Assembly: GCA_015232395.1 (NCBI GenBank)
Contig: JADFZT010000043.1
Span: 1 to 37,547 of the forward strand
Length of the DNA stretch: 37,547 nucleotides
DNA from: Magnetococcales bacterium
Lineage (GTDB): Bacteria; Pseudomonadota; Magnetococcia; Magnetococcales; JADFZT01
Reading direction: 5' to 3'
Shown piece by piece: positions 1 through 37,547 of this stretch; position 1 is the first letter of the stretch; each line of letters starts with the position of its first letter. Position numbers and translations under genes: made by a program. The notes below the pieces were generated by a model. That model was not told the origin of the DNA. It made no database searches and saw only the letters and a list, made by a program, of their open reading frames with translations.

Positions 1-268
1 GGCAATCATCAGCTCCCTGGATCCCCGCCTTCGCGGGGATGACGAGTCAGGGAAGAGTGTCCAATTTTGAGATAGAATTGCTATACAGATGCATCATGGC
101 TGTTCAGCCTGGAACCAAGCCTACGTTTGCATGATCTCTCATGCTGACGCGTGCATGATCGCTTATGGAGAGGGGATGGGGCTGGAAAAAACCTGCCGCA
201 CCCTGGACCCACCCCAATGGGCAAGTCCAGAGCGCGCATCAGCTGGCTGACGACAGGTCTGTTTTGGC
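1..268. other. Intergenic segment at window edge with short repeats
   Basis: No credible gene is seen here; it lies downstream of the minus-strand methyltransferase gene. It holds a strong palindrome at 14-53, annotated separately. It also holds a 9-bp direct repeat, TGCATGATC, at 128-136 and 152-160, spaced 24 bp start to start. The short open frames that cross this stretch are antisense to the methyltransferase and show no family features. The left boundary is cut by the window, so a gene beginning to the left cannot be excluded. Confidence 0.5.
14..53. repeat. Palindromic stem-loop, dispersed-repeat-like
   Basis: A perfect 8-bp inverted repeat, ATCCCCGC (21-28) and GCGGGGAT (33-40), encloses a CTTC loop. 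An outer 6-bp pair, TCCCTG (14-19) and CAGGGA (48-53), flanks it. The core with GATGACG after it looks like the short palindromic units scattered between genes in many proteobacterial genomes. Whether it is repeated elsewhere in this genome cannot be seen from one window. It is not followed by a T-run, so a simple intrinsic terminator is less likely. Confidence 0.55.
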
Positions 269-1087
269 TTAGGAAGGCACCTGCAATGTTTCATCCGGGA
301 ACCAAGCCAAAGCCTCCCGAAAATCCACCACCTCTCCCACGACAATAATACAGGGGGGCTGCATGTCGAGGGCGGCCACATCCTGAACGATAGACTTCAG
401 ACTGGTCACCAGGGTTTGCTGCTGAGGGGTAGTGGCCCAGCGAATGACCGCGACAGGGGTATCCGGAGAGCGGCCGGCCGCCAACAACTCCTCGGTGACG
501 AACCCTATATTTTTCATCGCCATATAGAGCACCAACACCGGAAAGGCCCGCCCCATGGATTGCCAGTCGATCCGGGAGAGGGAGTTGGGCCGCCGCAGGG
601 AAGCGTTGTCCGGGGATTCATGACCGGTGACAAAAGCGACATTGGCATTAATCGAACGATGGGTGATGGGAATACCCGCATAGGCCGGTCCCGCCACCCC
701 GGAGGTCAAACCAGGGATGACCCGAAAGGGGATACCCTCCTTGGCCAGCCGTAGCGCCTCCTCCCCCCCTCTGCCAAAAACAAAGGGATCCCCCCCCTTC
801 AACCGCACCACCCGCTTGTTCAGACGCGCCTGAATGACCAGGGTTTCGGTGATATCCGACTGCTCCACCGAAGGCCTGCCCCCCCGTTTGCCCGCCAAAA
901 TCCGCTCGCATTGATCTGGCACATGGTTGAGTATTTCCTCAGAGACCAGCGCATCGTGTACCACTACATCTGCCACCTGCAGGCATTTGAGGGCGGCAAT
1001 GGTCAATAGGTCGGGATCCCCCGGACCGGCACCCACCAGGGCCACCATACCAGGAGAGAGACAGGCTTTATCATTTCCGTCTTGCAT
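269..1087 (-). CDS. cobA: Uroporphyrinogen-III C-methyltransferase (SUMT)
   Basis: The 272-aa product is a SAM-dependent methyltransferase that converts uroporphyrinogen III to precorrin-2, the branch point to siroheme, cobalamin and heme d1. Family signatures are visible: the N-terminal VGAGPGDPDLLT loop (about residues 18-29), the VRLKGGDPFVFGRGGEEA segment that binds SAM, and the ITHR motif. Length fits a stand-alone SUMT without the CysG oxidase/chelatase part. The ATG at 1087 is preceded by GGAG at a good distance. It is divergent from a Crp/Fnr-type regulator 252 bp away, so the two may share a control region. It could be the nirE paralogue of denitrifiers; the sequence alone does not separate cobA from nirE. 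Confidence 0.93.
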   Translation of the reverse strand: MQDGNDKACLSPGMVALVGAGPGDPDLLTIAALKCLQVADVVVHDALVSEEILNHVPDQCERILAGKRGGRPSVEQSDITETLVIQARLNKRVVRLKGGDPFVFGRGGEEALRLAKEGIPFRVIPGLTSGVAGPAYAGIPITHRSINANVAFVTGHESPDNASLRRPNSLSRIDWQSMGRAFPVLVLYMAMKNIGFVTEELLAAGRSPDTPVAVIRWATTPQQQTLVTSLKSIVQDVAALDMQPPCIIVVGEVVDFREALAWFPDETLQVPS

Positions 1088-1192
1088 TGGACTCCATCCA
1101 CACCAGTTTTGATATCCGCTTCAATCCGCCTGCATACTAGAAACAATTTCAACCCCCTACAACGGATTTTGAAAGCATTTTCATCCTCGGGA

Positions 1193-1220
1193 TTGATTTT
1201 AGCGAATATTCGACTATTCT
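1193..1220 (+). promoter_or_regulatory. Possible sigma-70 promoter for the Crp/Fnr gene
   Basis: TTGATT (1193-1198) and TATTCT (1215-1220) are separated by 16 bp, about 120 bp upstream of the regulator start. Both hexamers are imperfect matches to the -35 and -10 consensus. No convincing TTGAT-N4-ATCAA Fnr box was found in this divergent region. This is a weak prediction by eye. Confidence 0.25.
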
Positions 1221-1339
1221 TAAATACTGTCAAAGAGTCTGGAAAGGCCTGTTTTCGCACCTCAGCCAGAGGGACCACTCACTGCAAGCAGCGGCTCACG
1301 GCCAGCCCGGCCCAGGATTGGATAACCCATCGGAGAAAC

Positions 1340-2053
1340 ATGAAAAAGCAGAATAAATTTTCCACCAATAACTGGGCACTGCAAAATTCCTATCTGTTTT
1401 CCTCCCTGAGCCAATCCCAGCTGGAGGAGGTGGAAAAAAGCATGCGCAGAATTAAATTGAAAAAACGGGAAATTCTTTTTCAGGAAGGGGATTCAGTCAA
1501 GCGTTTTTTTCTCCTCAACAAAGGATTGGTCAAACTTTTTCGCGTGTCGGTCAATGGTACCGAAAAGGTGATCTCCATTTCCAAACCCGGGGATACCTTT
1601 GCCACCGCCATGATGTTCATGGAGGATCCCCGCTATCCCGTCACCGCTTCAGCCATCGAAAACAGCGAAGTATTGGCTTTCGAAAATAAAGCCTTTCTGG
1701 AATTGCTTAGAAAATCCCCGGAAACCTCCTTCCGGCTGTTGGGTATTTTGAGCCTGAAGCTCCAGTGTCAGGTTTCCGAAATCGATGGACTCTGCCTACA
1801 AAACGCCTCCTGTCGGCTGGTGCGCTTTCTCATCGGCCAGCTGCCGGAAAATTCCGACGATTCGGCTGAAGTCCAGCTCAACGTGCCCAAACAGATCATC
1901 GCCTCACGCATCTCCATCCAGCCTGAATCCTTCTCACGGATTCTGCGGGGGTTGAGCCGCAAGGGGCTGGTGAACGTCAAAAATCGCACCGTGGAGATCC
2001 CCAGCGTTAAAAAGCTCAAGGAAGAGGTGATCTCCTGTGGGCGCTCCATCTGA
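1340..2053 (+). CDS. Crp/Fnr-family transcriptional regulator
   Basis: A 237-aa cytoplasmic regulator. The N-terminal two thirds form a cyclic-nucleotide-binding-type beta-roll (ILFQEGDSVKRFFLLNKGLVKLFRV, then GDTFATAMMF). A long dimerisation helix and a C-terminal winged helix follow, with the recognition segment IASRISIQPESFSRILRGLSRKGLV. The N-terminal cysteine cluster of true Fnr is absent, so an iron-sulfur oxygen sensor is unlikely; Dnr/NnrR-like or heme/NO sensing are possibilities. An in-frame extension reaches 1082, but the ATG at 1340 follows GGAGAA and starts the recognisable fold. Its divergent SUMT neighbour makes control of tetrapyrrole or nitrogen-oxide metabolism a reasonable guess, not a demonstrated one. 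Confidence 0.9.
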   Translation: MKKQNKFSTNNWALQNSYLFSSLSQSQLEEVEKSMRRIKLKKREILFQEGDSVKRFFLLNKGLVKLFRVSVNGTEKVISISKPGDTFATAMMFMEDPRYPVTASAIENSEVLAFENKAFLELLRKSPETSFRLLGILSLKLQCQVSEIDGLCLQNASCRLVRFLIGQLPENSDDSAEVQLNVPKQIIASRISIQPESFSRILRGLSRKGLVNVKNRTVEIPSVKKLKEEVISCGRSI

Positions 2054-2402
2054 CAGTTTATTTCCTCCTCAACACTCCAAACATCCCAACAGGCTGCCCC
2101 TCCACCGATTTTATCCCCAACCACCCATCTGTCCGGTCAACGTCCACCCACCTGTCTGAGCCAACTTCCAAACCTCATAGCCCCCCTTCAGTTATTGGAT
2201 TCATGCTGCTCTCCAAGGGGCTCAAACCGCTCATCCCGCTACACCCGCTTGACACAACCGGGGTATGCTGATTGGATGAACGATGCCAAACTGGGAAGAA
2301 TGGATGAAATAAGGCCCAAAACAGCAAAACAAACCGGCATCAATTCTTTCAAACCACTCGGCAGGCAAGCCGCAAGAGCGTGATCCAAACCAGGGAGAGA
2401 CC
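2054..2402. other. Intergenic region upstream of the sugar cassette
   Basis: About 350 bp without a credible gene. A short frame at 2195-2383 starts with TTG, has no ribosome site and resembles nothing known. The stretch probably carries the promoter of the sugar cassette, listed separately. No clear hairpin-plus-T-run terminator follows the upstream regulator gene. Confidence 0.5.
2249..2277 (+). promoter_or_regulatory. Possible sigma-70 promoter of the sugar cassette
   Basis: A consensus -35 hexamer TTGACA (2249-2254) is followed after 17 bp by TTGGAT (2272-2277), a weak -10 with a TG-like extension. It lies about 125 bp upstream of the aminotransferase start, in the only long gap before the cassette. 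The -35 is exact and the spacing ideal, but the -10 is poor. Confidence 0.35.
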
Positions 2403-3518
2403 ATGAGCCAGACCCAGGGGGGGCGGAACATTCCGCTGGTAGATCTGAAATCCCAACTCCGGGGGTTAAAAAGCGAAATCCAGGCCGCGATGGAAGGTGT
2501 TCTCGACAACACCGACTTTATCATGGGCCGGGAGCTTCGGCTTTTTGAAGGAGAGTTTGCCCAATATTGCGGTGCTGGTTACGGGGTAGGCTGTGCCAGC
2601 GGTACCGATGCCCTCCATCTGGGACTGAGAGGGCTTGGCATCGGTCCGGGGGATGAGGTGATCATGCCGGCCATGACCTTCGTCGCAACAGCCCTGGGCA
2701 TCACCCTGACCGGGGCCAAACCGGTGCTGGTGGATGTGGATCCCCACACAGCATTGATCGATCTCCAAAAAGTAGAAGAAGCGATCACGCCGAAAACCCG
2801 GGCAATCATTCCGGTCCATCTCTTCGGGCAATTGGTGGATATGGAGCCGCTGCTGGATCTGGCACGACGAAACAATCTGTTTGTGGTGGAAGATGCCGCC
2901 CAAGCCCATGGTGCCACCCGTGGGGAACAAAAAGCCGGTGCCATGGGGGATGTGGGCTGTTTCAGCTTTTATCCCGGCAAAAATCTTGGAGCCTACGGGG
3001 ATGGGGGATTCGTCACCACCAGAGAACCCGCCTTGGCCGAAAAAATCCGCTTGCTGGGCAACTGGGGCTCCAAAAAAAAATATCACCACGAAGAGATGGG
3101 CCTGAACAGCCGCCTGGATACCCTGCAAGCTGCCGTCCTGCGGGTTAAACTCAAGCATCTGGAGAGCTGGAATCAGCTGCGACGTGAGCACGCCCGCCGC
3201 TATGATGCCCGCCTGGCCCCCCTCACCGGCATCCAACGCACCCGCTATCATGCCGGATCCGTTCACCACCTCTATGTGGTCCGGGTCATTGATCGGGAGG
3301 GTGCTCTGGATGCTCTTCATCAAGCCAATATCGGTGCTGGTATTCACTACCCCTTTGCAGTCCATGAGCTCAAGGCCTATCAATGGCTGGGATATGGACC
3401 CGGAAGCTTTCCTGTTGCCGAGGCGTGGGCCAGGCACTCTCTTTCCCTGCCCATCTATCCGGAACTCCCGGTAGAGGCCGCCCAGCGGGTGGAAGAGGTA
3501 CTGAAAGCCTTTTCCTGA
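2403..3518 (+). CDS. DegT/DnrJ/EryC1/StrS-family PLP sugar aminotransferase
   Basis: A 371-aa cytoplasmic enzyme that transfers an amino group, usually from glutamate, to a nucleotide-linked keto-sugar. Visible features are the CASGTDALHLGL phosphate-binding segment (about 64-75), VVEDAAQAHGA with Asp164 and Gln167, and the PLP lysine in SFYPGKNLGAYGDGG (Lys193). Length and order are typical of WbpE/WlbC-type enzymes making 3-amino sugars. AGGGAGA precedes the ATG. It leads a four-gene plus-strand cassette with an oxidoreductase, an N-acyltransferase and a glycosyltransferase. These three activities would make an N-acylated amino sugar for a surface glycan. The exact substrate cannot be told from sequence alone. 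Confidence 0.93.
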   Translation: MSQTQGGRNIPLVDLKSQLRGLKSEIQAAMEGVLDNTDFIMGRELRLFEGEFAQYCGAGYGVGCASGTDALHLGLRGLGIGPGDEVIMPAMTFVATALGITLTGAKPVLVDVDPHTALIDLQKVEEAITPKTRAIIPVHLFGQLVDMEPLLDLARRNNLFVVEDAAQAHGATRGEQKAGAMGDVGCFSFYPGKNLGAYGDGGFVTTREPALAEKIRLLGNWGSKKKYHHEEMGLNSRLDTLQAAVLRVKLKHLESWNQLRREHARRYDARLAPLTGIQRTRYHAGSVHHLYVVRVIDREGALDALHQANIGAGIHYPFAVHELKAYQWLGYGPGSFPVAEAWARHSLSLPIYPELPVEAAQRVEEVLKAFS

Positions 3519-3712
3519 ATGAATGCCAACGGTGTTGGCCTGGCCAACCCTTCAGAGGCTTTGGATCAAACATTACAAAAAGTTTGACTCAATCAGTGGG
3601 GTTTTGAAAAAAAGGGCCTTTGTTTAGGCCATCACCTTTCTTGACTGAATAGAGGCCGGGGTTCGGATGCTCCGACTTTCATCTGAAAATGATAATGGGA
3701 GAGCAGAGCACC

Positions 3713-4744
3713 ATGCACCAAATCGGACTTATCGGAACCGGCTATTGGGGACCCAACATTGTCCGCTCCCTGGAAGCGACCGGACGCGCCAAAATTATCT
3801 GGCTTTGCGACCTCGATACCGAGCGTGTTCAAGGCCTTGGCAGCCGCTATCCCGATGCCACCACCACCACCGATTTCAACGATCTGTTGAATGATCCCCA
3901 CCTTCGAGCCGTGGCCATCTCCACCCCCACCGTGACCCATTTCGATCTGGCCCGGGCAGCGCTTCTGGCGGGCAAGGATGTCTTGGTGGAAAAGCCCATC
4001 ACCTTCGACTCTGAGGAGGCTCGGCAACTCACCCGGATTGCCCGGGAAAAAAAGCGGGTATTGATGGTGGGGCACGTTTTTCAATATAACGCCACCATCC
4101 GCTATCTCAAGGAGCTGATCCACTCGGGCGAGCTGGGGGATATCCACTATCTCAACCTCAAACGCACCAACCTGGGGCCCGTCCGCACCGATGTGAACGC
4201 TTTATGGGATCTGGCCTCCCACGATGTCTCCATCATCATCGATCTATTGGGACGGGTACCCAAAGAGGTCACCGCCCGGGGGCAGGCCTATCTCAATCCC
4301 GATATCGAAGATGTGGTGTTTGCCAACTACACTTTTGAAGACGGGACCATGGCCCACATCCACGCCAGCTGGCTCAACCCCCGCAAAATTCGCCAGATCA
4401 CCGTCGTGGGCAGCCGCAAAATGGTGCTCTGGGACGATATGGACATCCACTCTCCCTTGCGTATTTTCGACAAACGGGTGGATCAACCACCAGTGGGACA
4501 GATCGAAGGCACCTTTCTGGAACACAAAACCTGGGTGGTGGATGGCGGGGTGTTCATTCCCAACGTCCGCACCAATCAACCCCTCCTGGCGGAATGCAAC
4601 CATTTTCTCGACTGTCTCGACTCCGGCAAAACCCCGGAATCGGATGGCGAAAATGGCCTTCAGGTAGTGGAAGCCCTGGAAGCTGCTGCCAGCAGCATGC
4701 AAAATAATTCCGCCCTGACGCCGGTTCAAACCATCGCCCCATGA
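3713..4744 (+). CDS. Gfo/Idh/MocA-family NAD(P)-dependent sugar oxidoreductase
   Basis: A 343-aa dehydrogenase with an N-terminal Rossmann fold ([12 protein letters not shown], residues 4-15), the conserved EKP lysine (VLVEKP, Lys94) and the DLASHD segment (Asp166 to Asp171) that usually holds the catalytic His. The open frame extends to 3689. The ATG at 3713 is preferred because GGGAG lies at normal distance and the protein then begins directly at the nucleotide-binding strand. In analogous clusters (WbpB/WlbA type) the enzyme oxidises C3 of a UDP-sugar to give the substrate of the aminotransferase. The protein looks more like the GYWGPN group than like WbpB itself, so the reaction is inferred from context. 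Confidence 0.9.
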
Positions 4745-4778
4745 ACCCCTCATCAACCTTGGCGAAAATGGCTCTCCC

Positions 4779-5435
4779 ATGAGCGACCCCAGCAAGCAGC
4801 CCCCTTTTTTCGTCCATCCCCAAGCCTTGTGTGAATCGACTGACATCGGCTCGGGAACCCGCATCTGGGCCTTTGCCCAGGTGATGAAGGGGGCGACAGT
4901 GGGGCGGGATTGCAATATCGGCGGTCACGCTTTTTTGGAGTCGGGTGCCACAGTCGGCAACGGGGTAACCATCAAAAATCAGGTGCTCATCTGGGATGGG
5001 GTGACCATCGAAGAGGGGGTTTTTCTGGGGCCTGGCGTGCGTTTCACCAACGATGCAACTCCACGCAGCCCCCGATTGACGGCCATTCCGGAAATTGGTG
5101 AGCGGTACGAAAAGCGCGACAACTGGCTCCTTGAAACCCGGGTCTGCCAGGGGGCCAGCCTGGGGGCCGGTGTAGTGGTGTTGCCGGGGCTTACCATCGG
5201 TGCTTTCGCCATGATCGGTGCTGGCAGTGTGGTCACCCGGAGCGTTCCAGCCCACGCCTTGATCGTGGGAAACCCTGGCCGATTTCAGGGCTGGGTCTGT
5301 GCCTGTGGGGATAAACTCCACGAAATGGATGGGACCAACTGGCTATGTCTTGCCTGCAATCGAAAGTTTATCACCCGAGTAGAGGAGGGGGCTGACACAG
5401 AGCCGGAAGAAAATTTATACCTGATCGAATCTTGA
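4779..5435 (+). CDS. Hexapeptide-repeat N-acyltransferase (WbpD/WlbB-like)
   Basis: A 218-aa left-handed beta-helix acyltransferase. Imperfect hexapeptide repeats (for example [47 protein letters not shown]) run from about 20 to 155, with the loop [12 protein letters not shown] at 89-100 typical of UDP-3-amino-sugar N-acetyltransferases. The C-terminus carries a small CxC-x13-CxxC cluster (Cys174, 176, 190, 193), a probable zinc ribbon seen in some family members. It starts 34 bp after the oxidoreductase stop. It probably acetylates the amino group installed by the upstream aminotransferase. Donor and sugar are inferred. Confidence 0.9.
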
Positions 5436-5543
5436 TCGTGGAAGGGTAGGGGGATCGAAGAAAAACACCGTCGATCTGAGCAAAAAACCAAGCCTTGAAC
5501 ACCACACCCGAAACCCAAGCTGGCGGAGATATCAGCCCACCCC

Positions 5544-6266
5544 ATGTACAAAGATCAAAAAATTTTACTCATCGCCCCGGCCTATAACGAAGAGGCCAAA
5601 ATCGGCCAGGTGGTGAAGCGCTCCCCCCGGGAGATCATCGACACCATCCTGGTGGTGGATGACGGCTCGACTGATCGCACCGTAGAGGTCGCTCGCCAAG
5701 CAGGGGCACGGGTGGAAGTGTTGGGGGCTTTGTTGGGAGTGGGGGCTGCCATTCGCCGGGGCTATGAGATTGCCCAGGAAGAAGGGTTTGATATTGCGGT
5801 GGTGATCGCTGGCAACAACAAGGACGATCCCCAGGAGATCCCCCGGCTTCTTGATCCCATCTGCGATGGGGGATTCGATTTTGTGATGGGCTCCCGGTTT
5901 TTACCTGGCGGAGCCTATGGGGGGGAGATGCCCCTCTATCGAAAATTGGCCACCCGCCTGCACCCCTGGCTCGTGGGGCTTTTTTGCCGTCAGTCAGTCA
6001 CCGAAAGCTCCAATGGTTTTCGCGCAGTCCGGGTGGGAGTGCTGGGGGATAAGCGGATTGATCTCCATCAGGGATGGCTCGATCATTATGAGCTTGAAGT
6101 CTATTTTTTGATGAAAGTCCTGCTTCTGGAGTACAAGACCACCGAGGTGCCGGTCACCAAAATCTATCCCCCCAAAAAAATAGGTCAAACCAAAATGCGA
6201 CCTATCCTCGATTGGTGGAAAATGCTCCGACCGATTTTTTTATTGGGGTTTCGACTGCGCAAATAG
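5544..6266 (+). CDS. Family 2 glycosyltransferase (DPM-like)
   Basis: A 240-aa GT-A glycosyltransferase beginning with ILLIAPAYNEEAKIGQVV, followed by the nucleotide-binding VVDDGSTDRT. The metal-binding region reads AGNNKDDPQEIP rather than a classical DxD; this resembles a GNGKDDP-type subgroup of polyprenyl-phosphate sugar transferases. There is no long C-terminal membrane domain, only a mildly hydrophobic tail (MLRPIFLLGF). It is the last gene of the sugar cassette, 108 bp after the acyltransferase, and ends 51 bp from the convergent REC-kinase gene. The likely role is transfer of a sugar to a lipid carrier or growing glycan; acceptor unknown. Confidence 0.9.
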   Translation: MYKDQKILLIAPAYNEEAKIGQVVKRSPREIIDTILVVDDGSTDRTVEVARQAGARVEVLGALLGVGAAIRRGYEIAQEEGFDIAVVIAGNNKDDPQEIPRLLDPICDGGFDFVMGSRFLPGGAYGGEMPLYRKLATRLHPWLVGLFCRQSVTESSNGFRAVRVGVLGDKRIDLHQGWLDHYELEVYFLMKVLLLEYKTTEVPVTKIYPPKKIGQTKMRPILDWWKMLRPIFLLGFRLRK

Positions 6267-6317
6267 TTTTCTGACGCTCCAAAAAAACCCTTCCTGCCAC
6301 TTTGGGCTGAAAAGGAA

Positions 6318-7502
6318 TCAGCCCAGGGTGCCACTGCTTTCCAGATCCCCCACGGGAATGGTCACCCGAAATTCAGTGCCGCCAGAAACATTGGCCGATT
6401 CAATTTTTCCCCCCATGTGCTCCTCAATGATCATCTTCGCCATGTAGAGACCAATACCGGTGCCCTGCTTGCTGTCTTTGGTGGTGAAATAGGGGTCGAA
6501 AATCCGATGGATGATCTCTTCGGGAATCCCGCCGCCATTGTCCTGGACTGTGGTGGTGATCCATCCCTCATTTTGGCTTACCTGGATATTGATCACCCCT
6601 TCGGCACTGTTTTGTTTGGCGATGGCATCCTTGGCGTTGGTCAGAATGAGTAGGACAACCTGGGAATATTCGTTGGCAAACCCCATAGCCTGAATCGGCT
6701 CTTCCAGGGGTTGGAGTTGGACGGAAATGTGGTGGGTTTTGAAGCTGGCATCCACCAGGGAGAGGGCATCTTCAATCACCTTTTGCAGGTTAAAAACCTT
6801 TCGACGCTTGTCCGGTTTGAAAAAATTGCGGAAGTCATCGATGGTAGAAGACATTTTCAGGATGATTTTTTGGCCGGTGGTGACCTTTTCCTCAATCAAC
6901 TCCGGCGTCATCTCCCCATATTCGTAAGCGCTCTGGATGTTGGCCAGGATCAGATTCAGGGCGTTGATGGGCTGGCGCCACTGATGGGCGATATTGCCGA
7001 TCATCTCCCCCATGGCGGCAAGACGTGACTGCCGCACCAGGACAAAATCCTTTTTGCGGTTTTTTTCCACCTCCTGGCGGACCCGCTCTTCCAGTTGGGC
7101 GTTGAGTTTTTCCAACGCCAGCCGGTTGTTATGCAGCTCCAGAAAGGTTTTGACCTTGGAGAGCAAAATCCGATCATCGATGGGTTTACGGATAAAATCC
7201 ACCGCCCCCACCTGATAGCCTTTTAAAATATTGGCCTGGTCGGTCTCAGCAGCGGTGACAAAAATGATGGGTAAATTACGGGTTTTTTCAATGCCGTGGA
7301 TCAATTCAGCCACTTCAAAGCCGTTCATCTCCGGCATCTGGACATCCAGCAGGACTACGGCAAAATGGTGCTCCATGCAGAGTTGCAGACAGGCTGCTCC
7401 AGAGGCCGCTTGCAGCACCTCCGCTTCCACCCGACCCAGGAGCCTGTCCAGGGCGAACAGGTTGGCGGGCATGTCGTCGACGATCAATATTTTGGGTAGC
7501 AT
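6318..7502 (-). CDS. Response-receiver histidine kinase (REC-HisKA-HATPase)
   Basis: A 394-aa soluble kinase with the receiver first. REC spans about 2-120, with acidic pair D9/D10, phospho-acceptor Asp53 in VVLLDVQMP, and Lys106 in IRKP. A short coiled coil (about 125-150) leads into the dimerisation helix with His173 in the IAHQWRQPIN motif. The ATPase domain has NEYSQVVLLILTNAKDAI, DNGGGIP and GTGIGLYMAK. An upstream ATG at 7526 is in frame, but the ATG at 7502 follows GGGTGA and starts at the REC fold as in the paralogue at 8251. It is the last gene of the signalling block, 176 bp after cheB. Its kinase half is closely similar to that of the CHASE kinase at 24236. Confidence 0.92.
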   Translation of the reverse strand: MLPKILIVDDMPANLFALDRLLGRVEAEVLQAASGAACLQLCMEHHFAVVLLDVQMPEMNGFEVAELIHGIEKTRNLPIIFVTAAETDQANILKGYQVGAVDFIRKPIDDRILLSKVKTFLELHNNRLALEKLNAQLEERVRQEVEKNRKKDFVLVRQSRLAAMGEMIGNIAHQWRQPINALNLILANIQSAYEYGEMTPELIEEKVTTGQKIILKMSSTIDDFRNFFKPDKRRKVFNLQKVIEDALSLVDASFKTHHISVQLQPLEEPIQAMGFANEYSQVVLLILTNAKDAIAKQNSAEGVINIQVSQNEGWITTTVQDNGGGIPEEIIHRIFDPYFTTKDSKQGTGIGLYMAKMIIEEHMGGKIESANVSGGTEFRVTIPVGDLESSGTLG

Positions 7503-7678
7503 TTCAATCACCCGCTTGGGATGCATTTTTTTGATACGGCATTTTTGGTATCTACTTCTTGAACAGCCCGATATCCAGCACCATCACTCCATCGCCAAAG
7601 ATAGCACGATCACTTCGGGTTTCCCATCGATCCATCCAGGCACCCCTATATTCCTGGGGACAGATCCACCAATGGCGT

Positions 7679-8254
7679 TCAAAGGGAGAGCCCCATCAAG
7701 GTGCAGAGCTGCCGGGGAATCTCCTCCAGGGGTAAAATTTTGCGCGCGGCATCGGCCTGTACCGCAAAGAGAGGCATCAAACGGGATTCCGCACTATCCG
7801 GATCCTCCACCAGGGTCATCCCCCCCTGTTTTTTGATCTGCAATAATCCTGAAGCCCCGTCCTGGCTGGCTCCTGTCAACAAGATCCCGATACCATTGGC
7901 TTGGAAGGCCCAGGCGGCTGTTTCGAACAAAACATCGATGGAGGGGCGGGAATAGTGCACCTTGGCGTCGATGGTGAGGGAGAGGGTATGATCCTTTTCC
8001 ACCAGCAGATGGTAGCCGGGTGGCGCCACATAGACCCGACCCGGCTTGATCGCTTCCTTCTCCTCCGCCTCCAGAACAGTCAACTTGGTGTGTTTATTCA
8101 GATAGCGGATCAGATAGCGGTCCGACTCTTGAGAGACATGCTGAACCACCAAAATCGGTACCGGAAAAGAGGCGGGTAGGGGAGAGAGCACCACCCGCAA
8201 AGCCTCCATCCCCCCGGCGGAACAGCCCATCACAACCCCCTGATAGTGGGTCAT
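7679..8254 (-). CDS. cheB: Stand-alone CheB-type methylesterase/glutamine deamidase
   Basis: A 191-aa protein consisting only of the CheB catalytic domain, with no receiver. The catalytic triad is visible: Ser12 in GCSAGG, His39 in VQHVS and Asp132 in LTGASQDGA. Classical CheB removes methyl groups from chemoreceptors. Here no chemoreceptor or CheA is in view, so the target may be a non-chemotaxis protein. The start ATGA overlaps the stop of the REC-GGDEF-EAL gene by 4 bp, so the two are translationally coupled. With no receiver of its own, control must come from a partner or from expression. Confidence 0.92.
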   Translation of the reverse strand: MTHYQGVVMGCSAGGMEALRVVLSPLPASFPVPILVVQHVSQESDRYLIRYLNKHTKLTVLEAEEKEAIKPGRVYVAPPGYHLLVEKDHTLSLTIDAKVHYSRPSIDVLFETAAWAFQANGIGILLTGASQDGASGLLQIKKQGGMTLVEDPDSAESRLMPLFAVQADAARKILPLEEIPRQLCTLMGLSL

Positions 8255-10047
8255 GAGGTATCCTGACCGGGTGCGATGACAAAGGGATCCCCGCTGGAGT
8301 GCTTCAGTTCAAGCAGTTCCGTAAAAGCGTCGGGGGGCAGGGGCTTGCTGAAAAGAAACCCCTGGGCCAGCTGACACCCCCTGCTACGCAAAAAGGCCAT
8401 CTGTTGCAGGTTTTCCACCCCTTCGGCCACCACCTTGAGGTCGAGACTCCGGGCCATGGCGATGATCGCCCCGGTGATGGCGCTAGCATTGGGATTGTCG
8501 GGGAGTTCCCGCACAAAGGAGCGATCGATCTTCACCAGAGCGACCGGCAGTTGCTGAAGATAGCTCAAGGAGGAGTAGCCGGTGCCAAAATCATCCACCG
8601 CCAGTGCAGGCCCCATCAGGCGAATCTGTTCCAGCTTGGTGATGACGGTTTTGATCTCCTCCAGGCAGATGTTTTCAGTGATTTCCAGCTGCAGGAGATC
8701 CCCGGGCAGTTGGCTATCAAAAAGGGCTTCTTCGATGATATCCCGCACATTTTTCCACTGACGGCTGGATATGTTGACCGCCACATAGCAGCTTTGATCA
8801 CGCCCCTGTCTGTTCCAACCGGCCGCATCCCGACAGGCCATGCGCAGGACAAACTTACCCAGCTTTTGAATCAGTCCACACTCCTCGGCCAGGGGGATGA
8901 ATTTATCCGGGGGAACCTCACCCATTTCCGGATGAAACCAGCGGGAAAGCGCTTCAGCCCCCACCATGGAGCCCGATTGCAGGTCGATGATGGGCTGATA
9001 GTAAACCTCGATCTCTCCCCGCTCCAAAGCGTGACGCAAGCCCCGCTCCAGACGGCTGCGCTCCTTGGCCTCGGCATCCATCTCGGGGGTAAAAAAACGA
9101 AACGTAGAGCGCCCAGCATCCTTGGCCCGATACATGGCGGTGTCGGCGTTTTTGATAAGATCCTCAATGGTGAAGCCGTCGTTGGGAAAGACCGTAATCC
9201 CCACACTCCCGGAAACATACGCCTCTCCAGCTTCCAGCTGAAAGGGCCGGGCCAGCTGCTCCAATATTTTACGCACCACCAGTTCCACATAGGCCGGGTG
9301 GGTCATCTCCGGCAGAATAACGGTAAACTCATCTCCCCCCAGCCGGGCCACGGTATCGGTGTGGCGGATACAGTCGTTGATTCTTTTGGAAGCTTCCTGA
9401 AGCAACTGATCCCCGGCGTCGTGACCCAAGGTGTCGTTGATCTGCTTGAAACGATCCAGATCAATAAAACACAACACCACCTTGCCCCCATGGCGTGAGG
9501 CCCGGGAGAGAGCCTGGCTTAAACGATCCTGAAACAGTACCCGGTTGGGCAACCCCGTCAATACATCCAGCTCTGCCTGAATGCGCAGTTTTTTTTCCAG
9601 CTCCTTGCGGCCTGCAATCTCCTCTTCCAAACGTTTGAGATAGACATCCTGGTCCCGACGGCGGGTGAAAAGCTCCAGAAAGACATTCACCTTGGAGAGC
9701 AATATCCGATCGTCCACCGGTTTTTGGATATAATCCACCGCCCCCAGATCATAGCCCTTGATTTTATGGTGCTCGTCGGAATAAGCCGCCGTGACAAAAA
9801 TGAGGGGGAGATCCCGGGTCTGCTCCGTACCATAAAGCAGCTCGGCTACCTCAAAGCCGGTCATCTCAGGCATGTGCACATCCAGCAGCACCATGGCAAA
9901 CTCCTGCTCCATACAGAGCGTCAGCGCCACCATGCCGGAATCAGCCTCAACCACCTCGGCGTTGACTTTTTGCAGCAACCTGCGCAGGGCAAAGAGGTTG
10001 GCTGGCTTGTCATCGACGATCAATATTTTGGGCAGGGGATCAGCCAT
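8251..10047 (-). CDS. REC-GGDEF-EAL c-di-GMP response regulator
   Basis: A 598-aa cytoplasmic regulator. The receiver (about 6-125) has Asp56 in VLLDVHMP and Lys109 in IQKP. GGDEF (about 155-320) is intact at 237-241, with a product-inhibition RxxD (RHTD, 228-231) five residues before it. EAL (about 335-580) keeps EAL (365-367), the ITEN glutamate, DDFGTGYSS, VKIDRSFV and AEGVEN. Both synthesis and hydrolysis of c-di-GMP are therefore possible, with phosphorylation probably choosing between them. The gene overlaps cheR by 8 bp and cheB by 4 bp. Its receiver is very close to that of the REC-kinase at 6318, suggesting a common phosphodonor or a recent duplication. Confidence 0.95.
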   Translation of the reverse strand: MADPLPKILIVDDKPANLFALRRLLQKVNAEVVEADSGMVALTLCMEQEFAMVLLDVHMPEMTGFEVAELLYGTEQTRDLPLIFVTAAYSDEHHKIKGYDLGAVDYIQKPVDDRILLSKVNVFLELFTRRRDQDVYLKRLEEEIAGRKELEKKLRIQAELDVLTGLPNRVLFQDRLSQALSRASRHGGKVVLCFIDLDRFKQINDTLGHDAGDQLLQEASKRINDCIRHTDTVARLGGDEFTVILPEMTHPAYVELVVRKILEQLARPFQLEAGEAYVSGSVGITVFPNDGFTIEDLIKNADTAMYRAKDAGRSTFRFFTPEMDAEAKERSRLERGLRHALERGEIEVYYQPIIDLQSGSMVGAEALSRWFHPEMGEVPPDKFIPLAEECGLIQKLGKFVLRMACRDAAGWNRQGRDQSCYVAVNISSRQWKNVRDIIEEALFDSQLPGDLLQLEITENICLEEIKTVITKLEQIRLMGPALAVDDFGTGYSSLSYLQQLPVALVKIDRSFVRELPDNPNASAITGAIIAMARSLDLKVVAEGVENLQQMAFLRSRGCQLAQGFLFSKPLPPDAFTELLELKHSSGDPFVIAPGQDTS

Positions 10048-10891
10048 GGGAGGGGGTATAGTAGAGCTGTGAGCGTTTTTGGTAGATTTTCAGATGATCG
10101 GAAAGGGTGGTAAATTTTCCTGAAACATCGGAAAAACCGATGGATTCCTTGGTGCCCAGACACAAGACACCTCCCCGAACCAAACTGTCATGAAAGAGAT
10201 TCAAGACCCGATCCTGGAGAGTGCGGTCAAAATAGATCAGCACATTGCGGCAAAATACCAGATGCACCTCGGTAAAGACATTGTCGGTGACAAGATTATA
10301 GTTGGCAAAAACAACATTTTCCTTTAATTCCGGATCCATCCGCACCAGATCGTATTTGGAGTGATAATAGTCCGACAGGGAAAGCTTGCCGCCGGCCTTC
10401 TGGTAGTTTTTGGTATAATCCCGGAGATTTTCGATGGAATAGATCCCCTCCCGAGCCTGCTCCAGGGATTTACCGTTGATGTCCGTCGCATAGATACGTG
10501 CCCGATCAAGAAGCCCTTCCTCCTTGAGAATAATGGCCATGGAGTAGACCTCTTCCCCCGTTGCACAGCCAGCATGCCAGATATTGATAAAGGGAAAGGT
10601 CTTCAAAATGGGGATCACCTTTTCCCGTACCTTGCGGTAGAAGGGGGGATCCCGGAAAAGCTCGGTAACCGTCACTGAAAGGGTGTAGATCAGCTTATCC
10701 AAAAATGTGCGATCATGGATAATCCGGGGGATGGCTTCGGAAATATGCTCAAAATTAAACGGCAGGAGGCTATGGCGCAGACGCCGCCTGAGAGAGGCCT
10801 GGGAATAGTGCTGAAAATCAAACCCGCACCGCTGCCGCAAGGCCTCCAGCAAAAGCTCGATTTCCAGATCCTCGGCTTCTTTGGCTTCCAT
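10040..10891 (-). CDS. cheR: CheR-type SAM-dependent protein methyltransferase
   Basis: A 283-aa methyltransferase with the all-alpha CheR N-domain (YSQASLRRRLRH) and the SAM-binding core: HAGCATGEEVYSMAI, IYATDING, and VFCRNVLIYF. An in-frame start at 10918 would overlap the upstream kinase. The ATG at 10891 has AGGAG five bases before it and lies 11 bp beyond that kinase's stop, so it is preferred. CheR normally methylates glutamates of chemoreceptors; no receptor gene is in the window. Placement between a three-receiver kinase and the REC-GGDEF-EAL/CheB pair suggests the methylation cycle acts inside this pathway or on a remote receptor. Confidence 0.93.
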   Translation of the reverse strand: MEAKEAEDLEIELLLEALRQRCGFDFQHYSQASLRRRLRHSLLPFNFEHISEAIPRIIHDRTFLDKLIYTLSVTVTELFRDPPFYRKVREKVIPILKTFPFINIWHAGCATGEEVYSMAIILKEEGLLDRARIYATDINGKSLEQAREGIYSIENLRDYTKNYQKAGGKLSLSDYYHSKYDLVRMDPELKENVVFANYNLVTDNVFTEVHLVFCRNVLIYFDRTLQDRVLNLFHDSLVRGGVLCLGTKESIGFSDVSGKFTTLSDHLKIYQKRSQLYYTPSHG

Positions 10892-10902
10892 TCCATCTCC
10901 TG

Positions 10903-13900
10903 CTATTGATGCATCCAAACCCGCAACATGGAAAATAGTTTGTCCATATCCACCGGTTTGGACAAATAATCATTGGCCCCGGCATCGAGACATTTTTTCT
11001 TATCTTCAGCCATCGCCTTGGCCGTGAGCGCGATGATGGGGATATCCCGATAGCGATCCACCCGGGCGCGAATCTCCCGGGTCGCCTGGAAGCCATCCAT
11101 CACCGGCATCATGATATCCATCAACACAATATCGGTCTCGGGATGCTCCTCCAGCACGCTGATGGCCTTTTCGCCGTTGGCGGCCATGAGCACCTTGATA
11201 TTTTTTCGCTCCAACTGCCGGGCCAGAGCATAGGTGTTGCGGACGTCGTCATCCACCACCAGCACGCATTTTTCCTTGAACACCTCTTCCTGATCGTGAA
11301 GCCTGCGCACAATCTGGCGCTGCTCCTCAGGCAGATCTCGCTCCACCCTATGGAGAAAAAGCACCACCTCATCCAACAGCCGTTCGGCGGATTTAACCCC
11401 CTTGACCACGATGGAGTTGGTATAAGCCTTGAGCCGATCATACTCCTCCCGGGAGATATCCCGCCCCGAATAGACGATGACCGGTGGTCGGGAAAGGTCT
11501 GGTTCGGCGGCGATGCGATCAAGCAGTTCAAAACCATCGATATCCGGGAGCCCCAAATCCAAAATCATGCAGTCGAAGGAGCACTCCTTGAGCAGAGTGA
11601 TCGCTTCGGCACCGGTGGCAGCCTGGGTGATGGTGATATCCTTGGCCCCCAGGAGGTTCATGGTGGCCCGGCGGGAGTTGTCGTCATCTTCCACCAGCAG
11701 CACGGCCCGGGGCTCGGTACCGGCAAAATGATCGATCTTGGTGAAGGCCTCCTCAATCTCCTCCCGATTGACCGGTTTGGTGACATGCCCGATGGCGCCG
11801 ATGCGCATGCCGTCCAGACTTTCATCCATGGCCGACATGATGTGTACCGGAATATGCCGCGTCTCGGAATTTTCCTTAAGCCGCTCCAGCACCGTTAAAC
11901 CATCCAAAATGGGCAGGCCGATATCGAGAACGATGCCCGTAGGTTTATAGTAAGCGGCCATCTCAAGACCGCTCTTCCCATCAGCGGCAGTGAGGCATTT
12001 GAACCCCTTGCCCCGGGAAAGATCGCAAACAATGCGGGCAAATTTGGGATCATCCTCAATCACCAGCATCACCCGGTCCCCCGGCTGGATTTCATCCCGG
12101 TCATCGGGGATGGGCGGGGCGGCCTGTTTGACCGCAGCGGCAGCCAGAAGATTATTTTCCGGGGCCAACTGAGCGTTCTGGCTCGGATGGGAGGCCGGAG
12201 CAGACGGGAAAACCGAGGAGGGCGCTGTCCTTGGGATTGAGGTGGAAAATGGGCTTGGGCCATAGGGTGATGAGGAGATAATATCCTCTTCCATCCCTTC
12301 CGGCAGCTCCGGCAAATGCAGGGTAAAGACAGCTCCTTCCCCTTCGGCACTCTGAAGCTTGATCTCACCGCCCAATAGTTTTGCCAGCTGAGTGGAGATG
12401 GTCAGCCCCAAACCGGTTCCGCCAAACTGACGACTGGTGGTGCCATCCGCCTGCTGAAAAGCTTCAAAAATCAGCCTCTGTTTATCCCGGGGAATGCCAA
12501 TACCGGTATCCCGCACCACGATATCGATGGCCTGGGTGTGGGGGAAAACCGGGGATTGGGGACGCCAGGCCGGATCGGCCCGTTTGAAGGAGATGGTCAC
12601 CCCCCCCTCTTTGGTAAATTTAAAGGCGTTGGCGAGCAGATTTTTAACGATACGATCCACCTTGCCCATATCGGTACGCAATGATTCGGGCAAGTTTTCG
12701 GCCATCTCCAGAGCAAAATCCACCCCCGCCTTTTCAGCCACATGCTTAAACTGCCGTTGGATCTCTTGGGCGAAAACATCGATCTGCAGGGATTCCGGCA
12801 AAACATCCATGCGGCCCGCCTCGATTTTGGAAAGATCGAGAATTTCGTTGATCAGCCCCAAAAGATCCGCGCCACTGCTGTGGATGATTTCAGCATCCTC
12901 CATCTGCCGGTCCGTCAGGTTGCCTTCATCGTTGTTGGCAAAACTTTTGGCCAAAATCAAAAGGCTGTTGAGAGGGGTTCGAAGTTCGTGGGACATGTTG
13001 GAGAGAAATTCGGACTTGTATTTACTGGCCAACTCCAGGTCGGCGGCCTTGCGTTCGATTTCGCTCTGGGCCAGTTGCAGCTGCTCGTTTTTCTGGTTGG
13101 CCTCCTCTTTCTGCTCCTCCAACATCTGGGCCTGCTCCTCCAGCTCTTCGTTGGAGACCCGCAGCTCCTCTTGCTGCTGTTGCAGACGGGCTTCTGATTT
13201 TTTCAGGGCATCGGCTTGATCCCGCAATTTTTCATTGGATTGCTGGAGCGCCCTGGATTGGACGGTCATCTGCCGGGCCTGCTCCTGGGTTTGTTGCAAC
13301 ATGTCTTGCAGTTTGACCCGGGACTGAGCCGCCTGGATGGCCATGGCGATGTTTTCGGAGGCCTGCCCCAACATTTCCAGATGCAGGTCGGTAAAGGTGC
13401 CGAAAGAGCCCAGCTCCACCACTCCCCGGACCTGATCGTTCAACAAAAAGGGAAAGACCAGCAGCTGGCTGGGAGGAGAGCCCCCCAAACCCGACTGGAT
13501 ACGCATATAATCCTTGGGCACCCGGGTGATGAGGATATGGCTCTTTTCCAGAGCAGCCTGACCAACGATCCCCTCCCCGGGATTAAACTTGTCGGCCAGA
13601 TTTTTTCGCACATGGTGGGCAAAACTTCCCACCCGGATCAACACGCCGTCCTCTTCCCGACTGGCGTAAAAAGCCCCCACACCGGCCCCCAGGTGCTGGG
13701 CCAAAAAATCGATGACACTGCTCCCCAGACCCACCAGATCCTGATCCCCCCGCAGATGGTCATTGAGGGTCGCCCCGCTGTTTTTGAGCCACTCTTCCCG
13801 GGACTTGATCTGATTCTGCTCTTCGGTACCCTGAACCATGGCATTGAAGGCTTTCCCCAGCAGCCCGATCTCATCACTCCTGGAGACCTTGACCCGGACG

Positions 13901-14880
13901 GAAAGATCTCCACCACTGGCCTTTTGGGAGGCTTCGGCCAGATCCTCCAAAGCGTTGGCCATACTTCGGCCATTGCGCCACCCTACCACTCCAGCCACTG
14001 CCACCATCAAAAGTGAAACCCCGACAATCAGAAACAGGGTCTGCCAGAGCTGTTTGATGACACCAGCGTTATCGATGGCGATCACCACCGTTCCCAACAG
14101 ATGACCGGCTCGGGATCGTACCGGCAGGTAGGAAAGCTCCAGTATCGTGTCTTCAACCGGCTCCTTCTCCTCGTGGATAATGCCCTGGCCGTGATCCAGA
14201 AGCCCCAGGGTGGACTGGTCGATGGTGAGAGCACCCAGAGCGGCTGCGGTGGTTTCGACCACTCTGCCATTTTGATAAATAGCCAACATCAACTGGCTCT
14301 GGCCTTTCAGTTTATTCAAAAACCGCTGATCCAACGTCTGGCCGACCAGTAAAACACCGACAAAAATCGGATCGCTGTCGCTGATATAGTGGATGGGGCT
14401 GGCTGAAACAAGCATCAACCGACCATCCACCAACTTGGCGGTGACAAAGGATTGACCCGTGGTGACCACATCCTCCAAAAGGGTAGGGGAGACCTCAAAA
14501 TTGAAATGACCCAAATCCCCCCGGTCAGCCAAACCGAGTCCGCTACGATCCGTCACCATCAGGAGGTCCATGGGCTGCTTGTCAAAAATTTCCTTCAGCA
14601 CCAAATTGATCGGCTCCCGCTCTCCACCAAAATCAGCATAGTAGTAGATCGCCTCAGCCAGTTTGCCATTGTGAGCGGTCACGTTGGTGATGGCGTGGAG
14701 ATTGTCCGCCATGTTGGTGTAGGCATCGGAGATAAAATGGACATTGTTTTGCAACTCTGAATCCCGCATGGAATGGAATGCTTCGTTGAAGGCCGCCCCG
14801 GCGATGAACAGAATCAAGGTCACCGGCAGGGTGACCAGGAGGATAGGCAACAACAGCAGCTTTTTACGTATGTTCATCAT
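10903..14880 (-). CDS. Giant membrane hybrid histidine kinase with three receivers
   Basis: A 1325-aa inner-membrane kinase. A membrane helix at about 8-30 is followed by a dCache-like periplasmic sensor (about 35-275), a second helix (about 280-300), HAMP (about 300-355), a GAF-like domain (about 380-520) and a long Gln/Glu-rich coiled coil (520-620). HisKA has His631 in NMSHELRTPLN. The ATPase has the N-box KNLLANAFKF, DTGIGIP and GGTGLGL. After a Pro/Ser/Ala linker (865-930) come three receivers with Asp986, Asp1108 and Asp1255. All catalytic residues look intact. No Hpt domain is present, so onward transfer needs another protein. It starts 31 bp after a periplasmic binding protein gene, probably its ligand-sensing partner, and is followed by cheR. 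Confidence 0.95.
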   Translation of the reverse strand: MMNIRKKLLLLPILLVTLPVTLILFIAGAAFNEAFHSMRDSELQNNVHFISDAYTNMADNLHAITNVTAHNGKLAEAIYYYADFGGEREPINLVLKEIFDKQPMDLLMVTDRSGLGLADRGDLGHFNFEVSPTLLEDVVTTGQSFVTAKLVDGRLMLVSASPIHYISDSDPIFVGVLLVGQTLDQRFLNKLKGQSQLMLAIYQNGRVVETTAAALGALTIDQSTLGLLDHGQGIIHEEKEPVEDTILELSYLPVRSRAGHLLGTVVIAIDNAGVIKQLWQTLFLIVGVSLLMVAVAGVVGWRNGRSMANALEDLAEASQKASGGDLSVRVKVSRSDEIGLLGKAFNAMVQGTEEQNQIKSREEWLKNSGATLNDHLRGDQDLVGLGSSVIDFLAQHLGAGVGAFYASREEDGVLIRVGSFAHHVRKNLADKFNPGEGIVGQAALEKSHILITRVPKDYMRIQSGLGGSPPSQLLVFPFLLNDQVRGVVELGSFGTFTDLHLEMLGQASENIAMAIQAAQSRVKLQDMLQQTQEQARQMTVQSRALQQSNEKLRDQADALKKSEARLQQQQEELRVSNEELEEQAQMLEEQKEEANQKNEQLQLAQSEIERKAADLELASKYKSEFLSNMSHELRTPLNSLLILAKSFANNDEGNLTDRQMEDAEIIHSSGADLLGLINEILDLSKIEAGRMDVLPESLQIDVFAQEIQRQFKHVAEKAGVDFALEMAENLPESLRTDMGKVDRIVKNLLANAFKFTKEGGVTISFKRADPAWRPQSPVFPHTQAIDIVVRDTGIGIPRDKQRLIFEAFQQADGTTSRQFGGTGLGLTISTQLAKLLGGEIKLQSAEGEGAVFTLHLPELPEGMEEDIISSSPYGPSPFSTSIPRTAPSSVFPSAPASHPSQNAQLAPENNLLAAAAVKQAAPPIPDDRDEIQPGDRVMLVIEDDPKFARIVCDLSRGKGFKCLTAADGKSGLEMAAYYKPTGIVLDIGLPILDGLTVLERLKENSETRHIPVHIMSAMDESLDGMRIGAIGHVTKPVNREEIEEAFTKIDHFAGTEPRAVLLVEDDDNSRRATMNLLGAKDITITQAATGAEAITLLKECSFDCMILDLGLPDIDGFELLDRIAAEPDLSRPPVIVYSGRDISREEYDRLKAYTNSIVVKGVKSAERLLDEVVLFLHRVERDLPEEQRQIVRRLHDQEEVFKEKCVLVVDDDVRNTYALARQLERKNIKVLMAANGEKAISVLEEHPETDIVLMDIMMPVMDGFQATREIRARVDRYRDIPIIALTAKAMAEDKKKCLDAGANDYLSKPVDMDKLFSMLRVWMHQ

Positions 14881-14911
14881 TTCGGCGACCTTCGTTGGGC
14901 GTTCCTGTTCC

Positions 14912-15724
14912 TCAAGGGGTCAGTTTGGAGCTGGGGATGAGGTGCTGTTCCAGAAAGAACGGCTTGGCCGCCTCACTTCTAAGGTAGGTGATGAGTTTGC
15001 CTTCGTTTTCACCCGGCTCCCCTTGGGTCATCAGCGCGAGAGGCCGATAGAAGGGGTAGCCTTTGGCCAACGCTTCCGGGTCCAGGGGAGAGATGCCGTC
15101 GATAAGAATCGGTTTCATTTTTTGGGGGTCCAGAAGCACGGTTCCCAGATGGCCGATGGCCCCGGGAATGGCGGCTACGGCATCGATCATCTTGACGGTG
15201 GAGTTGACCGTAATTTTTTTCTCCCGCCACTGGTTTTGGGGCAGGATCATTTTCCAATGTTGAGGTCGATGGGGACAGTGGGGACGTAACACCACCGCTA
15301 CATTTTTATCGGGACCACCCACCTGGCTCCAGTTGGTCATCTGGCCGGATAGAAGCCCGCGCACCTGGGCCAAAGTCAAATCAGTGACTGGATTTTTCAG
15401 ATTGACGACGATCATCAGGGGTTCCAGGGCCAAGGGGCTCATCACACCCCCTCCCAAAGTAGCCAATTCCAGATCATCAAAAGGGCAGCAGATGGCACCA
15501 ATATGACCGGCAGCCGTCGCTTTGGCCCCATCGCCACACCCTCCAGCCACAGCAAAATCCACATCAAGTCCTGTGGCTTGATTGATGGCATCCATATGGG
15601 GAGTCAGGGTCCAATAGAGGGCATGGCTCCCCCGAATGACCACGCTATCCCCAGCTTGGGCAGAAGAGGGGGCCATGGTCGAAACAAAGGCTATCAGTAG
15701 CAGCCGGATCAGTCGGTATTCCAT
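14912..15724 (-). CDS. Periplasmic phosphate-type (PstS-like) binding protein, orphan
   Basis: A 270-aa secreted protein with a Sec signal peptide (hydrophobic 5-20, likely cleavage after AQA at residue 24). The mature part looks like the PstS/PBP-like-2 fold: VVIRGSHALYWTLTPHMDAINQ, the glycine-rich AVAGGCGDGAKA, and later LSGQMTNWSQVGG, a typical hinge segment. No permease or ATPase accompanies it. It sits between the two giant hybrid kinases, 31 bp upstream of the intact one, so a sensory role comparable in principle to TorT with TorS is likely. The mature domain contains cysteine pairs (GGCGDG, ICCPF) that could make disulfides or bind metal. Ligand unknown. Confidence 0.85.
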   Translation of the reverse strand: MEYRLIRLLLIAFVSTMAPSSAQAGDSVVIRGSHALYWTLTPHMDAINQATGLDVDFAVAGGCGDGAKATAAGHIGAICCPFDDLELATLGGGVMSPLALEPLMIVVNLKNPVTDLTLAQVRGLLSGQMTNWSQVGGPDKNVAVVLRPHCPHRPQHWKMILPQNQWREKKITVNSTVKMIDAVAAIPGAIGHLGTVLLDPQKMKPILIDGISPLDPEALAKGYPFYRPLALMTQGEPGENEGKLITYLRSEAAKPFFLEQHLIPSSKLTP

Positions 15725-15829
15725 AATGGGTTTCCCTCTGATTTTCAGTTGGTACAGGGGAGCGATCCATTCAATCCCAGTTGAAGTGTGGTACAGGGAT
15801 CGGTCCCTTGGATGTTTGCTGGTAACAAT

Positions 15830-18800
15830 TTAGCTCGACACCTTGAACCAATCGCTGATTGTTTTTGAAAAAAGCGGTATATCCAGTGGTTTTTCCACAA
15901 CCCCTATCACGCCTGCTGCCAGGCAAGCCGCTTTTTGGTCCGCTTTTTCCCCAACTGGAACCAGGGCGACCACCCTCAAGGGGGCATCGCCTGCACCTGG
16001 GTGATCTTTGATTTTCCCTATGACCTGAAGAGCCCTATCACTCTCTGGTGAAAGCCCCACCAACACCAAATTGACAGATGGATATTTGCCAAGCTGTTCC
16101 AGAGCCTTCTCGCCATTGGCAGCCATATAGGCAGTGTATCCAGCCACTTCCAACAGCCGCACTGTTTCGTAGATGGTTCGCACATCGGAATCCACCACCA
16201 GGATAACCGGGTCGGGGCGATGGGGTGTTGAATCAGCAACGGCTTCGATCAGATCGGGAGATGCAGGTTGAGAAATTCCAGGCTGAACCGCTCCAGCTGA
16301 TTCCACGGATGCTGTTGGCTCTGTTGAGGCTGTTGACTCCTCTGATGCGGCTAGATCCGCTGAGGAGGCTGCTGGGGCCACCAGCTCCTTAGCTGGTATC
16401 GATACTACCGATCCAGAGGATTCTTCTGAACTTGAGGCTGCCACTGACTCCGCTGGAGCCGAAGTATTCACCAACGTCGCTGAGTCGGAGGTCATCGCTG
16501 ACGCTATCTTGTCTGCTGAAGCGGTATCCTCTACAGAGACCGGCTTGGTTGATTTGGGTTGGGTGTTGTCCAAAGCACCCGGTAGCTGGACTGGAGGGGG
16601 CAGTTTAAAGCTTTTGTCAGGTGATGCTGGAGGCTCAGGAGATTTAGGTGGAGGAGAGTCTCCCATTCCCCACGGCAGGTTGGGCAAAAAGAGGGTGAAG
16701 GCGCATCCCTGGCCTTCCCGGCTTTCGATACGCAACTCTCCGCCCAAGAGCTGGGCCAGCTGATTGGAGATGGCCAGCCCCAGACCGGTTTTACCAAAGG
16801 GTTTATCAACAGTGGAGCTGGACTCTCGCAAAGTTTCAAGCAGACCCTCGGTCCTCTGCTGAGAGGTGTCGGAGAGGGTGTCCGAAATGACCAAAACGAT
16901 CCCCTGATTATTGGAAACGCCACCGCTCTCAATCACCCAGCCCATGGGCAGGGGTTGGAAACTCAGAGTAACAGTCCCCTCTCCAACCACTTTGAAGGCC
17001 CGGGCCAGAAGATGTTTGACGATCTGTTCCAGCTTGCCATAATCGGTCCGAAGAGTGTCAGGCAGATCATCGGAATGGTAAAGGCTGAAATCAGCACCTA
17101 TTTTTTTGGCGATACGGCTGAATTTTTGTTCCAGACGGTTGGAAATCTCCAATATTTCCAGAAGTTCTCCGTGAACATCCACCTGACCCGCTTCGATTTT
17201 GGCCAGATCCAAAATACCGTTGATCATCTCCAACAATTCCAAACCATGGGCGTGCACGGCATGGGCGTTGTCCAGATCAGTGGGAGAAAGGTTGCCCCCC
17301 TTGTTAGCGGAAAATCCCCGGGTCAACACCAGGATACCATTCAAGGGAGCGCGCAACTCTTCAGACATGGAGGTGAGAAATTCCGACCGAAAATGTCCCG
17401 CCACCTCCAAGTCCCGGGCCTTGACCACCAGCTCCCGCTGGGCACGCTCCAGTTCACTGTTTTTTCGCTGGGCCTCCTGCTTCTGTTCCGTGAGTAGCTG
17501 GGTCTGCTCCTCCAGCTCTTCGTTGGAGACTCTCAATTCCTCCTGTTGCTGTTGCAGGAGCGTCTCAGAATTTTGCAAAGCCTGGGTCTGTTCCTGAAGT
17601 TTTTCGTTGGAAAGCCGTGCCTCCTCACTGTTTTGTTTCAGGATATCAGCCTGTTCCCGACTCTGGGCCAACATCTGCTGCATCTCGGTTCTGGATTGGG
17701 CCGCCTTGATGGCCATGGTGATGGCTTCGGCTTCATGGTCCAGCAGTTCCAGATGAATCGCCTGAAATTCTTGAAAAGAGCCCAGCTCTATCACCGCCTC
17801 TACCTGGCCATTCAACAAAAAAGGATAGAGAAGCAAATGACTGGGTTCCATCTCTCCCAAGCCTGAGTGGACCGGCAGATAGTCCGGGGGAATCTGGTGG
17901 ATAATCTGATGTTCGCCCCGCTTGGCCACATGCCCCAAAAGCCCCTCTCCCAGAGCAATCGTCTGCTGGATATGTTCCGCCTTATAGGCGAATCCCCCGG
18001 CAAACCGTAATCGACCGCTCTTCTCCAAAAGATAGATGGCCCCAGTGATGGCATTGAGACGTGGGGTGAGAAAACCGATGATGTTTTGGGCCAATTTTTC
18101 CAATGACTGCTCACCCCGGAGACATTCCCCAAGGAGCCCCGCGCTCACCTTCATCCAGTTATCTTGCGCATCGCGCCTGGCACTCTCAGAAAGGGAGTGG
18201 GTCATCTCCTCCAGAGCCTTGGCCAAAGAGCCCAGTTCGTTGTTGGGGCTCAAGAATGCAGGCCATTTCATCTCCCCCTTGGCGATACGGTTGGCCCGAT
18301 GGGTGAGAATCAGCAGTGGATTGACAATGTGGCCGGAAACAAATCGGGCGATGAGAAATACCAGGAGGATGGTGACGAAAAGAGTCACGAGAATTTCGCG
18401 ACCGAGCGCTATGGAAGGCGCATAAAATTCATCCGCATCCAACTCGGCAATCAATACCCAGTGGATGCCAAAGGGCTCCAAAAAATCCAGGTTGACTTGA
18501 AAACCCAGGACATCCACCCCACGATAATCGGGATAGATCTTTTTTAACCACCAGCCCGACTTCCCAACTTTTTCGATCAAATCGTTGGTCCTGCCCGATT
18601 CGGTGACCGAAGTGTAGGTCATTTCCGTGGAGTGGTGGGAAAAATCAGCGTGATGCTCGGCCTCGTGATGCAACCAAGTCTGGATAATGGGGGTATCCAC
18701 CTTTTGCTTCAATACCGTGGTGCGGGTATCAAAACGGGAGTTGGAGCGCATGAGTTGATCCCGCCCCACCAGATAGGTCTCACCACTCATGCCAAGCCCT

Positions 18801-19504
18801 ATACGATCCTCAAAAATCCGGAACATTTTTTTCGGGGCCAAAGGAATCACCAAAACGCCAGCGTTATTTCCCTCCTCATCGAGGATGGCCCGCGCCAAAA
18901 AAGCCGCGATGTTATCCGTGGCAGGGGGAAAATGGCCCAGATCGGAAAAAACCGCCTGATCGGTCCCCATGGCCCTCTCCACGATCTTCCCCAGCAAGCT
19001 CTTCTTCAGACTCCCCTGAAGGACATTTTGACCGAGGAGTGGGGTCTCTTGAGCTGTATAGAGGATGTGCCCATCCTGATCAATCAGATAGAGGTTGGCC
19101 AAGCCATAGGTGTGCTGAAATTCTTCAAGATCCACCCCATGTTCTTCAACCAAAACAGCCCACTGAAAACTCTCAACAAAAGCCTTGCCATCCGGTCCTA
19201 CCTGATCGTGAGCTCGCTGCAACGCCTGCAAAAAATGCAGATTGGTCCGAGAGAGGGATTGGGCCTCCAGATGGCGCAGCCGTTGGTTAAAGAAGCCTTG
19301 GAAGTGGCTTTTTTTCAGGGATAAAGTGGTGGAAAGCAGCTTGACCGCCTCTTGGCGCAGGCTGAGACGGGCCTTTTCATAGCTGGTCCAGCTGATGACC
19401 CCCAAGGGAATCAAGGCGATGGCGAGAAACCAAAAAAAGAGTGTCCGGCCAATCCCTCGGCGCATGGACCTCTTGGTTTGGTTTTGGGGGGTGGAATCAG
19501 GCAA
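15830..19504 (-). CDS. Degenerate membrane hybrid kinase (pseudokinase) with dCache sensor
   Basis: A 1224-aa paralogue of the kinase at 10903. A membrane helix (about 21-40) is followed by a large dCache-like periplasmic sensor (42-365), a second helix (371-389), HAMP (390-445), GAF-like (465-600), coiled coil (600-700) and kinase-like core (700-940). An Ala/Ser/Glu-rich linker (950-1095) and one receiver (1098-1220) complete it. The phospho-His is Glu715 (SMSEELRAPLN). The two N-box Asn are His831 and Arg835, G1 reads DTLSDTS, and the receiver Asp is Gly1150 with Thr replaced by Val1182. Only the G2 box (GKTGLGL) and receiver Lys1205 remain. The frame is intact over 3.7 kb, so it is maintained. 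A sensor or allosteric partner of the intact kinase is likely. Confidence 0.9.
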   Translation of the reverse strand: MPDSTPQNQTKRSMRRGIGRTLFFWFLAIALIPLGVISWTSYEKARLSLRQEAVKLLSTTLSLKKSHFQGFFNQRLRHLEAQSLSRTNLHFLQALQRAHDQVGPDGKAFVESFQWAVLVEEHGVDLEEFQHTYGLANLYLIDQDGHILYTAQETPLLGQNVLQGSLKKSLLGKIVERAMGTDQAVFSDLGHFPPATDNIAAFLARAILDEEGNNAGVLVIPLAPKKMFRIFEDRIGLGMSGETYLVGRDQLMRSNSRFDTRTTVLKQKVDTPIIQTWLHHEAEHHADFSHHSTEMTYTSVTESGRTNDLIEKVGKSGWWLKKIYPDYRGVDVLGFQVNLDFLEPFGIHWVLIAELDADEFYAPSIALGREILVTLFVTILLVFLIARFVSGHIVNPLLILTHRANRIAKGEMKWPAFLSPNNELGSLAKALEEMTHSLSESARRDAQDNWMKVSAGLLGECLRGEQSLEKLAQNIIGFLTPRLNAITGAIYLLEKSGRLRFAGGFAYKAEHIQQTIALGEGLLGHVAKRGEHQIIHQIPPDYLPVHSGLGEMEPSHLLLYPFLLNGQVEAVIELGSFQEFQAIHLELLDHEAEAITMAIKAAQSRTEMQQMLAQSREQADILKQNSEEARLSNEKLQEQTQALQNSETLLQQQQEELRVSNEELEEQTQLLTEQKQEAQRKNSELERAQRELVVKARDLEVAGHFRSEFLTSMSEELRAPLNGILVLTRGFSANKGGNLSPTDLDNAHAVHAHGLELLEMINGILDLAKIEAGQVDVHGELLEILEISNRLEQKFSRIAKKIGADFSLYHSDDLPDTLRTDYGKLEQIVKHLLARAFKVVGEGTVTLSFQPLPMGWVIESGGVSNNQGIVLVISDTLSDTSQQRTEGLLETLRESSSTVDKPFGKTGLGLAISNQLAQLLGGELRIESREGQGCAFTLFLPNLPWGMGDSPPPKSPEPPASPDKSFKLPPPVQLPGALDNTQPKSTKPVSVEDTASADKIASAMTSDSATLVNTSAPAESVAASSSEESSGSVVSIPAKELVAPAASSADLAASEESTASTEPTASVESAGAVQPGISQPASPDLIEAVADSTPHRPDPVILVVDSDVRTIYETVRLLEVAGYTAYMAANGEKALEQLGKYPSVNLVLVGLSPESDRALQVIGKIKDHPGAGDAPLRVVALVPVGEKADQKAACLAAGVIGVVEKPLDIPLFSKTISDWFKVSS

Positions 19505-19578
19505 CCGTGAATACTCCTTTCCCTGTTGAGTGAAACAACGGCATTTTCCACCTCGGGTAGAGTTCCTTACCCGGAGGG

Positions 19579-20889
19579 TCAGATGATGAGCAACTCCTCC
19601 CGGTCAAATGGCTGATCAGCATTGACCCCAGGGAGTCTCTTCCATTGGGGATACTTGTCAAGCGCCTTGGTCACATAATCGTAAACGACCAGATCCTTTG
19701 CCACAAATTCCGGCTCTATCGGCTCCAAAAATGTCTTATGGCCATCCACTACCGTCTCTTTCATCATTTCGACAATTTTCCGGGTGGCTGAAGGGTAGGG
19801 ATAGGGGGAAAAATCGATACGACCATTCTGCCATTCCCGTTGATGGCGTATGGCCCTGGGGGAGGTATAGGCATCCGGATCATAAAAGGTCATCGCCCGC
19901 TCGATCATTTTGCTGCCGGATGACAGATAGCCTTTTCCCTCCTTGGAGAGCAGGTGGGCCACCTCCCGTTTATTGTGGGCGGCATACAGCTCTGCCCGCA
20001 CCAGGGCCTGAATCACCTTTTGACTCCATTGGGGCCTGTGGGTGGTGTCCCGCTCATGCATGCAGATCACACAGCAGGGATGGTTGCGCCAGATATCCCC
20101 GGTAAAACGCATCACCCGACCCTTGGCAGTCAACTCGCCGATGGCATTGAAGGGTTCGGCCACGGTATAGCCGGCAATGCGTCTGGTGGCCAGGGATTTA
20201 ACCATCATCGGTGGGGGAATCACTGTCAGGGCACAGGTGTCAGGCTGCACCATCCCACCCCGATCCACCACCGGACGAATACCCGCTTTTCGCAAACCCT
20301 GTTGGAGAACGATATTGTGCATGGAATACCAGGCGGGAATGGCCATTCTTTGCCCCCCCAGATCCCTAAAATCCCGAATACCCGAACCCTCTCCCACCAC
20401 AATGGCTGAACCGTTCAAATGAGCCCAGGCAACGATTTTAACGGGAAAATGATTGTTGTAGCGCATCCAGACCGGAATAGGCTTCAGCAAGTGAACCAGA
20501 TTGAAATGACCTTCGGCAAATCCCCGCACCAGCGTGGGCCAACTTTTGACTGGTTGGGGTTTGGCGACCTTGAGTCCCTCATCCTCAAAATAGCCTAGAG
20601 CATGGGCTACCAGGAGGGGGGTGGCATCGGTGATGGGCAGATAGCCGATACGGAGAGTTTCATCGACAGCTTTATCGGTGGGGGCTGCCATGAGGGGAGA
20701 GGGCTTTGTGCCCAATAAAGCCGCAAGCCCCCCGGCAGCCAGCCAATCCAGGAGATTGCGCCGGGATAGGTGGGGGAGGGTGTTGGCATTTCCATCTTTT
20801 TGAAAAACAGAACCATCTTCCATGATCGCAAGCTCTCGCCCTCTGGCTGAATACAGCTTCATGATCCTGGTTTGGGAATCTGGACCCAT
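19579..20889 (-). CDS. NrtA/CmpA-like Tat-exported binding protein, orphan
   Basis: A 436-aa protein of the nitrate/bicarbonate (NMT1-like) binding family: LRIGYLPITDATPLLVAHALGYFEDEGLKV opens the fold, and GGQRMAIPAWYSMHN and NHPCCVICMHE follow. A twin-arginine motif SRRNLL (42-47) with a hydrophobic stretch (48-60) predicts Tat export. The preceding 40 residues are long for a signal peptide, so initiation at 20862 or 20823 is equally possible; none has a clear ribosome site. There is no NrtB/NrtD transporter nearby. It lies 74 bp upstream of the pseudokinase gene, and could present its ligand to one of the kinases. Ligand (nitrate, nitrite, bicarbonate or other) is unproven. Confidence 0.85.
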   Translation of the reverse strand: MGPDSQTRIMKLYSARGRELAIMEDGSVFQKDGNANTLPHLSRRNLLDWLAAGGLAALLGTKPSPLMAAPTDKAVDETLRIGYLPITDATPLLVAHALGYFEDEGLKVAKPQPVKSWPTLVRGFAEGHFNLVHLLKPIPVWMRYNNHFPVKIVAWAHLNGSAIVVGEGSGIRDFRDLGGQRMAIPAWYSMHNIVLQQGLRKAGIRPVVDRGGMVQPDTCALTVIPPPMMVKSLATRRIAGYTVAEPFNAIGELTAKGRVMRFTGDIWRNHPCCVICMHERDTTHRPQWSQKVIQALVRAELYAAHNKREVAHLLSKEGKGYLSSGSKMIERAMTFYDPDAYTSPRAIRHQREWQNGRIDFSPYPYPSATRKIVEMMKETVVDGHKTFLEPIEPEFVAKDLVVYDYVTKALDKYPQWKRLPGVNADQPFDREELLII

Positions 20890-21054
20890 TCATGAAAGAG
20901 GCGATCTGTTTCCCATTTGTTTCATGTTACATCATGATCAACTTGATCCGAAGTTAATTATGAATCCCCTCATGGAAACAGGGCTCTGCGGAGAGTGCTT
21001 CAGCCAAGGACTCCTCAAACCACCTCCTTGGATCCGACAACAACGATTCCAAAT

Positions 21055-23703
21055 TTAGGGTTTGGCTAGAGGGGAAATCCGGGGAGGCGTCGGGGAGAGA
21101 GTGGCGGGACGGGCTTGACCGTCTTGATCGAAAACAGCGCTCAACGGAAACTCCACACCCCCCCACCCCCCTTTGTCCAGGTTGACTGCATCCGCCCCTT
21201 GAAACACCAAAAAACCATATTTGCCGTAGTGGGGCAGCTTGCGGGTGAGGCGGGAAATGGCGGCGGGAGAGTCAGCGGCCAGCCAGACCAGGGTCAAATC
21301 TCCCAAATCGCCATAGGGAGCCGTCAAAACAAAGCTGTGATCCACTCGGGTATGGCGTTTTGAATTCAGCTGGAGACCACTCTCCTCCAAGACCACACCC
21401 CGCTGCTTAAGCTGGGAAAAAAGTCGATCCCGAAAACGATTATGCCAGCCCAGCAACCAGATGGAACGATCCTCCGGCAGCTCCATCAAGTCCACATCAG
21501 TACGAAGGTCCAACTCCCAGGCATGGGCCATCTTCTGATAGGCACGCAGCTTGTCCGGAGCCACTTTATCCGGCAACACCAACAAACCATTTTTTCCGCC
21601 AAAGGCCCGAGAGAGGGAAGGAGGCATCTCTCTAGGATCAAGACGACGAAACAGATCAAAGCCTGGGTCCACATCCAACCGTTTTGGCGGTGCATCCAGT
21701 TCCAGTTCAAAACGTTGCCGCTTCCGGGTGAGGGTGATTAACCGTTCTATGACCAGCTCCTCCGCCAAACCTGGTGAATCATCCGCCTCAACCACCTCTG
21801 AGCTTGCCAAATCCCCAGCTACAGCCGCCTCAGAGCCCACTGAATCCTCAGCTACAGCCGCCTCAGAGCCCACCGAATCCCCAGCTACAGCCTCCTCTGA
21901 GCCCGCCGAATCCCCAGCCACCCCCGAAATTTCTGGCGTCTCGACCACCTTTGAATCGACCGCTCCACCCGCTGCTTCTGAATCTTCCGAGCTGCCGGTA
22001 ATCTCAGAACTTTCCAGACTCACGACAGGCTCTTCAGCTTGGGACATCAGGGTGATTCCCAGGGGAATGGAGAGGGTCATGGGGGGGCCGGGCTGTATCT
22101 GTTCCAGCGTAAAACTCAAACGCTCTTTTTCCTCATCCGGCTTGCTGGAAACCTTGGAAAGCCGTAATTCAGGCACCCCGGTTCCCTGGACCCACTGGGT
22201 GAAAAAGGATTTCAGGGAGCGCCCATCCTGATCTTCCATGGCCCTGCGCAAATCCTCCCAGGAAGCTTTATGGAAGAGATGGTCCCGATAGAAAGCGCGT
22301 AAACCCGCCAAAAAGGCAATATCCCCCACCTTGCGGCGCAACATATGGAAGACCATCAGGGATTTGCCATACCCCACCGACTGGCTGGTATGATCAATCC
22401 GGGAAAAAAACCGACTCAAGGGAAATTCCACCTCTCTTCCGACCATATCCGTATAACGGGAAAGGGTGGCGCCCCGATAGGCAGCCCCCTGGTCGGTGAG
22501 TTCCTGAAGCAGATAATCGGCCAGATAGGTGGTGAGCCCTTCTCCCCAGTTGCCCTGTTCATAATCTACGAAAACACCGTTTCCCCACCAGTTGTGTAAA
22601 ATTTCGTGGGGCAGGGAGGTATGGGGAATAAAAGGCAGTCGCAAAACCCGGGAGCCCAACAAGGTAAAGGAAGGCATGCCCAGGCCGGTTTCCTGAAAAT
22701 TTTCCACCACCGCAAATCGATCATAGGGATAAGGCCCCAGGAGAGATTCGTAAAAATCGAGATAGTGGTGGGAAGCGGAGAGATAGACCTCGGCCAAGGC
22801 TTTGTCCGGAGTCAGGAGAAAAACCTGCACCTCCCGCGCCTCCACAGTGCGGGCATATTCGGTCCAGGGGGCAGCCAAAACCAGGATTTCGTCAGTGGGA
22901 TGCTGCATGACAAAACGAACCAGGGTGCGACCGCCATCTTTCAGGATCATCTCTCTTTTGCCCTGGGAAACAGCCGTCCATCCAGCTGGCAGGGATATGG
23001 TCAGATCAAAGGTGACCCACTCTTCCCCATCAAAAACCGGAACCCAGCCGGAGGCCCCTCCCAAAAAAAGTCCGGCAGGCCCCATGGCCCCCTGAAACTG
23101 GAGACGCCCACCTTGGTGGGCTGGAGCGGTGAGCCGCTCCTGAAAGTTGAGATGACCCTGATAATGGAAAGAGAGCTGGGTCTGGGTAGCCAGTGGAGAG
23201 GGAGAAGAGGTGGAATCATCCTCGGCTGAAGGGGAGGGGCTTGATTTCGACAATGGTGCAAGCGCCTCCCCTGGGTTCGCATCGCCATCCATCCCGGTTT
23301 GAGGATTCTTAGGATAAACAGGTAAAAAACGTACGAAAGGGGTTCCTGGAATCGGTTCCTCGGAAAGATGGGCAAAGCCGTGACTTGCGATCAGTTCAAG
23401 ATCTTTGTGGAGAACAAAACCGCTACCGGATTGCACAAAATGTTGGGGTAGGTGGATGGTATCCCACACTTCCAAAGATTGGGCCAAAGGGTCCACTACC
23501 ACGGTGAGTTGATGATGCAGGGGGGTGTCTGATTGAACAGGTGAGGATTCAGTGCTGGGCTTATCCGCAAAGCTGGATTGACCAAAAGCCAGCTCCGGAA
23601 TGAAAAAGCAGATCACCACAGCCAGTGGCAAAAGCCAATCGACGCCACCTGACATCCGCCAGCGGACAGTTTGCAAAAGAGCCATCATTAACCTCAACCC
23701 CAT
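21055..23703 (-). CDS. Secreted M1-type (aminopeptidase N-like) zinc metallopeptidase
   Basis: An 882-aa protein with a signal peptide (hydrophobic 23-40, LAFGQ). The zinc site is clear: HEILH at 366-370, followed by NWWGNGVF and the third ligand Glu388 (NWGEGLTTY), exactly 18 residues after the second His. A GAMEN-like segment reads ENFQETGLGMPSF (334-346). The C-terminal part lacks the usual helical domain. It holds an acidic Ala/Val/Ser/Glu repeat region (about 560-645) and then a beta-rich domain of unknown type. M1 enzymes cleave N-terminal residues from peptides; the periplasm or cell surface is the expected place. Starts at 23688 or 23685 (after GAGG) are also plausible. Its neighbours do not suggest a substrate. 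Confidence 0.9.
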   Translation of the reverse strand: MGLRLMMALLQTVRWRMSGGVDWLLPLAVVICFFIPELAFGQSSFADKPSTESSPVQSDTPLHHQLTVVVDPLAQSLEVWDTIHLPQHFVQSGSGFVLHKDLELIASHGFAHLSEEPIPGTPFVRFLPVYPKNPQTGMDGDANPGEALAPLSKSSPSPSAEDDSTSSPSPLATQTQLSFHYQGHLNFQERLTAPAHQGGRLQFQGAMGPAGLFLGGASGWVPVFDGEEWVTFDLTISLPAGWTAVSQGKREMILKDGGRTLVRFVMQHPTDEILVLAAPWTEYARTVEAREVQVFLLTPDKALAEVYLSASHHYLDFYESLLGPYPYDRFAVVENFQETGLGMPSFTLLGSRVLRLPFIPHTSLPHEILHNWWGNGVFVDYEQGNWGEGLTTYLADYLLQELTDQGAAYRGATLSRYTDMVGREVEFPLSRFFSRIDHTSQSVGYGKSLMVFHMLRRKVGDIAFLAGLRAFYRDHLFHKASWEDLRRAMEDQDGRSLKSFFTQWVQGTGVPELRLSKVSSKPDEEKERLSFTLEQIQPGPPMTLSIPLGITLMSQAEEPVVSLESSEITGSSEDSEAAGGAVDSKVVETPEISGVAGDSAGSEEAVAGDSVGSEAAVAEDSVGSEAAVAGDLASSEVVEADDSPGLAEELVIERLITLTRKRQRFELELDAPPKRLDVDPGFDLFRRLDPREMPPSLSRAFGGKNGLLVLPDKVAPDKLRAYQKMAHAWELDLRTDVDLMELPEDRSIWLLGWHNRFRDRLFSQLKQRGVVLEESGLQLNSKRHTRVDHSFVLTAPYGDLGDLTLVWLAADSPAAISRLTRKLPHYGKYGFLVFQGADAVNLDKGGWGGVEFPLSAVFDQDGQARPATLSPTPPRISPLAKP
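21818..21916. repeat. 33-bp in-frame tandem repeat inside the M1 peptidase gene
   Basis: Three adjacent 33-bp units (21818-21850, 21851-21883, 21884-21916) with partial units on both sides. The first two differ at two bases, and the third at a handful. Each encodes 11 residues of the form (V)AGDSVGSEAA on the minus strand. Unit length is a multiple of three, so copy-number change keeps the frame. The near-identity of the copies points to recent slippage-type expansion in a linker between peptidase core and C-terminal domain. Confidence 0.85.
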
Positions 23704-23923
23704 GACTGGAAATCACCTTCTGTGGGGATACAGAAAATGGGCAAACCTGAATAAATGAACTGTTTCCAGGTATTCAATACATACCACACCAGCCCCTTGG
23801 GAAAAAGAGCTGTCAGGGAGTCAGAGGAAGATGGCGCTCAAGTCCTGGCTGGAATGGTTATTGCTCCTGGAAATCTCTTATCCAACCTGAAAAGTTTCAA
23901 AAAGCACCAATGGAGAAAAAATC

Positions 23924-24166
23924 ATGGCAATTGCCGGGCGATTCAAATCGATAGCGTCAAAATTTGGTCCAGGGGGATTGCGGGGAAGCCAACTCCTATT
24001 GGTTTTAATGGTGGGACTCTCCACCAGTGGCTGTTTGCTGACCAAGGCAGTGACTGTGCCCATGCGGGTGGTTGGCGCCGCTACTTCAGCTGTGCCGGTG
24101 GTGGGTGGCGTGGTGGATACGATGCTGGATACCGCTGCCGACTCGGTGGATGAAATCCCCCTCTAA
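23924..24166 (+). CDS. Small putative lipoprotein or membrane-anchored protein
   Basis: An 80-aa protein, isolated on the plus strand between two minus-strand genes. A basic N-terminus (residues 1-20) is followed by a hydrophobic stretch (about 23-32) ending at LSTSGC, a lipobox-like site with Cys37. The remaining 44 residues (LLTKAVTVPMRVVGAATSAVPVVGGVVD...) resemble small lipoproteins of unknown function (DUF6726-like, low certainty). GGAGAAAAA precedes the ATG. Position -3 of the lipobox is Thr, which is not ideal, so a plain membrane anchor is the alternative. Confidence 0.7.
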   Translation: MAIAGRFKSIASKFGPGGLRGSQLLLVLMVGLSTSGCLLTKAVTVPMRVVGAATSAVPVVGGVVDTMLDTAADSVDEIPL

Positions 24167-24235
24167 GGGGCGGCCCCAAACCTGACTACTGAAATCAAGC
24201 GATCCCAGCACCAGACCCCAGACCCAACCCGGTCA

Positions 24236-27043
24236 TCACTCTTGGGGGTCGGGTACACCCACGGGAATGGCAATCCTAAACTCCGCCCCCTCTTCCACAT
24301 TACACGCCGTGATGCGGCCGCTCATGTGCTCCTCAATGATCACCTTGGCCATGTAGAGTCCAATGCCAGTGCCGTGTTGGCTATCTTTGGTGGTAAAATA
24401 GGGGTCGAAAATTTTAGCCATGATCTCACCCGGCACCCCCCCGCCGTTATCCCGAATCAACACCACAGCATTTCCCTCTTCCTGAAGCAGTCGAATGGTA
24501 ATTTCACCGTTGGTGGCACTGTTTTGGACGATGGCATCCTTGGCATTGGTGAGTACCAGCAAGATCACCTGGGAATATTCATTGGGAAAGCCGAACACCT
24601 GGATGGGGTGAGGGGCCGGTATAAAATGGGTCGCGATGTGATGGGATTTGAGGCTGGCACCCACCAGGGAGAGGGCATCGGTCACCACACTTTCCGGCTC
24701 GAAACTGTTCCGACGTTTATCGGGCTTGAAAAAACGGCGAAAATCATCGATGGTCGAAGACATTTTAAGGATGATCTTCTGCCCGGTTTCAACCTTTTCG
24801 TCGAGCACCTCTTCGGTCAACTCCCCATATTCATAAGCGCTTTGGATGTTGGCCAGGATCAAGTTCAGGGAGTTGATGGGCTGCCGCCATTGATGGGCAA
24901 TGTTGCCGATCATCTCCCCCATGGCCGCCAGCCGTGACTGTTGCACCAACATCACATCCATCTGCCGATTTTTTTCCACCGCTTCCCGAATGCGTAATTC
25001 CAGGTTGGCATTGAGGGACTCGATCTCCTTCTGTCTTGCCTGGAGAAGATCCAGGGTGCGGCTCTGTTCGATGAGTCCAGCCAGGGTGTTGGCGATGATA
25101 AGTAGGGATTCCTCCTCTTCCGGTTCCTGTTGGCACCCTGGGGCAAGATAAAGATTGAGTACACCCAAAAGCCGACCATGATAGACCAGAGGCACGCAAT
25201 AGTGGCCGTGAGGGGCCATCCCCTGAAAACGTATTTGGTGGCGCTCATCCAGGTGGCTGGAAAAAATCACCTGACGCGTTTGGGCGGCTTTGCCACAATG
25301 GCAGTAGCCCATGGCGATCCGGTTGCATTTTGTCAAAAGCGGGGCGTCCAACCCCCGTTGGGCCACCAGCTCCAGTTCGTTGTTGATCTCGTCCAAAAGA
25401 AAAATCGCCCCTTTGCCCTGGGTCACCACTGCAGAGCCTGAGAGAATCAGATCCAGGGCCTGGACCATTTGCTCCTTGAAACGACGGGACTCCAGGGCGG
25501 TTTGCAAAAGGGCATTGATGGTCTCCCGGGCCTGATGGCCACGCCGCTCCTTCTCTTCCAGCTGTATGCGCCGGGAGGTATCCCGAAACATGAGAACCGC
25601 TCCTGAAATCCGATTATCTTCAAGAACCGGTGTGGAGGTGTATTCCACTGGAAAAGTGGAGCCGTCCCGACGCTGGAAAAATTCATCGTTCACTTGGTGG
25701 GAAACCCCATCCCGAAGGGTGGTATGAATGGGGCTTCCCTCAAAGGTGTGGGGTTCGTTGTCGGCATGGGTGGGGTTGAGCAGCGTATGCTCATGGCGCC
25801 CGATCATCTCACCGGCCTCCCAACCGGTCATCTCAGCCCCAGCGGGATTGATAAAAGTGATGTGCCCCTCCTGATCGACCCCACAGATCCCTTCCCCGGC
25901 AGCGGCCAGAATGGAACGATTTTGCCGATTGGCCTTTTCCAGGGCCAAGGTACGCTCCTGAACGGTTCGGTCCAGATGATCCCGGTGAAGCCGTAACGCC
26001 TCTTCGTTTTCCCGGCGTTCCATTAAATTTTGTTGCATGCGGATCAAAAAGAGGCTCAAAAGGGCGGTAAAAAGCAGGCCAAAAATGAGAATAAACCAAG
26101 GCCCATAAAGCTCATGCCCGGGAGGATCGAAATCAATATCCGGGATGGCCTCAAAGGACCAGGGTCGGCCACCCACCTGAAAAATACGGGAAAAATGAGG
26201 GCTTGGTGGGGGTGATTCCAGGCCTCGGCTCTTTTGGTGTAGACCGGAATCCGCTCCCTTCGAGGTATACCAGGAAGCGTCTTGTGAAAAAACCGGCACA
26301 TCACCGATTCGAAACAGGATGCCCCGCTCTTCCAGATGGGTCACGGCACTCTGAAGCAGTGATTCAAAATGAAAAATCCCCAGAACAACCCCCTTGTTCC
26401 CCCCAAGGGATCCCTCTGAAAGAGACTTTTTGGTGTGAACAGGAACCAGCAGGTAGAGATAAACACCCCTCTCAGAAGCTTGGGGATGGTCGGAAAGATG
26501 GCTCAAAAAAATCCTGGACCGACCAGTGGCAAGACTTTGGGTCAAAGCTTCAGATATAAATGGGTCAGCGGCCAGATCGGCACCCAAATCGATGTTCAGA
26601 TCAGCCGCCAAATCGGTGCTCTGGGCGTTATTGCTATTTTCTGGGCGTTCCAGATAGTGGATGGGAAAATGGGTGTTTTGGAGGGTGGGCCTATTGTTGC
26701 CACTCTTTTTGATGGCAGGAGCCCATAAAAAGGCCCGGATATAACGGTGACGTCTGAGAAAAGGAGTCGTAAACGTTTTAAACTCCAGCCCCTCAACCCG
26801 GTCGGATGCCCCATAGAGACCCTGGATATTTTCCATAAGATCGACACCCATTTTGATCTCATGCACCACCTGATGATAGATTTCCCGGGCACCCCATTCC
26901 AAATCCCGTTCGATGCGCTTCCCCGACTCATTATCCGCCCACCAGTAGCCGCCACCTGCCAGCAGGAGGCCCAGGGCAGCCACAGCCCAAGCGGCAAAAA
27001 AAACATCAAATGAGCTGAAAAAATGGTGAAAAAAGCGTTTCAT
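24236..27043 (-). CDS. Membrane histidine kinase CHASE-PAS-GAF-HisKA-HATPase
   Basis: A 935-aa inner-membrane kinase. A membrane helix (about 13-34) precedes a periplasmic CHASE domain (about 50-330; LMENIQGLYGASDRVEGLEFKTF is typical). A second helix (about 335-358), PAS (about 400-510; INPAGAEMTGWEAGEMIGR) and GAF (about 535-690) follow; the GAF contains MGYCHCGKAAQ and HGHYCVPLVY. The kinase core has the HQWRQPIN His near residue 717, NEYSQVILLVLTNAKDAI, RDNGGGVP and GTGIGLYMAK. The open frame runs to 27307, but those 88 residues have no fold. The ATG at 27043 follows AGAGG and begins before the first helix. No receiver is attached. The divergent REC-PAS-GGDEF gene is a natural partner. 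Confidence 0.92.
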   Translation of the reverse strand: MKRFFHHFFSSFDVFFAAWAVAALGLLLAGGGYWWADNESGKRIERDLEWGAREIYHQVVHEIKMGVDLMENIQGLYGASDRVEGLEFKTFTTPFLRRHRYIRAFLWAPAIKKSGNNRPTLQNTHFPIHYLERPENSNNAQSTDLAADLNIDLGADLAADPFISEALTQSLATGRSRIFLSHLSDHPQASERGVYLYLLVPVHTKKSLSEGSLGGNKGVVLGIFHFESLLQSAVTHLEERGILFRIGDVPVFSQDASWYTSKGADSGLHQKSRGLESPPPSPHFSRIFQVGGRPWSFEAIPDIDFDPPGHELYGPWFILIFGLLFTALLSLFLIRMQQNLMERRENEEALRLHRDHLDRTVQERTLALEKANRQNRSILAAAGEGICGVDQEGHITFINPAGAEMTGWEAGEMIGRHEHTLLNPTHADNEPHTFEGSPIHTTLRDGVSHQVNDEFFQRRDGSTFPVEYTSTPVLEDNRISGAVLMFRDTSRRIQLEEKERRGHQARETINALLQTALESRRFKEQMVQALDLILSGSAVVTQGKGAIFLLDEINNELELVAQRGLDAPLLTKCNRIAMGYCHCGKAAQTRQVIFSSHLDERHQIRFQGMAPHGHYCVPLVYHGRLLGVLNLYLAPGCQQEPEEEESLLIIANTLAGLIEQSRTLDLLQARQKEIESLNANLELRIREAVEKNRQMDVMLVQQSRLAAMGEMIGNIAHQWRQPINSLNLILANIQSAYEYGELTEEVLDEKVETGQKIILKMSSTIDDFRRFFKPDKRRNSFEPESVVTDALSLVGASLKSHHIATHFIPAPHPIQVFGFPNEYSQVILLVLTNAKDAIVQNSATNGEITIRLLQEEGNAVVLIRDNGGGVPGEIMAKIFDPYFTTKDSQHGTGIGLYMAKVIIEEHMSGRITACNVEEGAEFRIAIPVGVPDPQE

Positions 27044-27223
27044 CCCTACCTCTGAAAAGCCTTTTTTTTCAAACCAAAGCAATGAACCTTGCATTCCTGA
27101 ACAAAGAAAGGAACGCTTACACACGCAACCGCTCTCCAAGCATAGCCTTATCGGGCGGTTGTTTGGCAAAGATTTTAACGACGTTCCCCTCAGTGAGCCT
27201 GTCCAAAGCCGGGTATTGATGCG

Positions 27224-28522
27224 ATGAAAACCACCATATCCGAATCTGACAGACTTTTTTTGAAGTCCATCAGCGTCCTCTATGTCGAAGATGATGCCGA
27301 AATTCACCGGCAGCTTTCCGAATATTTAACCCGGGAAGTGGGCACTCTCCACACCGCACCCAACGGTCGGGCAGGGCTTGAGGTTTTTGAGGAAATACAC
27401 CCGGAAGTGGTGGTGACCGATATTTTGATGCCGGAAATGGATGGTTTGGAGATGGCCAAGATGATCCGGGAGAAAGATCCGGATGTGCCCATCATCGTCA
27501 CCACCGCCTTCAACGACGAAGAATTTTTTCTCCGCGCCATCGAAATTGGCATCGAAAGCTACGTCCGCAAGCCCACCATCCCCCGGGATCTGGTACAGGC
27601 CATTTTAAAGTCGGCCCGACTGCTGCGTGAAAAGCGAAAGGTGATCCAGGCCAACCGCTATACCAATTTTGTCCTCGATATCCATCCCAGTTTTTTGATG
27701 GTGGTGGCAGGGGGTAAACTGGAGTACATCAACAAGGCCTTTCTGGAATTTTTGGGTTTTTCATCTCTCAGCGATTTTTTGCGCAGTGATGTGCACATCC
27801 AGGATTTTTTGGTAGACCAGGAGGGGGGATCCCTTTCCCGCCTCAAAGAGGGCGAGTGGGTCGGATATCTCCTGAAAAGCCAGGGGGAAACCCCCATTAT
27901 CTATATGAAAGCCCCGGGAGAGTCGGAGTGTATGGTGCGCCCTTTTGCGGTAAGCGTGAACACGCTGCCCGACGAATCACGGCACATCTTTTCCCTCTCC
28001 GATATTGCCAGAATCGAAAATCAGATCAAGCAGCTGGAAAAAAGGGCCTTTACCGATTCTCTGACCGGGGCTTGCAACCGGGCCAAACTCCAGGGCAATC
28101 TGGAAGCGGAAATCAAACGCTCCATCCGCCACGGAGGCACCTTGTCGGTGGTGCTCTTTGACGTGGATCATTTTAAACAGATCAACGACACCTATGGTCA
28201 CCAGGCAGGGGACGATGTATTGGTGGCCCTGGTGAGCTTCATCTCCAAAAAATTACGCGCCAGCGACCTGCTGGCCCGTTGGGGCGGGGAAGAGTTTATC
28301 ATGGTACTCCCGGAAGTGGGGGTCCAGGATGCCATACTGGTGTCGGATAAAATCAGAAAAAACATCGAAAACAATAACTTCCCTAAAGTGGGACGGTTGA
28401 CGATCAGTTTCGGTGTCACCCAATTTCGGGAGGGGGATACGCCAAAAAGTCTCATTGAACGGGCGGACCGCTTTCTTTACCAAGCCAAAAACAGTGGCCG
28501 CAATCGAGTCGAAGGCGGTTAA
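27224..28522 (+). CDS. REC-PAS-GGDEF diguanylate cyclase
   Basis: A 432-aa cytoplasmic response regulator that should make c-di-GMP. The receiver (about 14-130) has E22/D23/D24, phospho-acceptor Asp66 in VVVTDILMP and Lys116 in VRKP. A PAS-like domain (about 145-260; LEYINKAFLEFLGFSS) follows. GGDEF is at 275-432 with an intact GGEEF (354-358) and an inhibitory RASD five residues before it (345-348). There is no EAL partner. It is transcribed divergently from the CHASE kinase 180 bp away, and is followed 31 bp later by the receiver-winged-helix gene, probably in one operon. Confidence 0.94.
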   Translation: MKTTISESDRLFLKSISVLYVEDDAEIHRQLSEYLTREVGTLHTAPNGRAGLEVFEEIHPEVVVTDILMPEMDGLEMAKMIREKDPDVPIIVTTAFNDEEFFLRAIEIGIESYVRKPTIPRDLVQAILKSARLLREKRKVIQANRYTNFVLDIHPSFLMVVAGGKLEYINKAFLEFLGFSSLSDFLRSDVHIQDFLVDQEGGSLSRLKEGEWVGYLLKSQGETPIIYMKAPGESECMVRPFAVSVNTLPDESRHIFSLSDIARIENQIKQLEKRAFTDSLTGACNRAKLQGNLEAEIKRSIRHGGTLSVVLFDVDHFKQINDTYGHQAGDDVLVALVSFISKKLRASDLLARWGGEEFIMVLPEVGVQDAILVSDKIRKNIENNNFPKVGRLTISFGVTQFREGDTPKSLIERADRFLYQAKNSGRNRVEGG

Positions 28523-28553
28523 TCCAACTCCCGAATAACCGAAGGTGGTCGAC

Positions 28554-29240
28554 GTGGAACAAAAGCCCGTAAGCATCCCCAAAAAGAAAATTTTGATCGC
28601 CGATGACGACCGGGATTTCCGCGTCAACCTGGCTGAATTTCTACGCCGGGAGGGGTTTACCATCAGCCAGGCGGGGACGGGGGAGGAGGCGGTAGCCACC
28701 TTAGCCAAGGAAAAACACGATGTATTGCTCCTGGATATGGTGATGCCGGGCATGGCGGGGATTGCGGCCATCGGCAAAATCCGGGAGACCAACAAGACCA
28801 TCAAAATCATCCTGGTCACCGCTTTTGCCACGGTGGATACGGCGGTGGAAGCGATGAAAAAAGGGGCGGACGACTACATTCAAAAACCCTTTCGCACCGA
28901 TGAACTATTGGCCATCATCCGCCGGGCTCTGGAAGAGGCCCGTTTTGAGCTGGACATCAAACATTTAAATCTCGACTTTACCTTAAGCTCCCTGGCCAAT
29001 CCCATTCGCCGCCGTACCATCCAGTTGATCGGCAGTGGCGAGGCCAACCGACTGATGGAAATCGCCAACAAACTCGCCGCCCCGGACCACACCAAGGTGC
29101 TCTTTCATCTTAAAAAATTGAAAGAGTCCGAAATCATCGCCCAGCGGGAAGACAAAAGCTACGAACTCACCCAGAGTGGCCAGCTGATGCATGAATTTTT
29201 GCGTATTTTAGCCCAGCACATCTCGGTTTTTACTGGTTGA
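28554..29240 (+). CDS. Response regulator with ArsR-like winged-helix output
   Basis: A 228-aa protein. The N-terminal receiver (about 10-125) has the DDD acidic cluster, phospho-acceptor Asp in VLLLDMVMPG, Thr in LVTAF and Lys in IQKPF. The C-terminal 85 residues (LANPIRRRTIQLIG ... HTKVLFHLKKLKESEIIAQREDKSYELTQSG) read like an ArsR-type winged helix, with a helix-turn-helix and a beta wing ending in the ELTQSG strand. ArsR-like outputs on receivers are uncommon; OmpR, NarL and NtrC types dominate. No ATG is present: GTG at 28554 follows AAGGTGG, and GTG at 28545 is an alternative. It probably shares an operon with the cyclase upstream. Targets unknown. Confidence 0.85.
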   Translation: MEQKPVSIPKKKILIADDDRDFRVNLAEFLRREGFTISQAGTGEEAVATLAKEKHDVLLLDMVMPGMAGIAAIGKIRETNKTIKIILVTAFATVDTAVEAMKKGADDYIQKPFRTDELLAIIRRALEEARFELDIKHLNLDFTLSSLANPIRRRTIQLIGSGEANRLMEIANKLAAPDHTKVLFHLKKLKESEIIAQREDKSYELTQSGQLMHEFLRILAQHISVFTG

Positions 29241-29457
29241 TTCTTCTAAAACCCCACGACTGATCCCTCTCACGCACACCTCTGATTTTCATCAATAACT
29301 CAATGGACTCTTCCTGGCTCGCCTTGAGCTGCTTTTAGGTTTGAAGCAAAACGCCCTTCCATCCAAAGCACCTTTACCACGCTACAAGTTTTTCCCTTAT
29401 TCCAACACCAAAATCCACACCTAAACACTGCTCACTCCACAAGATGACCCCCTTCCA

Positions 29458-29507
29458 ACCCTCCCCCTGATCCCCTTTCAGGCAGGGTGTATTCGGATTG
29501 GTCCGAA
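29458..29507 (+). other. Two adjacent stem-loops in the intergenic region
   Basis: The first is a composite stem: ACCCT (29458-29462) with AGGGT (29484-29488), inside which CCTGA (29466-29470) pairs with TCAGG (29478-29482). The second begins three bases later: TTCGGA (29492-29497), loop TTGG, TCCGAA (29502-29507), a perfect 6-bp stem. No T-run follows, so termination is not the obvious role. They could be part of a small RNA or of the STAS1 leader. Confidence 0.3.
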
Positions 29508-29543
29508 ATCTCTTCCAGCCAAAGGCCTCTTTCTCCCCAAGCG

Positions 29544-29560
29544 TGTGAAACCACTTCACA
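29544..29560. promoter_or_regulatory. Inverted repeat TGTGAA-N5-TTCACA, candidate operator copy 1
   Basis: TGTGAAACCACTTCACA is a perfect 6-bp inverted repeat with a 5-bp centre, about 265 bp upstream of STAS1. A second site with the same arms lies at 30420. It resembles a Crp-type site (TGTGA and TCACA half-sites), but the distance between them is 7 rather than 6 bp. The dimeric regulator is unknown; the Crp/Fnr protein at 1340 is one candidate. Confidence 0.5.
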
Positions 29561-29824
29561 AAGTTATCAGATAGATGGTGGGAATGTGAACGATGCAAAC
29601 GATATATTTATGCAAAATTTCAACATGTTACACGTGTTTTCCACAGAATTCGCTCTACTTTGAGCGGAAAACATTAATCACCAATGTGAACCACTTTTCA
29701 ATTTATTTTACGGCTTGGAAGGAGCCAGAATACCAGCCAACACTCAAAAGCAGGGCTTCACCCCTCTGCTGAGGGTTTAGAGAAAGTGCATTTGACAAGA
29801 GTTAGGCTTAATGGGGAGGAAAAA

Positions 29825-30178
29825 ATGACCATTGCCACCGATGTCCAGGGACGGGAAGTCACTATCCGGGTTTCTGGAAAGTTCAATTTTGCACTGCACA
29901 AGAAATTCAGAGAGGCCTATCGCCATAACCTGCCGGGAGATATCTATCGAATTGACATGGCACGTGTCGATTATATAGATAGCTCCGCCCTTGGCATGCT
30001 GCTTCTGCTGCGGGAGCATGCCGGAGGGGATGGCGCCCATGTCAGCATCACCAACTGCAACCCATCCGTAAAAAAAATCCTGGAAGTGGCTGGGTTTCAA
30101 AAGCTCTTTCCTATTATTCCCTATGAGGATGCACCCACCGATCCCCCTTCTGACCTGACTCCAAACGGTCAAATTTAA
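29825..30178 (+). CDS. STAS-domain protein 1 (anti-anti-sigma factor type)
   Basis: A 117-aa single-domain STAS protein of the SpoIIAA/RsbV type. The pattern is typical: VTIRVSGKFNFALHKKFREAY, then IDMARVDYIDSSALGMLLLLREHAGG, then a C-terminal helix VKKILEVAGFQKLFPI. In SpoIIAA-like proteins the second serine of the DSS motif is phosphorylated by an anti-sigma kinase; that serine is present here. The frame extends to 29786, but GGGGAGGA just before the ATG at 29825 fixes the start. No anti-sigma kinase or PP2C phosphatase gene is in the window. It is a close paralogue of STAS2 at 31866. Confidence 0.9.
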   Translation: MTIATDVQGREVTIRVSGKFNFALHKKFREAYRHNLPGDIYRIDMARVDYIDSSALGMLLLLREHAGGDGAHVSITNCNPSVKKILEVAGFQKLFPIIPYEDAPTDPPSDLTPNGQI

Positions 30179-30288
30179 GAAGGTCAAGCATCAAACGGCC
30201 AAAACTCGGACATATTTCCGGGGCATCCAACTCTACCGACATGGCTGCATGGTTCAAGCGTGAAGGGATGAATCTGGACAAACGGATG

Positions 30289-30316
30289 ACAACTCCCACA
30301 AAGGGGTGGGAGTTGT
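30289..30316 (+). terminator. Probable intrinsic terminator of STAS1
   Basis: A perfect 11-bp stem, ACAACTCCCAC (30289-30299) with GTGGGAGTTGT (30306-30316), closes a 6-base loop AAAGGG. It is followed by TATTTCCC, a weak U-tract. It lies 111 bp beyond the STAS1 stop. Stem strength supports termination; the poor U-tract leaves room for another structured role. Confidence 0.55.
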
Positions 30317-30419
30317 TATTTCCCAAAGATCTCTCAACAGGCTTTTTGGGAAAAAAACCGGCTCCTTGGATAAATGGTGAAAAAAACGGAAAGGGCTCTC
30401 TTCCAGGATCATTGGGGCA

Positions 30420-30436
30420 TGTGAAACTTGTTCACA
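30420..30436. promoter_or_regulatory. Inverted repeat TGTGAA-N5-TTCACA, candidate operator copy 2
   Basis: TGTGAAACTTGTTCACA matches the site at 29544 in 14 of 17 positions, with identical arms. It lies about 300 bp upstream of the TPR gene. Two such sites 876 bp apart, each in front of a gene of the same small regulatory set, suggest a shared regulator. Confidence 0.5.
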
Positions 30437-30733
30437 TCCACCAAGATCAAATTTTGACGATGAACCTTGGATTAACCAAAACAAACCTATTGATTATCAA
30501 ATAGTTGCAAAAACAAAACAGACTGATACCAGGATACACACCAAGAAAATAAAAGAGGGATGTGAAGGAGTCTTCAATATTTTTTGTTGAGCCCACCTGC
30601 CACACTATAGACAACTGAATAATCGATGAAACAAATTGATCCAAGGACTCCAAACCAGACATAAAAAATGGTCGGATAAATTGATTAAGTTATTGAAAAT
30701 ATTATGAAAAAATAAAATTTAAAGGAGATGGCC

Positions 30734-31168
30734 ATGAACGTAACAGGTCTGATTACAGCCGGAAAACGTTTCATGAATCTGGCGGAATACGACAAGAGTG
30801 AGATCTATTTCACCACCGCCATCAAAACCTGCGAGATTGTGGGTTGGCCGGAGGCTGTCGCGGAGGCTGCCGACCTCTATCACAAATCACCAGAGGACAT
30901 CCGCAAAATTCAGTCACTTGTTTATTATTTCCGGGGCAGTGCCCGCCTGAACCGAGCATCCCTGGATGAGGCTCTGATGGATCTGGAACATGCTTTGGAA
31001 TTGGATCCCAAGCTATGGCCGGCCAAAGTAGAAAAAAGCCTCTGCCGATTGCTTCTGAGTCGACAACCACTGTCGGCAGGATACATCCAGCGTGGCAAAT
31101 CTATGGAGGCCTTCCACAGTGAGAAAAAGAAAGGCCTCAAAAAAGCGATGGAATCTTGTGCTGCCTGA
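30734..31168 (+). CDS. Small TPR-like protein
   Basis: A 144-aa, all-helical, soluble protein. Two or three tetratricopeptide-like helix pairs are visible: FMNLAEYDKSEIYFTTAIKTCE (about 14-35) and YFRGSARLNRASLDEALMDLEHALELDP (about 66-93), then LWPAKVEKSLCRLLLSRQ. TPR proteins act as interaction scaffolds. AAAGGAG (30721-30727) touches an ATG at 30728 but is well spaced for the ATG at 30734, so the latter is chosen. It lies 51 bp upstream of the stand-alone receiver and probably shares its transcript. Its partner may be one of the adjacent receivers or STAS proteins; function unknown. Confidence 0.75.
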   Translation: MNVTGLITAGKRFMNLAEYDKSEIYFTTAIKTCEIVGWPEAVAEAADLYHKSPEDIRKIQSLVYYFRGSARLNRASLDEALMDLEHALELDPKLWPAKVEKSLCRLLLSRQPLSAGYIQRGKSMEAFHSEKKKGLKKAMESCAA

Positions 31169-31219
31169 TTCAAACAGTTCGAGAGGGGCCTTTTCCATCT
31201 GTACCGGGGGGAGAAAGGG

Positions 31220-31666
31220 ATGAAAAAAATCCTGATTGCAGACGATGACGGCGTTTTCGGTAGCAACCTTTCCGAAATCCTGCGCCGGGAAGGGTTCCTG
31301 GTTCAAAGTGTGGGTTCCACCATGGACGCAATCCACATCACCACCCAAGAATCTTTTGACATCATTCTTCTGGATATGTTGATGCCAGGAGCAGCTCGGG
31401 AAAAAACCACAACCTGCTTACGGCGAGTCAACAGAGCGGTCAAAATTATTTCCATGACTGTCTGCCCGGCCAGCTCTTACACCTACTCGACCATTAAGCA
31501 CCAGTCCGACGCTTGTATCACCAAGCCGTTTGGTATCCACAACCTTTTGGGAGCCATCGATGATGTGGGCCAGCAGTCTGAAAACAACATGAACCGATGG
31601 CCCCATGACCCAAGCCACAAAATGATCAGAGAGATGCCAACGACCGTAACAGCAGCATGCAGCTAG
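31220..31666 (+). CDS. Stand-alone receiver protein (truncated paralogue)
   Basis: A 148-aa receiver: KKILIADDDGVFGSNLSEILRREGF, phospho-acceptor Asp in IILLDMLMPG, Thr in ISMTV and Lys in ITKPF. The first half is strikingly like the receiver of the ArsR-type regulator at 28554 (both KKILIADDD and LRREGF). The winged helix is missing, however, and the protein ends in a basic, unrelated tail of about 35 residues. The middle (GAAREKTTTCLRRVNRAVK) is diverged. GGGGGGAGAAAGGG precedes the ATG. It may be a phosphate sink or a protein-binding switch for TPR or STAS2. Confidence 0.85.
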   Translation: MKKILIADDDGVFGSNLSEILRREGFLVQSVGSTMDAIHITTQESFDIILLDMLMPGAAREKTTTCLRRVNRAVKIISMTVCPASSYTYSTIKHQSDACITKPFGIHNLLGAIDDVGQQSENNMNRWPHDPSHKMIREMPTTVTAACS

Positions 31667-31865
31667 GGGAAAAGCCCCACAGACCATGTAGATCAAAAGC
31701 GGGATCAGAACCAACGGTATAAAAAATACAAACCACAGAATTGGTTTGCAAAAGACCAAAAAAACAAAAAGTTACAAAAGTTTGACTGAAGTGGCTCCGG
31801 GGTGCCTTTTAAATGCCCCGTCTAAAGAAAAAAGCAGTGCGCTGGATCTATACAGGAGAAAAAGA

Positions 31866-32162
31866 ATGTCCGTCCAAATGATCAATAATGGCAGTGAAGT
31901 AGTTATCGGTGTTTCCGGAAAATTTGATTTTTCGGTGCATAAGGATTTCCGGGAAGCCTATCGGTTCCATCAGCCCACTGGGCGCTATGTTGTGGACTTT
32001 ACCCGGGTGGAACGCATCGATTCAGCCGCCTTGGGGATGCTTCTCCTGCTTCGGGATCATGCCGGAGGGGTGAGCGCCGACATCATCATCCGTAATTGCC
32101 AACCACAAATTCAAAAAATTTTGGAAGTGGCCAATTTTCATAAACTGTTTCAGATCCACTGA
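31866..32162 (+). CDS. STAS-domain protein 2, phospho-Ser replaced by Ala
   Basis: A 98-aa STAS protein, a close paralogue of STAS1: VVIGVSGKFDFSVHKDFREAY, VERIDSAALGMLLLLRDHAGG, IQKILEVANFHKLFQIH. The motif reads DSAALG where STAS1 has DSSALG. The position equivalent to the phosphorylated Ser58 of SpoIIAA is therefore Ala, and the protein could be permanently in the unphosphorylated, binding-competent form. An in-frame extension to 31746 has no fold; AGGAG before the ATG at 31866 fixes the start. The 199 bp upstream hold only short imperfect hairpins. No terminator is evident before the stem-loop array downstream. Confidence 0.9.
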   Translation: MSVQMINNGSEVVIGVSGKFDFSVHKDFREAYRFHQPTGRYVVDFTRVERIDSAALGMLLLLRDHAGGVSADIIIRNCQPQIQKILEVANFHKLFQIH

Positions 32163-32301
32163 CCCACGGATATAGAGAAGAATAGTTGGAGGTTTGGCAA
32201 GCTCTATCAAGGCTTGCGCCACAGGCCACAGGTTAAAGAAACAAGGATCACTGGAAGCGTTTCAGCCGGGGGGGGCTTGCAACGATTCCAGGGAGGGGGG
32301 T

Positions 32302-32843
32302 GGGACCGGTTTCAAGAATCATTTTGGGGCCGGTCCCAGCTTATTGGATTGTGTTGGTTGACGGGTGGTTGCCAAAGGGATTTGGCTTGAGCACGGGATC
32401 GACTTTGGGCTTGGGGGCCCGGGTCGATCCCGACTCAATGACTGCACGGATCGCAGGGGGTGGCTGAATGGATTCAGCCAGAGGGGGGATGGAAGCGGTA
32501 TTGGGCTTGGAAGCCGGGTACCGACACCTTCTTGATAGCTGCACGAACCGCAAGGAGGGTGGCTGGATGGATTCAGCCAGAGAGGGTGGGACCGGTTTTG
32601 GGCTTGGGGGCCTGTGACTGGTTCCAAAGCAGCCGGGATAAAATGGGCTTTAGGTCTGGGAGCCCCAAGCCGCTTTATCCCAAAAACCCTCAAACGGGGG
32701 ATAAAACGGCTTGGAGCTTGGACGCTTCAAGCTGGTTTTAGCAAGAGGGGGGAATGGCGTCCACATAGGGTCTGGGAACCCGAAGGACGCCAGCAGAGGG
32801 GGGCGGGACCGGTTACAGGCTTGGGGGCCTACAACCGGTCCCG
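32302..32843 (+). ncRNA. Array of stem-loops with conserved hexaloops, putative structured RNA
   Basis: Eight large hairpins follow one another: 32302-32337, 32394-32432, 32496-32523, 32588-32625, 32635-32681, 32700-32742, 32755-32792 and 32804-32843. Stems differ in sequence. The last seven share a hexaloop: UUGGGG, UUGGAA, UUGGGG, CUGGGA, UUGGAC, CUGGGA, UUGGGG. Many pairs are G-U when read as plus-strand RNA (four in the first, five in the fourth), which would be A-C mismatches on the other strand. Small hairpins with GGA in the loop sit between (32371-32386, 32462-32479, 32561-32578). A linker AGAGGGGGG recurs at 32480, 32744 and 32795. Promoter and ends are not visible. A CsrB/RsmZ-like sponge is one reading; DNA-level function is another. 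Confidence 0.55.
32441..32612 (+). repeat. Direct repeat of about 75 bp within the stem-loop array
   Basis: Copy A (32441-32515) and copy B (32538-32612) share the same order: CTGCACG element, purine run, GGCTG(A/G)ATGGATTCAGCC hairpin, purine linker, and the left arm and loop of a large hairpin. They are roughly 80 percent alike with small compensating indels. The right arms after the loop then diverge, each complementary to its own left arm. Confidence 0.75.
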
Positions 32844-33023
32844 GAACAACTCCCCCAAACGCTCTCTTCCACGCCTTTCCACTCACGCCAAATCATCACA
32901 TCTCATCTGTTTGAGCCAAGCTGCCACACGCTCTCCGCCGCTTCAGCTTCACTCCACCGGAAACCAAATGTCCCCACAGCCAAATGGATTCACTCAATCC
33001 AACCAAACATGATCCCACCCGAC

Positions 33024-34184
33024 TCAATAACCCACCAGCTCCACATATCCCCGACCATCCACCGCTTTTCCCAAATGCTTGCCCGAAAAATAAACCGCCC
33101 CTTCCCAATAACGCACCGCAGCGCCATCCAGCTCCTGATCCTTCAAGAGGGGAGTCACCGTCAGATCCAATCCTGAAGATAATTCCCGAAGCTGCCAACC
33201 CGAGGGGTAGCGGGCTCCACTCTTTGGGCTTATCCAGTGATCCAGGGGAGTGATGTGGAAGGTGCTGGCTGCAATGGGGGTTCGCTGGCCCTGGGGATCA
33301 AACCAACCCCCGGCGCTGTGGGGATCGTTTTCACCATCCTTTCTGCGCATCCGGTAATACATCAAATCCCAGCCATTATTCAGCTGTAGGGAAAACCAGT
33401 CCCAACCGCTCTGTTCGGGTTCCAGAGCGCTGGTGGACCACTCCCGATCAAGCCAGGAAAGCCCGGCAACCGAATGGATCTGCCCCTCCAGCTGAATGGT
33501 ACCTGTCGTTGCCAGGCGGGGCAGGGAATAGTAGTAGGAAGCGTTGCCGGGTTTGGCCCCTTTTTGACTAAACCCAGCCTCCCCCTGAAGCATCACGGGC
33601 TTGATGGCAACCATGGTCAGATCAATGGCCATCTCTTGCTCTTGGGCTTTGAGATGTAAATCGGGTATATCCGCTGGCCCCCCTCGGGAAGTGAGCTGCC
33701 AATCCTCCAACCATATTTTCAGGGGAGGCCCCGATTCAGCCCCCGCCAACCCCAAAGCCAGACGCCCGAAACGTTGAAAATGGATGAATTGATTCCCCAC
33801 TTCATCGGTCAAAGCCAAATGGCCCATATGGATGCCGTTGGCTGCCCATTTGGAGAGGCGCTCCTCTTCACCCGGTGGCGCCAGCCCAATGCGAAAGAGG
33901 GTCCACTGAAAACCAAACCGCTGTTTTGTTTCGGTTGATTCCAGATTGCCGGTCACATACCACCATTCGTGTTTATAGTCTGGATGGGGGCCGTGATCTT
34001 CGGGAAAGCAAAAGGGGTGTGGGGCCATCACCTGAACAAAACCATCGGTCTGGCCGGAACCCAGCACCTGGGAAACCGACATCTCCTCTGAAACTTCCCC
34101 CTCAGAAGTATCCAGCCACCACAGGCCGATCATCGCCAGGGTCAAAACCAGCAGCAGCCAACCGCCCTGTCGAAAACGAAACAT
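33024..34184 (-). CDS. attH: AttH-like lipocalin-type secreted/anchored protein
   Basis: A 386-aa protein with an N-terminal membrane or signal segment (about 9-24) and a two-part AttH/CrtC-like lipocalin domain. Hallmarks are HPDYKHEWWYVTGNLES (EWWY at 73-76), RFGFQWTLFRIGL, and the later WLDREWSTSALEPEQSGWDWFSLQLNNGWDLMYYRMRR. It probably handles a hydrophobic or carotenoid/lipid-like compound at the membrane; no reaction is established for AttH. The TTG at 34187 is in frame, but the ATG at 34184 follows GGGAGG. It starts just before or within the end of the permease gene and is the last gene of an AttE-H type operon. Confidence 0.88.
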   Translation of the reverse strand: MFRFRQGGWLLLVLTLAMIGLWWLDTSEGEVSEEMSVSQVLGSGQTDGFVQVMAPHPFCFPEDHGPHPDYKHEWWYVTGNLESTETKQRFGFQWTLFRIGLAPPGEEERLSKWAANGIHMGHLALTDEVGNQFIHFQRFGRLALGLAGAESGPPLKIWLEDWQLTSRGGPADIPDLHLKAQEQEMAIDLTMVAIKPVMLQGEAGFSQKGAKPGNASYYYSLPRLATTGTIQLEGQIHSVAGLSWLDREWSTSALEPEQSGWDWFSLQLNNGWDLMYYRMRRKDGENDPHSAGGWFDPQGQRTPIAASTFHITPLDHWISPKSGARYPSGWQLRELSSGLDLTVTPLLKDQELDGAAVRYWEGAVYFSGKHLGKAVDGRGYVELVGY

Positions 34185-34187
34185 CAA

Positions 34188-36767
34188 TCACGCCTCCCGG
34201 AGGGCTTCGGCGGGCGGAATCCGGGAGATCCGCCACGCCGGAAAAACCCCTGCCAAGAGGGCGGTAGGTAGGGCGATCAGCAGCGCCTGAAAAAAAATCA
34301 TCGGCTCCACATGCATCTCCAGGCTCCAACCAAAGGAGCGATGGTTGATCACGTGGATCAACAGTGCACCCTGGATAACCCCCAAAGGAATGGCCAAGAG
34401 CCCCGCAGCAAGCCCCATCAGTCCGGTTTCATAGGCGATGATCCGCCACAACTCCTTGGGCGTCAGACCCAAAGCTCGAAAAACCGCAAACTCCCGGGTG
34501 CGCTCCAGCTGAATGGCGGTGAGAGCGGTCAACATACCAAAAAAAGCCACCAGTACCGCCAAGGTCCGCAACACCCGGGTGATGGCAAAGGTGCGGTCAA
34601 ACACCACCATGGAGGCCTCTCGAATCTGGCGGGTGGAGCGAATGTTGAGAGGAACCTCCCCAGCAGCCAGGCGTATGGCCTCGATCACCTCCACCACATC
34701 CACCCCATGAGCCACCCCCAAGCCCAGACCGCTCACCCCAAAATCCTGCCAATGCTTACGAAAAGTGGTCATGCTCATGGTGACCACCCCGGTATCGCTG
34801 CCATAGTCGTAATGGATGCCGATGATGGCAAAATCGATCACTCCCTGAACGGTGGGCAAGGTGAGACTGTCTCCAACCTCCAGCCCCCGGCGGAAGGCCA
34901 TGGATTCAGTGAGAATCACCCCATCCCCCCTCTGAAACCGGGGCCAGAGTCGGGGAGCGCTATCATCGATAAAATCAAACCCTGAAAACCGCTCCTTCGG
35001 GAGATCCAAAATCCACAGATCGGTGGGCTCCCCCGGCGTCGGCAGAGTCACTTTGCGACTCAAACCCACACTGGCAAGACCAGGAGTAGCGCTGATTTTG
35101 TCAATCAACAGAGGGTCCAGCAGAGGGCGTTGGGTGGCGGGCCCTGGATGGATGGCAGTGACATAAATATCGGCACGCAGATAGGTGTGCAGCCAATCCA
35201 CCACGGTGGTTCTGAAGCTGGAGATGAGAATTTCCATACCCAATGCTGTTGCCACCGCCACACTCAAGGCGGCGAGTGCCACCCCGGTACGGCTCAAATT
35301 GCGACCCACCCCACCTGGCGCCACCCCACCCAGGGGACCAAACAAACGGCGCATCCCCCCCTGCACCCTCCCCAGCAACCAGAGGGCAGAGGGTGGAATC
35401 AGCAACGCATAGCCGATCATAAGACCAAAAAGAGCGACGAAACCCCATGCCAGATGCCGAGAGGGAATCAGAACCATCATGCCAGCCATCAGCAGCAGCC
35501 CAATTCCGATCCACCCCCCCCGGCTCAAGGCCTGATGCGCCCGCCCCTCCAGATCGGCCCGGCTCAACACCACGGCTGTGGGCGAGGAGACCGCCTCCCA
35601 GGCTGGGGGAATGGCTGCAACCAGGGTGGCACCAACCCCCAACACCGCCCCTTTCAGAAGTACCACCCGATCCGCATGAAAATCTGTCACCTGCAAATGA
35701 AAATAAAGATCGTTCACCGTCCGGGCCACCAATCCCACCAGCCCTTCTCCCAGCAATACCCCCAGCCCCAACCCCAGCAGCGTTCCCGGAACACCCATGA
35801 GCAGGCCATCCGCCATGAGCCGGAGAAACAGCTCCCTTCGAGTCACGCCAAGGGCGCGCAGCAAGCCCAGGAGATGACGACGCTGCACCACCGAAAAGGT
35901 GACGGTATTGTAGATGATGAACATCCCCACCAGGAGCGCCAACAAGCTTAAAGCGGTGAGATTCAACCGGAAGGCCCGGGTGAGATTTTCCATGGCTTGG
36001 GCCCGCTCTCCGGCACCATGCAACCTCACCCCGCCGGGGAGAGCCGCTTCCAGCTTTTGGCGTTGGGCCAAGCCGAGAGCGTCATCGGGCAAAATCAGAT
36101 CGATACGGGAGACCACACCAGGCTGCTTGAGCACCTCCTGGGCGGTAGCGATATCGACGATGAGGGTTTCCCGCAGCCCCTCCCGAGCCAGGGGATCCGG
36201 GGGATCGAAAAGAGCGATCAGGGTGAGGCTCTGAATCTCCCCTCCAGCCAGGATGGCGAAATCATCTCCACTGGAGAGCCCCATCCGCCGGGCGGTATCG
36301 ATGTGGAGGAGGGCGGTGGCGGGTTGGGTGAGGAGGGGGGTTAACAGAGGCGGGGAGTTGGATGCCCCCTCCGAATCGTCACCAGGCGTGACCACATGGT
36401 TCAAGTAACCACGAAAGGGAGGTTCGGCCAGCAGATCCACTCCCAGGAGAGATAAGGCGCCTCCGGGGTGGTTTGGAGTGGTGACAAGCCCTTCTATAAT
36501 GGGGGCGGCATGGCGAATGCCGAGGTTCAAGCGTACCTGGGTATAAAAGGCCTCTGGAATGCCCGAAGAAGCGCCCAAAATCCGGTGGGTGGCTCTGCCG
36601 GAGATCGCCTCGGTCGCCACCCGCATCGCCCGCACCGCCCCCTCATTGGCCAGATCCACCGCCGTCACCACCGCCACCCCCAGGGCAATGCCGATGATGG
36701 CCAATAAAGAGAGCCAGGGATGGGCTGAAAAATGACGAAGACTGGCCCGCCTGAGGGTGCTGATCAT
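34188..36767 (-). CDS. FtsX/MacB-family ABC permease (AttF/AttG-like fusion)
   Basis: An 859-aa inner-membrane protein. An N-terminal helix (about 17-37) is followed by a MacB-like periplasmic domain. A first FtsX core has helices around 270-295, 320-345 and 365-385. A central pair lies around 425-465. A second periplasmic domain and a second FtsX core (about 735-850; FFGMLTALTAIQLERTREFAVFRALGLTPKELW) complete it. Two FtsX units in one chain mean a single chain could supply the whole membrane part. The start ATGA overlaps the ATPase stop by 4 bp, and attH follows at once. Such transporters often extract or translocate lipids, lipoproteins or peptides; the cargo is unknown. Confidence 0.92.
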   Translation of the reverse strand: MISTLRRASLRHFSAHPWLSLLAIIGIALGVAVVTAVDLANEGAVRAMRVATEAISGRATHRILGASSGIPEAFYTQVRLNLGIRHAAPIIEGLVTTPNHPGGALSLLGVDLLAEPPFRGYLNHVVTPGDDSEGASNSPPLLTPLLTQPATALLHIDTARRMGLSSGDDFAILAGGEIQSLTLIALFDPPDPLAREGLRETLIVDIATAQEVLKQPGVVSRIDLILPDDALGLAQRQKLEAALPGGVRLHGAGERAQAMENLTRAFRLNLTALSLLALLVGMFIIYNTVTFSVVQRRHLLGLLRALGVTRRELFLRLMADGLLMGVPGTLLGLGLGVLLGEGLVGLVARTVNDLYFHLQVTDFHADRVVLLKGAVLGVGATLVAAIPPAWEAVSSPTAVVLSRADLEGRAHQALSRGGWIGIGLLLMAGMMVLIPSRHLAWGFVALFGLMIGYALLIPPSALWLLGRVQGGMRRLFGPLGGVAPGGVGRNLSRTGVALAALSVAVATALGMEILISSFRTTVVDWLHTYLRADIYVTAIHPGPATQRPLLDPLLIDKISATPGLASVGLSRKVTLPTPGEPTDLWILDLPKERFSGFDFIDDSAPRLWPRFQRGDGVILTESMAFRRGLEVGDSLTLPTVQGVIDFAIIGIHYDYGSDTGVVTMSMTTFRKHWQDFGVSGLGLGVAHGVDVVEVIEAIRLAAGEVPLNIRSTRQIREASMVVFDRTFAITRVLRTLAVLVAFFGMLTALTAIQLERTREFAVFRALGLTPKELWRIIAYETGLMGLAAGLLAIPLGVIQGALLIHVINHRSFGWSLEMHVEPMIFFQALLIALPTALLAGVFPAWRISRIPPAEALREA

Positions 36768-37525
36768 CTCTTAGGCATCGATGGTTGGGGAGTGATTTCG
36801 TGACTCTCCAGAGGGGGTTCCTCCTCCACCACCCCTGGCATCAATTGGCCCCGATGGAGGGTGAAAATTTGATCCGCTTGCCTGGCCAGTTGCAGGCTGT
36901 GGGTCGCCATCACCAGGGTCAACCCCTCCTCCCGAACCAATCCCGCCAGCAGCTGGGCCACTTGACGCCCCGTCTCCTGATCGAGATTGCCGGTCGGTTC
37001 ATCCGCCAGCAGCAGGGTGGGGCGATGGATCAAGGCCCGAACAATGGCCACCCGCTGTTTTTCTCCTCCGGAAAGATGATCGGGGAAGGTATCGGCCCGA
37101 TCATCAAGACCGACCCGTTGGAGATATTCCCCGGGCAGGTTTTCGATCCGCTCCCGGGAAGCGCCACTCAGTTCCAGGGGAAAGCGAATATTTTCGGCAA
37201 CGGTCAGGGTGGGAATGAGGTTGAAAAATTGAAAAATGATACCGATGTGATGGCGGCGAAAAAGAGTACGCTGCTCTTCGTTGAGATGGGTCAAATCCCT
37301 CCCCCCGATGATCACCTCCCCACGGCTGGGGGTGTCAATACCGGATAGCAGGTTCAGCAGGGTGGTTTTGCCAGAGCCGGAACGGCCAATGATCGCGGTA
37401 AAAGTGCCTGGATCCAAACGGCACCCCACCCCATCCAACACCCGTAAGGTACGCCCTCCTTCACGATATTCCTTGGAGAGATTGGCCAGATGGACCAAAG
37501 GCGAGGTATGGTGGGGGGGCATCAT
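36764..37525 (-). CDS. ABC transporter ATPase (LolD/MacB type, AttE-like)
   Basis: A 253-aa ATPase with all motifs: Walker [10 protein letters not shown] (47-55), Q-loop FQFFNLIP (98-105), signature [10 protein letters not shown] (151-160), Walker [10 protein letters not shown] (171-179) and the switch histidine in VMATHS. It energises the FtsX-type permease next to it and is translationally coupled to it. The first codons ATG ATG at 37525 and 37522 are both possible. No strong ribosome site is visible, and the upstream region is cut off by the window after 22 bases. Confidence 0.94.
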
Positions 37526-37547
37526 GATGATCCCAACAAGTGGAGAA

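Follow-up and report, generated by a model that had tools for sequence, protein, structure and literature searches.

Several described systems place one short motif, or one palindrome, on many hairpins. CsrB, CsrC and RsmX/Y/Z are decoy RNAs in which many hairpins with differing stems present the same short motif, frequently in loops of six bases; in CsrB the motif is CAGGA(U/A/C)G, repeated in loops or in single strands (PMC7652899), and CANGGANG hexaloops are found in CsrA decoys (PMC4894983). CsrA ligands selected by SELEX have loops of mostly six bases with an invariant GGA, mostly on four or fewer contiguous pairs (PMC7652899), and the presence of FliW is anti-correlated with regulators of CsrA-decoy RNAs (PMC7652899). 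The alpha-r14/cuckoo small RNAs (NfeR1, CcsR) combine hypervariable stems with a conserved unpaired anti-Shine-Dalgarno loop motif (PMC7143759).

The locus described here lies on contig JADFZT010000043.1 of a Magnetococcales bacterium, all 37,547 nt of which are called the window. On its plus strand ten stem-loops (32301-32843) stand between the gene for STAS2 and a lipocalin gene, namely seven long hairpins (H1, H3 and H5-H9), two short ones (H2 and H4) and H0. Bit scores are those of R2, a corrected covariance model whose scores for the seven long hairpins range from 29 to 47 bits.

31866-32162, plus strand: STAS-domain protein STAS2, directly upstream of the array (Pfam STAS_2, 1.6e-13)
32251-32291, plus strand: weak extra hairpin with a G-rich loop (R2 11.3 bits with filters off; fold)
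32290-32300, plus strand: purine-rich spacer preceding H0 (sequence)
32301-32338, plus strand: H0, 17-bp stem with four G-U pairs, AUCA loop (fold; repeat family D3)
32394-32432, plus strand: H1, hexaloop UUGGGG (R2 40.1 bits; hand-registered stem)
32461-32480, plus strand: H2, short hairpin, loop AUGGAU (fold, stem register)
32480-32488, plus strand: spacer AGAGGGGGG (sequence)
32496-32523, plus strand: H3, hexaloop UUGGAA (R2 33.9 bits)
32560-32579, plus strand: H4, short hairpin, loop AUGGAU (repeat family D5)
32587-32626, plus strand: H5, hexaloop UUGGGG (R2 45.0 bits)
32635-32681, plus strand: H6, hexaloop CUGGGA, two internal loops (R2 39.2 bits)
32702-32740, plus strand: H7, hexaloop UUGGAC (R2 34.0 bits)
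32744-32752, plus strand: spacer AGAGGGGGG (sequence)
32755-32792, plus strand: H8, hexaloop CUGGGA (R2 29.1 bits)
32795-32803, plus strand: spacer AGAGGGGGG (sequence)
32804-32843, plus strand: H9, hexaloop UUGGGG (R2 47.2 bits)
33024-34187, minus strand: CrtC-type lipocalin-domain protein, convergent neighbour (Pfam CrtC, 6.4e-58)

The hexaloop NUGGRN is common to the seven long and the two short hairpins, and the heads of the long hairpins are a GGC/GCC stem or a paired variant of it. An initial sequence-only reading had described H0 and seven further stem-loops with a shared loop often closed by GGC/GCC. All eight were found where it had placed them and the shared loop holds, with the closing exact in four of the seven long hairpins; the count itself was two short, as H2 (32461-32480) and H4 (32560-32579) had been overlooked. 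H0 does carry the four G-U pairs and the AUCA loop reported for it, on a stem of 17 bp (32301-32338), and its outer stem resembles H5 and H9. The hairpin at 32251-32291 is possibly a degenerate, worn first member of the array. The spacer AGAGGGGGG or similar purine spacers precede H0, H3, H5, H8 and H9, and AGAGGG occurs four times in the array region against 0.7 expected. The spacer word AGAGGGGG was rejected as a genome-wide repeat, since its 569 sites are fewer than the 840 of its reversed control.

The array is strongly structured. The plus strand of 32160-32870 has a folding energy of -333 kcal/mol (z = -10.4, none of 20 shuffles as good), and the minus strand one of -284 kcal/mol (z = -8.1, 20 shuffles). 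This comparison of strands, suggested with the sequence-only reading, gives the advantage to the plus strand for the whole region, but for 32391-32846 alone the minus strand folds as strongly (z -7.2 plus, -7.9 minus), and with values this close folding energy alone does not choose the strand. Hairpin density was compared with a 1.58-Mb sample of the same genome, made up of 80 stretches, each no longer than 20 kb. The array has seven hairpins scoring at least 10 per 600 nt, and the sample has at most 3; with a cut-off score of 8 the array has nine, and two other sampled stretches have 9 and 10, which from their sequences look like repetitive, coding repeats. The array is a real, strongly structured element that has so far been seen once.

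The statement that no named family has this layout was too strong, as both the CsrB/RsmZ decoys and the alpha-r14/cuckoo RNAs are built in this way, with other loop motifs. The kind is known, and the loop motif together with the long stems is matched by neither. Compared with CsrB and RsmZ, the array lacks the in-frame GGA of ANGGAN in five of nine loops, and the stems of its long hairpins have 10-17 pairs, with internal loops. GGA is absent from H1, H5 and H9 (UUGGGG) and shifted in H6 and H8; H3 and H7 have the GGA only, and H2 and H4 fit ANGGAN in full. That the array nevertheless is a CsrA decoy of the CsrB/RsmZ type with deviant loops seems to us quite improbable. The hexaloops do have GG at positions 3-4, as in CANGGANG, the AUGGAU loops of H2 and H4 match ANGGAN, ANGGA occurs 10 times against 5.5 expected from shuffles, and the genome encodes one CsrA (PF02599, 3.7e-26) with an intact VHREEI segment; yet three loops lack GGA and two have it out of place, AGGA shows no enrichment (3 found, 5.0 expected), most stems far exceed the four or fewer contiguous pairs that SELEX ligands usually have, and two genes encode FliW, an alternative CsrA antagonist. 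In Rfam, no match reaches the gathering score, CsrA-decoy families being absent also among the sub-threshold matches up to E 10. With the alpha-r14/cuckoo RNAs the array shares hypervariable paired stems and a conserved loop; its plus-strand loops are NUGGRN, not anti-Shine-Dalgarno, and CCUCC is present in no array hexaloop on either strand.

The composition of the stems bears on the strand. With stems registered by hand there are 115 Watson-Crick pairs, 18 G-U pairs, five A-C oppositions (all at internal loops or adjoining them) and five other oppositions, and the excess of G-U over A-C (two-sided p = 0.011) favours an RNA read from the plus strand. This is support, not proof, because strand-biased cytosine deamination would give the same pattern. 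The proposed plus-strand orientation is favoured accordingly by the counts, although the claim that G-U pairs occur on that strand only was overstated, the five A-C oppositions corresponding to minus-strand G-U pairs. A C-rich small RNA from the minus strand, pairing with G-rich ribosome-binding sites in the cuckoo/alpha-r14 manner, would account for minus-strand loops such as CCCCAA, for the spacers CCCCCCUCU and for the minus-strand z of -8.1, and 32255-32317 on that strand weakly resembles CcsR1 (13.9 bits). We regard such an RNA as very doubtful, however, with the CcsR1 score far below the threshold of 65.3 bits, CCUCC missing from every hexaloop, and the G-U bias pointing to the plus strand.

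By their sequences, the copies are tandem duplicates. H1, H3, H5 and H9 form one repeat family, the first three spaced 96 and 97 nt; a 30-nt segment at H2 recurs at H4 with 93% identity, and H6 is 88% identical to H8 across 17 nt and 92% identical to H7 across 12 nt. Across the seven long hairpins, both partners have changed at 9 of 16 pair positions, 77.5% of cells are paired against 69.7% in shuffles (0/500), and the covariation score is 0.357 against 0.240 (2/500), a score that drops when the register is slid and is therefore register-specific. Between H1 and H5 there are four double and three single stem changes with none breaking; between H1 and H9 there are four double changes, one single change and one that breaks pairing. 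All copy pairs together have 82 double and 32 single changes that keep pairing and 85 that break it, the more frequent breaks in other copy pairs arising partly because bulges spoil the register. Loops have a mean identity of 72%, and the two arms 56% and 48%. All of these comparisons are between duplicates inside one array; alignment A5, which gave higher covariation and includes minus-strand matches, was set aside.

Changed stems with kept pairing had been put forward as the mark of selection on structure. The pairing is indeed kept among the copies, but this does not distinguish selection from template-switch correction, and for covariation in relatives, also proposed, no relatives were found to compare. 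Palindrome correction by template switching is the main rival: the array would be a DNA-level product without RNA function, a quasi-palindrome duplicated in tandem, whose arms would have stayed complementary because template switching corrected them during replication. The tandem units of 96-97 nt are consistent with it, as are duplicates confined to a single site with homologues not found in the searches, and the tandem copies of a dispersed palindrome in genome G040, of the same order, indicate that palindrome amplification occurs in the order. We nonetheless consider it rather unlikely, as correction gives Watson-Crick arms, yet there are 18 G-U pairs against five A-C oppositions, and the loops are better kept than the stems, the opposite of what drift with arm correction predicts.

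STAS2 is the final gene of a response-regulator/TPR/STAS cluster, and the array takes up most of the convergent intergenic space (32163-33023) behind it. The cluster (window 28545-32162) encodes two response regulators, one TPR protein and two STAS proteins with 61% mutual identity; the genome contains 14 STAS matches in all. Among the neighbours searched, Pfam identified no RNA-binding protein, and three open frames across the array match no family of Pfam or PHROG. A consensus scan found no sigma-70-like promoter on the plus strand from STAS2 to the end of the array and no T-run terminator in 31600-33100 on that strand, which fits read-through from STAS2; no promoter or terminator was found that ties the array to any transcript. 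Tandem intrinsic terminators likewise line up several hairpins behind a gene, but they end in T-runs and the array has none; with no hairpin plus T-run in 31600-33100 on the plus strand, the array was rejected as an intrinsic terminator set. Elsewhere in the same genome (locus L232, 4466-4710), four hairpins, three of them followed by T-runs, stand after a cytochrome c-like gene and look like ordinary tandem T-run terminators. We find it improbable that the array is simply a 3'-UTR or convergent-gene spacer structure, shielding message ends or stopping read-through from STAS2 or the lipocalin gene, with loop identity due to ancestry. The share of 32163-33023 that it fills, and the lack of a T-run terminator there for either gene, are in keeping with such a role, but the array is without T-runs in a genome that has ordinary T-run terminators, such as those at L232, and a barrier has no need of a kept hexaloop.

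Searches for relatives returned no second array. Besides R2 we used R1, a model whose pairing is one column off (as a slide control showed), so that its matches count as sequence-like searches only. In its own genome the array has no second copy by blastn (E <= 0.001), R1 or R2, and in the 1.58-Mb sample R2 scores at best 21.2 bits. Covariance models found no array in 48 genomes of the order or in 398 genomes of the phylum (about 350 of them beyond the order); these whole-genome searches scored only the best first-look candidates (137-150, and 16 in the 398-genome search), so that weak or diverged arrays could escape. Blastn was negative against 40 related genomes and, as the only method used there, against phages and plasmids. 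Viral contigs scanned for a pattern had five exact matches, and a two-hexaloop-head pattern matched in 29 of the 398 genomes, those listed being mostly unrelated-looking or the G040 dispersed palindrome. With R2, no row of matches was seen at any foreign locus searched. The strongest foreign match, a single hairpin in genome G070 (34.5 bits), lies inside a long open frame, as does an own-genome match on contig C83; a match on C36 lies in a stretch of repeats that reads as coding. Highly structured regions that adjoin or lie close to STAS genes in relatives (L059, L055, L050 and L060) have different sequences and are mostly large palindromes. One of them, a near-perfect palindrome of about 115 nt that begins AAAAGAGGGGGTCTGGGGGATTCGTCCCCCAGGG and adjoins a STAS gene (L059 1901-2015, genome G047), is perhaps a miniature transposon. 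As far as databases reach, then, no homologous arrays were found, an outcome that the sequence-only reading had named beforehand as speaking against it. The genome is the sole member of its family among the 48 of its order, so that absence in relatives is weak evidence for a recent origin.

REP/BIME-type repeats, including the tandem copies in G040, are also tandem G-rich palindromes, but they are dispersed with near-identical stems, whereas the array is in one place only with different stems; with no second copy by blastn or covariance model it was rejected as a dispersed palindrome of this type. The G040 palindrome, GGGGTCTGGGGACCGTCACGGTCCCCAG, is found at L314 600-1100 (G040:C14) and on other contigs, and has four tandem copies with a 48-nt unit. 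Dispersed repeats are present in the array-bearing genome as well. The commonest in the genome sample is the palindrome TGGATCCCCGCCTTCGCGGGGATGACGAGTCAGGG, which differs from the array and also occurs where the window starts; the sequence at window 20-50, ggatccccgccttcgcggggatgac, is a copy of a dispersed palindrome that at least 28 of the 80 sampled stretches contain. A further repeat, TGTCCAATTTT...AATTGCTAT, occurs at window 58-85 and at L003 (G000:C132), and TGTCCAATTTT has 23 occurrences in the sample against 1 for its reversed control.

Our tentative preference is for a lineage-specific plus-strand RNA, which may be the 3' portion of the STAS2 message and would present many copies of its loop to a partner. 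A single hairpin with a GGC-[YUGGRN]-GCC head may have been duplicated in tandem, its stems drifting while required to remain paired and its hexaloop retained, and the resulting RNA would display about nine copies of one loop. Such an RNA would most likely be a multivalent platform or decoy for a loop-reading partner, probably an RNA-binding protein; transcription, partner and decoy role all go beyond structure and strand bias, and we infer them. The more specific proposal, that this is an undescribed class of multi-hairpin RNA whose YUGGRN copies titrate or assemble a loop-reading protein, possibly linked to STAS/response-regulator signalling, is one we offer as speculative and on balance unlikely. 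A literature search found no small-RNA papers on this bacterial order. If transcribed, the array would yield an RNA that resembles a decoy or scaffold but follows neither the known CsrA design nor the anti-Shine-Dalgarno one. The tandem copies preserve a record of compensatory changes that recurred at a single locus, so that selection on RNA structure can be tested within one genome.
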